This document shows, in pieces, positions 1-64,000 of a DNA stretch of 64,000 nucleotides. The notes below the pieces were generated by a model that worked only from the letters and a program-made list of their open reading frames with translations, searched no databases and was not told the DNA's origin. The DNA is from Cryptosporangium arvum DSM 44712 (lineage in GTDB: Bacteria > Actinomycetota > Actinomycetes > Mycobacteriales > Cryptosporangiaceae), in contig NZ_KK073874.1 of NCBI RefSeq assembly GCF_000585375.1, forward strand, positions 7,537,913 through 7,601,912. The letters are read 5' to 3'. How positions within the stretch are numbered: position 1 is the stretch's first letter; each line of letters begins with the position of its first letter. Both the position numbers and the translations under genes were made by a program.

Positions 1-435
1 CGCCAGCGACCCGAGACCGATCCCGAACACGGCCAGCAGCGCCAACCCCGCCAGCACCGGAAGCGGATGGAGCCGGAAGCCCAGCGGCATCGCGACGAGC
101 ACGATCAGCACCGCCTGCGCCAGCAGCGAGAAGCTCTCCTTCAGCGTCTTGCCGACCAGGATCGAGGCCCGGCTCACCGGCGCCACCAGGATCCGCTCCA
201 TCGATCCGCTCTGCAGCTCGGCCTGGATGCCCCAGCCGGCGCCCGCAGTGGCGAACAGGCCGGTCATCACCAGGATGCCCGGCACGAACCACTGCCACCC
301 GGTTCCCGGGACGTCGCTCAGCAGCGGCCCGAACAGCAGCAGGAAGACCAGCGGCTGGGCGACCGTGAACACCAGCCCGAGCGGATTGCGCAGCACGGGA
401 GCGATCTCCCGCTCGAAGATGACGCTAGTCGTCAC
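1..435 (-). CDS. ABC-2 type exporter permease (3' end outside window)
   Basis: This is the membrane subunit of a drug or lipid type ABC exporter. The visible 145 residues begin TSVIFEREIAPVLRNP and continue into hydrophobic segments (around residues 20-40, 60-75 and 105-140) with the short cytoplasmic loop ELQSGSMERILVAPVSR, which is typical of DrrB/ABC-2 permeases. I chose the GTG start at 435 because it overlaps the stop of the upstream ATPase gene by 11 bases, as expected for coupled subunits. The C-terminal part runs off the window start, so transmembrane count and substrate cannot be judged. The divergent MarR gene and operator beyond the ATPase suggest drug- or ligand-inducible expression (inference). 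Confidence 0.85.
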   Translation of the reverse strand, partial: MTTSVIFEREIAPVLRNPLGLVFTVAQPLVFLLLFGPLLSDVPGTGWQWFVPGILVMTGLFATAGAGWGIQAELQSGSMERILVAPVSRASILVGKTLKESFSLLAQAVLIVLVAMPLGFRLHPLPVLAGLALLAVFGIGLGSLA

Positions 436-1174
436 GAAGGCTCCGTCCGGTGAGCTCGAGGAACACGTCGTCGAGAGAGTCCTTGGCGGTCTGTTCCTTC
501 AAGCGGGCCGGATGGTCGTCGGCGATCACCCGGCCGTGGTCGATCACGATCACGCGCTCCGCGAGCGCGTCGGCCTCCGGCAGATAGTGCGTGGTCAGGA
601 ACACCGTCGTGGCGAAGTCGTCGCGCAGCCGCCGGATGATCTCGGCGAGGTTCGCACGGTTCTGCGGGTCCAGGCCCGTCGACGGCTCGTCCAGGAACAA
701 CAGCGGGGGACGATGGACGAGCCCGATCGCGATGTCCAGGCGCCGTCGCTGCCCGCCGGAGAGCGTGGCCGCGGTGCGGTTCGCGAGCGGTTCGAGGTCG
801 AGGACGGTCAACAGCTCGTCCGCTCGCGTCCTGGCCAGTTTGCGGGTCAGCCCGTAGAGCCGCCCCTGGGTGACCAGCTCGTCGCGCACCCGGAAGTAGT
901 CGCCGGCGCCGTGGCCCTGTCCGATGTAGCCGATCGTGCGCCGGGCTCCGGCCGGGTCCTCGCGGACGTCGTGCCCGGCGACGGTGGCCGTGCCTTCGGT
1001 CGGTGGGAGCAGGGTGGTGAGCATGCGGAGCGTCGTCGACTTCCCGGCGCCGTTCGGCCCGAGAAACGCCACCAGCTCCCCGGGACTGACGTCGAAATCG
1101 ATGCCGCGGACGGCCTCGACGATCTCTCCTCGCCGTAGCCGGAATCTTTTCGTGAGATTCCGTGCGGAGATCAT
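425..1174 (-). CDS. ABC exporter ATP-binding protein, DrrA-like
   Basis: Cytoplasmic ATPase that powers export by the permease encoded just downstream. The 249-residue protein has Walker A GPNGAGKST near residue 40, the ABC signature LSGGQRRRLDIAIG near 140 and Walker B LLFLDEPSTGLDP just after it, followed by the TTHYLPEAD H-loop region. The C-terminal SLDDVFLELTGRSL is the usual DrrA-subfamily ending. The ATG at 1174 is preceded by a strong AGGAGGAG ribosome site. Its stop overlaps the permease start. It is transcribed away from the marR-type gene, with the palindrome at 1286-1304 between them. Family assignment is firm; the exported compound is unknown. Confidence 0.93.
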   Translation of the reverse strand: MISARNLTKRFRLRRGEIVEAVRGIDFDVSPGELVAFLGPNGAGKSTTLRMLTTLLPPTEGTATVAGHDVREDPAGARRTIGYIGQGHGAGDYFRVRDELVTQGRLYGLTRKLARTRADELLTVLDLEPLANRTAATLSGGQRRRLDIAIGLVHRPPLLFLDEPSTGLDPQNRANLAEIIRRLRDDFATTVFLTTHYLPEADALAERVIVIDHGRVIADDHPARLKEQTAKDSLDDVFLELTGRSLRDD

Positions 1175-1285
1175 TGTGTTCTCCTCCTGGGCATGCCGAA
1201 CCAGCCGCTTTGAGGCGGCTAGTGAGGGATTGGGAGGCTTTCCGGCGCCGGAAGCCAGAGAAGCGTAGGCCGAAAAATGACGTAA

Positions 1286-1304
1286 CTGTCAGGGGCCCTG
1301 ACAG
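1286..1304. promoter_or_regulatory. MarR-type palindromic operator
   Basis: CTGTCAGGG and CCCTGACAG form perfect 9-base arms around one central G. The site lies in the 139-bp divergent space between the ABC exporter genes and the MarR gene and ends only 9 bases before the MarR GTG. MarR dimers bind inverted repeats of this size, so autorepression and control of the exporter are the simplest reading (inference). Confidence 0.75.
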
Positions 1305-1313
1305 AATGGGTTT

Positions 1314-1745
1314 GTGCGAGCTCCGGTGGCGTATCTGCTGGCGCACGCCGGCGGCTTGGCCACCCGCTGGTCCGACGCCGCGCTGCGGCCGTTCGACCTG
1401 ACCACGCGTCAGTACTGGCTGCTCGTCCAGCTCGATCTCGAGCCCGAACTGACCACGACCGAACTGGCCCGCCAGCTCGACGTCACCCGCCAGTCGCTGC
1501 ACGAGTCGGTCTCCGCCCTGGAGCGGGCCGGCTACCTGGTCCGGGCCCCTGGCGCGAGCGGCCGCACCCGCCGCCTGGCCCTGACCCCCCAGGCCGTGCG
1601 AAACCTCCCACGGATCGGCGAGGCCCTCCGGGACGCCGAGGAGTCCTTCTTCGACGGGGTCTCCCCCGCCGCCGTCGAGACCCTCCGCCGCCTGCTCCGA
1701 GCCACGCTGGCCCACACCACCGACGACGAGTCCTGGCTCAGCTGA
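1314..1745 (+). CDS. MarR family transcriptional regulator
   Basis: A 143-residue winged-helix repressor. Residues 20-110 show the MarR fold: an N-terminal helix, then LTTTELARQLDVTRQSLHESVSALERAGYLV (recognition helices; positions about 45-75) and the wing with GRTRRLALT. The length is standard for the family. The GTG start has no clear Shine-Dalgarno and sits right after the operator palindrome, suggesting a leaderless or near-leaderless message. It is divergent from the ABC exporter, the usual arrangement for a MarR that senses the exporter's substrate. Ligand unknown. Confidence 0.9.
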   Translation: MRAPVAYLLAHAGGLATRWSDAALRPFDLTTRQYWLLVQLDLEPELTTTELARQLDVTRQSLHESVSALERAGYLVRAPGASGRTRRLALTPQAVRNLPRIGEALRDAEESFFDGVSPAAVETLRRLLRATLAHTTDDESWLS

Positions 1746-1804
1746 GCGCGGCGAAGGGCTCAACGCGGCTTCCTGGTAGCCCGCGGCGTCGTTACCCTCC
1801 GGTC

Positions 1805-2932
1805 ATGAAGGGCTTGCTGCTGCGGTTGTCCGCGCTCGACGCCGACGCCGAGGCAGCGGTTCGGGTGATCGCGTACTTCGACGCGCTCGTCGAGCACCGG
1901 GCGACCGCGGCGGCGCTGGTGCGGGCCACCGCGGGGCTCGCCGAGTGCCCGTGCGGCCTGGAACGGCCCGACGGCCCGGTCCTGCGCTACGACGCCGACG
2001 GCGAACCGGCCGCCGCGGGCGGAGCGGCGTCCGGCGCGATCGACTTCGGCGGCGGGCGGCTGTGGCTGGAACGGCCGGGCGGCCCGGCGCCGCTCGACGA
2101 ACTCGTGCTGGAGCGCGCCTCGCTCGCCGCCCGGGTGCTGCTGGTGGCGTCGCCACGGGTGGGCGCGCCCCACCTCGCCGACCCGGCGCTGGTGGAGCTC
2201 GTGCTCTCCGGCCGCGAGTCCGCCGCCGACCGCACCCGGGCGCTCCGGCTGCTCGGGTTGGAACCGGGCCGGCCGGTGCGGGTGGTGGCGGTCACCGACG
2301 ACCGCGGCCGGGACTCCGGCGCCGAGGCGGTCGCGCTCGTCGCGCGGGGCCGGCCGGTGCGGTCGGTGCGGGTCGCGGTCATCGGCGGTGTCGCCGCCGT
2401 GCTCCTCCAGCGCCGCGACGGCTCCATCTCCCCCGCCGAGGACCTCCGGACCGCCCTGAGCAGCCGGGTCGCCGAATCCCCTGCCGGGAAGGCCACCGGC
2501 GGTGGGATCCGGGTCGGGGTGGGCGGGAACGTCGACGGGCTCGCGGCCGAGACGTCGTGGGCGCAGGCGCGGCTCGCGCTGCGGTTCGCCTCGGCGGCCG
2601 GCGGCCCCGTGGACGCGGTCGTCGACCACGACGAGCTCGGCCCGCTGGCCCTCCTGGCCGACATCCCGACCGAACGTCTGCGCGAGCAGCCGGACGTACG
2701 TGCCCTGGACGCCCACGCACGCACGGACAGCGGCGCTCTCGACGTCGCCGCCCTGGAGGCGTTCTGCCGGACCGGGTCGCTGCGTCAGGCCGCCACCACC
2801 CTCTACCTGCACCACAGCTCGGTGGCGGCCCGCCTCGCCCACGTCGAGGACGCCCTCGGCTGGCACCTCGACGACCCCCGCGACCGCTTCCGTGCCCAGC
2901 TGGCCCTGTGGGCGCGCCGACTCAGCCGGTGA
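1805..2932 (+). CDS. PucR/CdaR-type helix-turn-helix regulator
   Basis: A 375-residue protein whose C-terminus (about 320-375) is a PucR-type helix-turn-helix: FCRTGSLRQAATTLYLHHSSVAARLAHVEDALGW, where 'LHHSSVAARL' corresponds to the family's recognition helix. The N-terminal 300 residues are Ala/Arg-rich with no recognisable sensor, and the middle (about 215-290) resembles the GGDEF-like core found in these regulators. It probably controls purine or amino-acid metabolism genes as other PucR proteins do, but no target is evident nearby. Its 3' end overlaps the convergent deformylase gene by 11 bases. Confidence 0.72.
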   Translation: MKGLLLRLSALDADAEAAVRVIAYFDALVEHRATAAALVRATAGLAECPCGLERPDGPVLRYDADGEPAAAGGAASGAIDFGGGRLWLERPGGPAPLDELVLERASLAARVLLVASPRVGAPHLADPALVELVLSGRESAADRTRALRLLGLEPGRPVRVVAVTDDRGRDSGAEAVALVARGRPVRSVRVAVIGGVAAVLLQRRDGSISPAEDLRTALSSRVAESPAGKATGGGIRVGVGGNVDGLAAETSWAQARLALRFASAAGGPVDAVVDHDELGPLALLADIPTERLREQPDVRALDAHARTDSGALDVAALEAFCRTGSLRQAATTLYLHHSSVAARLAHVEDALGWHLDDPRDRFRAQLALWARRLSR

Positions 2933-3479
2933 GACCCGGTTCCAGGGAGGCGCTGCCGTTCCAGGACGCCGCGCGGATGTCCTTCATCGCCTGCTTGCGG
3001 ACCCGGCCGCCGAGCCGTTCGACGTAGAGCACGCCGTCGAGGTGGTCGACCTCGTGCTGGAAGCAGCGGGCCAGGTACCCCTCGCCGACCACGTCGACGT
3101 CGGCGCCGTCCACGTCGACGCCGGTCACCCGCACCCGGGACGCGCGGGGCGTCGGATAGCGCAGGCCGGGGATCGAGAGGCAGCCCTCCCGGTCCTCCTC
3201 CAGCTCGGTGGAGAGCCGCTCGAGCACCGGGTTCACGACGTGGCCGCGCCGGCCCGGGCCGCAGTCGTAGGTGAACACGCGCAGGCCGACCCCCACCTGC
3301 GGCCCGGCCAGGCCGGCGCCGGGTGCGGCCTTCATCGACGCGGTCATCTGCTCGATCAGCTCGGCCAGGCCCGCGTCGAACACGGTCACCGGCGCGGCCG
3401 GGCGGTGGAGCACCGGCTGGCCGGTGATCACGATCGGCAGCAGCCCGCCGGGGCCGCGCTCGGGTAGCACGACGGTCAT
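2922..3479 (-). CDS. def: peptide deformylase
   Basis: Removes the formyl group from N-terminal methionine of nascent proteins in the cytoplasm. All three family motifs are present in the 185-residue chain: motif 1 GAGLAGPQVG (the usual second Ala is Gly), motif 2 EGCLSIPG with the metal-binding Cys, and motif 3 QHEVDHLDG with the two metal His and catalytic Glu. The ATG at 3479 overlaps the stop of the upstream ArsR-type gene (ATGA), so the two are translationally coupled. Pairing with a dedicated ArsR repressor suggests a conditional, secondary deformylase rather than the housekeeping copy (inference). Confidence 0.92.
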   Translation of the reverse strand: MTVVLPERGPGGLLPIVITGQPVLHRPAAPVTVFDAGLAELIEQMTASMKAAPGAGLAGPQVGVGLRVFTYDCGPGRRGHVVNPVLERLSTELEEDREGCLSIPGLRYPTPRASRVRVTGVDVDGADVDVVGEGYLARCFQHEVDHLDGVLYVERLGGRVRKQAMKDIRAASWNGSASLEPGLTG

Positions 3480-3976
3480 GACGACTTCTCCGCTGGGTCG
3501 GTAGGGGAAAGAAGTGGGAACACCCGGGAGACCAGGGCGACCGGGCGGGCGTCGGCCGGTCGGTCGGCGTTCTCGCGGTGGGCGTACCGGTCGGCGACCG
3601 CACGCACCGCGGCCGCGACCTCGGCCATCTCGGCGGGGGTCAGCCAGAGCACGTGGCTGGCGGCGTCGTCGGCGTGCCAGCGCCTGTCGACGGCGTCCCG
3701 GCCGGCGATCCACCGGCGGTAACCCTCGTCTTCCAGTTCACGCAGCAGCGGGGTCAACTCGGGTTCGGCCGGGCGCAGCCGCCACGGCCGGCGACGGCCG
3801 GAGCCGCTGCCCGGCAGCACCGGCGCCTCCTCGACGAGACCGGCCCGGGCGAGTTGGCGCAGGTGGAACGAGCACGACCCGGAGCTCTCTCCGAGTTCTC
3901 TCGCGGCCTGGTTGGCCGTGACCGGTCCGTTCGCGAGCAGCCCCAGCAGGGCATCGCGAATCGGGTGGTCCTCCAT
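3476..3976 (-). CDS. ArsR-like winged-helix regulator
   Basis: A 166-residue regulator. Residues 1-75 form an ArsR/HTH_20-type winged helix: IRDALLGLLANGPVTANQAARELGESSGSCSFHLRQLARAGLV, then a basic wing (GSGRRRPWRL). The C-terminal half contains a predicted helical domain with LTPAEMAEVAAAVRAVADRY, common in ArsR proteins fused to an effector region. No metal-binding CxC motif is seen, so it is probably not a metal sensor. The ATG at 3976 directly abuts a palindrome and has no ribosome site, implying a leaderless transcript. It heads the operon with the deformylase. Confidence 0.85.
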   Translation of the reverse strand: MEDHPIRDALLGLLANGPVTANQAARELGESSGSCSFHLRQLARAGLVEEAPVLPGSGSGRRRPWRLRPAEPELTPLLRELEDEGYRRWIAGRDAVDRRWHADDAASHVLWLTPAEMAEVAAAVRAVADRYAHRENADRPADARPVALVSRVFPLLSPTDPAEKSS

Positions 3977-4003
3977 ACTTTGCAAAGTACCACTTTGCAA
4001 AGC
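3977..4003. promoter_or_regulatory. Tandem palindromic operator of the ArsR-def operon
   Basis: Two copies of CTTTGCAAAG lie 15 bases apart: 3978-3987 (extended to the 12-base palindrome ACTTTGCAAAGT at 3977-3988) and 3993-4002. They touch the regulator's start codon and reach the stop codon of the TetR-type gene. Two dimer sites on one face of the helix (1.5 turns) at a start codon fit autorepression by the ArsR-like protein. Confidence 0.78.
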
Positions 4004-4629
4004 TAGCCCGGCGCCCCCACCAGGACGCGGACGATGGCCAGCGCCGTATCCACCTCGGGGGCGCCGCGGCCGAGCAGGTGCGCGTACATGTGGAAGTCGC
4101 AGACCCGCACGATCGCGACGGCGAGCGCGGGCACCGGGAGGGCCGGTGTGAGGCGCCCGGTGGCGCACTCCTGGTTCAGGAGTTCCTCGACCAGCGCCGC
4201 CGCCCGGTCCTCGATCGCGCCGGGCGTCGTCGCTAGCCGGATGAAGACCATCGGCTCGCGCTGGGTCAGCGCTTTGAGCCCGGGCGCGGCGAGGACGGCA
4301 CGCATGAACCGCGCGATCACGTCGACGACGTACTCGGGACCGCCGGTGCTGTCGGCCGACCGGGCGGCCCGCTCGGCGACCCGGAACGTCCGCTCGGTGG
4401 CCTCGGCCAGCACGACGCCGAGCAACTCCTCGCGGTTGCCGACCCAGCGGTAGAGGGTGGCACGCCCGATACCCAGCTGGTGCGCGAGCGCGGACATGTC
4501 CACGGGCTCGCCGTCGAGGTACGCCCGGCCGGCGAGTGCGACGGCGTCCGCGGGCCCCTTGGCCTGGAGCACGGGCGCGGATCGCTCGGCCACTGGTTCT
4601 CCCCGGTCGCTCGGCTCTGCCCGGGCCAT
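4003..4629 (-). CDS. TetR family regulator, QsdR-like
   Basis: A 208-residue TetR repressor. The helix-turn-helix sits at about residues 40-75 (VDMSALAHQLGIGRATLYRWVGNREELLG), with ATLYRWVG instead of the more common STLYxHF, which is typical of the QsdR-type subgroup. The C-terminal ligand domain includes FMRAVLAAPGLKALTQREP. The ATG at 4629 gives the expected length. Its 3' end meets the ArsR operator. It is divergent from the diguanylate cyclase at 4742, separated by 112 bp, which may be its target (inference). Confidence 0.83.
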   Translation of the reverse strand: MARAEPSDRGEPVAERSAPVLQAKGPADAVALAGRAYLDGEPVDMSALAHQLGIGRATLYRWVGNREELLGVVLAEATERTFRVAERAARSADSTGGPEYVVDVIARFMRAVLAAPGLKALTQREPMVFIRLATTPGAIEDRAAALVEELLNQECATGRLTPALPVPALAVAIVRVCDFHMYAHLLGRGAPEVDTALAIVRVLVGAPG

Positions 4630-4741
4630 CGTAGTGGGACCGGTCACACCGCGGATCGGACTTCCGGTTGGCTCAGGCTGCGCTGACCGGCGCCGATGGG
4701 CTGAGGTGGACGCGGAACCCCCGACGACCGCGAGGAGCGAC

Positions 4742-6262
4742 GTGAACGTCCGCGAGGTGATCCGAGGCTGGTCGCTCCTCCACCGCGTCCGCGGGGTCTT
4801 CCTTCTGTACGCCGTGTTCTGCGCGATCGGACCCCTCGTGCAGGTCGCCGGCTCGAGCCTGCTGGCACCGGCGCAGCGGACGCTGCTCGACGTCACCCTG
4901 GTGGCGTTGGTCGCCTGGTGGACGCTGCGGTGGCGGACCGGCGGGTTCCCCCGGGCGGCCGAACCGGCCGAGTGGGTGGTGGTCGGAGCGACGATCGCGT
5001 TCGGCACCGACAACGAAACCGCCGTCAACCTCGTCTTCGGCGCGCTCTGTTTCCGCACGTTCTACGGCAACGCGTGGGACCTGGTCCAGCGCATCGTCTG
5101 CGTGGAGGCCGCGATCCTGGTCGCCCCGCTGGTCCGCCGCGAGTTCACCCCGGACTTCCAGGGCCCGGCGCCCGCGCTGGGCGGGGCCGTCGCGGTGCTC
5201 TCGCTGCTCATGTTCGTCCTGAAGAACGCACTCGAGCAGCACGAACGGATGGTCGCCAGGGAGCGGATCCTGGCCCAGGGCGCCGCGGCGGTCGTGGCGG
5301 CGACCGACCGGCCGACGCTCTACCGGATCGCCACCGGTACCGCGCTCGGCCTGGCCGGCGAGGGCGACGGGGTCCGGACCACGCTGTCGCGCGGCGAGGG
5401 CCTGACCACCTGTATCCGCGCGGCGGACGGCGACGGCGTCGACGGTCTGGTCGGGCTCGAGGTGCACTACGACCGCATGCCGCCGCCGCTGCTGGAGCTG
5501 TTCCGCGAAGGGCGGCCGATCTACCTGGAAGGCGCCGAGTGCGCGCAGCTGACCGGCGTCACCAACACCGACATCCGGCGGGGCGGGCTATTCCTCGTCC
5601 CGCTGCGTACGGCGACCAAGTGGCTCGGCGCGATGTCGATCGGCGCCGACGGTCCGCTGCGGGCCGAGATCCGGGCCAGCATGGTCACCTGGGCGACCCA
5701 GGTGGCGTCCTCGCTGGAGACGCTGCAGCTCAACGAGGAGCTCACCCGGCAGGCCTTCCACGATTCACTCACCGGGCTGCCGAACCGGGCGCTCGTGCAC
5801 GACCGGCTGCGGATGGCGCTCAACACCCGGTCGCAGGCCCGTCTGGTCGCGTTCATGTTGCTCGACCTGGACGGGTTCAAACAGGTCAACGACCAGTACG
5901 GACACCAGGCCGGGGACGAGTTGCTGTGCGAGGTCGCGAACCGGCTGGTCGGCTGCGTGCGCCAGAGCGACACGGTCGGAAGGCTCGGCGGCGACGAGTT
6001 CGCGGTGATCCTGCCCGGCGTGCACGACCAGGCGGAGGGGCTCAGGATCGCCGACCGGCTGGTCGAGTCGATCCGGACGCCGATCACGGCGGACGGCCAC
6101 CCGGTCGTCGTCGGCGCGAGCATCGGCGTCGCGTTCGCCGAACACGGCACCGGCGGCGACCTCGACGAGCTGATGCGCGCGGCCGACACGGCGATGTACC
6201 AGGTGAAGGGCGCCGGCCGCGGCGGTTACTCGGTCGCGGACACGCCCGCGTTCACGGCCTAG
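4742..6262 (+). CDS. membrane diguanylate cyclase (GGDEF)
   Basis: Makes cyclic di-GMP from two GTP. The 506-residue protein has about five hydrophobic segments in residues 15-165, a GAF-like region (about 175-330) and a GGDEF domain (about 340-500) with intact active site GGDEF at 416-420 and substrate-binding LLDLDGFKQVNDQYGH. RQSD at 407-410, five residues before GGDEF, is a canonical inhibitory I-site, so product feedback is expected. The open frame extends upstream, but GTG at 4742 is preceded by GAGGAG at ideal distance. No EAL domain is present. The 3' end overlaps the convergent gene by 11 bases. Confidence 0.9.
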   Translation: MNVREVIRGWSLLHRVRGVFLLYAVFCAIGPLVQVAGSSLLAPAQRTLLDVTLVALVAWWTLRWRTGGFPRAAEPAEWVVVGATIAFGTDNETAVNLVFGALCFRTFYGNAWDLVQRIVCVEAAILVAPLVRREFTPDFQGPAPALGGAVAVLSLLMFVLKNALEQHERMVARERILAQGAAAVVAATDRPTLYRIATGTALGLAGEGDGVRTTLSRGEGLTTCIRAADGDGVDGLVGLEVHYDRMPPPLLELFREGRPIYLEGAECAQLTGVTNTDIRRGGLFLVPLRTATKWLGAMSIGADGPLRAEIRASMVTWATQVASSLETLQLNEELTRQAFHDSLTGLPNRALVHDRLRMALNTRSQARLVAFMLLDLDGFKQVNDQYGHQAGDELLCEVANRLVGCVRQSDTVGRLGGDEFAVILPGVHDQAEGLRIADRLVESIRTPITADGHPVVVGASIGVAFAEHGTGGDLDELMRAADTAMYQVKGAGRGGYSVADTPAFTA

Positions 6263-7355
6263 CGACTTCCCAGAGCGCCGGAGCGGAGTCCGGCTCCCAG
6301 CCGCGGACCGACCGGTGCGGCTGCGAGCACCGGTAGGTGACCTCGTCGTAGACGACCTGGTCGCCGACCTGGTAGTCGACGCCGACGGTCCACTCCTTGG
6401 TCGCGGTGGCCGCGGCGGGGGGCGTGTTCGCCGCGTTCGTGGTGGCGCTGCCCGCGGTGCCACCGAACATCACGTCCGAGCACGCGTAGAGCGCCGCGTC
6501 GCTGTCGCGGTCTTCCCAGATCGTGTAGACCAGGTGCCGCCCGGAGCGTGCCGGCAGCGTGACCGGCACGCGGTAGTAGTTGTCGGCCCCGGGCTTGCCG
6601 GTCACCTCGGCGAGCGGCTTCTTCTCGAGGCTGTTCCAGGTGAGCGGCTTGGTCGGGTCGTAACCGGCCTTGGTCAGGTAGAAGCGCAGGACCCCGTCGT
6701 GTTCGCTGTCCATGCGGTAGGTGAACGTGTCCTTGCCGCGGCTCTTCAGGTTGGTCACCGGCCAGTCGTCCCGGGCCAGGTCGAGACCGCGGTACCGCTC
6801 GCGCCCCGCGCTGCACAGCCGGGTGTCGGGGATGACCTCGTGGTGCCGGTCGCCGACGTCGGCGACGCCGATGTCGGTCCCGTCGCCGAGACCGACCGCC
6901 GGTTCGTCGCCGTTGGCCGGGCGCACCTTGGCCGCCGCCCGGCACGCGGTGAAGGCCTCGGCGAACCGGTTACCGGGCCGACAGGTGTAACCGCGGCTCG
7001 ACGGGGTGGTCGTCGTGCCCGCCGCGTCCTCACCCGACGGCCAGATCAGCACCAGCGAGCCGGCGACGACGACCGCGGCCGCCGCCACCGCGCCGGCCGC
7101 GATCAGGTGCAGCCGGGTAGGGCGGAATCGCGGCGACGGTGGTTCCTCGGGCGGTGGGGGCGCGTCGGCGTGGTGCCGGCCGGGCCCGACGACCGGTGCG
7201 GACGCCGGCGGCGGGGCCGGGGTCGCCACCGCGGCCGCACGCGCGATGAGCTTCGTGAGGTCGTTCGTCAGCTCGGTGGGGCCCCTCGCCGCCCTGCGGT
7301 GTGAACCGCGGGCCGACGGCTGGATCGAACTCGTCGACCTCGCTCGCCCGTCCAT
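6252..7355 (-). CDS. membrane-anchored LPMO (AA10)-like protein with CBM5/12
   Basis: Layout of the 367 residues: a cytoplasmic, Pro/Ala-rich N-terminus (1-80), one transmembrane helix (about 82-104), an AA10-like domain (about 112-300) and a C-terminal carbohydrate-binding module (about 320-365; EWTVGVDYQVGDQVVYD, W at GWEP and LWEV). AA10 signatures include SSRGYTC, HHEVIPDTRLCSAG, SEHDGVLRFYLTKAGYDP and ALYACSDVMFG. Active AA10 enzymes start the mature chain with His-Gly; aligned on SRxYxC, that His is Ala112 followed by Gly113, and no signal cleavage site would expose a His. The copper brace therefore looks incomplete. I chose ATG 7355 (GGGAG upstream) over ATG 7379. Confidence 0.75.
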   Translation of the reverse strand: MDGRARSTSSIQPSARGSHRRAARGPTELTNDLTKLIARAAAVATPAPPPASAPVVGPGRHHADAPPPPEEPPSPRFRPTRLHLIAAGAVAAAAVVVAGSLVLIWPSGEDAAGTTTTPSSRGYTCRPGNRFAEAFTACRAAAKVRPANGDEPAVGLGDGTDIGVADVGDRHHEVIPDTRLCSAGRERYRGLDLARDDWPVTNLKSRGKDTFTYRMDSEHDGVLRFYLTKAGYDPTKPLTWNSLEKKPLAEVTGKPGADNYYRVPVTLPARSGRHLVYTIWEDRDSDAALYACSDVMFGGTAGSATTNAANTPPAAATATKEWTVGVDYQVGDQVVYDEVTYRCSQPHRSVRGWEPDSAPALWEVARP

Positions 7356-7567
7356 GGACTCCCGTCCCACCCCACCCAACCGTCGCGGCTGATGCTAGTG
7401 CACCGGAACGTCCCCGCGTCGTGCGTCTGATCCCTGCTCACCGACGTTGCCAACTACTGCACTTGGGTTGACGTGTGCGGCGGGCCACCAGTTCACCGAT
7501 GCGCAGGTGGGTTTGCCGGTTCTGCGAAGGGAATGCCTGGGAGAAGCTGCGCGAAGGAGTAGAAGAC

Positions 7568-9088
7568 GTGACGGAAACTGTGGTGCGCGAGATCGAGCGG
7601 AAGTACGAACTGCCGGCGGGGGTGGCGCTGCCGCCCCTCGACGACCTGCCCGGCGTCGAGGTGGACGTGGCCGCCGACGTCTTCGAGCTCGAGGCGGTCT
7701 ACTTCGACACGTCGGACCTGCGGCTGGCGGCCCATCGGATCACGTTGCGCCGTCGGACCGGCGGCGACGACGCGGGCTGGCACCTCAAGCTGCCGGCCGG
7801 TCCCGACGGGCGCGACGAGATCCGCTGGCCGCTCGGGCGTGCGAGCCGGACCGTGCCGACCGAGCTGAAATCCCTCGTCACCGCGTACACCCGGGGTGCC
7901 GCGCTGACGCCGGTGGCCCGGATCAAGACCACCCGCACCCGGCGCCGGCTGCGTGACCCCGGCGGGGCGGTGCTGGCCGAGGTGGTCGCCGACGAGGTGG
8001 CCGGCCAGACGCTCGGCCAGGAGTCGACCGTCTCGTCGTGGTCGGAACTCGAGGTCGAACTGGCCGGCGGTCGCACCAAGCTGCTCGACACCGTCGAGAA
8101 GCGGCTGCGTGCGGCCGGAGTGCACCGCTCCGCGAGCGGATCCAAGCTCGCCCGGGTGCTGGCCGACCGGTTGCCCGACCCGGCAGCGCGGCCCTCCGGG
8201 CGTCCGAAGAAGAAGTCCGTGGGTGTCGTCGTCGTCGACCACCTGCGCGAGCAGGTCGCGACGATCCTCGAGTACGACCCGCGGGTACGGCGGGACGAGC
8301 CGGACTCGGTGCACAAGATGCGGGTGGCCACCCGCCGCCTGCGTTCGGCGCTGCGCACGTTCAAGTCGGTAGTGGACCGGGACGCCACCCGGCCGGTGGG
8401 CGACGAGCTGAAGTGGCTGGCCGGTGTGCTCGGCGGCGCGCGTGACCTGGAGGTGCTGCGCGAGAGCCTGGACCGCAAGATCGACGCGACGCCCGACGAG
8501 CTGGTCGTGGGCCCGGTGCGGGCGCGGGTCACCGGGCACCTGGCGCACCAGCAGGCGGAGGCGCGCGAGCGCGTGCTCGAGGCGCTGAACAGCAAACGGT
8601 ACTTCGCGCTCCTCGACGCGCTCGACGAGCTGGCCGGGAACCCGCCGCTGACACCTGCGGCCGACGACCCGGCGGCCCGGGCGCTGCCGACGACGTTGCG
8701 GCGCGGCCACCGGCGGGTCGCGCGTGAGATCGGCGCCGCGGCCACGCTGCCGCCCGGCGAGCGGCGCGACCACCTGCTGCACGAGGCGCGGAAGTCGGCG
8801 AAGCGGGCGCGGTACGCGGCCGAGGCGTCCCAGCCGGCGCTGGGCAAGGTCGCGAAGAAGTTCGCGGGGGCGATGGAGGGCGTCCAGGAGGACCTCGGCG
8901 CGCACCAGGACAGCGTGGTGGCGCGCCAGGTGCTGCGTCAGCTGGGCATGCAAGCGCACCTGGCCGGGGAGAACGGCTTCACGTTCGGGCTGCTGCACCG
9001 GGGTGAGCAGGCGCTTGCCGACGCGGTCGAGGAACGCATCCCCGCGGTGCGTCGGGCCGTCCGCGCCGCCGGTCGGCGGTTGCGGTAA
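7568..9088 (+). CDS. CYTH-CHAD domain protein
   Basis: A 506-residue, soluble two-domain protein. The N-terminal CYTH domain (about 1-200) starts with the EIERKY metal/phosphate-binding motif and has alternating charged tunnel strands (TLRRRTGGDD, LAEVVADEV). The C-terminal CHAD domain (about 215-500) is helical and rich in conserved His/Arg (VHKMRVATRRLRSALRTF; LHEARKSAKRARYAAE), a known polyphosphate-binding surface. CYTH enzymes hydrolyse triphosphates, so a polyphosphate or triphosphate role is likely. GTG 7568 follows GAAGGAG. An upstream in-frame ATG lacks a ribosome site. A terminator hairpin follows. Confidence 0.88.
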   Translation: MTETVVREIERKYELPAGVALPPLDDLPGVEVDVAADVFELEAVYFDTSDLRLAAHRITLRRRTGGDDAGWHLKLPAGPDGRDEIRWPLGRASRTVPTELKSLVTAYTRGAALTPVARIKTTRTRRRLRDPGGAVLAEVVADEVAGQTLGQESTVSSWSELEVELAGGRTKLLDTVEKRLRAAGVHRSASGSKLARVLADRLPDPAARPSGRPKKKSVGVVVVDHLREQVATILEYDPRVRRDEPDSVHKMRVATRRLRSALRTFKSVVDRDATRPVGDELKWLAGVLGGARDLEVLRESLDRKIDATPDELVVGPVRARVTGHLAHQQAEARERVLEALNSKRYFALLDALDELAGNPPLTPAADDPAARALPTTLRRGHRRVAREIGAAATLPPGERRDHLLHEARKSAKRARYAAEASQPALGKVAKKFAGAMEGVQEDLGAHQDSVVARQVLRQLGMQAHLAGENGFTFGLLHRGEQALADAVEERIPAVRRAVRAAGRRLR

Positions 9089-9101
9089 AAAGCCACGAGG
9101 T

Positions 9102-9138
9102 GGAACCGGGCGGTACTTAGCGGTACCGTCCGGGTTCC
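9102..9138 (+). terminator. Hairpin terminator after CYTH-CHAD gene
   Basis: Arms of 15-16 bases (GGAACCGGGCGGTAC and GTACCGTCCGGGTTCC) pair with one mismatch and one bulge around loop TTAGCG. No T-run follows, as is common in actinomycetes. It lies 13 bases after the stop of the CYTH-CHAD gene. Confidence 0.6.
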
Positions 9139-9168
9139 GGTCGTCCGGCGTTCAGAAAGGCCCCAGAG

Positions 9169-10785
9169 ATGCGGTCGCGCTTCTTCGCTGTTCTGCTCGC
9201 GCTCGCCCTGGTGGCCGGTTGCACCAGTGAATCGGACGATCCTCCGGCCGCGAAGTCGGTCGACCTGACCACAAAGGTCGTCACGACGGAGAACGGCTCG
9301 CTGCGCGGGGCGAACGAGGCGGGCTACCGGTCGTTCCTCGGCGTCCCGTACGCGGCCCCGCCGGTCGGCAAGCTGCGCTGGATGCCCCCGGCCCCGGCCG
9401 CGAAGTGGAGCGGCGAGCGTAACGCCACCGAGGCCGGCGCCGCGTGCACCCAGCAGGGCAGCGTCGTCAGCGGCGGTGACTCCGGCAACGGCAGCACCAC
9501 TGAGGACTGTCTGTACCTGAACGTCTACACCCCGACCGACGGCACGGCCCGCCGGACGCTGCCGGAGCAGGCCCGGAAGGGCGCGCTGCCGGTGATGGTC
9601 TGGATCCACGGCGGGAGTTACATCAACGGGGCGGGGTCGGACTACGGACCGGGGCGCCTGGTCACCGAGGGCGGCGTGATCGTCGTGACGATCAACTACC
9701 GTCTCGGCGCGCTCGGCTTCCTGGCACTGCCGGAGCTCAGCCGGGAGCAGCCGCTCGGGTCGGGCAACTACGGGCTGCTCGACCAGCAGGCCGCGCTGCG
9801 CTGGGTGCAGAAGAACATCGCGAACTTCGGTGGGGACGCGAAGAACGTCACGCTGTTCGGTGAGTCAGCCGGTGGCGGCAGCGTCTGCTCGCAACTGGTC
9901 TCGCCCGAGGCCGAAGGGCTGTTCGTCAAGGCGATCGCGGAGAGCGGCTGCGCGCTGCGCGGGCCGACCCAGTCGGTCGCGGAGACGACCGGGACGACGT
10001 TCGCGGCCTCGCTCGGCTGCCGCGGCGCGGCGGTGCTGACCTGCCTGCGCGGCAAGTCCGCGACGGAGATCCGGTCGGCGTCGAACGTCAGCGGCACGAG
10101 CCTCACCTACGCGCCGGCGACCGGCGGGCCGGTGCTGCCGTCCGACATCGAGACCGCGTTCAGCCGCGGAACGTTCAAGGACGTGCCACTGCTGCAGGGC
10201 ACCAACCACGACGAAGGCCGGCTGTTCGTGCTCTCGCTGGGGCTGCAGAACGTCGGACCGGAGCTGTACGCCACCGCGGTGCGCCGCGCGGCCGGGACCC
10301 TGGCCCCGCAGATCATCGAGCGCTACCCGCTGTCGAAGTACGGCACGCCGGGTGACGCGCTCGGCGCGATCATCACCGACGCCACGTTCTCCTGCCCGGC
10401 GATCCGGACGAACACGTCGGCGGCGAAGCGCACCACCGTGTACGCGTACGAGTTCAACGACCCGAACGCGCCGCTGCCGAAGATCGGCAACTTCCCGCTG
10501 AAGGCCGCGCACGCCGCCGAGCTGCCGTACCTGTTCGACCTCGAGCGCCTCGGCGCGCTGCCCCCGACGGCACAGAAGCTCAGCAAGGAGATGGTGGCGT
10601 ACTGGACGAGCTTCGCAATCGACGGCGACCCGAACACGGACGGAGCGCCGAAGTGGGAGAAGTTCGGGCCGGCGATGCAGGCACTCGTGCCGGAGGGCTC
10701 GAAGCCACTGCCGTCGACGTCGTTCACGGCCGACCACAACTGCGACTTCTGGGCCCAGCACCCGAAGCTCGCGCTGCGTTCCTAG
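9169..10785 (+). CDS. carboxylesterase type B lipoprotein
   Basis: Extracytoplasmic esterase of the cholinesterase-like family, 538 residues. Residues 1-18 are a lipoprotein signal with lipobox LVAGC, so the mature enzyme should be lipid-anchored at Cys. The oxyanion loop HGGSYING is near residue 145, the nucleophile is in FGESAGG (about residue 225), and a late LKAAHAAELPYLF supplies the catalytic His. SFLGVPYAAPPVGKLRW is the classic type-B N-terminal signature. Substrate cannot be predicted. The neighbouring pirin and second esterase genes are separate transcription units. Confidence 0.9.
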   Translation: MRSRFFAVLLALALVAGCTSESDDPPAAKSVDLTTKVVTTENGSLRGANEAGYRSFLGVPYAAPPVGKLRWMPPAPAAKWSGERNATEAGAACTQQGSVVSGGDSGNGSTTEDCLYLNVYTPTDGTARRTLPEQARKGALPVMVWIHGGSYINGAGSDYGPGRLVTEGGVIVVTINYRLGALGFLALPELSREQPLGSGNYGLLDQQAALRWVQKNIANFGGDAKNVTLFGESAGGGSVCSQLVSPEAEGLFVKAIAESGCALRGPTQSVAETTGTTFAASLGCRGAAVLTCLRGKSATEIRSASNVSGTSLTYAPATGGPVLPSDIETAFSRGTFKDVPLLQGTNHDEGRLFVLSLGLQNVGPELYATAVRRAAGTLAPQIIERYPLSKYGTPGDALGAIITDATFSCPAIRTNTSAAKRTTVYAYEFNDPNAPLPKIGNFPLKAAHAAELPYLFDLERLGALPPTAQKLSKEMVAYWTSFAIDGDPNTDGAPKWEKFGPAMQALVPEGSKPLPSTSFTADHNCDFWAQHPKLALRS

Positions 10786-10789
10786 CGGC

Positions 10790-11716
10790 CTAGCGGGTGC
10801 GCCCGCGCGGCTTCAGCGGGGTGGTGGGCAGCTCGGGGGCGTGCAGGGGCGGACCGTCGAAGCCGGTGACGGTCCCGAACGCCTCGTGCGTCTCCCACGC
10901 GGTGCGGGCGGCCACGATCTCGTCGTGGCCGCGGCCCACGAAGTTCCACCACATGACGATCTGCTCCGCGAACGGCTCGCCGCCGAGCAGCAGGGTGCGC
11001 CCGGCACCGGCGAACGTGAGCTCGGTGCGGCCGGTCCCGAGGTAGACGAGCGCACCCGCGGGTACCGCTTCGCCGTCGACGACCGGACCGTCCTCGAACG
11101 CCAGCACCGCGTACTCGAAGTCGGGACGCAGCTCGAGCGTGCCCGCGCCCAGGACCTCCGCCCCGACCAGCGGGGTGTACGTGCGTGCGGGCGAGGTGGC
11201 GCCTTCCAGTGTTCCCATCAGGACGGTGGCGGTTAGCGCGTCCTTGGCGACGACGGGCAGGTCGGCGTGGTGCGCGAACGCGGGCGCCGTCCGCGCGTCG
11301 CTCGCCGGGAGCGCGACCCAGAGCTGAGCGCCGTGCAGCACGGTCGCCGGTGACTCCTCGGAGTGCGAGATCCCGGCGCCGGCCGTCATCAGGTTCAGCT
11401 GACCCGGCCGGATCAGCTGCTCGGAGCCGATGCTGTCGCGGTGCAGCACCTCACCGCGCACCAGCCAGCTGACCGTCTGCAGCCCGATGTGCGGGTGCGG
11501 CGGCACGCGCATGGTGGCTTCCTCGGGCCCGTAATGGTCGACGAAACACCAGGCGCCGACCATCCGGCGGTGCTTGTGGGGCAGCGTGCGCGACACCGCC
11601 ATGCCGCGCGGCCCGCCGAGCACGACGTCCCGGCCGATCAGCAGTTCGTGGGTCGGGGCGCCGACGGCTTCGCCACCGCACGTCGCCTCGGCGGGAGCCG
11701 GATCGAGGTTGCTCAC
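10790..11716 (-). CDS. pirin family protein
   Basis: A bicupin of 308 residues. The N-terminal cupin carries the metal site PHPHIGLQTVSWL ... HRDSIGSEQLIRPGQLNLMTAGAGISHSE, with the three His and one Glu of pirins, followed by a second cupin lacking the metal ligands. Bacterial pirins act as quercetinases or as redox/regulatory proteins; which applies here is unknown. GTG 11716 gives the normal N-terminus; in-frame sequence further upstream is Arg-rich and not protein-like. It converges on the esterase gene with a 4-base gap. Confidence 0.88.
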   Translation of the reverse strand: MSNLDPAPAEATCGGEAVGAPTHELLIGRDVVLGGPRGMAVSRTLPHKHRRMVGAWCFVDHYGPEEATMRVPPHPHIGLQTVSWLVRGEVLHRDSIGSEQLIRPGQLNLMTAGAGISHSEESPATVLHGAQLWVALPASDARTAPAFAHHADLPVVAKDALTATVLMGTLEGATSPARTYTPLVGAEVLGAGTLELRPDFEYAVLAFEDGPVVDGEAVPAGALVYLGTGRTELTFAGAGRTLLLGGEPFAEQIVMWWNFVGRGHDEIVAARTAWETHEAFGTVTGFDGPPLHAPELPTTPLKPRGRTR

Positions 11717-11841
11717 GCCGCCGAGCGTACGTCGCGGCGTCGGGTTCGGCGGCCGCGACGCCCGACGGTCGTCGGATGACCGGTGGCCTGCGTGGATGTC
11801 ACGATTTCCGGGCCGTTGCGCCTCAGCGAGGAGGACCTGCC

Positions 11842-12786
11842 GTGACCTACGCTTTCGACCCCGAACTGGCCGCCGTGATCCCGATGCTGCCGAACGTCGA
11901 CGCGAGCGACCTCGACGCCGTGCGGGCCTCGACCGAGTCGATGCTGGCGCTGATCGCACCAGTGGGTGACCCGCCGGTCGACGTCCGGGACCTCGAGGTG
12001 CCGGGCCCCGACGGTGCGCCGGACGTCCGGCTGCGGATCTTCTCGCCCCGCGGGCGCACCGAGGCGCCGGTCCCGGCGATCTACGACATCCACGGCGGCG
12101 GGTTCATCCTCGGCTCGGTGGACATCGACGACCAGGCCAACACGCGGTTCTGCGAGGAGCTCGGCGTCGTCGTGGTGAGCGTGGAGTACCGGCTCGCGCC
12201 GGAGGACCCGTTCCCGGCCGGGCTGGAGGACTGCTACGCCGGTCTGGTCTGGGTCCGGGCCCACGCCGACGAGCTGGGGATCGACGCCGCCCGCATCGCG
12301 GTGCACGGGATCAGCGCCGGTGGCGGGCTGGCCGCCGCGCTCGCGCTGCTGTGCCGGGACCGCGGCGGGCCGGAGCTCGTGTTCCAGTACCTCGGTGTCC
12401 CCGAGGTCGACGACCGGCTGGCGACGCAGAGCATGACCGAGTTCGTCGACACCCCGCTCTGGAACCGGCCGAACGCGATCGTGAGCTGGGACTCCTACCT
12501 CGGGGCCGGCCGGCGCGGCGGTACCGGCGTGAGCGAGTACGCGGCCCCGGCACGCGCCACCGACCTGCGCGGCCTGCCCCCGGCGTACGTGTCGGCGATG
12601 GAGTTCGACCCGCTGCGCGACGAGAGCGTGGCGTACGCGTTGGCGCTGGTGGCGGCGGGCGTGAGCGTCGAGCTGCACCTGTTCCCGGGCACGTTCCACG
12701 GCTCGGGGCTGGTGGCCACGGCCGAGGTGTCGAAGCGGGAGTCGGCGGAGGCGGTGGCCGTGCTCCGCAAGGCGCTGCGGCTCTAG
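11842..12786 (+). CDS. alpha/beta hydrolase, HSL-type esterase
   Basis: A 314-residue cytoplasmic esterase of the hormone-sensitive lipase family. The oxyanion motif is HGGGF (in YDIHGGGFILGS, about residue 80), the nucleophile elbow is GISAGGG (about residue 157), the acid is in PLRDESVAYA (about 255) and the His in TFHGSG (about 285). Start GTG 11842 has GCGAGGAGGA just upstream. The stop shares a CTAG tetranucleotide with the convergent Mn exporter gene, so both genes end in TAG on opposite strands. Confidence 0.9.
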   Translation: MTYAFDPELAAVIPMLPNVDASDLDAVRASTESMLALIAPVGDPPVDVRDLEVPGPDGAPDVRLRIFSPRGRTEAPVPAIYDIHGGGFILGSVDIDDQANTRFCEELGVVVVSVEYRLAPEDPFPAGLEDCYAGLVWVRAHADELGIDAARIAVHGISAGGGLAAALALLCRDRGGPELVFQYLGVPEVDDRLATQSMTEFVDTPLWNRPNAIVSWDSYLGAGRRGGTGVSEYAAPARATDLRGLPPAYVSAMEFDPLRDESVAYALALVAAGVSVELHLFPGTFHGSGLVATAEVSKRESAEAVAVLRKALRL

Positions 12787-13370
12787 GTCAGCTGCGCGAT
12801 CGCGTCGATCAGGAGCCAGACGCCGAAGAGGAAGAACAACGCGGCCGCGCCGTACTTGATGACCTTCTCCGGGAGGTGCTTACCGAGCTTGCGGCCGACG
12901 AGGATCGCCAGCGCGTCGGCGGCCACCATGCCGACGGTGGAGCCGAGCCAGGTGCCGAACCAGCCGTACTGGGTGGCCAGCGTGATCGTGGCGAGCATCG
13001 TCTTGTCACCGAGCTCGGCCAGGAAGAAGGCGACCGAGGCGGCGAAGATCGCCGACTTGGTCGTCTTCTCGGCCTTCGAGCGCTCCTCGTCGGTGAGCGT
13101 GTCGCCGCGCAGCGTCCACGCGCCGAACACCAGGAACGCGATCGCCGCGACGAGCGCGATCCAGCCGGTCGGCAGCGTCGCGCCGAGCCCGTACCCGACG
13201 GCGACCGACACCGCGTGCACGATCGCGGTGGCGATCGTGATGCCGATCAGCACCGGCAGGGCGCGGAACTTCGTGGCGAACGTCAGCGCCATGAGCTGCG
13301 ACTTGTCGCCGAGTTCGGCGACGAAGATGACGCCGAAGCTCACGGCCGTAGCCACCAGGAATCCAGTCAC
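12783..13370 (-). CDS. TMEM165/GDT1 family Mn2+ (Ca2+) exporter
   Basis: Integral membrane cation exporter of 195 residues with the two hallmark motifs ELGDKSQLMAL (about residue 17) and ELGDKTMLATI (about residue 115), each in a three-helix repeat, giving six transmembrane helices with acidic residues lining the path. Members such as MneA export manganese. The upstream yybP-ykoY riboswitch supports Mn2+ as substrate. The GTG start at 13370 follows AAGGTG, which is part of the predicted regulatory hairpin. The ends of this gene and the esterase gene share CTAG. Confidence 0.92.
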   Translation of the reverse strand: MTGFLVATAVSFGVIFVAELGDKSQLMALTFATKFRALPVLIGITIATAIVHAVSVAVGYGLGATLPTGWIALVAAIAFLVFGAWTLRGDTLTDEERSKAEKTTKSAIFAASVAFFLAELGDKTMLATITLATQYGWFGTWLGSTVGMVAADALAILVGRKLGKHLPEKVIKYGAAALFFLFGVWLLIDAIAQLT

Positions 13371-13532
13371 GAAACACCTTCCGGTCTTCAGCCGGATCCA
13401 GGTGCGCGCACGACCTCGACCCGGCGTTCATCACGCCTGAGTCGAAGGTCTCGCTCGCCCGTGCGGGCCGCGCGGCCGGAAGCGCTGGCGCTTCAGTATG
13501 TCGACCGCGACATTGGGAGCTACTCCCCTTCG
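13371..13532 (-). promoter_or_regulatory. yybP-ykoY manganese riboswitch with hairpin expression platform
   Basis: The transcript begins CGAAGGGGAGTAGC (13532-13519), the hallmark of the yybP-ykoY class, and the aptamer closes with GCGAGACCTTCG (13454-13443), whose CCTTCG pairs with the opening CGAAGG. Downstream, GACCTTCGACTC (13450-13439) can instead pair with GGGTCGAGGTC (13422-13412) around a GGCG/CGCC stem, and CACCT (13404-13400) can pair with AGGTG of the ribosome site (13379-13375), supported by CCGG/CCGG. Formation of the aptamer should release GAGGT to trap ACCT and open the ribosome site, i.e. an ON switch with Mn2+ (inference). Confidence 0.85.
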
Positions 13533-13617
13533 CACCGACGACGTTATCAGGCCGCCCTCGCCCCACCCACCGCACCGGACGCGACTCCGCTCACATCTCC
13601 ACCCCCCGGCGGAGTCC

Positions 13618-15594
13618 TCAGCCGAGCGCGCCGGCGTCCACCGCGCGGTGCAGGATCAGCGGTGCGATCCAGGCGGCGCCGGACGGGGAGAAATGGAGGC
13701 CGTCGGGGCGCGGGCGGCGGCCCCCGACCTCGTCGGTGCAGACGCCACCGGGACAGACGAGGTCGGCGACCGAGATGACCGTGACCCGGCCGGGGAACGC
13801 GGTGGCCATCGAGCGGCGCAGCGCGTTGTACTGCTCGGCCCCGGGATCACGCAGCTGGTCGCGGCAGGTCTCGGGCGAGTTGCCGAGCCGTCGGCACAGC
13901 GAATCGGCCGCCGGGATCGGTTCGATGAGCACGACGTGGGCCCGGCCGGCGGTCAGCCGCCCCAGCGCGACGACGAGCCGGCTCCGCACGTACGCGAGGT
14001 GGGCCGCCGACCCCGGGCGGACGACGACCCCGTCGGGCCGGCGCACCGGCTGGTTCTCCCACCGGGAGTGCACCAGGATCAGCGTCGGGTCGAAGTTCGC
14101 GACGAGCTCGCGCTGCATCGGAGGGACGACCTCGGGACACCGCCGGCCCGCGCGGTAGGTCGATCCGTCGGGCTCCACCATCAGCAGCCCGGCGACCGAA
14201 CAGGAACTGACCGCGCTGTCGGCGTAACCCCAGCCCTGCGCGTCCGCGACCTGGCGCAGCCCCGGCGCCAGGCTCCTGGCGACCGAGTCCCCGGCCGTCG
14301 CCAGCCGGATCGCCGAGGGCGACGAGGCGGCCGCGAGCAGCTGCGGCTTGGCGCCGGGCTCGGCCGGCTCCCCCACCAGCGGCGGCGCCGCACCCGTCGT
14401 GGCCACGACGACGACCGCGAGCGCGCTCGCGACCGCACCCGACGCGACCAGGAACGCTCCGGGCCGCGCGAAGCGGTTGCGGCGCACCGGGAGCTCGATC
14501 AGGTGATAGGACGCGAGGGCGAGGACGGCGGTGAGCGCGAGCTTCGCGGCGACGCCTCCCGCACCCGGGAGCGGCTCCAGCCAGCAGAACACCGGCCAGT
14601 GCCAGAGATAGAGCGAGTACGAGCGCCGCCCCAGCCACGGCAGCGGCGCCACGCGGAAGAGACGGCCGACGAGCCCGTCCGGAGCGACCGCGACCGCGCC
14701 CACCAGCACGGTCGCGACCAGCGCCAGGCCGAATCCCGCGCCGCGGTAGTACCCGGGCGCCTCGTCGCTCACCACCGCGAACGCGACCGCCAGCACGACC
14801 GGGGCCGGGAGCGCGAGCCACCCCAGCAGCCGCACCCACCGGTCGCGGCCCGGGCCGAGCAGCACGATCGCCAGCCCGGCACCGGCGAGCAACGCGTGCA
14901 CACGCGTATCGGTGCCGTAGTACGCCCGCGACGGGTCCGGCGCGTACGAGTACCCCATCCACGCGGCCGAGGCGCACGCCACCACCAGGGCGGTGGCGAG
15001 CAGCGCGCGGCGCCGACGCACGAACCCCGCGACCACGATCGGCCAGACCAGGTAGAACTGCTCCTCGACCGCCAGCGACCAGGCGTGACGCAACGGCGAC
15101 GGCGGAGCGAACGCGTCGACGTACGACTGCCCCGACACCACGAACCGCCAGTTCGCCGCCTGCAACACGGTCCACACGCCGTCGAGGCGCAACGGCCCGA
15201 GCCGGTCGGGCGTCATCGTGAACGCCCCGACGACCGCCACCACGGCCACCATCACCAACGCCGCCGGCAACAGGCGACGGGCCCGCCGGGTCAGGAAATC
15301 CACCAGGTCGACGCGGCCGTCGGCACCGGCCCGGGTGAGCAGCAACGTCGTGATCAGGAACCCCGAGAGCGCGAAGAACACGTCGACGCCGAGGAACCCG
15401 CCGGGCAGCCAGGAGGCTCCGAGGTGGTAGACGAGCACGGCGACCACGGCGACTGCGCGGACACCGTCCAGCCCGGGCTGGTACGAGTAGGAACGGGTGA
15501 TCGATTTCACACCGGTATCCGCGTCGATTACTGAGAATTCACGCTTCGCTGAGTGATTTACGCTGACTCTTGTAACGTTTTGCCACTTATGCAT
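13618..15594 (-). CDS. acyltransferase-3 / SGNH membrane O-acetyltransferase
   Basis: An OafA/YrhL-type protein of about 658 residues. The acyltransferase-3 domain (about 35-400) has the starting helix GLDGVRAVAVVAVLVYHLG with catalytic His, GVDVFFALSGFLIT and WSLAVEEQFYLVWP, with about ten transmembrane helices. The C-terminal extracytoplasmic SGNH domain shows GDSVARSL (nucleophile Ser) and DGLHFSPSG (Asp/His). Such proteins O-acetylate cell-wall or surface glycans. The start is uncertain: ATG 15594 lies in AT-rich DNA with no ribosome site, and GTG 15510 is a plausible alternative. It is divergent from an LCP gene, consistent with wall glycopolymer work. Confidence 0.87.
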   Translation of the reverse strand: MHKWQNVTRVSVNHSAKREFSVIDADTGVKSITRSYSYQPGLDGVRAVAVVAVLVYHLGASWLPGGFLGVDVFFALSGFLITTLLLTRAGADGRVDLVDFLTRRARRLLPAALVMVAVVAVVGAFTMTPDRLGPLRLDGVWTVLQAANWRFVVSGQSYVDAFAPPSPLRHAWSLAVEEQFYLVWPIVVAGFVRRRRALLATALVVACASAAWMGYSYAPDPSRAYYGTDTRVHALLAGAGLAIVLLGPGRDRWVRLLGWLALPAPVVLAVAFAVVSDEAPGYYRGAGFGLALVATVLVGAVAVAPDGLVGRLFRVAPLPWLGRRSYSLYLWHWPVFCWLEPLPGAGGVAAKLALTAVLALASYHLIELPVRRNRFARPGAFLVASGAVASALAVVVVATTGAAPPLVGEPAEPGAKPQLLAAASSPSAIRLATAGDSVARSLAPGLRQVADAQGWGYADSAVSSCSVAGLLMVEPDGSTYRAGRRCPEVVPPMQRELVANFDPTLILVHSRWENQPVRRPDGVVVRPGSAAHLAYVRSRLVVALGRLTAGRAHVVLIEPIPAADSLCRRLGNSPETCRDQLRDPGAEQYNALRRSMATAFPGRVTVISVADLVCPGGVCTDEVGGRRPRPDGLHFSPSGAAWIAPLILHRAVDAGALG

Positions 15595-15903
15595 CGAATT
15601 TGAGACTAGTGAGATCACCCGATCCGTGACGTCCCTCGGCACTCATCCGTATCGGTGGTGCGCACCTCGTCCGGACCGCTGCACCCACGCGCGCGGCGGG
15701 CAATTGGCGCCGATTACGACTAATTGATTCAGCTATTTACCCGGCGCAATTCCACCGCAATTAAGCACGCCATCGACGAACGGTGTCGCACGGCGCGAAG
15801 CCGCTGGCAGACGCCGAGCAAACGGTGATTACCGCCTCCATGGCGGGGTAGTCCTAAATTTGTCGTATCGCGCGCCGACAGTTCCATCGGCGGCTGTATC
15901 GGG
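15595..15903. other. AT-rich intergenic island between acyltransferase and LCP genes
   Basis: This 309-bp divergent spacer is clearly richer in A+T than anything else in the window (for example around 15700-15765) and holds three GCAATT words at 15699, 15746 and 15757. No ORF is convincing. Promoters for both flanking genes must lie here, and the composition would suit binding by a nucleoid protein such as Lsr2 (inference). Confidence 0.5.
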
Positions 15904-17025
15904 GTGAACGGCAAGGGGCGAAGCCGAGTGGGCGCAGGCCGGAGGAGCAGCACACCGTGGACCACGGTGGGCTTGATCGTTGGCGTCGCCCTCCTCCTGG
16001 TCTCGGTCGGCACGATCGGCGCCGGCTGGGCGATCAGCGAGCGCTACGAGAAGAACATCAAGCGCGCCGACCTGCTCGGCGACGTCCCGATGACCGCACG
16101 CACCGACGACACCGGCTCGACGTACGACCCGGCGGAGACCGGCATCGTCGGCCCGCTGAACTTCCTCGTGCTCGGCTCCGACACCCGCACCGCCGACCCG
16201 ACCGTGCAGGCCGACACCGTCGGCGAGCGGTCGGACACGATCATGGTCATCCACGTCACCGCGGACCTGCAGAGCGCGTACGTGATCTCGATCCCGCGGG
16301 ACAGCTACGTCGACGTGCCCGCCGGCGGCGCCTGGCAGGGCGGCAAGAACAAGATCAACTCCGCGTTCTCGTTCGGCGGCGCCCCGCTCGCGGCCAAGGC
16401 CGTCTACAAGCTGACCGGGCTTCCGCTCGACGGCGCGGTCGTCATCGACTTCAACGGCGTCCGCACGATGGTGAACGCCGTCGGCGGTGTCCGGGTGTGC
16501 ACCACGTACGCCGTGCGTTCGATCCACACCGAGCGGGTGTGGAAAGCCGGTTGCAACCACATGGGCGGCGACTCCGCCCTGGACTTCATGCGTCAGCGGT
16601 ACAACGTGCCCGGCAGCGACTTCGGCCGGATCCACAACCAGCAACTGGTGCTCCAGTCGCTGCTGAGCCGGGCGGTGAGCCGCGGCACGCTGACCAACCC
16701 CCTGCGTTTCGACGCGTTCCTCCGGGCCGCGACGAGCTCGATCACCGTCGACGACAACATGGACGTGCAGGCACTGGCCCTCGCGCTGCGGCACCTGCGG
16801 CCGGAGAACATGACGTTCGCGACGCTGCCGCACACCACCGACTCGCTCTGGACGCCGTACGGCACCGCGGTCGGGGTGGACCAGAAGGCCGCGGCCGACC
16901 TGTTCGCCGCGGTCAACGAGGACCGGCTCCCCGAGTGGCAGGAAACGCGGAACGCGCAGACCACGAGCCTGGTTCAGGGCGCTCCCACGCCCGGCGGCGC
17001 CCCGACGCCGCTACCGGTCAACTGA
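15904..17025 (+). CDS. LytR-CpsA-Psr (LCP) family protein
   Basis: Membrane-anchored enzyme that attaches glycopolymers such as teichoic acid or arabinogalactan to peptidoglycan. The 373-residue chain has a short basic N-terminus, one transmembrane helix (about 20-45) and an extracytoplasmic LCP domain (about 90-270) with NFLVLGSDTR, GERSDTIMVIHV, VISIPRDSYVDVP (key Arg/Asp) and FMRQRYN ... DFGRIHNQQLVLQSLL. The tail is Thr/Pro-rich. GTG 15904 is assigned from the short leader to the helix; the ribosome site is weak. The last 8 bases overlap the convergent STAS gene. Confidence 0.92.
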   Translation: MNGKGRSRVGAGRRSSTPWTTVGLIVGVALLLVSVGTIGAGWAISERYEKNIKRADLLGDVPMTARTDDTGSTYDPAETGIVGPLNFLVLGSDTRTADPTVQADTVGERSDTIMVIHVTADLQSAYVISIPRDSYVDVPAGGAWQGGKNKINSAFSFGGAPLAAKAVYKLTGLPLDGAVVIDFNGVRTMVNAVGGVRVCTTYAVRSIHTERVWKAGCNHMGGDSALDFMRQRYNVPGSDFGRIHNQQLVLQSLLSRAVSRGTLTNPLRFDAFLRAATSSITVDDNMDVQALALALRHLRPENMTFATLPHTTDSLWTPYGTAVGVDQKAAADLFAAVNEDRLPEWQETRNAQTTSLVQGAPTPGGAPTPLPVN

Positions 17026-17413
17026 GCAGCGTGTCGCGGGCCCGGTCGACCGACGTCTCGACCAGGTCGGAGCGGAACGCGCAGAGCGTCAGCGTGAAGC
17101 GGGCGACGCCGTGTTCGGGCGCCACCAGCCGGATCGTGCTCCCCCGGCTCTCGTAGGCGCCGACCAGGCTGTCCAGGAGCCGGACGCCCGCGCTGTCGAG
17201 GAACGTCACCGCGGACAGGTCGAGCACGACCGCGGGCAGTTCGATGGTGCGGCGCAGGACCGTCTCGCCCAGCGCCGGCGCGGTGCCGAGGTCGATCTCC
17301 CCCACGAACGACACCAGCGCCCCGGGAGGTTCGTCCTCGGCCAGCTCCTGGAACGACACGGTCGCCGCGGCCGGCGGTGCGCTCCGGCCCTCCAGTACTT
17401 CGTCCCCCGTCAC
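17018..17413 (-). CDS. STAS domain anti-sigma factor antagonist (RsbV-like)
   Basis: A 131-residue anti-anti-sigma factor. After about 25 variable residues the STAS fold follows, with VVLDLSAVTFLDSAGVRLLDSL: the Ser of DSAG is the conserved phosphorylation site that switches binding to an anti-sigma kinase. The GTG start overlaps the stop of the large phosphatase-kinase gene (GTGA), so the two products are made together. The direct model is that the HATPase domain upstream phosphorylates this protein and the SpoIIE domain dephosphorylates it. No sigma factor gene is nearby, so the output is unknown. Confidence 0.9.
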   Translation of the reverse strand: MTGDEVLEGRSAPPAAATVSFQELAEDEPPGALVSFVGEIDLGTAPALGETVLRRTIELPAVVLDLSAVTFLDSAGVRLLDSLVGAYESRGSTIRLVAPEHGVARFTLTLCAFRSDLVETSVDRARDTLLS

Positions 17414-20400
17414 GGCCCCACCCACCTCACCCGGCGTGACATCGTCACAGTGGTTCCGGTCGTCGCCCGGTCGACCGTCACCTCGTCCATCAGACGCTTC
17501 ATCAGCATGAGCCCCCGCCCGCGATCCGGCGGCGTCTCCCGAGGCTGCCACAGACCGCCGTCACCGATCGTCACGTCGACCCGCTCGTCGACGATCGACG
17601 CCGAAATCGTGACCGTTCCGGTCGCCGCCACCTCCGGGTTGCGGTAGCCGTGCTCGATCGCGTTGCCGATCGCCTCCGAGCAAGCCAGCACGATCGCGAA
17701 CCCGTCGTGCCGGTCGACGTCGTGGTCGGTGAGCCAAGCCCGCAGCCGGTGACGCACGCCGGTGAGCTCGGCCAGGTCCGCCGGGACCTGCTCCTCGAAC
17801 GGCGTCGACTCGGCGAGCGACACGGCAAGCAGGCAGACGTCGTCGCGCCCGGCCTCGTCACGCAGCATCGCGTCGGCGATGCCGTGCACGATCGTGGTCG
17901 CCGCCGCGTTGCGGTGGCGCTGCATCTCCTCGCGAAGCAGTTCCAGACCGCGCCAGATCAGCCGGCCCCGCCGCTCGACCAGCCCGTCGGTGTAGAGCAG
18001 CAGACGCGCGCCCGGCATCAACCGGATCTCCGCCTCCGACCGGCCGGGCTGGCCGGAGTACGCGTCCAGTGGCGTCGACCGGCCGTCCCACAGGTACCGC
18101 GCTTCCTCGTCGCCCTGGATGATCAACGGCGGGAAGTGCCCGGCACAGGCGTAGCGGACGTGCCCGGTACGCGGGTTCAGCTCGAGGTAGACGAGCGTCG
18201 CCATCCGACCGGCGTCGAACTGGCCGACGAACTTGTCGAGCTGGCCGAGCAGCGCGGAGGGCCCCAGACCGGCCCCGGCCAACGCGCGGATCGCGCTGCG
18301 GATCTGGCCCATCGCGCTCGCCGCGGTGAGCCCGCGGCCGACGACGTCACCGACCACGATGCCGATCTTGTCGTCACCGAGCTCGAACGCGTCGTACCAG
18401 TCGCCGCCGACCTCGAGGTTCTCCATCGCCGGCCGGTAGTGGGTGGCGATGCGCAGCCCCTGCCGCTTGGGCAGCCCGCCGGAGAGCAGGCTGCGCTGCA
18501 GCGTGTACGCCACCTCGCGCTCCTGCTCGTACCGCCGGGCGTTGTCGAGCGCGAGCGCCGCGGTGGCCGCCACCTCGGAGCAGAACGCCACTTCGTCGAC
18601 GCTGAACGCCCGCTCGTAGCGCCCGAGGACCAGCGCGCCGAGCGTCCGCCCCGACGCGCGGAGCGGGAGCGCGAGCCACCAGTTCGCCGGACGCGGGCCG
18701 GACGGAGCGATCGGCTGCCGCTCGGCCAGCAGCTTCGGCCGGGTGCCGCTGACGACCTGCGCGATGAGATCGCCGGCCCGGCCGGGCTCGATGCCGATGA
18801 GGTTGCCGGTGGTCTCGGACGCCCCGGCCGCGCGCGACTCGGCCAGCCGCCGGTTGCCCTCGGTCTCCACGAACTCGACGCTCGCGACCTCGGCGAGCTC
18901 CCGGGTGACGAGGTCCACGAGCCGTTGCGCCCGGTCGACCAGCCGGACCGTCTCCTCGAGCGACCGGCTGGTGGTAGCCAGGAAGTCCGACCGCGCGGCG
19001 GATTTGGTGGCCTCCGCGTGCAGCGCGGCCCGCTCCAGGGCCTGCCCGCCCTGGCGCCCGAGCGCGTGCAGCAGTTCCCGGTCGTCGTCCGAGAGTTGAC
19101 GGGTCTCGACGCACCCCGCGGCCAGGACGCCGACGCGGTGATCGCCGACGTCGAGCGGGATCACCACGAGCGACCCCGTGTTCGTGCGCTCCATCGCGGC
19201 CGCGATCAGCGGGTGCCGGAACCGGATCGACTCGGTCGAGTCGAACAGGATCGGCCCGCGACGGCGCATCGAGAACGTCTCCGGGTCGGGCAGCGGGATC
19301 CGGGTCAGCTCGTCGAAGTCGCCGATGTTGACGGCCGCGATCTGCAGCAGGCCGTGCGTGGAGAGCGTGGCCGCGGCGGCCAGCCCGTCGTTGCCGAGCG
19401 CCTCGTCCACCTCGGTCGCCTGCGCGACTTCGCGCCGGTCCAGCAGCCACAGCCCCGCCCGGTCGCCGTGGAGCGCGTTGATCGCGGCGTCGACCAGGAC
19501 ACGGCCGACCTCGGCGAGATCACCGGCGGCGGCCAGCTCCGCGGCGACGCCCTGGAGGGTGCGGACGCGTTCCTCCGACCGCTCGGCGCGCCGACGCTGG
19601 ACCAGCAGCTCCTCCTCGTAGCGGCGCCGGTCGGTCGCTCCGAACACGGTGGTGCGGATCCAGCGCGGTTCCCCGACCGCGTCGCGGTCGAGCACGGCGT
19701 TGACCAGCACGGGTAGCCGCTGGCCGGACGGGTCGCGGATGTCGACCGCGATCTCGCGCACGGCGCCCTGCATGAGCAGCAGCGGCGAGTAGTGCGTCTC
19801 GTAGTAGATCTGGTCGCCGGGTGCGAGCAGGTCCTGGAACCGGATCCGCCCGACGAGGTCTTCGGCGCGGAAGCCGGTGGACGTCAGGAAGTGCTGGTTG
19901 ACCTGGGCGATGAGGCCGTGGGGGTCGGTGATGACGAAGCCGCAGGGCGCTTGGTCGAGGGGCCCGCCCCCGTCAGCCCCGCCCGAGTCCCCGTTCCCGC
20001 CTCCACCCGGACCACCGTGCTGCCGCCCGCCGTGGTGCCGCCCACCGTGCTGCCGCCCGCCGTGTTGCCGCCCGCCGTCGCCCGGGCTGGCGGCGCCCGG
20101 GTTGGCGGCACCCGAGCCGGCGGCACCCGAGCCGGTGGCGCTCGAACCGGAGCCGCTGAGACCCGCGCCGCTCGAGCCCGTCCTGGCCGGGCTCGCGCCG
20201 CCGGAGCCGGTGCCGCTGCCGTTTGGGCCCACGCCGCCGCTGGAGCCGGAGCCTCTCGGGCCGGAGGCGTTCAGGCCCGTGCCGTTGAAGCCAGCGCCAC
20301 TCGGGCCGGCATCGATCGGGCCCGCCTCGTTGGAGCCGGTGCCGCTCAGCCCGGTGCCGCTCGGCGCAACGGCATCGCTCGAGCCCGCGCTGTCGGAGCC

Positions 20401-20691
20401 GGTGCCGTTCGGCCTGGTGCCACTCGGGGCAACATCGCTCGGATCGGTGCCGTTCGGGGCTGCACCGCTCGGATCAGCGTCGCTCGGCCCGGGGTCGCTC
20501 GGGGTGAGGTCGCTCGGGGCGCCGGTCGCCGGGGGGTCGTCCGGCGGATCGGGTGGGGTCGGCGGACCGAGGGGGGCCGGGTCGATGGCGGCTGGGCGGC
20601 GGCGACCGCGCGCGCCCGACCGGCGCCGGCCGGTACCCGCGTGCGCCGCTGCCAACTCAGCAGCCGAATTGGACCGCTCCGGCGTCTCCAC
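17410..20691 (-). CDS. PAS-GAF-GAF-SpoIIE phosphatase fused to HATPase anti-sigma domain
   Basis: A 1093-residue stress-signalling protein. Residues 1-240 are low complexity (Gly/Ser/Pro/Asn/Thr, then four GGRQH-type units), 245-360 PAS (QAPCGFVITDPHGLIAQVNQHFL), 390-560 and 580-740 GAF domains, 760-960 a PP2C/SpoIIE phosphatase (EVGGDWYDAFEL, VGDVVGRGLTAASAMGQ, metal-binding Asp present) and 970-1090 an RsbW-type HATPase with EAIGNAIEHGY and the GRGLMLMK box. The GTG start has GAGGGG upstream. It follows an RsbQ-like gene by 27 bp and is coupled to a STAS gene. Combining RsbP-like and RsbW-like activities in one chain means sensing, kinase and phosphatase share a molecule. Confidence 0.9.
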   Translation of the reverse strand: METPERSNSAAELAAAHAGTGRRRSGARGRRRPAAIDPAPLGPPTPPDPPDDPPATGAPSDLTPSDPGPSDADPSGAAPNGTDPSDVAPSGTRPNGTGSDSAGSSDAVAPSGTGLSGTGSNEAGPIDAGPSGAGFNGTGLNASGPRGSGSSGGVGPNGSGTGSGGASPARTGSSGAGLSGSGSSATGSGAAGSGAANPGAASPGDGGRQHGGRQHGGRHHGGRQHGGPGGGGNGDSGGADGGGPLDQAPCGFVITDPHGLIAQVNQHFLTSTGFRAEDLVGRIRFQDLLAPGDQIYYETHYSPLLLMQGAVREIAVDIRDPSGQRLPVLVNAVLDRDAVGEPRWIRTTVFGATDRRRYEEELLVQRRRAERSEERVRTLQGVAAELAAAGDLAEVGRVLVDAAINALHGDRAGLWLLDRREVAQATEVDEALGNDGLAAAATLSTHGLLQIAAVNIGDFDELTRIPLPDPETFSMRRRGPILFDSTESIRFRHPLIAAAMERTNTGSLVVIPLDVGDHRVGVLAAGCVETRQLSDDDRELLHALGRQGGQALERAALHAEATKSAARSDFLATTSRSLEETVRLVDRAQRLVDLVTRELAEVASVEFVETEGNRRLAESRAAGASETTGNLIGIEPGRAGDLIAQVVSGTRPKLLAERQPIAPSGPRPANWWLALPLRASGRTLGALVLGRYERAFSVDEVAFCSEVAATAALALDNARRYEQEREVAYTLQRSLLSGGLPKRQGLRIATHYRPAMENLEVGGDWYDAFELGDDKIGIVVGDVVGRGLTAASAMGQIRSAIRALAGAGLGPSALLGQLDKFVGQFDAGRMATLVYLELNPRTGHVRYACAGHFPPLIIQGDEEARYLWDGRSTPLDAYSGQPGRSEAEIRLMPGARLLLYTDGLVERRGRLIWRGLELLREEMQRHRNAAATTIVHGIADAMLRDEAGRDDVCLLAVSLAESTPFEEQVPADLAELTGVRHRLRAWLTDHDVDRHDGFAIVLACSEAIGNAIEHGYRNPEVAATGTVTISASIVDERVDVTIGDGGLWQPRETPPDRGRGLMLMKRLMDEVTVDRATTGTTVTMSRRVRWVGP
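20024..20560. repeat. Low-complexity repeat DNA encoding phosphatase N-terminus
   Basis: Imperfect 15-base units encode GGRQH-type pentapeptides (about 20024-20085), followed by irregular 15- and 30-base units encoding Pro/Asn-Ser/Gly-Gly/Thr blocks up to about 20560. The frame stays open through all of them, so the tract is translated. Confidence 0.6.
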
Positions 20692-20718
20692 TCGGCAACC
20701 CCTCCGAATTCGTCAGAG

Positions 20719-21516
20719 TCAGCAGAAACCCTGCATGGCGGCGATCGTCTCGGCCGGTGCGCTCAGGTGCGGGCAGTGGCCCGTGGCCGAGAGCAGCACG
20801 TACTCGCTCTCCGGCAAGTGCGCGTGAACGTACTGACCGACGACCTCGGGCGCGATGACGTCCGCCGTGCACTGCAACACCAGCGACCGCACCGGCACCT
20901 TCGGCAGATCGGCCCGGTTGTCGCTGAAGAACGTGACCCGTGCGAACTGCCGGGCGATCGAGGGATCGGTGCGGCAGAAGCTGTTGGTCAGCTCGTCACC
21001 GAGCTCCGGCCGCTCGCCGTTGCCCATGATCACCGGCGCCATCGCGCTCGACCATCCCAGGTAGTTGCTGTCCATCGAGTCGAGTAAACCGTGCAGGTCC
21101 TCACTGCGAAAACCGCCGACGTATCCGCTTGAGTCATCGTCGAGGTAGCGCGGCGACGGCCCGATCATCACGAGGCTCTGGAAGCGGTGCGGCTGCTGGA
21201 TCGCGGCCAACGCGCCGATCATCGAACTCACCGAGTGCCCGACGAACACGACCGATTCGAGCTCCAGCGCCGCCAGGACGTCGAGCAGGTCCTCCGCGTA
21301 CCCGCCCAGCGAGTCGTACCGCTCCCGGTCGTAGGCGGCGAGCTCCGACTTGCCGTGCCCGACGTAATCGAACAGCACGATGCGGTACCGGTCGGCGAAG
21401 GCCGGCGTCAGGTACCGCCACATCGACTGATCGCAGCCGAAGCCGTGCGCGAACACCATCGCGGGGCCGCCTTCGCGGCCGGCCAGTTGGACGTGGTTCC
21501 TGCTCAGGATGCTCAT
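20719..21516 (-). CDS. rsbQ: RsbQ-like alpha/beta hydrolase
   Basis: A 265-residue hydrolase of the RsbQ/KAI2 group, recognised by FAHGFGCDQSMWR near residue 23. The triad is Ser95 (GHSVS), Asp219 (CTADV) and His247 (TGHC), almost the same numbering as Bacillus RsbQ. In Bacillus, RsbQ works with the PAS-phosphatase RsbP in energy-stress activation of SigB. Here it lies 27 bp upstream of a PAS-containing SpoIIE phosphatase on the same strand, so a two-component signal-generating pair is likely. It probably produces or senses a small hydrophobic ligand for the PAS domain (inference). Confidence 0.87.
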   Translation of the reverse strand: MSILSRNHVQLAGREGGPAMVFAHGFGCDQSMWRYLTPAFADRYRIVLFDYVGHGKSELAAYDRERYDSLGGYAEDLLDVLAALELESVVFVGHSVSSMIGALAAIQQPHRFQSLVMIGPSPRYLDDDSSGYVGGFRSEDLHGLLDSMDSNYLGWSSAMAPVIMGNGERPELGDELTNSFCRTDPSIARQFARVTFFSDNRADLPKVPVRSLVLQCTADVIAPEVVGQYVHAHLPESEYVLLSATGHCPHLSAPAETIAAMQGFC

Positions 21517-21639
21517 CTCGACTCGCAATCGGTCGGAGCGGCGGAGGGGGTTCGGGGCAGTGAGGGAGGTGCTACCCAGCGTCATCCGTGGGTGACCCTA
21601 CCGCTCGGGCGCCCCCCGCCGGCCGTTGTCCACACCCTC

Positions 21640-21669
21640 TTGAAAAAAGTGATATCACTTTGCTAGATT
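21640..21669 (+). promoter_or_regulatory. Promoter with embedded 16-bp palindromic operator for SPFH operon
   Basis: TTGAAA (21640-21645) and TAGATT (21664-21669) form a sigma-70-like promoter with an 18-base spacer. The spacer contains the perfect palindrome AAAGTGATATCACTTT (21646-21661). A dimer bound there would block RNA polymerase. The ribbon-helix-helix protein encoded in the operon is the obvious candidate (inference). Confidence 0.8.
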
Positions 21670-21695
21670 GGAGCTATCGACGGGAGGAGCCAGAG

Positions 21696-22610
21696 ATGAC
21701 AATCGACCAGCCAGTGGTGGAAATGCCGGCCCCGCAGGTCCGCGAGCGGCGCACCGACGGACTGCCCGGCATTCCGATCGCGCTCGTTCTGCTGATCGTG
21801 CTGCTGGGGTCGGCGGCGCCGATCATTTACGGCGCTCAGAACGCCCCCGGCGCCGGGCCGGTCACGCTGATCGTCCTCGGCGTGGTGGTGGCCCTGGCCG
21901 CACTGCTCGGCCTCTGCGGCCTCACCGCGGTGGCGCCTGGCGAGGCGCGGGTCGTCCAGCTTCTCGGCCGCTACACCGGCACGATCCGGGCCGACGGGCT
22001 GCGCTGGGTCAACCCGATCACCAACCGGCAGAAGGTCTCGACGCGGGTCCGCAACCACGAGACCGAGCTGGCCAAGGTGAACGACGCCGACGGCAACCCG
22101 ATCCAGATCGCCGCCGTGGTGGTGTGGCAGGTCTCGGACACCGCGAAGGCCGCGTTCGAGGTCGACGACTTCGTCGAGTTCGTCGCGATCCAGAGCGAGA
22201 CCGCGGTGCGTCACATCGCGAACAGCTACCCGTACGACGCCCCCGAGGACCAGCTCTCCCTCCGCGACAACGCCGACGAGATCACCGGCCGGCTCTCGGC
22301 CGAGATCGCGGCCCGCGTCACGGCCGCCGGCGTCGAGGTGATCGAGTCACGCATCACCCGTCTGTCGTACGCGCCGGAGATCGCCCAGGTCATGCTGCAG
22401 CGTCAGCAGGCCAACGCCGTGGTCGCCGCCCGCACGCGCATCGTCGAAGGCGCGGTGGGCATGGTGGAACTCGCCTTGAGCCGCCTCGCCGAGCACGACG
22501 TCGTCGAGCTGGACGAGGAGCGGAAGGCGACGATGGTGAGCAACCTGTTGGTGGTCCTCTGCGGTGATCGCGGCACGCAGCCGATCGTCAACGCCGGCTC
22601 CCTCTACTGA
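21696..22610 (+). CDS. SPFH / band-7 (slipin-type) membrane protein
   Basis: A 304-residue membrane scaffold protein. Two hydrophobic helices (about 28-48 and 55-80) precede an SPFH domain (about 85-250): [45 protein letters not shown] and the coiled tail with [33 protein letters not shown] 21696 follows GGGAGGAG. It is first in an operon with a ribbon-helix-helix protein (15 bp downstream) and a GPP34 protein. SPFH proteins organise membrane microdomains; a lipid-related partner such as GPP34 fits that setting. Confidence 0.92.
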
Positions 22611-22625
22611 TCGAGGGGCTACCCG

Positions 22626-22847
22626 ATGGCCAGCGAGCGCAAGAAAATTCTTCTGCGGCTCGACCCGGCCGTGCACGACGCGCTGGCGCGGTGGGCCTCC
22701 GACGAACTGCGCAGCACCAACGCGCAGATCGAGTTCCTCCTGCGCCGGGCGCTCGGGGAAGCCGGCCGGCTTCCCCGCGAAGCGCAACGCATGCGCGGCC
22801 CCGGCCGCCCCCGCTCGGACGAGAACGACGAGAACGACGAGTCGTAG
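22626..22847 (+). CDS. small ribbon-helix-helix (Arc-like) DNA-binding protein
   Basis: A 73-residue protein. Residues 5-45 fit an Arc-type ribbon-helix-helix: strand KKILLRL, then two helices with WASDELRSTNAQIEFLLRRAL, where NAQIEFLL matches Arc's second helix. The tail is Arg/Pro then Asp/Glu/Asn-rich. It sits between the SPFH and GPP34 genes and is the likely binder of the palindrome in the operon promoter. Antitoxin annotations are common for such proteins, but no toxin is adjacent. Confidence 0.82.
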   Translation: MASERKKILLRLDPAVHDALARWASDELRSTNAQIEFLLRRALGEAGRLPREAQRMRGPGRPRSDENDENDES

Positions 22848-22857
22848 GAGGACCCCC

Positions 22858-23517
22858 ATGGAAACCGAGACCTTCCTCCCCGCCAGGCTGTTCCTGCTCG
22901 CGTACGACCCGAAGAAGCAGCGCGTCGCGGGCGCCTGGCACCTGGGCGCGGTGCTGCGTGCCGCCGCACTGGCCGAACTGCAGTTCGCCGGGCACGTGGC
23001 GGACGAGAACGGCCGCGTCGTCGTGACCCACCACCGGCACCCCGCCCACGGCGACCCGGTGCTCGCCGACGAGTTCCTCCGCACCGTGCTGGAGGAGGTC
23101 GCGGCGAGCAACCGGCCGCGCAAGTGGCAGCACTGGATCGGGCGCCGCAACAGCGCCGCGGTCAAGCTGGTGCGTGAGCAGCTCGCCGCCGACCACACGA
23201 TCAAAGCCGAGCGGCGGCGCGCGCTGGGGCTGATCCCGTACTGGACCGTGGCCCTGCGCGACACCCGCGCCCGCACCCGGTTCGCCGAGTCCGCGCGCCG
23301 GGCGCTGCGCGGGGGCGAGCCCCTCGAGCGGCTCGACCGGCGCGACGCCGCGGTGGTGGCGCTGGCCGCCAACGGCGACTTGAGGACCGTCGTCAGCGGC
23401 GCCGACCGGCGGAAGTACAAGCCGCGGGTCAAGGCGATGAGCGAGCTGGTCGGCCCGGTCGCCAAGGGCCTGAAGTCAGCTGTCCAGGCGGCTCAGGCGG
23501 CCGCCGCCGCGGGCTGA
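22858..23517 (+). CDS. GOLPH3/GPP34 family protein
   Basis: A 219-residue protein of the family that in eukaryotes binds phosphatidylinositol-4-phosphate at the Golgi. Recognisable features are LPARLFLLAYDPKKQRV, LRAAALAELQFAGHV, the RRRALGLIPYW segment and LDRRDAAVVALAANGDL. Bacterial versions are most common in actinomycetes and their function is unknown; membrane-lipid binding is the family expectation. ATG 22858 follows TAGGAGGAC. It closes the SPFH operon, ending 2 bases before a convergent gene. Confidence 0.88.
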   Translation: METETFLPARLFLLAYDPKKQRVAGAWHLGAVLRAAALAELQFAGHVADENGRVVVTHHRHPAHGDPVLADEFLRTVLEEVAASNRPRKWQHWIGRRNSAAVKLVREQLAADHTIKAERRRALGLIPYWTVALRDTRARTRFAESARRALRGGEPLERLDRRDAAVVALAANGDLRTVVSGADRRKYKPRVKAMSELVGPVAKGLKSAVQAAQAAAAAG

Positions 23518-23519
23518 CG

Positions 23520-26174
23520 TCACGCGGGTGCCTCGGCCGGCTCCTCGTCCTCGGCGGGGGGCTCGGCCACGAGCGCGGCCAGCGCGGTGGTGATCGGAAC
23601 CGACGCCACCAGGCCGATCGTCCCGACCAGCGAGCGCACGATCTCCTGCGCCAACGACTGGCCGGTGACGAGCGAACCGAGGCTCTGCCCGCTGACCGAG
23701 ATCAGCAACAGCAACGGCAACGACGCCCCGGCGTACGCGAGGACGATCGTGTTCACGGCCGAACCCACGTGCGCCCGCCCCACCCGGATCGCCGCCCGGT
23801 ACAGGTCGAACCGGCTGCGCGGGGTGCGGGCCAGCTCGGACACGACCTCCGCCTGCGTGATCGTCACGTCGTCGAGCACACCGAGCGAACCGATGATGAT
23901 GCCGGCCAGCAACAAGCCCCGCATGTCGACGCCACCCTCGACCGTGGCGAGGTAGACGCTCTGTTCGTCGCCGAGGCCGGTCAGCTCGGTGAGAGCGGTG
24001 AAGCCGGCGCCGAGCAGGCCGGTGAGCACGAGGCTCGCCAGCGTGCCGAGGATCGCCACCGACGTCCGCACCGACACACCGTGCGTCAGGTAGAGCACCG
24101 CGAACATGATCGTGCTCGAACCGACCACCGCGACCAGGAGCGGCGGCGAACCGTCGAGGATGCCCGGGAGCACGAACAGCAACAACACCGCGAAGCTGAC
24201 GACGAGCCCGCCGATCGCCGCCAGCCCGCGCAGCCGCCCGAACCCGATCACGACCGCGGCCGCGAGCGCCACGAGCAGCCAGAGCGAGCCGGACCGCTGC
24301 TTGTCGACGATCGTGTAGCGGGCGGTGGAGTCGCCTTCGCCGCCCGACAGCACGACCAGCACCACGTCGTCGTCGGCGTGGACGACCGGAGCGCCGGGGC
24401 CCTGCGGCAGTTCGATCGTGACGGTCTGGCCCGAGCCGACCCCGTCGGTGACCTTGACCGTGGCCGTGCCGCAAGGGCCGGTGAGACCGGCGGCCTCGGC
24501 TTCGGCGGTGTCCGGGCAGGACTGCTCGACGACGCCGGTGATCGTGCCGGCGGCACGCTGCTGCTGGCCGCTGTCGCCGGTGCTGCTGCCGTAGTTGATC
24601 TGTCCGGGCCAGAGCCAGATCAGGCCGACGATCGTCGCGAGGATGGCCGGCACGAGGATCGCGATGACGGCCTTGCGCGTGCGCGCGGAGACCGGCGTGG
24701 TGGCGCTGTGGGTGTGGCTGTGGACGAGCTCGTCCTCTCGGAGCTCGGCTCCACGGGCGCCTCCGCTCTCCCGGTGCCCGTGTCCCGGCGCGCCCGACCC
24801 GGCACCGGCCGGCCCCATCCCCGCCGGCGCTGCTCCTGGCTGTCCTAGTCCGGCCCGCCCTGGTCCTGTCTGCCCTGGTCCTGTCTGCCCTGGTCCTGTC
24901 GGCTCTGGTCCTGCCTGGCCTGCTCCTGGCTGCCCTAGTCCTGACTGACCTGGTCCTGGCAGGCCCGCCGCCGCTGGTCCGCCGGCTGCGTACCGGCCGG
25001 CCGTGTGGTCGCCCCCCGCATACCCGCTGGCGCTGCGCTCATCAACCGCGGGCCCGCCCGCGGTGAGCCCGTCCGCGTACCCACCGGCCGCGTGCCGGCT
25101 CGCGTGACCGGGCTGCGCGTGACCGGACTGCGCGTGACCGGGCTCGGTGTAACTGGAGTTGCCACGTTCGGAGGCGGGGGGCGCCTGCTCGGGGCGCCTG
25201 GGCTCGGCGTAACCGGAACCGGCGTGGGTGGAAGTGGAGTAGCCAGGGTCGGCGTATCCGGAATCCGAGTAACCGGAACCGGAGCCCGAATGGCCGGGGT
25301 CGGCGTAGCCGGAGTTCGAGCGCCCCGCGCCGGAGTGACCGGGATCGGCATGACCGGCGCCGGCGCGGTTCGAGTCGGCATAACCGGGATCGGAATAGCC
25401 CGGCCCGTGGCGGCCGGTGTTGGGGTCGGCATAGCCGGCGGCCGACCCAGCGTGATTGGGATCGGCGTACCCCGAACCGGAGTGGCTCGACCCGGTGCGG
25501 CCAGCCTCGGGATGACCGGACCCTGAATGCGCCGGGCCCCTACGGCCGGACTCGGAGTAACCGGAACCAGAGCGGTCGGAGCCGTCGTGGCCGGAACCGG
25601 CGTAACCAGAGCCCGCGTGGCCGGAACCGGAGTAACCGGAGCCCGCGTGCCCGGAACCGGCGTAACCGGAACCCGCGTGGTCGGAACCGGAGTAGCCGGA
25701 ACCAGAGCGGTCGGAGCCGACCTGGCTCGAGTCGGGGTAACCGGAGCCCTGATGGGTCGATCCGACATGGCCGGGGTCGGGGTAGCCGGGGGCCGCATGG
25801 GGGTAGCCCGGACCAGCGTGCGATTGATCCCACGCGCTGGGAGCGGAGGAAGGCTGGTCCCGTTCGGTGGGGTGGACCGGCACGGAGGCTCGGCCGGCGT
25901 TCGGATGGTCGGGCGGCGGCTGACCGGGATTCTGGAAGTTCAGCTGGTCATAGGTGCCCTCGGCGTACTGCGGCGCGTTGTACTGCGGCGACCCGTACTC
26001 AGACGGCTGGTACTGCACCCCGCCGCTCCCGTACGGATCTTCGCGCGGCGCGCCCTCGCCGTACGGATCCTCGCGGCGCGGCGCGTCGTCAGGGCGTCCG
26101 GGGACTCGGTCCTGGGGTGCGTTCCGGTCGGGTTGACCGTCGCGGTCTGTCCACTCCGGGAACTGGTTGGCCAT
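23520..26174 (-). CDS. YibE/F family protein with very long low-complexity N-terminus
   Basis: Of 884 residues, roughly the first 495 are low complexity: EDPYG and QY motifs, then dozens of Gly/Ser/His/Tyr units such as HAGSGYSGSG and ADPGHSGSG, then GPGQTGPGQ repeats. From about 510 on comes the normal YibE/F-like part: one transmembrane helix, an extracytoplasmic domain with TGPCGTATVKV, then about seven helices with FGRLRGLAAIGGL and IGSLGVLDDVTITQAEVVSEL (the family motif). Usual family length is around 400. ATG 26174 has AGGAAGAG upstream. The role of YibE/F proteins is not established. Confidence 0.88.
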   Translation of the reverse strand: MANQFPEWTDRDGQPDRNAPQDRVPGRPDDAPRREDPYGEGAPREDPYGSGGVQYQPSEYGSPQYNAPQYAEGTYDQLNFQNPGQPPPDHPNAGRASVPVHPTERDQPSSAPSAWDQSHAGPGYPHAAPGYPDPGHVGSTHQGSGYPDSSQVGSDRSGSGYSGSDHAGSGYAGSGHAGSGYSGSGHAGSGYAGSGHDGSDRSGSGYSESGRRGPAHSGSGHPEAGRTGSSHSGSGYADPNHAGSAAGYADPNTGRHGPGYSDPGYADSNRAGAGHADPGHSGAGRSNSGYADPGHSGSGSGYSDSGYADPGYSTSTHAGSGYAEPRRPEQAPPASERGNSSYTEPGHAQSGHAQPGHASRHAAGGYADGLTAGGPAVDERSASGYAGGDHTAGRYAAGGPAAAGLPGPGQSGLGQPGAGQAGPEPTGPGQTGPGQTGPGRAGLGQPGAAPAGMGPAGAGSGAPGHGHRESGGARGAELREDELVHSHTHSATTPVSARTRKAVIAILVPAILATIVGLIWLWPGQINYGSSTGDSGQQQRAAGTITGVVEQSCPDTAEAEAAGLTGPCGTATVKVTDGVGSGQTVTIELPQGPGAPVVHADDDVVLVVLSGGEGDSTARYTIVDKQRSGSLWLLVALAAAVVIGFGRLRGLAAIGGLVVSFAVLLLFVLPGILDGSPPLLVAVVGSSTIMFAVLYLTHGVSVRTSVAILGTLASLVLTGLLGAGFTALTELTGLGDEQSVYLATVEGGVDMRGLLLAGIIIGSLGVLDDVTITQAEVVSELARTPRSRFDLYRAAIRVGRAHVGSAVNTIVLAYAGASLPLLLLISVSGQSLGSLVTGQSLAQEIVRSLVGTIGLVASVPITTALAALVAEPPAEDEEPAEAPA
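24840..25770. repeat. Imperfect minisatellite within the YibE/F gene
   Basis: Many 15-, 30- and 45-base imperfect repeats. At 24860-24905 three near-identical CTGGTCCTGTCTGCC units occur; at 25530-25730 units like GGAACCGGAGTAACC alternate. All are in frame with the YibE/F gene, giving the Gly/Ser/Tyr/His tract. Confidence 0.75.
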
Positions 26175-26295
26175 GGCCGCTTCTCTTCCTGGGGACAGAG
26201 CGGTCCGACGCTATCAGAGCCCCATGAGCCCCAGGAGAACAACAGTCCCCCCCACCGCGCGACCGCCCCACAACCCCACGACCAGGAACATCCGG

Positions 26296-27660
26296 TCAAG
26301 ACATCCGACGACGACGCCAGAACCACGCCGCACCGAACGCCAGAAGCCCCGCCCCACCCACCGCCGACCCCAGCGGAAGGAGATCGCTCATCCCCGCCCC
26401 GGACGCGTCACGAGCCTCATCCCCCACCGACACCGGCACCGGCACCGACGGGTCCACTCCCCCACGATCCACCCGCCCCGACGACTCCGGACCCCGGGAA
26501 CCCACCCCCGACGACTTCGGCAGCGCCAGATAGGGAAACGCCCCCTCGAACGGCACGTCGTTCGCATCCACCCCGTCCCCCGCATCACCCGTCATCCGCC
26601 GCGTGATGTCCACGACGTCGTCGGTCAGCCGCCGTCCGTTCGGGAACCCGGCCCGATCTCCCGCCACCACACCGAGCCGTTTCGGCGACGTCGTCGGCAG
26701 GATCGACGTGTTCAGCCGCAGCTGCTCACTCGGAGAAACCCGCGCCGGCCGGTTCAGCCCGGCAACCCCGGTGAGAAACTCACGCGGCACCGCGACCGGC
26801 GACCGAGCATCCCCTGACGGCGACGAAGCGTTGAACCGGTCCCGGTCCCGAAGCGGGACGAACACCTCGTTCACCAGCGGCATCCCCAATCGCGACACCT
26901 GGACGTACTCCCCCGACGCCTCACGACGCGACGCCGTCGACCAGATCCCGATCACCGGGTCGCCGCCCCGGGTGACGCGCGACACCGGCACCTGGAGCGC
27001 GACCGAGTTGACGTTGTACGGCGCGAGCGTGTCGTCGCCGCCGGAAGAACCCTGGAAGACGCGCAGGTCGGCGAAGAACGGATCCTCGGCCTGACCGGCG
27101 AACATCGTGACGCCGTGCTGGGAGCGGACCACCCGGTCGCGCAGCGTCCGGTAGTCGGGCATCGACGCCTCGCCCACGTTCGACGGGGCGACCGGCAGCG
27201 CCTCCGCGAGCACGTCCACCCCGGTCCGCGACCCGTCCGCGGCCCAGCGGATCTCCTCCAGGCGGTAGGTCTGCCAGAAGTTGAGGTCCGGGTCGTCGAG
27301 GCCGGTGACCGGGCCGGTGGTGTAGCCGGACGTGTCCTCGTCGGCGTACTTGCTGGTGAACTGCCAGCGGTAGGTGACGTCGCGGTGGGCGTCGCCGTTG
27401 TTGTCGATGGTGATCTCGTAGCGGGCGTCGGTGGCGAACGGGTAGAAGGTCGGTCCGCCGGCCGGCTCCTCGAACGGGATCCAGTTGGCGATGAGCGTGA
27501 CGCGGTCGGGCCGGTCGGGGCTGACGAACGCGTACAGGTCGGTGTTGTCGTACTGGGGCAGACCCGCGATCCCCGGCGCCTCGCGGTGGCTCGACGCCGA
27601 CGCGGCGCCGGGGGTCAACACGGTCAGGGCCAGGCCGAGCGCGGCGAGTGTCCGGATCAT
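26296..27660 (-). CDS. DUF4331 family exported protein
   Basis: A 454-residue secreted protein. Residues 1-23 are a signal peptide (ALGLALTVLTPGAASA), followed at once by SSHREAPGIAGLPQYDNTDLYAFVSPD, the conserved DUF4331 start. The domain continues to about residue 370 with YDPDLNFWQTY-like and FAGQAEDPFF segments. The C-terminus has an SGRVDRGG linker, a hydrophobic helix and RRRRMS, so the protein should stay anchored to the membrane. No LPxTG is present. The function of the family is unknown. The neighbouring methylmalonyl-CoA genes are divergent. Confidence 0.88.
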   Translation of the reverse strand: MIRTLAALGLALTVLTPGAASASSHREAPGIAGLPQYDNTDLYAFVSPDRPDRVTLIANWIPFEEPAGGPTFYPFATDARYEITIDNNGDAHRDVTYRWQFTSKYADEDTSGYTTGPVTGLDDPDLNFWQTYRLEEIRWAADGSRTGVDVLAEALPVAPSNVGEASMPDYRTLRDRVVRSQHGVTMFAGQAEDPFFADLRVFQGSSGGDDTLAPYNVNSVALQVPVSRVTRGGDPVIGIWSTASRREASGEYVQVSRLGMPLVNEVFVPLRDRDRFNASSPSGDARSPVAVPREFLTGVAGLNRPARVSPSEQLRLNTSILPTTSPKRLGVVAGDRAGFPNGRRLTDDVVDITRRMTGDAGDGVDANDVPFEGAFPYLALPKSSGVGSRGPESSGRVDRGGVDPSVPVPVSVGDEARDASGAGMSDLLPLGSAVGGAGLLAFGAAWFWRRRRMS

Positions 27661-27805
27661 CAGACGTCCTTCCGTGGGCGAGACGACCGCGACGCCCGCG
27701 ACGTCGCATCACGGGTTCGCGACCGCTCGTCCCCCGGATGGGGGCGTGTCGTGTAGTTGACAAAACCGATCCAGGCGACTCGCCCCGGTTACCCGGGCCA
27801 CACTT

Positions 27806-27836
27806 CGGTCAGGGCTGACCGGAACGGCAATACGAT
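27806..27836 (+). promoter_or_regulatory. Inverted repeat and -10 box before leaderless mutase gene
   Basis: CGGTCAG-GG-CTGACCG (27806-27821) is a perfect 7-base inverted repeat. TACGAT at 27831-27836 resembles a -10 box only 6 bases before the ATG at 27843, which has no ribosome site. Transcription would start at or near the ATG, and a repressor on the repeat would cover the -35 area (inference). Confidence 0.5.
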
Positions 27837-27842
27837 CCCGAC

Positions 27843-29662
27843 ATGACGGTGCCGTCGGAGAAACTCGCGCTGGCCGCCGGCTTCGAGCCGGCCGATCGGG
27901 AGCGTTGGCACGAGCTCGTGCTGGGTGTCCTGCGCAAGTCACGCGTCGCGGACGACGAGACGCCTCCCGGCGCGGTGGAGGAACTCCTCGCGACGACCAC
28001 GTACGACGGGATTCGCGTGGCGCCGCTCTACACCGCGGCCGACGCACCGGCCGACCTCGGCGTCCCCGGGTTCCCCCCGTTCGTGCGGGGCAACCGGCGG
28101 CGTGACCTGACGGCCGAGAACGGCGAGCGCCCCGGCGGCTGGGACGTCCGCCAGCGGCACGCCGACCCGGACGTGGCCACGACGAAGGCCGCGATCGCCG
28201 CGGATCTGGAGAACGGGGTCACGTCGCTGTGGCTCGTGCTCGGCGACGAGGGCATCGCGGTCTCCGCGCTTCCCGACGTGCTGGAGAACGTCCTGCTCGA
28301 CCTCGCGCCGATCTGCGTGGACGCCGGCGCCGCCACCCGTGAGGCGGCCGACGCTTTCCTCGCTCTGAACCCCACGACGACCGGCAACCTGGGCGCCGAC
28401 CCCATCGGTCTGGCCGCCCGCACCGGAGCACCGGCCGACCTCGCCGTGCTCACCGACCTCGCACGACGCACCCGGGGCACCGCGATCCGCGCCGGGCTCG
28501 TCGACGCGACCCCCTACCACGACGCCGGCGGCTCGGACGCCCAGGAACTCGGCGCCTCGATCGCCACCGGCGTCGCCTACCTGCGTGCGCTCACCGACGC
28601 GAGCCTGAACGTCGAGGAAGCCCTCGGGCAGCTCGAATTCCGCTACGCCGCCTCCGCGGACCAGTTCCTCACGATCGCCAAGTTCCGGGCCGCGAGAAGG
28701 CTCTGGGCCCGGGTCGCCGAAGTCAGCGGCGTCCCGCACGTGCCGCAGCGCCAGCACGCCGTGACCAGCAGCGCGATGATGGCTGGCCGCGACCCGTGGG
28801 TGAACATGCTGCGCACGACCCTCGCCTGCTTCGGCGCGGGCATCGGCGGCGCCGACGCCGTCACGGTCGCGCCGTTCGACGCGGTGCTCGGACTTCCGGA
28901 CGCGTTCTCCCGGCGCATCGCCCGCAACACCCAGTCGCTGCTCCTGGAGGAGTCCAGCCTCGGTCGGGTGATCGACCCGGCCGGCGGCTCCTGGTACGTC
29001 GAGAGCCTCACCGACGAGCTGGCCCGCGCCGCCTGGGACGTGTTCACCGGCATCGAGAAGGCCGGGGGCATCACGGCTGCGCCGATCGCCGACGACATCG
29101 CGACGACCTGGGCCGAGCGCCGCACGAACATCGCCCACCGCCGCGACCCCCTCACCGGCGTCAGCGAATACCCGAACCTCACCGAGAACCGGCCGACTCG
29201 CACACCCGCGCCGACGGCGAAGCGCGACGGTCTGCCGCAGGTCCGGTACGGCCAGGACTTCGAAGCCCTGCGTGACGCCGCCGACAACGCCGGCACCCGG
29301 CCGAAGATCTTCCTGGCCACGCTCGGTCCGCTCGCCGCCTACACCGCGCGGGCGACGTTCGCCGCCAACCTCTTCCAGGCCGGTGGCATCGAGACCGTTC
29401 TCGCCGGTCCGAACCTCTCCCCCGAGCAGCTGGCCGAGAGCTTCGCGGCCAGCGGGGCACGGGCCGCCGTGCTCTGCTCCACCGACAAGATCTACGCCGC
29501 CGACGGGGAAGCCGTGGCCACCGCGCTCACCGGAGCCGGCGCCGCGCGGGTTTGGCTCGCCGGCAAAAAAGGCACGCTGCCGAACGTCGACAATTATCTT
29601 TTCAGTGGTTGTGACGCGGTCGACGTGCTGACGACGACGCTCGACGACCTGGGGGTTACGCG

Positions 29663-29666
<4 letters not shown>
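27843..29666 (+). CDS. mutA: methylmalonyl-CoA mutase small subunit
   Basis: The 607-residue non-catalytic subunit of the B12-dependent mutase that interconverts methylmalonyl-CoA and succinyl-CoA. The TIM-barrel part (about 40-440) is conserved in outline ([48 protein letters not shown]). In the C-terminal Rossmann domain, [23 protein letters not shown] lacks the DxHxxG cobalamin ligand, as expected for this subunit. Its stop overlaps the large-subunit ATG (ATGA), giving coupled synthesis of the heterodimer. Confidence 0.94.
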
Positions 29667-31855
<2,189 letters not shown>

Positions 31856-31992
31856 CGGTTGCTGCCTTCACCACCGCATTTACCGACGCCGCCCCCAGCG
31901 AGGTGACGGGGTCGGGCGCGGTGGCCCGGACCGCCGCACCGCAGCCAGAAGTCACGCGAACCACGACCGGCGCGGGGCGGGCGACGCCGACC

Positions 31993-32053
31993 GTGGACGA
32001 ATACGCCAGGGCCGGGCGATGACCCGGCCGGCACCGGACGTGGACGAATACGC
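31993..32053 (+). repeat. Duplicated start-region segment of meaB
   Basis: GTGGACGAATACGC occurs at 31993-32006 and again at 32040-32053, within longer stretches that match at most positions. The first copy reads as a nine-codon frame (V-D-E-Y-A-R-A-G-R) ending in a TGA that overlaps the meaB ATG, echoing meaB residues 8-13 (VDEYAR). Confidence 0.65.
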
Positions 32054-33032
32054 GCGGGGTGTGCTCGCCGGGGAGCGGGCCTGGATCGCGCGGGCGATCA
32101 CGCTCGTCGAGTCGCGTCGGGCCGACCATCGCGTCGCCGCCCAGGAGCTGCTCACCCGGCTCACCGCGGCCGTGCAGGCACCGGTCGCCGGTCACGGCCC
32201 TGCGGTCCGCCGGGTCGGCATCACCGGCGTGCCCGGCGTCGGCAAATCCACGTTCATCGACGCGCTCGGCGTCACGCTCACCGCCGCCGGCCACCGGGTG
32301 GCGGTGCTCGCCGTCGACCCGTCGTCCACCCGCACCGGCGGCAGCATCCTCGGCGACAAGACCCGGATGGCCCGCCTGTCCGTCGACGAGAACGCGTTCG
32401 TTCGACCGTCCCCCAGCGCCGGCACGCTGGGCGGGGTCGCGAAGGCCACCCGCGAGGCGATGGTGATCGTCGAAGCCGCCGGCTACGACGTCGTCCTGGT
32501 CGAAACCGTCGGCGTCGGCCAGTCCGAGACCACGGTCGCCGAGATGGTCGACTCGTTCCTGCTGCTCACGCTCGCCCGCACCGGCGACCAGCTCCAAGGC
32601 ATCAAAAAGGGCGTACTGGAACTGGCCGACGTGATCGCGGTGAACAAAGCCGACGGCCCGCACGTCCGGGACGCCCAGAAGGCGGCCCGCGAACTGGCCG
32701 GCGCGCTGCGCCTCCTGCACGGCGAACGCGACGGCTGGGACACCCCGGTGCTGACGTGCAGCGCGTCGGAGGGCACCGGGCTGACCGAAGTCTGGGACCA
32801 GATCGTGCGCCACCAGGACTCCCGGTCGGCGTCGGGCGCGTTGGAGGCCCGCCGGCGCGAACAACAGGTGCGCTGGGTCTGGACGATGGTGCAGGATCGC
32901 CTGCTCGCCTCGTTGCGCGACGATCCGCGGGTGGCCGAGCTGGCCCCGAAGGTCGAGCAACAGGTGGCCGAGGGAACGCTGACCCCGGCCTTGGCCGCCG
33001 AGGAAATCCTGGCCGCGTTCAACCGGCGGTGA
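32019..33032 (+). CDS. meaB: MeaB/ArgK-type GTPase, methylmalonyl-CoA mutase chaperone
   Basis: A 337-residue G3E GTPase that guards cofactor loading and prevents inactivation of the mutase. Walker A GVPGVGKS is at 70-77, followed by AVDPSSTRTGGSILGDKTRM (the switch and base-binding region), VLVETVGVGQSE (Walker B / Glu) and VIAVNKADG (NKxD). The C-terminal dimerisation arm is normal. A near copy of the first codons precedes the gene (see the repeat at 31993-32053). It is followed by a bidirectional hairpin terminator. Confidence 0.94.
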   Translation: MTRPAPDVDEYARGVLAGERAWIARAITLVESRRADHRVAAQELLTRLTAAVQAPVAGHGPAVRRVGITGVPGVGKSTFIDALGVTLTAAGHRVAVLAVDPSSTRTGGSILGDKTRMARLSVDENAFVRPSPSAGTLGGVAKATREAMVIVEAAGYDVVLVETVGVGQSETTVAEMVDSFLLLTLARTGDQLQGIKKGVLELADVIAVNKADGPHVRDAQKAARELAGALRLLHGERDGWDTPVLTCSASEGTGLTEVWDQIVRHQDSRSASGALEARRREQQVRWVWTMVQDRLLASLRDDPRVAELAPKVEQQVAEGTLTPALAAEEILAAFNRR

Positions 33033-33046
33033 CGGACCGCGCTCCG

Positions 33047-33067
33047 GGCCGGGCGCGGCGCCCGGCC
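33047..33067. terminator. Bidirectional hairpin terminator between meaB and SRPBCC gene
   Basis: GGCCGGGCG and CGCCCGGCC pair perfectly around loop CGG. The hairpin sits in the 64-bp gap between convergent genes (meaB ends 33032, SRPBCC ends 33097). Confidence 0.65.
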
Positions 33068-33096
33068 GAACTCGAGGCTCGTGATCGAAGCGGCGG

Positions 33097-33648
33097 TCAC
33101 TCCGTGACGGTGGCCGCCGCGCGGCGGGCACTCCGCCGGGCGGCGGCGGTCGGCACGCGGCCGCGGCTCAGGCGGCGGCGGAGAACCCGCACCCACGGCG
33201 ACCAGTGCCGCGGCCGGCCCACCGCCCCCGTCGAACTCCGTTCCGCGTTGTCCAGCGCGTCCTCGATCAACGCGTCGTGCAGCCAGCGGATCGCCACCGG
33301 CCACAGCAGGTGCATGCGGCCGTGGATCGTCGCGTCGCACTCGTGCACCAGGCGCACCCGGTCGTCGGCGAGGGACTCCACCCGGAACTCGTGGTACCCG
33401 CGCACGCCGATGGCCGGATCGAACGCGCAGCGCACCCTCCGCCCCGGTTCGTACTCCACCACCGAGTACCGGATCGAGCTGTGGCCACCGGTCGCGCCCA
33501 CCGCGAGGGGGCGGTCGAACACCAGCGGGGGCCAGCGCTTCGGCCAGAACTCGTCGTCGGGGGAACCCAGGCCGTCGACGAGCGGGGCGACGGCGTCGGG
33601 CGGGACGGGCAGTTCGCGGACGTGGACGTTGCGCACGCTGGCCTCCAT
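33097..33648 (-). CDS. SRPBCC (START-like) family protein
   Basis: A 183-residue protein. Residues 5-140 fit the polyketide-cyclase/SRPBCC ligand-binding fold: N-terminal strand VRELPVPPDAVAPLVDGLGS, FDRPLAVGATGGHSSIRYSVVEYEPGRRVRCAFDP and the YHEFRVESLADDRVRLVHE strands, then a long C-terminal helix. The tail is Arg/Ala-rich. It faces a TetR gene divergently across a short promoter with repeated CCGTACGG palindromes, and so is the probable target of that regulator. Ligand unknown. Confidence 0.78.
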   Translation of the reverse strand: MEASVRNVHVRELPVPPDAVAPLVDGLGSPDDEFWPKRWPPLVFDRPLAVGATGGHSSIRYSVVEYEPGRRVRCAFDPAIGVRGYHEFRVESLADDRVRLVHECDATIHGRMHLLWPVAIRWLHDALIEDALDNAERSSTGAVGRPRHWSPWVRVLRRRLSRGRVPTAAARRSARRAAATVTE

Positions 33649-33654
33649 ACGGTG

Positions 33655-33676
33655 CCGTACGGCTCTCACCGTACGG
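33655..33676. promoter_or_regulatory. Paired CCGTACGG palindromes (probable TetR operator)
   Basis: CCGTACGG occurs at 33655-33662 and 33669-33676, 14 bases apart, with a third GTACGG at 33681. They fill the 40-bp divergent gap between the SRPBCC and TetR genes, so a regulator bound here would control both. Confidence 0.72.
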
Positions 33677-33688
33677 TAGCGTACGGGG

Positions 33689-34270
33689 GTGGGTAAGGAC
33701 ACACGCCTGAGCGCCGACGACTGGGCCGCCGAAGCGCTCACAGTCCTGGGCGAGAAGGGGCTGACCGGCGTCGCGGTCGAGCCGATCGCCGCTCGGCTCG
33801 GCGCCACCAAAGGCAGCTTCTACTGGCATTTCGCCAACCGGAACGCGCTGGTGGAGGCCGCGCTCGCCCGCTGGGAGCAGGTCACGGAGGGCATCGTCAC
33901 CGCGATGGACGAGGAGCCCGACCCCAAGCGCCGGCTCCGGCGCCTGTTCCGTCACGTCGTCACCGGGGCGACGAGCAACGGTGTCGAGCTCGCCCTGCTC
34001 GGCACCGCGGACGATCCCCGGGTGGCGCCGGTCCTGCGCCGGGTGACGCAGCGCCGGCTGCGGTACGTCGCCGACACGTTCGCCGCGATCGGCTTCGACG
34101 AGCGGGCCGCCCGGCAGCGCGCGGTGCTGGCCTACACCGCCTACCTGGGGCACGTGCAGCTCGCGTCCACCGCGCCGGACGAGCTGGCCGAGCCGATGGC
34201 CGACCCGGACTACCTCGACCTGGTGGTGGACGGCCTGGTGCACACCGGGCTCGATAGGCTCGGCGAGTGA
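33689..34270 (+). CDS. TetR/AcrR family regulator
   Basis: A 193-residue TetR protein. The DNA-binding domain (about 8-55) has [34 protein letters not shown], a textbook TetR recognition helix (KGSFYWHF). The C-terminal domain begins [17 protein letters not shown] 33689 lies immediately after the palindromes with no clear ribosome site, so the mRNA is likely near-leaderless. The stop overlaps the next gene's GTG (GTGA), coupling it to the PPOX protein. Confidence 0.88.
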
Positions 34271-34662
34271 GCTTCGACCCCGCTGACCTGCCGCCCGCCG
34301 CGCTGGAGTTCCTCACCGTGCGGCATCTCGCCACGCTCACGACGCTGCGGCCCGACGGGTCGCCGCACGTCACGCCGGTCGGGTTCACCTGGGACGCCGA
34401 CGCGGGCCTGGCGCGCGTGATCTGCTCCGGTCCCTCGCGCAAGGCGCGGAACGCCGCCGAGACCAAACAGGCCGCGTTGTGCCAGGTCGACGGTGGTCGG
34501 TGGCTCACGCTGGAGGGCGCGGTGGAGGTCGTCTCCGACCCCGCCCGGGTGGCCGACGCCGAGCGCCGCTACGCCGCCCGCTACCGCCAGCCGCGCGAGA
34601 ACCCCCTCCGCGTGGTCCTGGAGATCACCGTGACCAGGGTTCTCGGCCGCATCCAGACCTAG
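34267..34662 (+). CDS. PPOX-class, F420-type oxidoreductase
   Basis: A 131-residue split-barrel flavin/deazaflavin protein. [31 protein letters not shown] is the characteristic N-terminal half, and the later strands include [16 protein letters not shown] and the [22 protein letters not shown] end. Actinobacterial proteins of this size usually use coenzyme F420 (established for the family; cofactor here inferred). It is translationally coupled to the TetR gene and shares its CTAG stop with the convergent excalibur gene. Confidence 0.85.
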
Positions 34663-35189
34663 TTCTCGCAGCCGATACCGTCGCCGTCCCGGTCCAGATG
34701 CTTGGCGTAACCCGGTTCGCCGACGTGGATGGGAGCGGCGCCGGCGTCGCGCACCGCGTCGCAATTCTTGTAGTAGGTGGCATCCGCCGTGGTCGGGGGC
34801 GGGTCGGCCCGGCGGGTCGACGGCGCCGCCGGCACCGCGCGCCGGGTCGTCCGCGCCGGTTCGGGCTCGACCACGTCGACCTCGGTGCTCGTCTCCGCGA
34901 CCGGCGCCCGATCGCCGACGAGCGGCGCCCCCGTCGGGGAAGCAACCGTCGGGGAAGCAACCGCCGGGGATGCCTCCGTCGGGGAAACCGCCGTGGGGGA
35001 AGCCGCCGTCGCCGGGGTCGCCGCGACCACCGACACCTTCGGCGCCGGGTCGTCCCCGAACGAACCGATCACCCCGACGACGCCACAGAGCCCACAGAAC
35101 GCGAGGATCGCGCCCCCGACCCCGAGAAGCACCCAGTGCAACGGCTGCATACCGGTGCGACGGTCGGGAACGTGCGGTGAGTAAGACAC
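34659..35189 (-). CDS. excalibur calcium-binding domain protein
   Basis: A 176-residue membrane-anchored protein. A transmembrane helix (about 18-42) follows a short cytoplasmic start; residues 48-130 are a Pro/Ala/Thr/Ser-rich linker; the C-terminal excalibur domain (about 138-176) has [12 protein letters not shown], then [12 protein letters not shown], with the DxDxDG calcium loop flanked by two Cys. The domain should lie outside the cell. The linker is coded by 15-bp repeats. The function of excalibur proteins is not established. Confidence 0.9.
34933..35007. repeat. Five 15-bp repeats coding the excalibur protein linker
   Basis: Five contiguous 15-base units; the first two are identical (GTCGGGGAAGCAACC) and the next three differ at a few bases. 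They encode SPTVA-type pentapeptides on the minus strand. Confidence 0.8.
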
Positions 35190-35263
35190 CGCGTGATGTT
35201 ACGAACGGGTAGCGCCCGGCGGCGCCCTCCGCCGGTCCCCCGTCGCCCCGGGTGAACGGCCCA

Positions 35264-35324
35264 GCCGAACGGCTTGCTTCGGACGCCGCCGGGCACGCCC
35301 GGCAAAGCCGCTCAGCCGTTCGGC
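35264..35324. terminator. Nested inverted repeat, possible terminator
   Basis: Outer arms GCCGAACGGCT (35264-35274) and AGCCGTTCGGC (35314-35324) enclose an inner hairpin GCCGGGC-AC-GCCCGGC (35288-35303). It lies downstream of the small gene at 35362-35610 and upstream of the excalibur gene, both on the minus strand. No T-run is present. Confidence 0.45.
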
Positions 35325-35361
35325 GCCCGATCCCACCCGTGCGTCGGTAACGCGCCCCCGC

Positions 35362-35610
35362 TTACTCCAGGGGGCTCGGGTTGGCGGTGGGCGAGAGAAC
35401 TGCACCGGCGTTGCGCCAGCCGGTCCAGTCACTCGCCACCCGCCCCACCCCTGACCGCGTGTCGCCGAACTCGGCGATGGCGGCGGTCAACGCGAGCGTC
35501 GCGTGTACCTGTGCGAGCGCTGCGTGCGCCGTCATCCAGTCCGGTTCCTTGTCGGTGGCCGACTCGGTCGCGTACTTCTGCGCGTGCAGGTAGTGCTCAG
35601 GTCCGTTCAC
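35362..35610 (-). CDS. small hypothetical protein, 82 aa
   Basis: The product begins NGPEHYLHAQKYATES and contains the helical segment AHAALAQVHATLALTAAIAE, a pattern seen in small proteins common in Streptomyces and actinophage genomes whose function is unknown. The GTG at 35610 is preceded by GGGGGATCT. It stands alone between the sugar-transport operon and the excalibur gene. I cannot assign a role. Confidence 0.6.
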   Translation of the reverse strand: MNGPEHYLHAQKYATESATDKEPDWMTAHAALAQVHATLALTAAIAEFGDTRSGVGRVASDWTGWRNAGAVLSPTANPSPLE

Positions 35611-35674
35611 CAGATCCCCCGATCAGTGCGTAACACCTAGATCGGAAGATAACCGACGAAAGACCTGTTAAAAC

Positions 35675-36901
35675 TCAGAGCCCGCCGCGACGTCGCTTGT
35701 TGTAGAAGTCGAACGCCACCGCCGCCAGCAGCACCAGGCCCTTGATGAGCTGCTGCCAGTCGGTGCCGACACCCAGGATCGACATGCCGTTGTTCAGGAT
35801 GCCGATGATCAGACCACCGATGATCGCGCCGGGGATCGTGCCGATACCGCCGGTCACGGCCGCGCCGCCGATGAACACCGCGGAGATCGCGTCGAGCTCG
35901 AACCCGTTACCCGCGCTGGGGTTGGCCAGGTTGAGGCCGGCGGTGTAGACGAGGCCGGCCAGCGCCGAGATCACGCCCATGTTCACGAACAACCAGAACG
36001 TCACCGACTTGGCCTTGACGCCGGACAGCTGGGCGGCGGACAGGTTGCCGCCGATCGCGTAGATGTGCCGTCCGAACACCGACCGGCTCATGACCGCGGT
36101 GTACCCGACGACGAGCAGGCCGAGGATCACCAGCACGATCGGCGTGCCGTCGTAGCTGGCCAGCTGCACGGTGACGAGCATGATCAGCGCGACCGCGAAC
36201 GCCTGCTTGGCGACGAACCACCAGAGCGGCTCGCTCTCGAGGTCGTACTTGCGCCGCTCGCGCCGCTGCCGGAACGCCGACGCCACCAGCGCCAGCGACG
36301 CCAGCACGCCGAGGATCATCGTCAGTGGTTCGTACCCGGACGACCCGAACGTCGGCAGGAAGCCCGAGCCGAGGTCACGGAACCCGTCGGGGAACGGCGC
36401 GATCTGCTTGTTGTCCAGCACGATCTGGGCCGCGCCGCGGAACGCCAGCATGCCGCCGAGCGTCACGATGAACGCCGGGATGCCGAAGTACGCGACCCAG
36501 TAGCCCTGCCAGGCGCCGACCAGTCCGCCCACCACCAGGCAGAGCACCACGGCGAGCGGCCAGGGCAGGTCCCACTTCGTGATCATGACGCCGGCCACGG
36601 CGCCGATGAACGCCACGATCGACCCGACCGACAGGTCGATGTGCCCGGCGATGATCACCATCACCATGCCGACGGCCAGGATCAGGATGTAGCTGTTCTG
36701 GATGATCAGGTTCGAGATGTTGATCGGCTTCAACGTGATGCCGTCGGTCGTGATCTGGAAGAACACGACGATGGCGATCAACGCGATGAACAGGCCGACC
36801 TGGCTGAGCTGCCCGGTCAGGTAGCTCAGCACCCCGGTCGTCGGGGGCTTGGCCGGCTTGGTGTCCACCGGCGGCTTGTCGAGTCCCGATGGCGCACTCA
36901 T
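35675..36901 (-). CDS. mmsB: multiple-monosaccharide ABC transporter permease (GguB/MmsB-like)
   Basis: A 408-residue inner-membrane translocator of the RbsC/XylH family. The N-terminal 25 residues are cytoplasmic, then about ten helices follow, with the family motif [30 protein letters not shown] near 70-95 and [27 protein letters not shown] near the end. The length is typical of the XylH/GguB group, which is longer than RbsC. Its ATG overlaps the ATPase stop (ATGA). It is last in the araB-araD-sugar transport operon. Confidence 0.93.
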
Positions 36902-38436
36902 GCGTCCACCTCCCGGTATTTGGTCATGTACTGCATGAGGCCCTCGGCGGTTGCTTCGCTCCGGGGTACGTCAGCAGTGATGTGACCCTCGGAAAGTGTG
37001 TAGATCCGATCGCAGATGCCGAGCAGTTCCGGCAGTTCGGACGAGATGACGATGATGCCTTTGCCCTCGTCGGCGAGTCGGTTGATGACGGTGTAGATCT
37101 CGTACTTCGCGCCGACGTCGATGCCCCGCGTGGGCTCGTCGAGGATCAGCACCTCGGGGTCGGCGAACATCCACTTCGACAGCACGACTTTCTGCTGGTT
37201 GCCGCCGGAGAGCTTGCCGGTCTTCGCGGTGACGTTCGGCGCTTTGATGTTCATGCTCTTGCGGAACCGCTCGGCGACCGTCGACTCCTCGGCGTCGTTC
37301 ACGAAGCCGAACCGCGCGAGCTTTCCGAGCGCGGAGCCCGAGATGTTGCGCTTGATGTCGTCGATCAGGTTCAAGCCGTAGCGCTTGCGGTCCTCGGTGA
37401 CGTACGCGATGCCGGCCTCGATGGCGCGCGGAACCGTGTTGGTCCGCACCTCGACCCCGCGCTTGTAGACCTTCCCGCTGATCCCGGTTCCGTAGCTGTG
37501 CCCGAAGACGCTCATCGCGAGCTCGGTGCGCCCGGCGCCCATCAGCCCGGCGATGCCGACGATCTCGCCCGCACGCACGTTCAGGGTGGCGCCGTCGACG
37601 ACCTTGCGTGACCGGTCGATCGGGTGGTGGACGGTCCAGTCCTCGATGCGGAGCAGTTCCTCACCCGGGTTCGACTCGTGGTCGGGGAACCGGCTCTCCA
37701 GGCTGCGCCCGACCATGCCGCGGATGATCCGCTCCTCGGTGACCTCACCGGAGTGCATTTCGAGCGTCTCGATCGACTTGCCGTCACGGATGATCGTGAC
37801 GCGGTCGGCGATCGCCTCGATCTCGTTCAGCTTGTGGCTGATGATGATCGACGTGATGCCCTGCTCACGCAGCTGGCTGATCAGACCCAGCAGGTGCGCG
37901 GAGTCGTCGTCGTTCAGCGCCGCGGTGGGCTCGTCGAGGATCAGCAGCTTCACCTCTTTGGAGAGCGCCTTGGCGATCTCGACGAGCTGCTGCTTGCCCA
38001 CCCCGATGTCGGTGACCTTGGTGATCGGGTTGTCGCGCAGCCCGACCCGCTTCAACAGCTTCGCGGCCTCGAGGTTCGTCTTGTTCCAGTCGATCCAGCC
38101 GCGCTTGGCCTGCTCGTTGCCGAGGTAGATGTTCTCGGCGATCGACAGGTACGGGCTCAGCGCCAGCTCCTGGTGGATGATGACGATGCCGGAAGCCTCG
38201 GAGTCGTTTATCGACTTGAACTCGACCGGCTGGCCGTCGAATTCGATCGAGCCCTCGAACGTGCCGTGCGGGTAGACGCCGGAGAGCACCTTCATCAAAG
38301 TGGACTTCCCGGCTCCGTTCTCCCCGCAGATCGCGTGAACGGTGCCGCGCTCGACTTCGATCGAGACGTCTTGCAGGGCTTTGACGCCCGGGAACGTCTT
38401 CGTGATGTCGCGCATCGCGAGGATCGTGTCCTGCAT
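36898..38436 (-). CDS. mmsA: multiple-monosaccharide ABC transporter ATP-binding protein (GguA/MmsA-like)
   Basis: A 512-residue protein with two fused ABC domains, as in all sugar importers of the CUT2 class. Domain 1 has Walker [10 protein letters not shown] near residue 35 and [11 protein letters not shown]; domain 2 has the degenerate loop [25 protein letters not shown] and [18 protein letters not shown] start it at ATG 38436, preceded by GGGAG; the open frame extends 15 codons further without a ribosome site. It is coupled to the permease. Confidence 0.94.
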
Positions 38437-38496
38437 AGGTTCTCCCAAGGCAGCGCCGGTGGATGGCGGGATCCCCGCCACCCACCGGTCAGCGGC

Positions 38497-39624
38497 CTAC
38501 TTGTCCAGTTCTGCCTGGGTGTGGTAACCGCTCGCGATCACGTCGGTCTGCACGTTGTCCTTGGTGACGACGACCGGCGGGAACAGGTAGCTCGGGACGA
38601 CCTTGACCTTGTTGTTGTAGGTCTTGGTGTCGTTGACCTCGGGCTCCTTGCCGGTCAGGAGGTCGTTCGTCATGACCGCGGCCTGCTTGCCGAGCAGTCG
38701 GGTGTCCTTGAAGATCGTCGAGTACTGCTGACCGTTCAGGATCGACTTGAGGCTCGGCACCTCGGCGTCCTGGCCGGTGACGACCGGGAGCTTCTTGGCG
38801 CCCTGGCCGTAGCCGGCACCGGTGAGCGCGGAGATGATGCCGAGCGAGAGGCCGTCGTAGGGCGAGAGCACACCCTGGACGGTCTTGCCGCCGGAGTACG
38901 ACTTCGCGATCAGGTTCTGCATGCGGGCCTTGGCCGTGGCCGGGTCCCAACGCAGGGTCGTGACCTGGTTGAAGTCGGTCTGGCCGCTCTGCACGACGAT
39001 CGTCTTCTTGTCGATGTAGGGCTGCAGCACCGACATCGCGCCCTTGAAGAAGAACGCCGCGTTGCTGTCGTCGTTGCTACCGGCGAAGAGCTCGACGTTG
39101 AACGGGCCCTTCTGGCCGGTGTCCTTGCCGTCCTTGTCGAGGACGCCGAGGCCCTGCAGCAGGCTCTTGCCCTGCTCCACGCCGACCTTCTCGTTGTCGA
39201 ACGAGACGTAGTAGTCGACGTTCTCGCTGCCGGTCAGCAGACGGTCGTACGAGATGACCTTGATGCCGGCCTTGTGGGCGTCCTCGAGCTGGTCGCTCAG
39301 CGAACCACCGTCGATCGACGCGATGATCAGGACCTTGACGCCCTTGGTGATCATGTTGCCGACCTGCTTGACCTGGGTCGGGATGTCGTTGTTCCCGTAC
39401 TCCAGGTCGACCTTGTAACCGGCCTTCTCCAGGTCGGCCTTGACGGCGTCGCCGTCGGCGATCCACCGCTCGGAAACCTTCGTCGGCATGGCGACGCCGA
39501 TCAGCGCGCCCTTGTTGTCGCCCGAGTCGCTCGAGTCCTCCGAGCCACGGCCGCCGCTGCATGCGCTGAGCGCCAGCGCCAGGCTCAGGGCAACTACGCC
39601 GCTGAGTGCCTTCTTCGCGTGCAT
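38497..39624 (-). CDS. chvE: multiple-monosaccharide ABC transporter substrate-binding lipoprotein (ChvE/MmsE-like)
   Basis: A 375-residue periplasmic-binding-type lipoprotein. The signal ends in lipobox LSAC, followed by a Gly/Ser/Asp spacer. The mature chain is a type-1 sugar-binding fold: IGVAMPTKVSERWIADGDAVKADLEKAGY, VLIIASIDGGSLSDQLEDA, and VVTGQDAEVPSLKSI. ChvE-type proteins bind arabinose, galactose, glucose and xylose. AAAGGA precedes the ATG. The araB/araD context points to L-arabinose (inference). Confidence 0.93.
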   Translation of the reverse strand: MHAKKALSGVVALSLALALSACSGGRGSEDSSDSGDNKGALIGVAMPTKVSERWIADGDAVKADLEKAGYKVDLEYGNNDIPTQVKQVGNMITKGVKVLIIASIDGGSLSDQLEDAHKAGIKVISYDRLLTGSENVDYYVSFDNEKVGVEQGKSLLQGLGVLDKDGKDTGQKGPFNVELFAGSNDDSNAAFFFKGAMSVLQPYIDKKTIVVQSGQTDFNQVTTLRWDPATAKARMQNLIAKSYSGGKTVQGVLSPYDGLSLGIISALTGAGYGQGAKKLPVVTGQDAEVPSLKSILNGQQYSTIFKDTRLLGKQAAVMTNDLLTGKEPEVNDTKTYNNKVKVVPSYLFPPVVVTKDNVQTDVIASGYHTQAELDK

Positions 39625-39661
39625 TCCTGTCGTCCTTTTTCTGGGGGGGGTTGAGGTGGAT

Positions 39662-40315
39662 CTAGTTCTGGCCGTAGACGTTCTGGTAGCGGTCGTACAG
39701 CCGGTCTATGGACGCCTTGTCGACCGGTTCCACCGGTCCGCCCTGTTGAGCAATGTGGACGGTACGAGCCACGTCCTCGAGCATCACAGCCGCCTTGACC
39801 GCAGCCTTGGCGTTCTTGCCGATCGTGAACGGACCGTGACTCCGCATCAGCACGGCCGGGGACCGGTGGTTCTCGAGGGTCTCGACGATGCCGCGCCCGA
39901 TCGAGTCGTCACCGATCAGCGCGAACGGACCGATCGGGATCTCCCCGCCGAACTCGTCGGCCATCATCGTGAGCGCGCACGGGATCGGTTCGCCCCGGGC
40001 GGCCCAGGCGGTGGCGTAGGTGGAGTGGGTGTGCACCACTCCCCCGACGTCGGCCCGGTGCTTGTAGACGTAGGCGTGGGCGGCGGTGTCGCTCGACGGC
40101 GACAGGTCGCCCTCGACGAGGTTGCCGTCCAGGTCGCAGACGACCATCGATTCCGGCGTGAGCTCGTCGTAGGAGACGCCGGACGGCTTGATCAGGAACA
40201 GGTCCTCACCGGCGACGCGCTGCGAGACGTTCCCGGCGGTCCAGATCACCAGACCCCAGCGGATCAGCTCCCGGTGCAGGTGGACGAGTTCTTCGCGGAT
40301 CTCCTGGTGATTCAT
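39662..40315 (-). CDS. araD: L-ribulose-5-phosphate 4-epimerase
   Basis: A class II aldolase-fold Zn enzyme, 217 residues, converting L-ribulose-5-phosphate to D-xylulose-5-phosphate. Hallmarks are WTAGNVSQRVAGEDLFLIKPSGVSYDEL, the metal-binding HTHSTYATAWAARGEPIPC (HxH) and RSHGPFTIGKNAKAAVKAAVMLED with the third His. Its ATG overlaps the araB stop. The next enzyme downstream would be the pentose phosphate pathway. Confidence 0.94.
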   Translation of the reverse strand: MNHQEIREELVHLHRELIRWGLVIWTAGNVSQRVAGEDLFLIKPSGVSYDELTPESMVVCDLDGNLVEGDLSPSSDTAAHAYVYKHRADVGGVVHTHSTYATAWAARGEPIPCALTMMADEFGGEIPIGPFALIGDDSIGRGIVETLENHRSPAVLMRSHGPFTIGKNAKAAVKAAVMLEDVARTVHIAQQGGPVEPVDKASIDRLYDRYQNVYGQN

Positions 40316-41979
40316 CGCCGGGCCTCGTTCCGGATTCGACGCAGGCGGTGCAGGACGTCGTTGGTGCCGGTGCCGAAGTAGTCGTGCAACGTGCGGTACT
40401 CGGCGTAGAGGGCGTCGTAGGCCTTCGCCCGGGACTCATCGGGCCGGTAGACCGCACGCTCGACGCGGCCCATGACGTCGGCTGCGGCCGGGACGTCGGG
40501 GTAGGCGCCCGCGGCGACCGCGGCGTGGATCGCCGAGCCGAGCGCGGGGCCCTGCTCGGAGCCGATCACTGAGATCGGGCGGTTCGTGATGTCGGCGTAG
40601 ACCTGCATCAGGAACGTGTTCTTCAGCAGGCCGCCGGCGGCGACGAGCTCGTCGACCGGCACGCCCGACGTCTCGAACGCGTCGATGATCGTGCGGGTGC
40701 CGAACGCGGTCGCCTCGACCAGCGCGCGGTAGATGTCCTCGGGCTCGGTGGCGAGCGTCGCGCCGACCAGGACCCCGGACAGCTCGTGGTCGACCAGGAT
40801 CGAGCGGTTGCCGTTGTGCCAGTCCAGGGCGAGGAGCCCGTGCGCGCCGACGGCCTGCTTCGAGGCCAGCTCCGAGAGGTACTCGTGCGGGTCCTGCCCG
40901 TTTTCGGCAGCCGCTTCGTGGTACGAGGGGGGCAGCTGCGTGTCGACGAACCAGCCGAAGATGTCACCGACGCCGGACTGGCCGGCCTCGTAGCCGTGCA
41001 GACCCGCGACGATGCCACCGTCGACGACGCCGCACATGCCCGGCACCTCGGCCAGCACCGCGCCGTTCATCACGTGGCAGGTGCTGGTGCCCATGATCGC
41101 CACCATCTGGCCGGGCGCGATGGACTGGGCGGCGGGCGCGGTGACGTGGGCGTCGACGTTGCCGACCGCGACCGCGATCCCGGCCGGGAGGCCGGTCCAC
41201 TCCGCGGCCTGCGCGGTGAGCGATCCGGCGCGGTCACCGAGCGCCGAGAGCGGGTGCTCGATCTTCGCCACGAAGTGCTTGAACTCCGGGTTCAGCGCCT
41301 CGAGGTAGTCCTCGCTCGGCCAGGATCCGTCCTGGTAGATGCCCTTGTAGCCGGCCGTGCACCGGTTGCGGGTCTCGACGCCGGCGAGCTGCCAGACGAT
41401 CCAGTCGGCGGCCTCGATCCACCGCTCGGTCTCGGCGTAGGTCTCCGGGTCCTCCTCCAGGACCTGCAGGCCCTTGGCGAACTCCCACTCCGAGGAGATC
41501 TTGCCCCCGTAGCGGTTGATCCACGGTTCGCCCCGCTCGTGGGCGAGCGCGTTGATGCGGTCGGCCTGGCCCTGCGCGGCGTGGTGCTTCCAGAGCTTCG
41601 GCCACGCGTGCGGGCGCTCGGGGTGCAGCTCGCTCAGCGGCGTTCCGTCGGCGGTCGTCGGCAGTACCGTGCAGGCGGTGAAGTCGGTGGCGATACCGAT
41701 GACGTCGCTCGCGTCGACGCCGGCCGCTTCCACCGCGGCGGGAACCGCGTTCTTGAGGACGTCGATCCAGTCGGCGGGGTGCTGGAGCGCCCAGTCCGGC
41801 GGTAGCGGTTTGTCGTCGCCGGGCAGCGTGCGCTCGATCACCGCGTGGCGGTACGGGTGCACGGCGGTACCGACCTCGGCCCCGTCCTGCACGCGCACGA
41901 CGAGTGCACGACCGGACAGCGTTCCGTAATCCACCCCGATCACGTATTTCGGTGCGCTGTTAGCGCTCACATCGGTCAT
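40312..41979 (-). CDS. araB: ribulokinase (FGGY family)
   Basis: A 555-residue sugar kinase that phosphorylates L-ribulose. AraB-specific features are YVIGVDYGTLSGRALVV near residue 10, FTACTVLPTTADGTPL, the GVGDIFGWFVD region and the C-terminal FGGY-type signature LVAAGGLLKNTFLMQVYADI. ATG 41979 has GAGGAGGTG upstream; the longer frame overlaps lacI and is rejected. Codons 4-8 contain an operator-like TGTTAGCGCTCACA. No araA gene is present in this operon. Confidence 0.94.
   Translation of the reverse strand: MTDVSANSAPKYVIGVDYGTLSGRALVVRVQDGAEVGTAVHPYRHAVIERTLPGDDKPLPPDWALQHPADWIDVLKNAVPAAVEAAGVDASDVIGIATDFTACTVLPTTADGTPLSELHPERPHAWPKLWKHHAAQGQADRINALAHERGEPWINRYGGKISSEWEFAKGLQVLEEDPETYAETERWIEAADWIVWQLAGVETRNRCTAGYKGIYQDGSWPSEDYLEALNPEFKHFVAKIEHPLSALGDRAGSLTAQAAEWTGLPAGIAVAVGNVDAHVTAPAAQSIAPGQMVAIMGTSTCHVMNGAVLAEVPGMCGVVDGGIVAGLHGYEAGQSGVGDIFGWFVDTQLPPSYHEAAAENGQDPHEYLSELASKQAVGAHGLLALDWHNGNRSILVDHELSGVLVGATLATEPEDIYRALVEATAFGTRTIIDAFETSGVPVDELVAAGGLLKNTFLMQVYADITNRPISVIGSEQGPALGSAIHAAVAAGAYPDVPAAADVMGRVERAVYRPDESRAKAYDALYAEYRTLHDYFGTGTNDVLHRLRRIRNEARR
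41958..41971. promoter_or_regulatory. LacI-type operator inside the 5' end of araB
   Basis: TGTTAGCGCTCACA (reverse TGTGAGCGCTAACA) is a typical LacI-family 14-base palindrome-like site and closely matches the one upstream of the regulator at 43103. It lies within the first codons of araB. Confidence 0.6.
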
Positions 41980-41989
41980 GGACACCTCC

Positions 41990-43045
41990 TCAATTCTTGT
42001 GCTGCACGGGGCCGGTGCTGTCGCGAAGTACCAGGTCCGGGGGGATGACCACGCGCTCGTCGGAGCGGGGCGCACCCTCCACCTGGGCCACCAGCAGCGC
42101 GAGACTCCGGCGGCCGACCTCGCCGAAATCCTGCCGCAGCGTGGTGAGCGGAGGCGCGAAGTAGGCCGCCTCCGGGATGTCGTCGAAGCCGACGACGCTC
42201 ATGTCACCGGGGACGTCGATCCCCGCTTCGGCGAACGCCCTGAGCACGCCGATCGCCATCTGGTCGTTGGCGACGAAGACCGCGGTGTGGTCACGGCGCG
42301 TGGCCAGCGCCAGGCCGGCCTCGTATCCGGCCCGCGGGCTCCAATCACCGCTGAGTACCAACTCGGGCACCTCGCCGGCCTGGGCGAGGGCGTCCCGCCA
42401 GCCGCGCTCGCGTTCGTTCGCCTCGTGCCAGTCGTCGGGGCCCGCGATGTGCGCGATCCGGCGGTGGCCGAGCGAGAGCAGGTGACGCGTCGCCCGGACC
42501 GCACCGAGGTACTGGTCGACGGCGACCGTCGGCATCGGGCCCTCGCCGCCCTCGACCGCGACCAGCGGAACGCCGTGCGGTGCGTCGCGGAGTGCGGCGG
42601 CCGTGGCGGCACGCGGAGTGATCGCGACGATACCTTCGACCGACTGCGCGGTGAGGTGCTCGAAGGCCTCGCTGAGCGAGCGCCGGTCGGGCTCACGCAT
42701 GCCCGCGATGCTCACCGCGTACCCGGCGTCGCGGGCCGCGCGCTCGATCGCCACCAGCATCGAGGCCGGCCCGAACAGCGTCGTGTTAACGCTCACCACG
42801 CCGAGCTGCCGGGTCCGCCCGGTGGCCAACGCGCGGGCCGCCGTGTTCGGGCGGTAGCCCAGCGTCGTCATCGCGGCCCGGACCCGGGCGCGGGTGGTGG
42901 GGCTCACGGCCGTGCTGTCGTTGAGCACCCGCGACACGGTCATGTGCGAGACACCCGCTAATCGAGCGACGTCGGCCATGACTACGCGGCGTTCTGCGCC
43001 GTTTTCGATGACTTCGTGAATTGCGTCCGATCCATCGGCAGCCAT
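41990..43045 (-). CDS. LacI family transcriptional regulator
   Basis: A 351-residue repressor. The helix-turn-helix is at about 22-45 (VMADVARLAGVSHMTVSRVLND), followed by a hinge helix (PNTAARALATGRTRQLGVV) and a periplasmic-binding-type sensor domain (VGFDDIPEAAYFAPPLTTLRQDF). It ends 10 bases before araB, so it is the first gene of the arabinose-type operon and its probable local repressor. Two or three related operator sites flank it (43103, 41958 and a weaker one at 42784). Ligand inferred to be a pentose. Confidence 0.92.
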   Translation of the reverse strand: MAADGSDAIHEVIENGAERRVVMADVARLAGVSHMTVSRVLNDSTAVSPTTRARVRAAMTTLGYRPNTAARALATGRTRQLGVVSVNTTLFGPASMLVAIERAARDAGYAVSIAGMREPDRRSLSEAFEHLTAQSVEGIVAITPRAATAAALRDAPHGVPLVAVEGGEGPMPTVAVDQYLGAVRATRHLLSLGHRRIAHIAGPDDWHEANERERGWRDALAQAGEVPELVLSGDWSPRAGYEAGLALATRRDHTAVFVANDQMAIGVLRAFAEAGIDVPGDMSVVGFDDIPEAAYFAPPLTTLRQDFGEVGRRSLALLVAQVEGAPRSDERVVIPPDLVLRDSTGPVQHKN

Positions 43046-43102
43046 ACCTTCACCTCCGTCCGCGTCGGGCGCTGTGGCTCATGTCACCGCGCTAGCCGGA
43101 GA

Positions 43103-43116
43103 TGTTAGCGGTAACA
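43103..43116. promoter_or_regulatory. LacI-type operator upstream of the regulator gene
   Basis: TGTTAGCGGTAACA: inverted arms TGTTA/TAACA around GCGG, 58 bases before the regulator's ATG. This is the standard spacing of a LacI-family site. Confidence 0.75.
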
Positions 43117-43337
43117 CAAGGCGGGTCAAGCGAACGTTGCCGTTCGGTTACATACCTGAGAACTGAACCGATTCCGATGGCCACTCGGCGCGCAGGCCCT
43201 GCCACTCGGCGCAACCTCGTCCACTGTGCAGCGTCGCTCGCACATTCTTCGCCGGATCAGGTTTCCCACGCCGGTGACGGCGGGTAGCCGAACAACGCAA
43301 GGATCACGAGATCGATTCGAGTTCCAGAGGTGGTTCG

Positions 43338-43472
43338 ATGGCGACCGGCGCGGCCCTGAAGAAAGATGTGAAGAAGACGGCGAAGACCGCCAAGAGCGAA
43401 GCCAAAGGAACTGGCAAAGCTGTGAAGCGCGACGCGAAGAAGGCGAAGCGCAAGGCGAAGAAGAAGGCCTGA
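43338..43472 (+). CDS. 44-residue lysine-rich basic protein
   Basis: A very short frame not long enough for most gene callers: ATG 43338 preceded by AGAGGTGG at good distance, ending at a TGA right before a strong terminator. Sixteen of 44 residues are Lys and two are Arg, mostly in KKxxK patterns with Ala/Thr (for example AVKRDAKKAKRKAKKKA). This resembles the lysine-rich tails of histone H1 and of actinobacterial HU/Lsr2-like proteins, so nucleic-acid binding is the likeliest role (inference). It is a single-gene unit. Confidence 0.72.
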   Translation: MATGAALKKDVKKTAKTAKSEAKGTGKAVKRDAKKAKRKAKKKA

Positions 43473-43484
43473 CGCCTTCCTGAA

Positions 43485-43523
43485 CCCCGCCCCGCCCATC
43501 CCCTCCGGGCGGGGCGGTTTTCT
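43485..43523 (+). terminator. Rho-independent terminator after the lysine-rich gene
   Basis: CCGCCCCGCCC (43487-43497) and GGGCGGGGCGG (43507-43517) form a perfect 11-bp stem with a 9-base loop, followed by TTTTCT. This is the most canonical terminator in the window. Confidence 0.9.
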
Positions 43524-43672
43524 GTCCACAGTCACCCGTACGGCCGTTCTCCCTCCTCCACCTGGTCGGACTCGATCACCGAGTGTCCGGCGTTGCCCAC
43601 GCCGTGTCTGGTGGTCGTCGCCCAGCGGGCACGCTGCTCGGGGCGGGCAGGGGTCTGGGGCGTGGGGGCGCA

Positions 43673-44731
43673 GTGCGGTCGAATGATTCGTGGTGGACGT
43701 CGTTACCTCGCGGTCGCGTCGTGCATCTCAGCGATGTGGACGCGGAAGCACTGGCCATCGCGCTGGATCCGTTACCGCGCGACGCACCGGTGGTGCTGAC
43801 CTACCGTCCGCGGGCCACCGCCACCCAACCGGCCATCGTGGCCGAAGTCCTGGGCCTGCTCGAGGCGTCGGCGGTCGCGCTGTTCCCGGCGTGGCTCCCC
43901 GAGGCCACCGGCATCACCGAGCCCAGCGACGCGAACGTCGCCGCGGTCCGCGCGCTCGCGTCCCGTCTGGCCGGCCGGAGCCGCCACTTCGGACCGTTCC
44001 TCGCCGACCTCGCGGCCCGTGCACTGACCGGCGCCGGCCCCGGCGCGTCCTTCCAACCCGAGGTCCGCGCCGCCGGCCTCACCCGGGTGCTGCTGGCCGC
44101 GTACTCACGGGCCGACGTCGTCGTGGTCGTCGACCTCCCGGACGGCTTACCGGCCGCCCACGAGACCCCGCTGATCGCCGCGCTGGAATGGCTCGCCTTC
44201 CGGGGCGGGCTCGGCGGGGTGTGGCTGACCGGCGCCCCGCTCTCCGACGTCGACCGGGTGCAGTCCCAGCGTGTGGAGCTTCCCGCCGCGGTACCCACGG
44301 AGACCCGCCGCGACCCGGCTCCCACCGCCGACGAGGCCCTGGCGATCCCGTCCCTGGGCGGACGGCCGAACCCGAACAGCGCCGCGGAGCAGCTGCTCGA
44401 GAAGGTGCTGAGCAGCCGCGTGTGGGCCCACGGCCGCGCGTGGAACCAGCCGTTCTCGTTCGGCCCGCTGACGAACCAGATCCGGATCGACCTCCTCTGG
44501 GAGGCCGAGCACACGGCCGTGGAGGTGGACGGGCCGGAGCACCGGGGGCCCCTCCACTACGCCACGGACCGGACCCGCGACGTCCTCCTGCAGACGGCCG
44601 GTTACGCGGTACTGCGCTTCACCAACGACCAGGTACTGGGCGACGTCAACGCGGTCGCCCATCAGCTCGAACTGTTCCTGTCCACACGACGCGTCACGGG
44701 ACGCTCGGAAGGATCCAGCCATGTCGAATGA
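43673..44731 (+). CDS. PD-(D/E)XK nuclease domain protein (DUF559/Vsr-like)
   Basis: A 352-residue protein. Residues 1-225 are a domain I do not recognise, with hydrophobic strands (APVVLTYRP, VVVVVDLPDG, GGVWLTGAPL) suggesting an alpha/beta fold. Residues 230-345 are a Vsr/DUF559-type endonuclease: Glu239 (NSAAEQLLEKVL), Asp273 (QIRIDLLW), Glu284-x-Asp286 (AVEVDG) and His290, then RDVLLQTAGYAVLRFTNDQVL. All catalytic positions are intact. GTG 43673 is chosen; the frame extends further up but without better signals. The stop overlaps the next gene by 11 bases, starting a three-gene coupled operon. Confidence 0.8.
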   Translation: MRSNDSWWTSLPRGRVVHLSDVDAEALAIALDPLPRDAPVVLTYRPRATATQPAIVAEVLGLLEASAVALFPAWLPEATGITEPSDANVAAVRALASRLAGRSRHFGPFLADLAARALTGAGPGASFQPEVRAAGLTRVLLAAYSRADVVVVVDLPDGLPAAHETPLIAALEWLAFRGGLGGVWLTGAPLSDVDRVQSQRVELPAAVPTETRRDPAPTADEALAIPSLGGRPNPNSAAEQLLEKVLSSRVWAHGRAWNQPFSFGPLTNQIRIDLLWEAEHTAVEVDGPEHRGPLHYATDRTRDVLLQTAGYAVLRFTNDQVLGDVNAVAHQLELFLSTRRVTGRSEGSSHVE

Positions 44732-45371
44732 CGCCCTGAAGCCGGTCGAGCGGGCAGCGCTTCTGCTGCTCGTCGCCGTCGCGGAGCCTTCGGTCACCAA
44801 CCCTGATCTGACCGCCCGCTTCGGCGTGGCGATCACCGGCGACGGACGGCGTGGGCTCAACGATCGGAAGCTCGTCAAGACGGAGAAAGTCGGACGATCG
44901 TTGTCGCACGAGGTGCTCGACGACGGTTGGGCACGTGCGCGTGAGGAACTGCTCGGTGTGCTACCCAAGAGCCTGCTCGGGCAGGCCGCGACGGCGGCGA
45001 TCAACGCCCAGTTGCATCGTTATCTCGCTCGCAATGACCTCCGCCTGTTCGACATCTTCCAGGCCGGCGACGCGGAGGCCGACGTCGTGGAGGTCGAGCA
45101 CCCGGCCCCGACCGTCCTGGCGGATCGCATCCGGGCGGCCTACTGGAAGGTCACCAAGAAGCCGAACGGCTGGGTGCTCCTGTCGTCACTCCGCGAACAG
45201 CTCGCCGACATTTCCCGGGCCGAACTCGACGCCGCCTTGATCGCGCTGAACTCCGCCCCGGATGTCACCTTCTCCACCGAGGCGAACAAGAAGTCGCTCG
45301 TCGACCGGGGTGCGGCCGCAGTCGTCATCGGCAACCAGAAGAAGCACCTGATCGCGATCGAGGGCGCATGA
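44721..45371 (+). CDS. winged-helix-like small subunit of the nuclease-ATPase operon
   Basis: A 216-residue protein with no clear family. Residues 8-80 (LKPVERAALLLLVAVAEPSVTNPDLTARFGVAITGDGRRGLNDRKLVKTEKV) read as a winged helix, and residues 135-215 (WVLLSSLREQLADISRAELDAALIALNS) as a second helical-wing module. It starts inside the nuclease gene (11-base overlap) and its stop overlaps the ATPase ATG (ATGA). Coupling to both suggests a stoichiometric adaptor or DNA-recognition subunit (inference). Confidence 0.75.
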   Translation: MSNDALKPVERAALLLLVAVAEPSVTNPDLTARFGVAITGDGRRGLNDRKLVKTEKVGRSLSHEVLDDGWARAREELLGVLPKSLLGQAATAAINAQLHRYLARNDLRLFDIFQAGDAEADVVEVEHPAPTVLADRIRAAYWKVTKKPNGWVLLSSLREQLADISRAELDAALIALNSAPDVTFSTEANKKSLVDRGAAAVVIGNQKKHLIAIEGA

Positions 45372-48300
45372 GCGACATCGAACTCAGAGCACTCCGGTCC
45401 ATTCGGATCAACTTCGTTCCGATGCAGGACGACGTCTGGCATCCGAACCCGTTCCACGTGGACGGCATGCACCAGCGCGCGATCGACACCGTCCTCGACG
45501 GCTTGGACGAAGCCTTCGACAGCGAGGCGAGCAGCCCCATCGGCGTCGTCATCCAGGGGCAACGAGGTACCGGCAAAACCCATCTCGTCGGGTGGCTCCG
45601 GGACCAGATCCAGGACCGCGACGGCTTCTTCTTCCTGCTCAGTCTCGTCGACCCCGCGGCATTCTGGCCGAGCACGGTGGTGTCGATACTCGACGGGCTC
45701 ACCCGGAAAGTGAAGCACCGGATGCCCCAGCGGCGGGCGTTGCTGACCCGCCTCGCGAACGACGGCGAGCTGGCTCCCGAACTGCTCCCCCAGGTCGTCG
45801 GTGACGAGCCGCTCACCCCGCAGGCACTGACGGCATTCGTTCACGCCCTGCGCAACGTCGACGACCAGATCGCCCGCGAGTGCCAGGACACGGCTCGTGC
45901 GCTCGTCCTGTACGGCTCCGCGGACATGGACGTCCAGGACATCGGCCAGAGTTTCCTGCATTCACACGCGGACGAGACCGGACAGGGCGCAGCGTGGGGC
46001 CTCGGAAGGCACGTCAAGAGCGCACCGGTCATCGTCCGTGATCTGTTCCGCCTGATCGCGTTGGTGGGTCCGAGCGTGATCGCTGTCGATCAGATCGACT
46101 CGATCATCACCGCCGCCACGACTGGTGCGGCGGACAGCGCGGTGAGCGACGAGGCGGTTCGCAACGTCGCGTTGGACCAGATCGCCGACGGGCTGATGAC
46201 CCTCCGGGAGAACACGCGGCGAACGCTCACCGTGCTGACTTGCCTCCCCCCGACCTGGACGCTCATCACCGAAGAGGCCGTCGACACCGTGCAGGACCGA
46301 TTCCGGGAAACCTCGCACCTGCAGACGATCCCGACCGAGGACTTCGCCCGGGCTCTGATCGGGAAACGATTCGAGCGGTACTACGGCCGTGTCGGATTCG
46401 AACCGCCCTACCCGACGTGGCCGATCGCGCCGTCCGCATTCCGGGGAGTCGGCCAGTTTACGCCACGTGAGCTGCTGAAACGTGTCGACAAGCATGTCCG
46501 GGCGTGCGTCGACCGCGGAGAGGCCGTGCTGTTGACCTCGCTCGCTGAGACGATCGGCGGTCCGGGGCACCGACCGCCGCCGGTGGACGTCATGGCCGCG
46601 CTGGACACCCGATTCGAGCAACTGATCGCTTCGGCCAACGTGTCGCACGTGCTGGCGCACTCCACCGAGGACGCTGTCCTGCCCCGGCTGCTCAATGCCG
46701 GGCTGGAAGCGTGGATCCTGGAGAAGGAAGACACCGAGAAGCTGTTCTCGTACGACCCCCTGCCCGGCCTGAAGCCGCCGCTGCACGCCCGACTGCGGAT
46801 GACTCTCGACGAGAAGACCGAGGACGAGGCGCACTGGGCTTTCCGCGCGATCGGCGCCGAGCATCCCAACGCGAGCCGGCCGCGGATCCAAATGGCCTGC
46901 ATGATGTCGGGGCTCTCCCAGAAGATGCCGAAGCGACGCCTCTTCCTGCTCCGGAACGCGGAGTGGAAAGCGAAGCCGGGCACGAAGTTCTGGACGGCGT
47001 TGAACGAGTTCGAGAGCGCCGGGGGCCGCACGCTGGGGGTTTCGCAGGCTGATCTCAAGGTGCTCTCCGCCTTGAAGGTGTTGCTGGAGGAGAGCCCGAA
47101 CCACCTCGAGGCGTGGCTCGAAGATCGCCGCCCGAGTGAACGGGTCGCGTTCCTCCGTGAGGCGCTGTCCGACCTCTCGACGGCCGGCGAACGGACCGTC
47201 AGCCCGCCACCGGAGCCCGGCGAAGCGCAGGAGGAGCTTCCGGACGTTCCGACGCTCGTCGTGGGGCGGGCGATCGACGGCGGTGAGGCGGTGACCGTCG
47301 AGCTGGAAGCCCTGCGGAAGCACACCGCGATCTTCGCCGGTTCGGGGTCGGGGAAGACCGTGCTGATCCGGCGGCTGGTCGAGGAGTGTGCGCTGCGCGG
47401 GGTCTCGTCGATCGTGCTCGACCCCAACAACGACCTCGCGCGGCTCGGTGACGCCTGGCCCGAGCCGCCGGCGGGGTGGGGTGCGCACGATGCGGCCGCG
47501 GCCGCCGACTACCTGGGCGGCACCGACGTCGTCGTGTGGACACCGCGCCGGCAGGCCGGGCGGGCGCTGAGCTTCCAGGCCCTGCCGGACTTCGCGAGCG
47601 TCCGCGACGACCCCGACGAGTTCGACGCCGCGATCGACGCCGCCGTGGCGACGCTGGCCCCGAGGGCGCGGGCGGACGGCGGTACCGCACGGTCGGTGCG
47701 CTCGCGCGCGGTGCTGACCGAGGCCCTTCGGTTCTTCGCGCGCAGCGGGTTCTCGACGCTGCGCGAGTTCATCGCCGTGCTGGCGGCGTTCCCGGAGGAC
47801 GCGAGCCGGCTGGAGAACGCCGACCGGATCGCCGCCGAACTCGCCCAGGACCTCAACGCCGCCGTCGTCAACGATCCGTTGTTCGGGGGTGCCGGCACTC
47901 TGGTCGACCCCGGTGAGCTGCTCACCCCAGCGCCGGGCAAGCGGGCCCGGGTGTCGGTGATCAGCCTGGTCGGGCTGCCCTCCGACGAGCAGCGGCAGAG
48001 CTTCGTCAACCAGCTGCAGATGGCGTTGTTCGCCTGGGTGAAGAAGAACCCGGCCGGCGACCGCCCGCTGGGTGGCCTGTTCGTGATGGACGAGGCCCAG
48101 ACGCTGGCTCCGTCCGGGGCGATGACCGCGTGTACGCAGAGCACGCTGGCGCTGGCGTCGCAGGCGCGCAAGTACGGGCTCGGGCTCGTCTTCGCCACCC
48201 AGGCCCCGAAAGGGCTGCACAACCGGATTCCCGGCAACGCGGCGACGCAGTTCTTCGGCCTGCTCAACGCGCCGGTACAGATCAGCGCGGCGCAGGAGAT

Positions 48301-48478
48301 GGCCAAGGCCAAGGGCGGGAACGTCCCGGACGTGGGGCGCATGGGCACCGGCGAGTTCTACGCGGCCCCCGAGGGTTCGCGGTTCATCAAGGTGAAGACG
48401 CCGCTGTGTCTGAGCCATCACCCGAAGAGTCCGCTGACCACCGAACAGGTCGTGGAGCGGGCACGCACCGGAGCGTGA
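45368..48478 (+). CDS. dual ATPase: AAA-type domain fused to HerA/FtsK-like motor
   Basis: A 1036-residue protein with two complete nucleotide-binding engines. The N-terminal AAA/STAND-like module has Walker A GQRGTGKT at 64-71 and Walker B SVIAVDQID around 237-243, then a helical lid region to about 600. The C-terminal HerA/VirB4-like motor has Walker A GSGSGKT at 658-664, VLDPNNDL, Walker B FVMDEAQ (Asp908-Glu909) and VFATQAPKGLHNRIPGNAATQFFG, typical of DUF87/HerA translocases. HerA normally drives a nuclease (NurA); here the nuclease is the first gene of the operon. I cannot match the fusion to a named system. Confidence 0.85.
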   Translation: MSDIELRALRSIRINFVPMQDDVWHPNPFHVDGMHQRAIDTVLDGLDEAFDSEASSPIGVVIQGQRGTGKTHLVGWLRDQIQDRDGFFFLLSLVDPAAFWPSTVVSILDGLTRKVKHRMPQRRALLTRLANDGELAPELLPQVVGDEPLTPQALTAFVHALRNVDDQIARECQDTARALVLYGSADMDVQDIGQSFLHSHADETGQGAAWGLGRHVKSAPVIVRDLFRLIALVGPSVIAVDQIDSIITAATTGAADSAVSDEAVRNVALDQIADGLMTLRENTRRTLTVLTCLPPTWTLITEEAVDTVQDRFRETSHLQTIPTEDFARALIGKRFERYYGRVGFEPPYPTWPIAPSAFRGVGQFTPRELLKRVDKHVRACVDRGEAVLLTSLAETIGGPGHRPPPVDVMAALDTRFEQLIASANVSHVLAHSTEDAVLPRLLNAGLEAWILEKEDTEKLFSYDPLPGLKPPLHARLRMTLDEKTEDEAHWAFRAIGAEHPNASRPRIQMACMMSGLSQKMPKRRLFLLRNAEWKAKPGTKFWTALNEFESAGGRTLGVSQADLKVLSALKVLLEESPNHLEAWLEDRRPSERVAFLREALSDLSTAGERTVSPPPEPGEAQEELPDVPTLVVGRAIDGGEAVTVELEALRKHTAIFAGSGSGKTVLIRRLVEECALRGVSSIVLDPNNDLARLGDAWPEPPAGWGAHDAAAAADYLGGTDVVVWTPRRQAGRALSFQALPDFASVRDDPDEFDAAIDAAVATLAPRARADGGTARSVRSRAVLTEALRFFARSGFSTLREFIAVLAAFPEDASRLENADRIAAELAQDLNAAVVNDPLFGGAGTLVDPGELLTPAPGKRARVSVISLVGLPSDEQRQSFVNQLQMALFAWVKKNPAGDRPLGGLFVMDEAQTLAPSGAMTACTQSTLALASQARKYGLGLVFATQAPKGLHNRIPGNAATQFFGLLNAPVQISAAQEMAKAKGGNVPDVGRMGTGEFYAAPEGSRFIKVKTPLCLSHHPKSPLTTEQVVERARTGA

Positions 48479-48660
48479 CCAGGCGCTGCACGGTACGTGT
48501 CGGCCCACGGGTGCAATTCGAACCGGCCCCCGGGGTTGGCACGTTTTCGGGAGAACGGGCCCTGCCTCCGCCCGTAGTTTCTAACTCAACAGCTTGGCCG
48601 ACGACATCCGGTCCGGCGGAAGTACCGCAGTTCCTCCCCGAGACATCAGGAGCACGAACC

Positions 48661-49152
48661 ATGAGCGAGTACGAGACCAACGTCGACGTCGACGGCGACG
48701 GCACCTACGACGACGTCACCTTCTCGGAGAACGCCGACGGCAGCGTCACCATCACCGCCGACCAGAACAACGACGGCACCGTGGACTTCGTCGCCCACGA
48801 CTACAACGCCGACGGCATCGTCGACGACGCCATCTACGACGACGACCACGACGGCGACGCCGACACCTACTGGAAAGACACCACCGGCGACGGCATCCTC
48901 GACCGCGCCGCCGGCGACACCAACGACGACGACGTCGTCGACTGGAACGGCGTCGACGCCAACCAGGACGGCCACATCGACCACGCCACCGCCGACACCA
49001 ACTACGACGGCAAAGCCGACACCTACGTCGCCGACGACAACTACAACGGCAACGCCGAATACGCCGCCGTCGACACCGACGGAGACGGCTACACCGACCG
49101 CACCACCGACCCCACCCAGGCCGGCAACCAGACCCAGGTCAACTGGAGCTAA
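48661..49152 (+). CDS. acidic protein built of 13-residue calcium-loop repeats
   Basis: A 163-residue, strongly acidic protein. From residue 6 to the end it is about eleven units of 13 residues with consensus xxDxNxDGxxDxx (for example TADQNNDGTVDFV, AHDYNADGIVDDA, GVDANQDGHIDHA), equal to the first nine positions of an EF-hand loop but without helices, similar to thrombospondin type-3 or dockerin loops. One unit is 12 residues. There is no signal peptide or membrane segment. AGGAG precedes the ATG. Ca2+ binding is inferred. It stands 182 bp after the ATPase gene and may be a separate unit. Confidence 0.85.
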   Translation: MSEYETNVDVDGDGTYDDVTFSENADGSVTITADQNNDGTVDFVAHDYNADGIVDDAIYDDDHDGDADTYWKDTTGDGILDRAAGDTNDDDVVDWNGVDANQDGHIDHATADTNYDGKADTYVADDNYNGNAEYAAVDTDGDGYTDRTTDPTQAGNQTQVNWS

Positions 49153-49166
49153 CCCGCCGACCCCCT

Positions 49167-49200
49167 CCCCGGCCCTAGCGCACGCCGCGTAGGGCCGGGG
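49167..49200. terminator. Strong hairpin terminator after the Ca-repeat gene
   Basis: CCCCGGCCCTA (49167-49177) and TAGGGCCGGGG (49190-49200) form a perfect 11-bp stem with a 12-base loop, 14 bases after the stop. There is no T-run, as is usual in actinomycetes. A smaller CAGCC/GGCTG hairpin follows directly. Confidence 0.8.
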
Positions 49201-49371
49201 CAGCCGTAGGGCTGGGAACAGGTCGAAACCCCAGGAACTCGCCGGGCCCCGCGCATCGCGCGCCCTGATTCAGGGCAAAGCAGGCATCCAGGCGCCGTCC
49301 CCAAGCACACCGAGGCGACCACGGCACGCCCGTAGCGCGGCACAGGACGCGGCAGAGCACACGCCGGCAGG

Positions 49372-49521
49372 GCACGCGGTACGAGGGCACGCGGTACGAG
49401 GGCACGCGGTACGAGGGCACGCGGTACGAGGGCACGCGGTACGAGGGCACGCGGTACGAGGGCACGCGGTACGAGGGCACGCGGTACGAGGGCACGCGGT
49501 ACGAGGGCACGCGGTACGAGC
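49372..49521. repeat. 15-bp tandem repeat, ten copies
   Basis: GCACGCGGTACGAGG is repeated ten times without spacer. All copies are identical except for the last base of the tenth. Each unit contains the palindrome GTAC. Confidence 0.97.
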
Positions 49522-49715
49522 GCACGAGACGCCGGGCACTGGCGCGGAACCGCGGCACGAGCGTGAATGGGATGCCGGGCACGACCCCCCTGCGCGGCCA
49601 CCGAGCGCGACCGCACCGAGCACGAAGCTCGGAGCGCGAACGCACTCACGCATTGCGGCAGTGGACGGCGACGACGCCGACGGAGAGCTGCTCGCGCCGA
49701 GCGAAAATCCCCCGC

Positions 49716-52595
49716 TCAGGCCTCTGCCGGCTCCGAACGACGCTTGCGGCGGGAGCGGAACCACGCCCCCACGAAGATCGCCACGATCACCGACGCGGCC
49801 GCTGCCGACAGATACGTGCCCAGCGAGTGATACGGCGTCCGGTACGACAGCGACACCGTGTGGACTCCGGCGGGCACTGCCACCGCCACCATGCCGTGAT
49901 CGGCCGGCACCAGGGTGGCCGGCTTGTCGTCGATCGTCACGGCCCAGTCGTTCTGCAGAGCGTCGGCCACCACCAGGTAACCCTCGCCGGAGGCGTCCAC
50001 CCGGGCCGAGATCGCGTCGGCGCCGTCTTCGAGCACCGAGACCTTCGCGGTGGAGCCGGCTTTCACCGCCGGACCCGGCGCGTCCAGCACCACCTGGCCG
50101 GGCTTCAGCGTGCCGCTGTTCACCAGGGTGATCCGCGCGGCCGCGTCGGGCTCCACGACCGGGGTGTTCGCCCAGCGGATGCGCGGCAGGGCGGTCAGCC
50201 GCTCGTAGACGACCGCGTTGCCCGCGTACGCCAGGCGCAACCCGTCGTCGGCCGGGCGGACCACGCTGACCCCACCGGCGAGGGTCAGGGCTTCGGGAGC
50301 GTCCTGGGTGAAGGTCGCGTACGCCTTCGTTCCGGGCGGGAGATCCTCGCCGGCCACCGGGATCGTCATGGCGGTGCCGGCCGCGACGCCCTCCCCGCGG
50401 TTGTCCCGCCCGATGATCACCCGGGACGCCCGCGCGAGCTCGGCGCCCTTCTCGTCCTGCAGCACCACGGTGATCGTGGCGTCCGAAGCCGGGCGGAACG
50501 CCGACGCGAGTTTCACGGTCACGCCGCGCAGCGGACCGGTGCCCGGCACCTCCGACCGGAGCGGCTGATCGCCACGGACCGCGCTGGTGCCGCCGGTGTT
50601 CGCGGCCTCGGTGACGGTGCCGAAGACCTCGTCCCACGGTGCCGACACGAAGTACTTCACGCCGAGGCGGTCGAACAGGGGCTGCTGGGCGGTCTGCAGC
50701 GTCGACCGGAAGTTGATGTACGTGGGCGGATCACCCAGGCCCCAGCCGGGCATGCCGTCGAGCGCCTCGCCCAGACGCTTGCCGATGAACAGGTGGCCGT
50801 TCAGGGCACGCAGCGGGTACGCGGAGTCAGCACCGACGAACATCGCGCCGCCGGCCGCGTACCGGTCGTCACCGAGATGAGACGCCAGGTAACGGTGGAC
50901 GTCGGTCACCGGGTAATAGGTGTCCTTGTCGGACTTGGGCCAGTACGGGCCCGCGAACGACAGCGCCTGCACGGCGATGAGCACGGGTACGACGAGAGCG
51001 GCGACGCCGGCCACCGCCGGGCGCCGGGCGGCCGCCCACCAGGTCAGGACGATCGCCGCGAGGGCCAGGGCGCCGAACAGCGCCGCCCAGAGGATCTGGT
51101 CGTCGAACCACGACACCCGGTAACCGCCCTCGGTGCCGCCCTGGGCGATCTGCGCCGCCCGGCGCCCCCGCCACAGCAGGCCCGCGAACACCACGAGGGC
51201 ACCACCGAACACGGCTGTCGGCCACGCCACCCACGCCCACCGCGGTACGCGCCCGTCGGCGTCGCGCGCGACCGCCACCCGACGCACCAGCAGGTCGAAG
51301 CCGACCGCGGCCAGCACGGCGACCAGGAAGCAGAGCACGCTGCGCATCCGCCCGACGAAGTTGTCGGAGAAGAGCACCGGAAGCTTCTGCAACGCCGCCA
51401 GCGGCGCACCGCCCCCGTAGATCACGACCAGACCGAGCACGGTCGCGACGAGGAAGTACGAGAACCCGCCGCGCGGCAACCGCCCGGCCGCGACCCGCGG
51501 GAACGCGACCGCGATCAACGCGAGCAGCACGGCGGCCGCGCCGACGTACACGCTCGACTCGACCAGGTTCACCGGCAGGTACCAGTACGGCCCGCGGTCG
51601 GGGTCGGTGGTGCCGAACGCCCACGGCGCCACCGCGGTCAGCGCGGTCACCGGCAGCAGGTGGTCGCCGGGGGTCTGCTCGCGCCCGGCGATGTAGACGC
51701 CCGACATCGCCGAGACGAACGGCATCAGCTGGATCGCGGCGAGCGCCACCGCTCCCACCAGGGCTACGCCCGCACCGCCGACGATCCCGACGATCCGCCG
51801 CCACGACCACCCGTACTCGGCCAGGACCCGGACCACGAGGTAGATACCGGCGAACAGGATCGTGTACCCGGTCACGGCCGGGAACCCACCGAGCAACATC
51901 GCGGCCACGGCCAGGCACAGCAACGCCCCGTCCCGTGCCCGGCGCGACGAGACCAGCCGCTCCACGCACCAGAACACCGCCGGGATGAACGCCGCGACCC
52001 GGCTCTGTGGCCAGTTCGTCCACGCGATCAGGAAGCCGCTGCCGACGAACACCAGGCCGCCGAGGCCGGCGGCCGCACGCCCGAGCGAGAACCGGCGCAG
52101 GAACAGGAACGTGGCCCCGGCGGCGACGACGATCTCGAGCAGTTTCACGTACCCGGGCGCCAGCCAGCCGGGCAACAGCAGATACGGCACCGACAGCGGG
52201 TTGTACAGCGCGTAGTTGGGCGTCGACCCGAACGCGGAACCGCCGGACTGGTAGGGGTTCCAGAGCGCGACGTCACCCTCGCGGAACAATTCGCCGAACA
52301 GCGCGGTGTTCGGGAGCACCGAGTCGACGGTGTCGTTGAGGAACGTGTTCGTGGGCTGCACATCCGAGAGCCCCGACGTCGCGTACGGCGCCTTGTCCGC
52401 GAGCATGTCGGTGGCCGCGAAGACCTTGAGGCCGAGCAGCGGCGCCCCGATGCCGGCCAGCGCGTACCCGATGATCGCGAGCATCACAACCGCGGTGAGC
52501 GCCCGCTGCCAGCGCGGTTCGCGCACGGGCTCGTCCGCATCGGGTGACGGCTCCGGTGCCGGGGTTGCCACGACGGTGTCGGACCTTTGGCTCAC
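49716..52595 (-). CDS. YfhO family membrane protein
   Basis: A 959-residue integral membrane protein with about a dozen or more helices and a C-terminal extracytoplasmic region. Family traits are the early loop DMLADKAPYATSGL ... NDTVDSVLPNTALFGELFREGDVALWNPYQSGGSAFG, the FIAWTNWPQSRVAAFIPAVFW helix, and the final TYLSAAAASVIVAIFVGAWFRSRRKRR anchor. In Gram-positives YfhO proteins act in wall teichoic or lipoteichoic acid glycosylation, as GT-C-fold glycosyltransferases. GTG 52595 is used; an in-frame extension upstream is Arg-rich and unlikely to be coding. Confidence 0.85.
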   Translation of the reverse strand: MSQRSDTVVATPAPEPSPDADEPVREPRWQRALTAVVMLAIIGYALAGIGAPLLGLKVFAATDMLADKAPYATSGLSDVQPTNTFLNDTVDSVLPNTALFGELFREGDVALWNPYQSGGSAFGSTPNYALYNPLSVPYLLLPGWLAPGYVKLLEIVVAAGATFLFLRRFSLGRAAAGLGGLVFVGSGFLIAWTNWPQSRVAAFIPAVFWCVERLVSSRRARDGALLCLAVAAMLLGGFPAVTGYTILFAGIYLVVRVLAEYGWSWRRIVGIVGGAGVALVGAVALAAIQLMPFVSAMSGVYIAGREQTPGDHLLPVTALTAVAPWAFGTTDPDRGPYWYLPVNLVESSVYVGAAAVLLALIAVAFPRVAAGRLPRGGFSYFLVATVLGLVVIYGGGAPLAALQKLPVLFSDNFVGRMRSVLCFLVAVLAAVGFDLLVRRVAVARDADGRVPRWAWVAWPTAVFGGALVVFAGLLWRGRRAAQIAQGGTEGGYRVSWFDDQILWAALFGALALAAIVLTWWAAARRPAVAGVAALVVPVLIAVQALSFAGPYWPKSDKDTYYPVTDVHRYLASHLGDDRYAAGGAMFVGADSAYPLRALNGHLFIGKRLGEALDGMPGWGLGDPPTYINFRSTLQTAQQPLFDRLGVKYFVSAPWDEVFGTVTEAANTGGTSAVRGDQPLRSEVPGTGPLRGVTVKLASAFRPASDATITVVLQDEKGAELARASRVIIGRDNRGEGVAAGTAMTIPVAGEDLPPGTKAYATFTQDAPEALTLAGGVSVVRPADDGLRLAYAGNAVVYERLTALPRIRWANTPVVEPDAAARITLVNSGTLKPGQVVLDAPGPAVKAGSTAKVSVLEDGADAISARVDASGEGYLVVADALQNDWAVTIDDKPATLVPADHGMVAVAVPAGVHTVSLSYRTPYHSLGTYLSAAAASVIVAIFVGAWFRSRRKRRSEPAEA

Positions 52596-52722
52596 GGGAA
52601 TCTCGGCTCCGGAACGCGGGGGGTGCAATCGCCCGCCGAGAGTAACAGCCCTGTGGTAACCCTCCGCCGAACGGCAAGAGGCCTGTGGATTGCCTGGGCG
52701 CGGGCGGGGAACACGGACAGAC

Positions 52723-53724
52723 ATGCGCATCGTCGTGACCGGAGCCAGCGGAAATGTCGGAAGCGCCGTAGTTCGTGCGGCTGTGGGATCAGGGGCGGAA
52801 GTGACCGGGGTGGTGAGGCGCACCCCGTCCGAGCGGGCGGCTCCGGCCGGCACCCGGTGGGTCCGCTGCGACATCGGTTCGGTCCACGCCGACGCCGTCC
52901 TGCGCGACGCGATGGAGGGCGCCGACGCGGTCGTCCACCTGGCCTGGGCGATCCAGCCGAGCCATGACCGCCGCCTGCTCGCCCGCACGAACGTGCTCGG
53001 CACCCGAGCCGTGATCCGGGCCGCCGAACTCGCCGGTGTCCCCCACCTCGTGCACGCGTCGAGCGTCGGCGTCTACTCGACCGGGCCCAAGGACCGCACC
53101 GTCGGAGAGGACTGGCCCACCGGCGGGATCGCGACGTCCTCGTACAGCCGGGACAAGGTCGCCGCCGAGCGGCTGCTCGACGCCTGCTCGGTGCCGGTCG
53201 TGACCCGGATCCGTCCGGCCCTGGTCGTGCAGCGCCGAGCCGCGAGCGAGCTGCTGCGCTACTTCCTGCCCGCGTTGGCCCGGCCGCTGGTGAAGCTGAC
53301 ACTGCCGGTGCTGCCGCTGCCCGACCGCACGGTCACCCAGGTCGTCCACGCGGACGACGTCGCCGACGCCGTGCTACGTATCCTCGCGGCGCGGGCCGCC
53401 GGGCCGTTCAACCTGGCGCCGGAGCCCCCGCTGCGCCCCGACGACCTGGCCAGGGCGTTCGGGGGTCGGCGCGTCCCGCTGCCGGCGGCGGTGCTGCGTG
53501 CCGGCGCGGCCGCCAGCTGGTCGGCCCATCTCCAGCCGGTGGACGTCGGCTGGGTCGACCTGCTGCTCGGTACGCCGCTGCTGGACAGCTCGCGGGCCCG
53601 CGACGAACTCGGCTGGGTGCCGCGCTACGACACCCACGAAGCGCTCGCGGACGTGGTCGCCGGGCTCCGCGACCACTCCGGCGACCGTTCCCCGCTCCTC
53701 CGCCCGCTCCGGCTCTTCGCGTAG
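52723..53724 (+). CDS. NAD-dependent epimerase/dehydratase family protein
   Basis: A 333-residue extended SDR enzyme. The N-terminal Rossmann motif is VTGASGNVGSAVV at about 5-17, followed by ADAVVHLAWAIQPS, HASSVGVYSTG (catalytic Ser region) and SYSRDKVAAERLL, where Tyr-x3-Lys (YSRDK) forms the active-site pair. The C-terminal part is substrate-binding. ATG 52723 is chosen, with a weak ribosome site. The substrate (nucleotide sugar or other) cannot be told. It is divergent from the YfhO-type gene. Confidence 0.88.
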   Translation: MRIVVTGASGNVGSAVVRAAVGSGAEVTGVVRRTPSERAAPAGTRWVRCDIGSVHADAVLRDAMEGADAVVHLAWAIQPSHDRRLLARTNVLGTRAVIRAAELAGVPHLVHASSVGVYSTGPKDRTVGEDWPTGGIATSSYSRDKVAAERLLDACSVPVVTRIRPALVVQRRAASELLRYFLPALARPLVKLTLPVLPLPDRTVTQVVHADDVADAVLRILAARAAGPFNLAPEPPLRPDDLARAFGGRRVPLPAAVLRAGAAASWSAHLQPVDVGWVDLLLGTPLLDSSRARDELGWVPRYDTHEALADVVAGLRDHSGDRSPLLRPLRLFA

Positions 53725-53730
53725 TGGCCC

Positions 53731-53958
53731 TCAGTCGGCGATGAAGAACACACGCAACAGCATGAACAGCGCCACGGCGACGACCATCAAGCCGATCGCC
53801 CCGATGACCACCCAGGGCACCCACTTCGGGGCAGGCCCCTTCTCCTGATGAGTGATCGCGGACGTGCCGCCCTCACCCGGCGGTGTCTCGCCCGGCGGTA
53901 CACCTCCGCCCGGCTCCAGTCCAGGGGTACGGCTCGGGTCCGGACCTTGCCAACTCAT
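53731..53958 (-). CDS. small single-pass membrane protein, 75 aa
   Basis: After a Pro/Gly-rich cytoplasmic part (about 1-45, GPDPSRTPGLEPGGGVPPGE), one transmembrane helix (WVPWVVIGAIGLMVVAVALFMLL) ends the protein. ATG 53958 is preceded by GGAGGAGGAC. Longer frames upstream are not supported. Function unknown. Convergent with the epimerase gene, 6-base gap. Confidence 0.7.
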   Translation of the reverse strand: MSWQGPDPSRTPGLEPGGGVPPGETPPGEGGTSAITHQEKGPAPKWVPWVVIGAIGLMVVAVALFMLLRVFFIAD

Positions 53959-54070
53959 CCGTCCTCCTCCGAAATGCAGTCGTCCCGTGCTACCCGTCGT
54001 CACCACGAACACACCCCGATCAATCAGACGTTTCCGGTGTGACCGCGCACCCGGGGGGTAACCGATCGCC

Positions 54071-54976
54071 ATGTCGGTGATCCGAGGACTCTTCTCCCGC
54101 CTGGAGAACGCGCGGCTCCTGGACCCCGTGGCCGAGGCCGTCGCCGGTGCCGTCCAGACGTCGATTCCGAACACCCGCATTAAGGACCTGTTGCACGGCC
54201 GCTGGCTCGGCCACCCCGTGCACCCGGTGCTGGTGCAGGTGCCGGTCGGCGCCTGGGTCTCGGCCAGCGTGCTGGACTTCATGCCCGGTGGCCGCAGGGC
54301 CGCGCAACGATTGGTCGGGCTCGGTCTGCTGACCGCGCCGGCCGCGGTGGCCGCCGGTCTGGCGGACTGGTCCGAGCTCGAGCCCGATCAGCGCCGGGTC
54401 GGGCTGGTGCACGCGGCCGCGAACACGGTCGGCATCGCGTTCTACACCGCGTCGTGGGGCGCCCGGCGCAACGGCCGCCACCTGGCCGGGGTGGGGTACG
54501 CCCTGCTCGGCCTCTCCGCGGTCGGCCTCGGCGGCGCACTCGGCGGCCATCTGGCGTATTCGCAGGCCAGCGGCGTGAACCACGCCGAGGGTACGATGCG
54601 CAGGGCCGGCGGGGAGTGGCACGACCTCGGACCGCTGGACGAGATCCCGATCGGGAAGCCGGTCCGTCGGGACGTCGGTGACACGACGGTGGTCGTCTAC
54701 CGGCGGTCGCTGTCGTCCGGCGGCGGCGTCCACGTGCTCGCGTCGGAGTGCAGTCACGCCGGCGGGCCGCTGCACGAGGGTGAGGTGACCGACGGCCCCG
54801 GGGAGCCACGCATTTCCTGCCCGTGGCACGGGTCGGTGTTCCGGTTGGTCGACGGGGAGCCGCTGCGCGGTCCGGCGACGGCCTGTCAGCCGGTGTTCCG
54901 GACCGAGATCGCGGCCGGTCGGCTGCGCGCGCGGGCGAACGCGGAAGGAAGCGTGTGGAAGAACGCGGAAGTGTGA
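54071..54976 (+). CDS. DUF2231 membrane protein fused to Rieske [2Fe-2S] domain
   Basis: A 301-residue fusion. Residues 1-185 form a DUF2231 unit with four helices (GHPVHPVLVQVPVGAWVSASVLDF is the family start with its conserved His). Residues 190-290 are a Rieske domain with CSHAGGPLHEG and CPWHGSVFRL, giving the two Cys and two His that bind the cluster. This suggests membrane-tethered electron transfer. Its stop overlaps the GTG of a CDGSH iron-sulfur gene. Confidence 0.9.
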   Translation: MSVIRGLFSRLENARLLDPVAEAVAGAVQTSIPNTRIKDLLHGRWLGHPVHPVLVQVPVGAWVSASVLDFMPGGRRAAQRLVGLGLLTAPAAVAAGLADWSELEPDQRRVGLVHAAANTVGIAFYTASWGARRNGRHLAGVGYALLGLSAVGLGGALGGHLAYSQASGVNHAEGTMRRAGGEWHDLGPLDEIPIGKPVRRDVGDTTVVVYRRSLSSGGGVHVLASECSHAGGPLHEGEVTDGPGEPRISCPWHGSVFRLVDGEPLRGPATACQPVFRTEIAAGRLRARANAEGSVWKNAEV

Positions 54977-55161
54977 GCGTCACCCTCTACGAGGACGGCC
55001 CGCTGCTGCTGCGGGGCGACTTCGTGATCCAGGGTCAGGACGGCGAACCGATCGATCCCGGCCGGGCCACAGTGGCGCTGTGCCGCTGCGGCAAGTCCGG
55101 CCTCAAGCCCTTCTGCGACGGCACCCACAAGCTCGTGAACTTCTCCGCCCCAGGTCAGTGA
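54973..55161 (+). CDS. CDGSH iron-sulfur domain protein
   Basis: A 62-residue protein with the full CDGSH cluster set: Cys37, Cys39, Cys48 and His52 (CRCGKSGLKPFCDGTHK), a pH- and redox-sensitive [2Fe-2S] site. GTG 54973 overlaps the Rieske gene's TGA by 2 bases, so both iron-sulfur proteins are co-translated. A long perfect hairpin terminator follows. Confidence 0.93.
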   Translation: MSVTLYEDGPLLLRGDFVIQGQDGEPIDPGRATVALCRCGKSGLKPFCDGTHKLVNFSAPGQ

Positions 55162-55165
55162 GCAC

Positions 55166-55199
55166 GACGAAGGCCCGCCCCGAGGGGCGGGCCTTCGTC
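55166..55199. terminator. Bidirectional hairpin terminator
   Basis: A 16-base perfect inverted repeat (GACGAAGGCCCGCCCC / GGGGCGGGCCTTCGTC) with a 2-base centre, lying between the CDGSH gene and the convergent iron-protein gene, 4 bases from each. Confidence 0.85.
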
Positions 55200-55202
55200 A
55201 GG

Positions 55203-56207
55203 TCAGGCCGAGACCGCCAGGTCCGAGGCCGGGGCGTTGCGCAGCGAGGACTCGCCGGACTCCCAGCGGGCCAGGATCCAGCCGGCCGCGACGCCGTCCA
55301 GGAACATCCCGCAGGCGGCTCCGAACAGCAGGTCGTCGGCCTGGTCGGGGAACTGCGCCACGTACCCGCCACACAGGTCGTGCGCGGCGATCTGCTCGTG
55401 CACCGCGTCGGCCGCGACGTGCTCGTCGTAGAAGCGGGTCGCGGCCGCGTCGCCGCCGAGCCGGCGCAGCCCGTTGCCGTAGCGCCGGTTCGGGATCGAC
55501 GAGGTCATCTCGAACGCGGCCAGGTGCCCCAGCAGCGCGGGTAGCCAGCGCCGGTGCAGCCCGAACATCGACATCAGGTTGTTGGTGGCCAGCGTCGGCG
55601 CGGACGCCTGCTCCAGGTACGCGCCGTACCCCTGGTCGAGGTCCAGCGCGCCCATCGTCGTCCGGAAGAGTTCGGCGTGCATGCGCTCGACCCGGCCGCC
55701 GCCGTACTCGTCGGTCTGGATCTCGATCAACGCGGCCTTGGGCCGCCCGCCGAGCCGCGGAATGCCCCAGCTGTGCGGGTCGGCCTCTTTGAGGTGATAC
55801 ACGGAGCGGTGGACGACGAACTCGCGGAACTGCGCGAGCGTCGCCTTGCGCTGCAGGAACCGGCTCATCGACGGGCCGGTGTCGTCGCTCGCGAGCGTGC
55901 TCAGCGCCCGCGCCACCGGCGCACCGGCCGGTACCGGCACCGCCGCGCGGAGCCCGCCGACGAAGTGCGCCTCCAACCGCGCCCGCAGCGCGAGCAGCTC
56001 GGGATCCCACTCCCAGTCCGGGTCCACCCCGTCGAACCCTCGGTAGTGCAGTTCGTAGAGCACCCACAGCGCCAGCTGGAGGTCCTCGTCGAGCCACGGC
56101 TCGTCCCCCGACAAGGACACCGGAATACCAGTGAAGGATCCAGGCATCCCCACGAGAGCCCCGACCACCGCTTCGCTTATGCCACCCCGTGGCTCCGGCA
56201 ACCGCAT
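55203..56207 (-). CDS. iron-containing redox enzyme, haem-oxygenase-like fold
   Basis: A 334-residue protein of the family annotated as iron-containing redox enzyme (HO-like di-iron oxidases). Helical throughout, with the likely metal region EFVVHRSVYHLKEADPHSWGIPRL, IQTDEYGGGRVERMHAELF and FYDEHVAADAVHEQIAAHDL, each supplying Glu/His. ATG 56207 follows GGGAGGAA. Related enzymes cleave or desaturate amino or fatty acids in natural product pathways; here no pathway genes are adjacent, so the reaction is unknown. Confidence 0.8.
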   Translation of the reverse strand: MRLPEPRGGISEAVVGALVGMPGSFTGIPVSLSGDEPWLDEDLQLALWVLYELHYRGFDGVDPDWEWDPELLALRARLEAHFVGGLRAAVPVPAGAPVARALSTLASDDTGPSMSRFLQRKATLAQFREFVVHRSVYHLKEADPHSWGIPRLGGRPKAALIEIQTDEYGGGRVERMHAELFRTTMGALDLDQGYGAYLEQASAPTLATNNLMSMFGLHRRWLPALLGHLAAFEMTSSIPNRRYGNGLRRLGGDAAATRFYDEHVAADAVHEQIAAHDLCGGYVAQFPDQADDLLFGAACGMFLDGVAAGWILARWESGESSLRNAPASDLAVSA

Positions 56208-56259
56208 GAAGTTCCTCCCGGATCGGCCCGTCTTCGCGCCAGCCGACTCGAACTTCCCG

Positions 56260-57069
56260 CTAGCGCGCATCCGAAACGGCAGGTGAGAGTGGAACTGTGC
56301 GGCCACGCTCGAGCTTCGTCACACCCGCGATTCCCCGTCGCGACGTCTCGTCCAGGAACGCCGACAGTGGCGACTTCATCACCGTGTAGTCGTCGAAATG
56401 AATCGGGTGGATCACCGGCGCCCCGATCAGCGTCGCCAGGTCGGCGCCTTGTTTCGCGTCCATCGTCACCAGGACGCCGAGCACGCGGGTGCCGCCCAGG
56501 TGCACGAGCATTGCGTCGATGCCGGGGAATCGCTCGGCGATCTCGCCGAGCCAGGGTCGGCACAGCGTGTCTCCGGTGACGTACAGCCGGTACGTGCGCT
56601 CGCCGTCGCGCTCCAGGTCGACGACGCTGCCCATCACCGGGGGCAGCAGCCGGTGGAACAGCGCGGGCCCGTGCTGGCCGGGCACCGACGTCACCCGCAG
56701 GACCTCGTCGCCCCGGCGCGTCTCCCACTCGGTCCACGGCGACAGTCCGGACGCCTCGCGGAAGCCCTTGCGGCCCAGCCGCCGCGCGGCCGCCGGCGTG
56801 GAGACGATCGGCACGTCACGGGAGAGCCCACGCGCCGCCCGCCGGTCGAAGTGGTCGCCGTGCAGGTGCGAGAGCACAACGGCGTCCAGCGGCGGGAGGT
56901 CGTCGATCCCGAGCGCGGGTGCGTGCCGCCGCCGGGACACCAGGCCCTTGCCCAGGTAGGCGTACTCCCCGCGGTGCAGGAAGTTCGGGTCGGTGAGAAC
57001 GGTGAAGCCACCGAGCCGCAACAGCACGGTGGCGTTACCGATGAACAGCAGGCTTCCGACGGGCGTCAT
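56260..57069 (-). CDS. MBL-fold metallo-hydrolase
   Basis: A 269-residue metallo-beta-lactamase fold protein with the metal-binding HLHGDHFD motif near residue 68, a later GQHGP His, VTGDT Asp and the final IHPIHFDDYTVMKSPL His. The YTVMKSPLSAFL ending and absence of a signal peptide point to the cytoplasmic UlaG-like/RomA subgroup. Substrate unknown. It is followed by the iron-protein gene 52 bp downstream on the same strand. Confidence 0.88.
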   Translation of the reverse strand: MTPVGSLLFIGNATVLLRLGGFTVLTDPNFLHRGEYAYLGKGLVSRRRHAPALGIDDLPPLDAVVLSHLHGDHFDRRAARGLSRDVPIVSTPAAARRLGRKGFREASGLSPWTEWETRRGDEVLRVTSVPGQHGPALFHRLLPPVMGSVVDLERDGERTYRLYVTGDTLCRPWLGEIAERFPGIDAMLVHLGGTRVLGVLVTMDAKQGADLATLIGAPVIHPIHFDDYTVMKSPLSAFLDETSRRGIAGVTKLERGRTVPLSPAVSDAR

Positions 57070-57096
57070 ACCCGACGGGTAACCCGCTAGCGGGGA

Positions 57097-57843
57097 TTAA
57101 ACGGACTCGTCCGGCACAACCGACAGGGTCGCCCAGACGGTCTTGCCGTCGGGGTGGTCGAGGATTCCCCAGTGCTGGCTCACCCGGTCGATCAGCGGCA
57201 ACCCGCGCCCCCGGAAGCTCACCATGTCCAGTGGACGCGGTACCGGCTGCGTGGTGGAGCCGTCGCGGACGCTGATCTTGAGCGTCTCGTCGGTCAGTTC
57301 CAGCGCGACCGTCGACGCCGTCCCGGCGTGCTCGACCGCGTTCGACACCAGTTCGCTGACGACCAGCTGTGCGACCTCGGTGAGGTCGGGGGAAAGGTCC
57401 CAGTCGGCCGCGGCCTCCTGCAGGAACCGCCTGGCCGTAGCCGAGGCCGACGGGTCCGCCGGGACCGCACAGTCCCGGCGGACCCGTGCCGGCCGGTCAT
57501 CGACATGGCGCACGCCCGCCTCCGTCGCCGGGTAGAAGGGAAGGAGGTCGGAGCAGTGCACCCGCCGCGCGGCGTCTTCGAAGACAGCCTCGGCGTCCAC
57601 CACCACCAGCCGCGCGGTGGGCCACCCACCGGCGGTGTTGAGCACGCTGGGCAGCAGCGCGACGCATTCCGGGTTCGCCAGCTGGAGCCGGGACACGTCC
57701 ACCACCACCCTTCCCACGTCGATCAGCGACTTCAGCATTGCCCGCCGAGCCGCTGGCGCGGTGCGTACTGAGAGCTGCCCGTCCAGATGGAGAACCGCAT
57801 GGTCGGCCCGGCGATCCAGGTCGACGTGCAAGTTCGTGCCCAT
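57097..57843 (-). CDS. STAS-HATPase fusion (anti-sigma type regulator)
   Basis: A 248-residue protein joining two partner-switching modules. Residues 5-100 are STAS-like (VVVDVSRLQLANPECVALLPSVL, where the usual DSAG phosphorylation site is not obvious). Residues 120-245 are an RsbW-type HATPase (VSELVSNAVEHAG, RDGS, FRGRGLPLIDRVSQHWG). ATG 57843 has GGAG upstream. It is divergent from the CheB/CheR-PAS pair across 158 bp. The truncated gene at 63818 resembles its N-terminus. Confidence 0.87.
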   Translation of the reverse strand: MGTNLHVDLDRRADHAVLHLDGQLSVRTAPAARRAMLKSLIDVGRVVVDVSRLQLANPECVALLPSVLNTAGGWPTARLVVVDAEAVFEDAARRVHCSDLLPFYPATEAGVRHVDDRPARVRRDCAVPADPSASATARRFLQEAAADWDLSPDLTEVAQLVVSELVSNAVEHAGTASTVALELTDETLKISVRDGSTTQPVPRPLDMVSFRGRGLPLIDRVSQHWGILDHPDGKTVWATLSVVPDESV

Positions 57844-58001
57844 CGCTCCGCTCTCCGGTCTCTGTGGCGTCGTGTTACCCACGATCCGTAGTGGGCACAC
57901 GCGGAATAGCTACCGCTGTCGCGATCCGGAGTAACCTCCGTCACAACCCGCGTTCCGAGGGCGACAGCGAGTGGATTCCGCCACGTCCCGAAGGGGAAAA
58001 C

Positions 58002-58997
58002 ATGTCACGCCGATCGCTCGTCGTCGTCGGCGCGTCCGCCGGCGGTGTCGAGAGCCTCCGGGCCGTGGTCCGAGGGTTCCCGCCTGACCTGCCCGCGGCC
58101 GTGCTCGTCGTACTCCACACCACCCCGGGCGGAAGCAGCGTACTCGGGTCGATCCTGGACCGAGCGGGCCCACTGCCCGCGAGCACCGCGGCCGACGGCG
58201 AGCCGCTCGTCCCGGGGCACATCTACGTGGCTCCGCCGGACCGCCACCTCACTGTGCTCGACGGTCACTGCTGCCTCGCGCGTGGCCCGCAGGAGAACGG
58301 TCACCGGCCGGCGATCGACCCGCTGTTCCGCTCGGCGGTCCGGGATGCCGGGTCCGCGGTCGTCGGTGTCGTCCTGTCCGGCATGTTGGACGACGGGGCG
58401 GCCGGGCTCGCCGCGATCGCGCGGCACGCGGGGGCGACCGTCGTGCAGGACCCCGCGGACGCGCTCTATCCCAGCATGCCCCTGGCCGCTCTCGACGTCG
58501 TGCCGGACGCCGCGACCGCTTCCGCCGACAAGCTCGGCTCGCTCATCACCGACCTGGTCCAGCAGGCCCCGGCCGTCGACCCCCGCTCCGACGACCCGCT
58601 GCTGAACCAGGAAACCGCCATCGCGGAGTTGGACATGGACGCGCTCAACCATCCCGACCGTCCGGGCACACCGGCCGGGCTGGGCTGCCCCGACTGCAAC
58701 GGAGCTCTGTTCGCGGTCCCCGAGGGTGCGATCACCCGGTACCGCTGCCGGGTCGGTCACGCCTGGTCTCCGGAGAGCCTGCTGGCCCGGCAGAACGCCG
58801 CGCTGGAGGGTGCGCTGTGGATGGCGCTGCGCACGATGGAGGACAAGGCCTCGCTGCACCGCCGCCTGGCCGACTCGGCGAAGGATCGGGGGGCTCCGCA
58901 CGTCGCGACGCAGAACCTGCGCTCGGCCGCCGAGCTGGGCGAGGCCGCCCGTCTGATCCGGGACCTGCTGGCTCAGGAACCGGCCGGTCAAGCGTGA
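58002..58997 (+). CDS. cheB: CheB-type protein-glutamate methylesterase without receiver domain
   Basis: A 331-residue protein whose first 190 residues are a CheB catalytic domain: nucleophile Ser12 (GASAGG), His39 (LHTTPGG) and Asp131 (SGMLDDGA). No response-regulator domain precedes it. A linker is followed by a possible zinc-binding part CPDCNGALFAVPEGAITRYRCRVGHAWSPE (Cys-x2-Cys, Cys, His). ATG 58002 follows AAGGGG. The CheR-PAS gene follows after 68 bp. No receptors or CheA/CheY genes are in the window. Confidence 0.9.
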   Translation: MSRRSLVVVGASAGGVESLRAVVRGFPPDLPAAVLVVLHTTPGGSSVLGSILDRAGPLPASTAADGEPLVPGHIYVAPPDRHLTVLDGHCCLARGPQENGHRPAIDPLFRSAVRDAGSAVVGVVLSGMLDDGAAGLAAIARHAGATVVQDPADALYPSMPLAALDVVPDAATASADKLGSLITDLVQQAPAVDPRSDDPLLNQETAIAELDMDALNHPDRPGTPAGLGCPDCNGALFAVPEGAITRYRCRVGHAWSPESLLARQNAALEGALWMALRTMEDKASLHRRLADSAKDRGAPHVATQNLRSAAELGEAARLIRDLLAQEPAGQA

Positions 58998-59065
58998 CCC
59001 GGGCCGGCCCGGTGCCGGTACGGTGCGAGACGTCAACGAGCGACCCCCTGGAGACAAGGACCGCG

Positions 59066-60934
59066 GTGAGCGAGGACGACACCCAATTCGAGGCGCTGCT
59101 CGAGTTCCTCAAGGAGAGCCGCGGGTTCGACTTCACCGGGTACAAGCGATCCAGCCTGATGCGCCGGGTCTCGCGGCGTACGCAGGCGCTCGGGATCGAG
59201 GGGTGGAACGAGTACCTCGACTACATCCAGGTGCACCAGGACGAATACACCACGCTGTTCAACACGGTCCTGATCAACGTCACCGGGTTCTTCCGTGACC
59301 AGGATTCCTGGCTGCAGATGCGCGCGGAGATCCTGCCGCAGCTGATCGCGTCGAAGAAGCCTTCGGACGCGATCCGGGTCTGGTGCGCGGGGTGCGCCAC
59401 CGGGGAAGAGGCGTACAGCATCGCGATGCTGCTGGCCGAGCTGCTCGGGCCGGACGAGTTCCGCGACCGGGTCAAGATCTACGCCACCGACGTCGACGAC
59501 GAGGCGCTCGCGATCGCCCGCCAGGCCACCTACGGCGAGCGGGAGGCGCGGTCCGTCCCGAGCGACCTGCTCGACCGGTATTTCGAGCGCACCGGCACCC
59601 GGTACGTCTTCGCCAAGGATCTGCGCCGGAGCGTCATCTTCGGGCGCAACGACCTCGTGCAGGACGCTCCGATCAGCCGGGTCGATCTTCTGACCTGCCG
59701 CAACACGCTGATGTACCTCAACGCCGAGACTCAGGGCCGGGTGCTGGCCCGGTTCAACTTCGCGCTGAACGAGATCGGCGTGCTGTTCCTCGGCAAGGCC
59801 GAGATGCTCCTGGGGCACGGCCAGCTGTTCACCCCGATCGACCTGAAACGCCGGTTCTTCCGCAAAGTTCCCCGCGCGGTGCCGGGGCTCGGCACAATCA
59901 CATCGGGCGGGGGCGGCAAGAACGCCCTACGTGACCTGCTGGGGGCCGACCGGTTGCAGACCGAGGCACTGCTCGCCGCGCCGGTCGCCGCGATCGTCGT
60001 CACGGACGACGGCACGGTGGCGGGTGTGAACCAGCGTGCCGAGGCGCTGTTCGGAGTCTCCACCCGCGACCTGGGTCGGCCGCTTCTCGACCTCGACGTC
60101 TCCTACCGGCCGATCGAGCTGCGTCCGCACCTGGAAGAGGTACGGCGGGAGCGCCGGCCGATCTGGGTCCGCGATGTCGAGTGGACGCGCTCGCCCGGGG
60201 AGAAGCTCCGCGTCGACTACCAGGTCGTGCCGTTGAGCAGCAGCGACGGGCAGCCTGCCGGCGCGGTGGTGTTCGCCTCCGACGTCACCCGCTACCGGAA
60301 GCTGCAGGACGAGCTCGAGTTCGCCAACCGGCAGATCGAGACCGCCTACGAGGAACTCCAGTCGACGGTCGAAGAGCTCGAGACCACGAACGAGGAACTC
60401 CAGTCCACGGTCGAAGAGCTCGAAACCACGAACGAGGAACTCCAGTCCACGAACGAGGAACTGGAGACGATGAACGAGGAGCTCCAGTCCACGAACGACG
60501 AGCTCCAGTCGATAAACGACGAGCTGCGTGAGCGCACCGAACAGCTCAACGACGCGAACGCCTTCCTCGAATCGATCCTCCGTTCCCTGCGCAGCGCGGT
60601 CGTGGTCGTCGACGCCGAGCTCGTCGTGCGGGTCTGGAACCGCCAGTCCGAAGACCTCTGGGGGCTCCGGCCGGAGGAGGCCGTCGGGCAGCACCTGCTC
60701 AACCTCGACATCGGCATCTCCACCGACCGCCTGCGCCCGCTGGTCCGGCAGGTGCTCACCGGCGGTGAACCCACCGGTCCCACCGAGCTGACCCTCGACG
60801 CGATCAACCGCCGTGGACGACCGGTTCAGGTGCGGGTCGGCGCGAGCCCGCTCATCTACCGTGCCGAGCAGATCGCCGGGGCGATCGTCGTCATGGACCA
60901 GATGTCGATGCCGTCCGCGAACGACCCCGGATAG
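59066..60934 (+). CDS. cheR: CheR methyltransferase fused to PAS domains via coiled coil
   Basis: A 622-residue protein. CheR part (about 1-270): GYKRSSLMRRVSRR, NVTGFFRDQDSW, the SAM site VWCAGCATGEEAYSIAM and the IYATDVDDEAL acidic loop, ending with FCGKAEML-type LFLGKAEMLLGHGQLF. Then a PAS (about 300-410), a coiled coil of 14-residue units (EELQSTVEELETTN; about 415-495) and a second PAS (about 505-615). GTG 59066 with AAGGA upstream. Such CheB/CheR-PAS pairs in non-motile actinomycetes are thought to signal outside chemotaxis. Confidence 0.9.
   Translation: MSEDDTQFEALLEFLKESRGFDFTGYKRSSLMRRVSRRTQALGIEGWNEYLDYIQVHQDEYTTLFNTVLINVTGFFRDQDSWLQMRAEILPQLIASKKPSDAIRVWCAGCATGEEAYSIAMLLAELLGPDEFRDRVKIYATDVDDEALAIARQATYGEREARSVPSDLLDRYFERTGTRYVFAKDLRRSVIFGRNDLVQDAPISRVDLLTCRNTLMYLNAETQGRVLARFNFALNEIGVLFLGKAEMLLGHGQLFTPIDLKRRFFRKVPRAVPGLGTITSGGGGKNALRDLLGADRLQTEALLAAPVAAIVVTDDGTVAGVNQRAEALFGVSTRDLGRPLLDLDVSYRPIELRPHLEEVRRERRPIWVRDVEWTRSPGEKLRVDYQVVPLSSSDGQPAGAVVFASDVTRYRKLQDELEFANRQIETAYEELQSTVEELETTNEELQSTVEELETTNEELQSTNEELETMNEELQSTNDELQSINDELRERTEQLNDANAFLESILRSLRSAVVVVDAELVVRVWNRQSEDLWGLRPEEAVGQHLLNLDIGISTDRLRPLVRQVLTGGEPTGPTELTLDAINRRGRPVQVRVGASPLIYRAEQIAGAIVVMDQMSMPSANDPG
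60350..60535. repeat. 42-bp repeats coding the CheR-PAS coiled coil
   Basis: Near-identical 42-base units encode EELQSTVEELETTN-type heptad pairs four to five times, in frame. Confidence 0.85.
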
Positions 60935-60987
60935 CCGCAACGCCGGGCACGGCATTTATAACCGTTTGTGGCCATATTCTCCTCCGC

Positions 60988-62967
60988 ATGCCGGACCGCG
61001 TGGCCTCACTCGACACCCCGACCGCCGTACGACAGCGCAAGCAGCGAACCGAGCGGCTCACGCTCACCCACCGTCCGGCGCTCGACGGTGTCCGCGCGGT
61101 CGCGGTGCTCGCCGTGCTGCTGTTCCACGGTGGAGTGTCGTGGCTGCCGGGCGGGTGGATCGGCGTCGACGCGTTCTTCGTGCTGTCCGGGTACCTGATC
61201 ACGACGCTGCTGCTCGCCGAGCACGAGCGCACCGGCCGGATCCGGCTGAGCGCGTTCTGGGCCCGACGCGCCCGGCGGCTGCTCCCCGCCCTGCTCACCG
61301 TGGTCGCGGCGGTACTGGCGGGCGCCCGCTGGCTGGTGCCGCCGGAGGAGCGCGGGGCGCTGGGCACCGATGCCCTGGCCACGCTCGGCTACGTCGCCAA
61401 CTGGCGGATGCTCGACCGCGGCGACGGTTACGCGGCCCTCACCGCCGCGCCCTCGCTGCTGCAGCACACCTGGTCGTTGGCGCTCGAGGAGCAGTTCTAC
61501 CTGCTCTGGCCGCTGCTCGTCGCCGGAGCGCTCGCCTGGTGGTCGGCGCGAGGTCTGCTCGGCGGGACGCTCGTCGCGGCCGCGGTGTCCGCCGTCGCGA
61601 TGGCGGTGCTCTACGTGCCGGACGCCGAGCCCGCCCGCGCGTACTACGGCAGCGACACCCGCGCGTTCGGGCTGCTGGTCGGCTGCGTGCTGGCGCTGCT
61701 GCTCAGCGCACGGCGCTACGGCCCCGGCCACGCCGCTCCCCGCCGGTGGTCCTGGCCCGTCCCGCTGGCCGTCGCGACGCTCGGCGCCGCGCTGTTCGCC
61801 CTCGACGACAGTGGGCCGCTGCTCTACCGCGGCGGCCTGCTCGGCGTCGCGATCGCCGTCGCCGTGGTGATCGCCCGGGCGGAACGCGAGCCCGAGGGCC
61901 GGACCGCCCGGGTGCTGTCCGCCTCGCCGCTCCCCCGGCTCGGACGGGTCTCCTACGAGCTGTACCTGTGGCACTGGCCGGTGTTCGTCTGTCTCGACGC
62001 CGAGCGCACCGGGTTGACCGGGCTGCTGCTGCTGGTCGCGCGGTGCGCGGTGACGCTGGTGCTGGCCGAGCTGACGTATCACCTGATCAGCCGCCCGGTA
62101 CGCAGCGGACGATGGCCGCGGCCCGGGCGCGTGCTGCCTCCGCTGACCGCGCTCGCCGCGGTCGGCGCCGTCGCGGTGGCGGCCGTGGTGGTGGCGGCCG
62201 TGGTGGTGACCACACCGCCGGCACCGCCGGCGAAGGCCCCCGGTACGACGATCGCCGCGGCGCCGAGCACGTTGCTCACGCGACCGGGGCGCCCGGCGGG
62301 ACAGCTGCGGATCACGGTGTTCGGCGACTCGGTCGCGAACAGCCTGGCGATCGGGCTGCCGAGGCTGACCGGAGCGACGCTCACCAACCGGTCGCTGATC
62401 GGATGCGGCATCGCCCGGTCCGGACCGGTGCGCAACGCGTCGAAGATCCAGGACCCGTACGAGCGGTGCCCGCGCTGGGACGCGTACTGGGCGCAGGGCG
62501 TCCGGGCCGATCACCCTGACGTCGCGCTCGTGGTGCTGGCGCGCTGGGAGCTGCTGGATCGCCGGTTCGGCGGCCGGTGGCGGCACATCGGTCAGCCCGT
62601 CTACGACGCGTACCTGCGCACCGAGCTCACCCGCATGATCCGGGTCCTCACCACCGGTGGGGCGCGGGTCGTGCTCGCCACCGCGCCGTACAACCGCCGG
62701 TACGAGCGGCGCGACGGCAGCCTCTACCCCGAGGACGAGCCCGCGCGGATGGACGCGTGGAACCGGATGCTCCAGGACACCGCGCGCACCGCCCCGGACC
62801 GCGTCCGGATCGTGGACCTCGGGGCGCGGCTCTGCCCCGAGGGGCGCTTCACGCGCGAGGTCGGCGGCGTCCCGGTACGCACCGACGGCCTCCACCTCAG
62901 CGAGCGCGGCGTCCGGGAGGTCGTGGCCCCCTGGCTCCTGCCGCAGCTCGCCTCGGCGGCGACCTAG
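60988..62967 (+). CDS. acyltransferase-3 / SGNH membrane O-acetyltransferase (second copy)
   Basis: A 659-residue paralogue of the protein at 13618-15594. ATG 60988; N-terminus cytoplasmic, then PALDGVRAVAVLAVLLFHGGVSWLPGGWIGVDAFFVLSGYLITTLLL and WSLALEEQFYLLWP with the same catalytic His and Arg. The C-terminal SGNH domain has FGDSVANSL and DGLHLSERG. The two copies are of near-equal length and share order of motifs throughout. Likely adds acetyl groups to surface polymers. Confidence 0.92.
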   Translation: MPDRVASLDTPTAVRQRKQRTERLTLTHRPALDGVRAVAVLAVLLFHGGVSWLPGGWIGVDAFFVLSGYLITTLLLAEHERTGRIRLSAFWARRARRLLPALLTVVAAVLAGARWLVPPEERGALGTDALATLGYVANWRMLDRGDGYAALTAAPSLLQHTWSLALEEQFYLLWPLLVAGALAWWSARGLLGGTLVAAAVSAVAMAVLYVPDAEPARAYYGSDTRAFGLLVGCVLALLLSARRYGPGHAAPRRWSWPVPLAVATLGAALFALDDSGPLLYRGGLLGVAIAVAVVIARAEREPEGRTARVLSASPLPRLGRVSYELYLWHWPVFVCLDAERTGLTGLLLLVARCAVTLVLAELTYHLISRPVRSGRWPRPGRVLPPLTALAAVGAVAVAAVVVAAVVVTTPPAPPAKAPGTTIAAAPSTLLTRPGRPAGQLRITVFGDSVANSLAIGLPRLTGATLTNRSLIGCGIARSGPVRNASKIQDPYERCPRWDAYWAQGVRADHPDVALVVLARWELLDRRFGGRWRHIGQPVYDAYLRTELTRMIRVLTTGGARVVLATAPYNRRYERRDGSLYPEDEPARMDAWNRMLQDTARTAPDRVRIVDLGARLCPEGRFTREVGGVPVRTDGLHLSERGVREVVAPWLLPQLASAAT

Positions 62968-62975
62968 CCCTCGGG

Positions 62976-63638
62976 TTAGACCGCGGCGGGAGCCGGGTCG
63001 GACGACGGCTCGGGCTCCGACTCGGAGTGCGCCGCCCCGGTGGAGGCCGGGCCGGCGTCGTGGCCGAGGCCGTCGAGGCGCAGGGTGCCGGGTGGCGCGA
63101 TGCCGAGCCGCTCGGCCGCGAGCAGGAACGCCTCCGCGTACGGCGAGTGCGCCGTCGCGTCGTGGACGAGGTCCCAGTCGATCTGTTCACGCAGCGCCCG
63201 CCCCAGCGGCAACACCGTCGTGAGGTCGCAGTAGTGCTCGGTGAACGCCAGCAGCTTGTTCAGCAGCAGGTCGGTGGCCGAGAGCACCGGCATCCGCACC
63301 GCCTCGACCGGCATCTCCTCGGCCCGCTCGAGCATCGCGACCGTGACCTCACGCTCCGACGGCCGGAAGATCAAGTCGACCAGGCACTCCCCGTCGTACA
63401 CCTTGACCAGCCAGTCCTCCGGCGGCTGCTCGGGCCGGAGGCCGGCATCGACGCAGGCACCCAGCGCCGACTGGACGTCCGACGGCCGGATCAGGAAATC
63501 GACGTCGTGCGTGGACGCCGGGCCGCCTCTGGCGTAGACCGCGAAGCCTCCGGCCAGCGCGAACGGGAGTTCGGCCGCTTTCAACGTGCTGGCCACCTTC
63601 TTCATCGTGACGATCAGCGCGTCCGGATCTCCACTCAT
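62976..63638 (-). CDS. nucleotidyltransferase family protein
   Basis: A 220-residue protein of the nucleotidyltransferase superfamily (AbiEii/MNT-like group). The core is FALAGGFAVYARGG (about 27-40), then THDVDFLI, with the paired catalytic Asp (DxD-like DVD), and DLIFRPS. The C-terminal 40 residues are Pro/Ala/Glu-rich and variable. No HEPN partner is adjacent, so a toxin-antitoxin role is not supported. Function unknown. Confidence 0.75.
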   Translation of the reverse strand: MSGDPDALIVTMKKVASTLKAAELPFALAGGFAVYARGGPASTHDVDFLIRPSDVQSALGACVDAGLRPEQPPEDWLVKVYDGECLVDLIFRPSEREVTVAMLERAEEMPVEAVRMPVLSATDLLLNKLLAFTEHYCDLTTVLPLGRALREQIDWDLVHDATAHSPYAEAFLLAAERLGIAPPGTLRLDGLGHDAGPASTGAAHSESEPEPSSDPAPAAV

Positions 63639-63817
63639 GGTCCCCCCTTACCCCGTTGTCGGGCGGAGATACCCGTCCTGATCTCCAGTGACACGAACAG
63701 CCGTCATCGCGACGCCGTAGCATGGAAACCGGACGAATTCTTCGCGTCCTTCGGGGTATCTAACGCCCCGACCGAGATTCGGTCGCGTGTTCCGCGCGGC
63801 AAACCTGCGAGGGCTGT

Positions 63818-64000
63818 GTGCTCAGCTGCCAGATCGACCGTACCCAGCCCATCACGGTGCTGCAGCTGGTCGGTGACCTGCGCCTCGGCACCGTCCATCA
63901 GGTTCGCGCCGCGTTGCTGAAGTGCCTGGTGGAATGCCCGGAAGCGGTGATCGTCGACCTGTCCCAGGCGGACGTGTCGTCCGCCACCGCGCTGTCGGTC
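63818..64000 (+). CDS. STAS domain protein, 3' end outside window
   Basis: The first 61 residues of a STAS protein: LSCQIDRTQPITVLQLVGDLRLGTVHQ, then AVIVDLSQADVSSATALSV. It resembles the STAS half of the protein at 57097-57843, so an HATPase half may follow beyond the window. GTG 63818 has GCGAGGG upstream. Whether it is full length cannot be seen. Confidence 0.7.
   Translation, partial: MLSCQIDRTQPITVLQLVGDLRLGTVHQVRAALLKCLVECPEAVIVDLSQADVSSATALSV

Follow-up and report, generated by a model that had tools for sequence, protein, structure and literature searches.

Gene organization of the locus

The window, a 64,000-nucleotide stretch of the Cryptosporangium arvum DSM 44712 genome, carries three overlapping open reading frames on the forward strand, encoding a nuclease, a small winged-helix-like protein, and a 1036-residue ATPase (Table 1). 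The trio of overlapping genes described in an earlier sequence-only reading was confirmed, with an 11-base overlap between the first two genes (44721-44731) and a 4-base overlap, ATGA, between the second and third (45368-45371). The nuclease start is uncertain, with a GTG possible at 43583, 43673, and 43736, and 43673, the start given in that reading, is favoured because the family profile match (profile positions 2-343 of 345) extends 5′ of 43736.

Table 1 Features of the three-gene locus, in window coordinates.
Feature	Position	Strand	Evidence
Effector nuclease, ~352 aa if the start is 43673	43673..44731	+	Pfam DUF559 (E = 2.7e-10); 64/64 invariant residues; structure model
Nuclease active-site stretch, D252...E263-x-D265 (numbering from 43736)	44489..44530	+	Invariant columns, 64/64 homologues
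Small winged-helix-like adaptor (putative), 216 aa, fast-evolving	44721..45371	+	132/132 loci; weak wHTH profile matches
Core ATPase, 1036 aa: AAA+, REase-like, HTH-like helices, HerA/FtsK motor	45368..48478	+	Domain searches, model, alignment
AAA+ domain and lid	45455..46552	+	AAA_22, E = 1.6e-7
AAA+ Walker A, GxxGxGKT	45557-45580	+	GKT in 91/91 homologues
AAA+ Walker B ending D-Q-I-D, Gln replacing Glu	46076-46099	+	D-Q in 91/91 homologues
REase-like domain (residues 405-557), then HTH-like helices (560-604)	46580..47179	+	Model, alignment
HerA/FtsK motor domain	47249..48466	+	DUF87, E = 3.9e-12
HerA/FtsK Walker A, GSGSGKT		+	GKT in 91/91
HerA/FtsK Walker B, DE	48077-48094	+	DE in 91/91

The nuclease combines an N-terminal domain of ~200 aa, for which a Foldseek search of the model returned no convincing fold match or solved relative, with a C-terminal DUF559 / PD-(D/E)XK-like nuclease domain. 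In the structure model (pLDDT 87.7), this C-terminal part resembles I-Bth0305I (3r3p, TMt 0.70) and NGO0050 (3hrl, TMt 0.77), with Foldseek E-values of only 0.06-0.15. A series of residues (S, E, D, E-x-D, D, R, D, R) is invariant in all 64 homologues, including the active-site columns, and the enzyme is accordingly predicted to be intact, as previously proposed.

The 216-aa protein has no family match above cut-offs in PADLOC, Pfam, or NCBIfam. It is labelled winged-helix-like because of weak profile matches to MarR, ZitR, and AspA (E 0.03-0.2, interspersed with chance-looking calmodulin matches) and because three Pfam winged-helix families are matched by a few of 32 members of its family; its sequence matches to solved structures are dominated by calmodulin and were judged to be chance. 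The protein perhaps holds two wHTH units, the second recognized by inspection only. Its median pairwise identity is 36.7%, versus 66.8% for the HerA domain.

In the core ATPase, Pfam searches placed AAA_22/AAA_16 at about residues 43-165 and DUF87 (HerA) at 631-882. The HerA motor looks intact from residue conservation, with its GKT and DE motifs, Arg934, and sensor Gln945 each invariant in 91/91 homologues. The AAA+ domain instead carries a Walker B Gln in 91/91 homologues, a feature that appears to be unreported in the literature searched, and may therefore act as an ATP-binding switch. The earlier description of a double ATPase thus stands for the presence of both domain types, but maybe not for a second motor. 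The intervening REase-like domain is modelled in the order alpha-beta-beta-beta-alpha-beta (block pLDDT 71-93 for residues 411-600), and no (D/E)xK active site was found in the stretches inspected of the 91 aligned rows. The top Foldseek match of the ATPase model was HerA-NurA (9x1m, E = 4.8e-6), followed by SIR2-HerA, with TrwB (1e9r) also among the top fold matches.

A conserved pair with exchangeable partners

Across 132 loci, mostly from Actinomycetota and including one Methylobacterium plasmid, the true unit is the pair of winged-helix-like protein and ATPase, to which the nuclease is added as one of several interchangeable partners. The winged-helix-like gene stands with the ATPase at 132/132 loci, which excludes a chance origin of the observation, whereas the DUF559 nuclease is present at only 64. 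The trio is thus conserved well outside one genome, but it is not the unit that the sequence-only reading took it to be. Other loci encode a TIR protein with a KGGVGR ATPase (25), a trypsin-like WD40 protein that comes with Trypco1 (13), or AIPR/AbiU, DUF4365, or HTH-NTPase proteins (5 each), and 15 have no recognized partner, one of these ending with its contig; these proportions are not a census, since the sample includes the best 80 of at least 476 confirmed relatives and 40 loci picked for absence of the nuclease. Partners were counted by profile search on six-frame translations; the gene caller had overlooked several nucleases and one TIR gene.

The partners, of which there are at least six alternatives, were mutually exclusive: no locus carried two (0/132 versus 25.7 expected; 0/91 versus 13.5 in the first locus set alone). 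The partner changed at least 16 times on the ATPase tree, where 6 changes would be the minimum for this number of partner types. Partner and core genes are closely spaced, with gaps of -37 to 87 bp in the TIR-KGGVGR-wHTH arrangement and of -4 to 27 between ATPase and AbiU, and start-stop overlaps between them are frequent. When representative partners were searched, PADLOC identified AbiU (3 proteins, E 1e-75 to 1e-115), PDC-M02A (2e-61), and PDC-M02B (8e-127), and Pfam identified TIR, AIPR, and Trypco1; a gene near one core locus matches bSEFIR in PADLOC (1e-30). A mycobacterial gene (c18) considered as a partner at nuclease-less loci was rejected as an oxidoreductase-like sequence of the chromosomal context, which also occurs near a nuclease locus (L143). 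Partner exchange around a fixed fused core appears to be unreported in the literature searched.

Relation to known HerA/FtsK systems

Consistent with the initial failure to match the trio to a named system, PADLOC and NCBIfam gave none. To call it undescribed is nevertheless too strong, because PMC10853773 (2024) has already predicted a class of "HerA/FtsK capture systems" whose list of domains (Orc/CDC6-iREase-wHTH-HerA-REase) is largely similar. The features shared with the class as outlined there include an AAA+ ATPase, a HerA/FtsK motor in which an Arg finger precedes the sensor-1 Gln (here R934 and Q945, 91/91), and a REase in the operon (from two families there; here the DUF559 nuclease, predicted active). 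The class also has an inactive REase between AAA+ and a C-terminal wHTH, for which the REase-like domain modelled here is a candidate, its strand and helix order being compatible. A subset of these systems also has a separate fast-evolving wHTH protein, described there with 2-4 wHTH domains, compared with the weak profile matches found here. Unlike in the systems outlined, a single polypeptide here combines AAA+, REase-like, and HerA domains, a DUF559 nuclease serves as partner ("DUF559" occurs nowhere in the main text of PMC10853773), and this partner is swapped for TIR/KGGVGR, trypsin-like WD40 with Trypco1, AbiU, or DUF4365 proteins. Signs of a kinship of the AAA+ domain with Orc/CDC6 were faint: Cdc6p (1fnn) ranked 36th in Foldseek (E = 0.017), and the ORC-CDC6-like family PF24389 matched the ATPase at the P-loop only (E = 0.049). 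PF24389 was rejected as a bridge to Orc/CDC6, being found in 2/246 genomes, with a probability of 4% in a profile comparison with one such protein.

Among other systems, SIR2-HerA (Nezha) and DUF4297-HerA likewise combine a HerA motor with a separate effector and are among the top fold matches of the ATPase. They are not known to carry an AAA+ or REase-like fusion or to come with a winged-helix gene. The HerA_antiphage NCBIfam models score only 13.9 of 800 and 10.1 of 850 bits against the ATPase, and the partner here is DUF559, neither SIR2 nor NurA. According to the account in PMC9503650, sirtuin and endonuclease are mutually exclusive HerA partners. DndFGH / DptFGH, as summarized in PMC10853773, similarly comprise a HerA/FtsK motor, a wHTH subunit, and a REase, but the domain fusions differ, and no Dnd or Dpt model was among the PADLOC or NCBIfam matches of the three proteins at E up to 1. 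BREX-Related Capture systems, as presented in PMC12839542, contain HerA/FtsK, AAA+, a wHTH-type protein, and a nuclease, each with a counterpart here, putative for the wHTH type; none of PglZ, DUF6079, and DUF4007 was among the matches listed for the three proteins (PADLOC, Pfam, NCBIfam). The best PADLOC match of the ATPase was MADS mad8 (66.6 bits, HerA part 630-961 only), but this model gives a comparable score, 68.3 bits, to an ATPase of sugar ABC-transporter type encoded at 36898-38436, and MADS membership was rejected on the grounds of this unspecific match. MADS comprises further mad genes, and no other mad model was matched by the three proteins in PADLOC.

Distribution, function, and alternative explanations

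We favour, at a probability of roughly 70%, a chromosomally encoded immune system directed at invading DNA and built from a fixed pair and one exchangeable partner slot that is occupied in the window by the nuclease. The pair recurs with different partners, several of them from families tied to defence (TIR, AIPR/AbiU, and the PADLOC candidates PDC-M02A/B, with bSEFIR nearby), so that the whole resembles an immune machine with a repeatedly exchanged weapon. By this association, a defence role is suggested.

The system could alternatively have a housekeeping role in DNA-end processing or repair, as a bacterial counterpart of archaeal HerA-NurA, which we regard as unlikely. HerA-NurA, also a HerA motor with a nuclease but without the extra AAA+ domain and adaptor, is the closest solved structure to the ATPase model. 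The locus is found in 4/4 genomes of the host genus, each time next to the same ara-like operon for sugar use, a pattern closer to that of vertically inherited genes. Likewise, none of the 10 genes flanking the window locus has a specific PADLOC match, so this locus lies outside any visible defence island, and the expectation of a defence-island location, checked for the window locus only, was not borne out. Against a repair machine, the system is patchy in the host order (93/397 genomes sampled), DUF559 takes the place of NurA, whose family has no match in the nuclease (Pfam search), and the partner is swapped for TIR, protease-like, and AbiU proteins without evident repair role.

We also consider it improbable that the pair forms a system by itself, with the nuclease, TIR, AbiU, and other proteins as separate neighbours that only share its place, even though PADLOC lists AbiU, bSEFIR, and PDC-M02 as independent systems or candidates and 14 loci, the contig-end locus excluded, have the pair with no recognized partner. 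Strict partner exclusivity and frequent start-stop overlaps argue against this, as does the confinement of the nuclease with its N-terminal domain to the vicinity of the pair (36/36 genomes). In 34 of these genomes, at most 1.4 kb separates a nuclease match (E ≤ 1e-40) from the ATPase; in the other two the contig breaks off, within the ATPase or just past the wHTH gene. Conversely, of 18 genomes checked (18/28 nuclease-less loci of the first set), 17 had no complete nuclease copy elsewhere, and the 18th has another locus, of the nuclease type (L108). It is highly improbable that the genes belong to a mobile element as a coupling-protein-like or partition-like module for DNA transfer or maintenance, in which the nuclease would function during transfer: despite the TrwB fold match and a recognizable trio beside a MOBP relaxase on the Methylobacterium plasmid, only 3/72,556 plasmid records carry the system, two of them probably chromosomal given a length of 11.9 Mb in one and the main ribosomal-protein gene cluster in the other, and it was found in 0/50,697 phage records and confirmed in 0/168 candidate viral-contig stretches.

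For the favoured immune system, the winged-helix protein, the AAA+ domain, probably ATP-locked given its natural Walker B Gln, and the REase-like domain would form a DNA-bound sensor. Once invading DNA is engaged, the HerA domains would act as a ring pumping duplex DNA, and the nuclease would dock through its private N-terminal domain and cut the captured DNA. Activation of the same core in other lineages would instead set off a TIR or protease-like protein or AbiU, in a suicide-type response. The motor-driven cleavage originally proposed cannot by itself account for the system, because the same core also pairs with TIR and protease-like partners.

More broadly, and at slightly better than even odds, the pair may represent a general invader-sensing platform of Actinomycetota that deploys at least six unrelated weapons one at a time, the AAA+ domain being an ATP-locked Walker B Gln switch that sets off either the HerA motor or the partner. 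The family is widespread in the host order and not listed as a system in PADLOC; if this hypothesis is true, AbiU, PDC-M02, and TIR/KGGVGR proteins, otherwise listed or known by themselves, would in these genomes act as the output side of a sensor overlooked by defence catalogues. The invariant Walker B Gln offers a direct mutational test of the switch. Since one lineage has the core next to a DNA cutter and another has it next to a TIR or protease-like protein, comparison within the family would also cleanly test whether HerA-type DNA motors of immune systems supply nucleases with DNA or serve as sensors able to fire any effector.

A conserved pair with exchangeable partners

Each component was searched with its own profile against six-frame translations of 132 loci, comprising 92 from the window and from contig, genus, and plasmid searches (first set) and 40 picked because they lacked the nuclease (second set). 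The putative winged-helix (wHTH) adaptor was found beside the ATPase at all 132, and this pair was accompanied by one of several partners: the nuclease at 64 loci, a TIR gene with a KGGVGR ATPase at 25 (the two adjoining in every case), a trypsin-like WD40 protein at 13 (with a Trypco1 gene alongside in 10 of 12 first-set loci), and AIPR/AbiU, DUF4365 (with a PDC-M02B-like gene alongside in 4/5), or the HTH-NTPase c61 at five each, with no recognised partner at 15. The names KGGVGR, trypsin-like domain, and c61 HTH were assigned by sequence reading; in Pfam, the KGGVGR protein matched AAA_31 and CATASP, the trypsin-like protein matched WD40 among the matches listed (25 families), and c61 matched only AAA_16, weakly (E = 0.03). 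Among the 12 first-set trypsin-like proteins, the expected His, Asp, and Ser are kept in 10, 12, and 10, so that some of these proteins may be inactive.

No locus carried two partner classes (0/132; independent placement expects 25.7, with a minimum of 16 over 2000 draws), and the first set alone, excluding one locus cut by a contig end (L122), gave 0/91 vs. 13.5 expected (minimum 6 over 5000 draws). Partners track lineages yet have been exchanged repeatedly: on a quick tree of 130 ATPases (all loci minus L122 and one duplicate, L200 = L090), in which some long branches meet, the partner label changes at least 16 times, the least possible being 6 and shuffled labels requiring 61.1. A branch supported at 100 separates all 13 trypsin-type rows from the rest, and a tree of 91 ATPases gave nine partner changes.

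The wHTH–ATPase gap is −4 or −1 at 72/86 gene-called first-set loci and −4 at 38/40 second-set loci, while nuclease–wHTH gaps lie between −38 and 18 at 49/54 loci, KGGVGR–wHTH gaps between −37 and 87, TIR–KGGVGR gaps between −16 and 15, and ATPase–AbiU gaps between −4 and 27. Trypsin-type genes are divergent relative to the pair, and inspection by eye of a few genes per side found no other gene common to more than two of the 12 first-set loci. The nuclease occurs in 36/397 genomes with a single match each (E ≤ 1e-40; two partial, in G488 and the decayed copy of G671), and in 34 of them no more than 1.4 kb separates it from the ATPase; in G432 the contig stops inside a pair adjoining the nuclease, and in G476 just past the adjoining wHTH gene. 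Of 18 checked genomes, drawn from the 28 nuclease-less first-set loci, a single one encodes a complete nuclease at another site, within a second locus of the nuclease type (L108); remaining matches covered the DUF559 end only.

Six mycobacterial loci (L128, L130, L131, L133, L138, L140) and L050, of the same order, have an intact pair with no recognised partner. Many TIR-type loci have a SEFIR gene nearby, frequently in divergent orientation (15 with SEFIR: L187-L193, L196, L199, L202, L204, L208, L209, L213, and L218), in L199 without TIR/KGGVGR.

Domain architecture and conservation

The ORF check of the window confirmed the trio on the forward strand, coupled by the 11-base and ATGA overlaps that the sequence-only reading had described. 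The nuclease plausibly starts at 43673, and the family profile reaches past the alternative start (43736) into upstream sequence. The nuclease model (pLDDT 87.7) has a C-terminal DUF559 domain resembling the I-Bth0305I catalytic domain (TMt 0.70) and NGO0050 (TMt 0.77) at Foldseek E-values of 0.06–0.15, and Foldseek returned no convincing solved-fold match for the first 200 residues. Its key residues are invariant in 64/64 homologues. Faint sequence signals suggest that the 216-residue protein is winged-helix-like, and inspection hints at a second such unit in its C-terminal half.

In the 1036-residue protein, an AAA+ domain is followed by region 405–604 and a HerA/FtsK domain; in the middle region, helices and strands are predicted in the order expected of a REase fold, with HTH-like helices after it, in a model with a whole-model pLDDT of only 69. 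All 91 ATPase homologues retain the Walker A lysine, Walker B, Arg934, and Gln945 of the HerA domain. The AAA+ Walker A is also kept, and the AAA+ Walker B reads D-Q in 91/91; active AAA+ proteins normally carry Glu in place of this Gln. Median pairwise identity is 66.8% for the slowly evolving HerA domain; the AAA+ (45.6%) and REase-like (44.7%) parts, the adaptor (36.7%), and the nuclease (43.6%) evolve faster, the last two values being computed on their own subsets of loci. Such faster evolution would be expected if these parts meet a changing opponent.

Distribution and genomic setting

Relatives of the ATPase (query P0003, E ≤ 1e-60) were found in 93/397 genomes sampled in the order, and the contig scan retained as loci the best 80 of at least 476 confirmed relatives. 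None of 50,697 phage records held a relative, and none of 168 viral candidate stretches was confirmed. Three of 72,556 plasmid records did, two of which we take as chromosomal because one is 11.9 Mb long and the other (Tsukamurella) holds the main ribosomal-protein gene cluster. The third is a large plasmid of Methylobacterium that also encodes a MOBP relaxase. Its trio is recognisable (nuclease 28% and ATPase 37% identical to the window's) and is the sole non-actinobacterial case among the loci found, which indicates that the arrangement is old or has passed between phyla. The window lies in a 9.2 Mb single-contig genome, and the locus occupies the identical place in 4/4 genomes of the genus, adjoining a sugar-use (ara-like) operon, with Pfam annotation covering the genes that flank the window locus. 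In several Mycobacteriales the genes sit within the ribosomal-protein cluster beside rplN, apparently a recurrent insertion place; the Tsukamurella record was annotated for this setting.

Coordinates of the trio, neighbouring features, and comparison loci
Feature	Location	Strand	Observation
Nuclease	window 43673-44731	+	
wHTH-like adaptor	window 44721-45371	+	
ATPase	window 45368-48478	+	
44-codon ORF	window 43338-43472		Lysine/alanine-rich, histone-tail-like; between LacI-type gene and nuclease
ORF counterpart	L049 5346-5516		Clear; second genome of genus
Aspartate-rich protein	window 48661-49152		DxDGDG-like repeats; directly 3′ of ATPase gene; no match in Pfam and PADLOC scans
Sugar ABC-transporter-like ATPase	window 36898-38436		Ordinary-looking; PADLOC mad3 141 bits, mad8 68 bits
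Methylobacterium trio	L148 10246-15207		
Ribosomal-cluster locus	L054 6503-11369		rplN adjoining, rpsQ on opposite side
Ribosomal-cluster locus	L147 10293-15261		rplN adjoining, rpsQ on opposite side
Ribosomal-cluster locus	L223 7366-11306		rplN adjoining
Ribosomal-gene-abutting locus	L224		Likewise abuts ribosomal gene
Decayed second copy	G671:C1:3991393-3995489		Nuclease match with internal stop; ATPase matches fragmented

Known relatives, defence association, and proposed mechanism

The available text of PMC10853773 predicts "HerA/FtsK capture systems", in which HerA/FtsK is combined with a wHTH protein, an active REase, and an AAA+ ATPase of the Orc/CDC6 type; an inactive REase separates the AAA+ and wHTH domains. 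The window locus fits this domain list, its inactive-REase and wHTH assignments being based on model topology and weak profiles, except for Orc/CDC6 kinship, which fold search and profile comparison did not demonstrate for its AAA+ domain. The words DUF559, trypsin, and actinobacter are absent from the main text of that paper. Thus, of the sequence-only proposal of an undescribed system, the kind had already been predicted, and the variant at the window locus is new. As far as their accessible portions go, PMC12839542 adds a BREX-related variant, PMC9503650 describes HerA-like ATPases as partnered by either a sirtuin or an endonuclease, one excluding the other, and the actinobacterial defence survey PMC10482375 includes none of AbiU, bSEFIR, and HerA.

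Several partners are themselves defence-related by annotation, an association rather than proof of a defence role for the pair. In PADLOC, three AIPR partners matched AbiU (E 1e-75 to 1e-115), a SEFIR gene matched bSEFIR (1e-30), and the two genes of a DUF4365 pair matched PDC-M02A (2e-61) and PDC-M02B (8e-127); the database gave no specific match for c61 and a repeat-type match only (HEAT-ARM_XIII) for the trypsin-like protein. TIR, AIPR, and Trypco1 matched in Pfam, and Trypco1 is named in the available part of the conflict-system survey PMC7159879. Counting against a defence link, ten genes flanking the window locus had no PADLOC match except the ABC-transporter-like ATPase. Since this ordinary-looking protein matches mad3 and mad8, these models alone are no grounds for calling MADS, and the mad8 match of the 1036-residue ATPase was dropped as unspecific. 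Family searches of the trio proteins and Pfam scans of eight flanking genes yielded no modification enzyme.

The computations establish the architecture, its conservation, the mutual exclusivity of the partners, and their repeated replacement. Most likely, the adaptor, an ATP-locked AAA+ domain, and the REase-like domain would together form a sensor that responds to a trigger, and a HerA ring would pump DNA to a single exchangeable effector or activate that effector, with defence as the putative outcome. In the window, this effector would most likely be the nuclease, docked through its private N-terminal domain.
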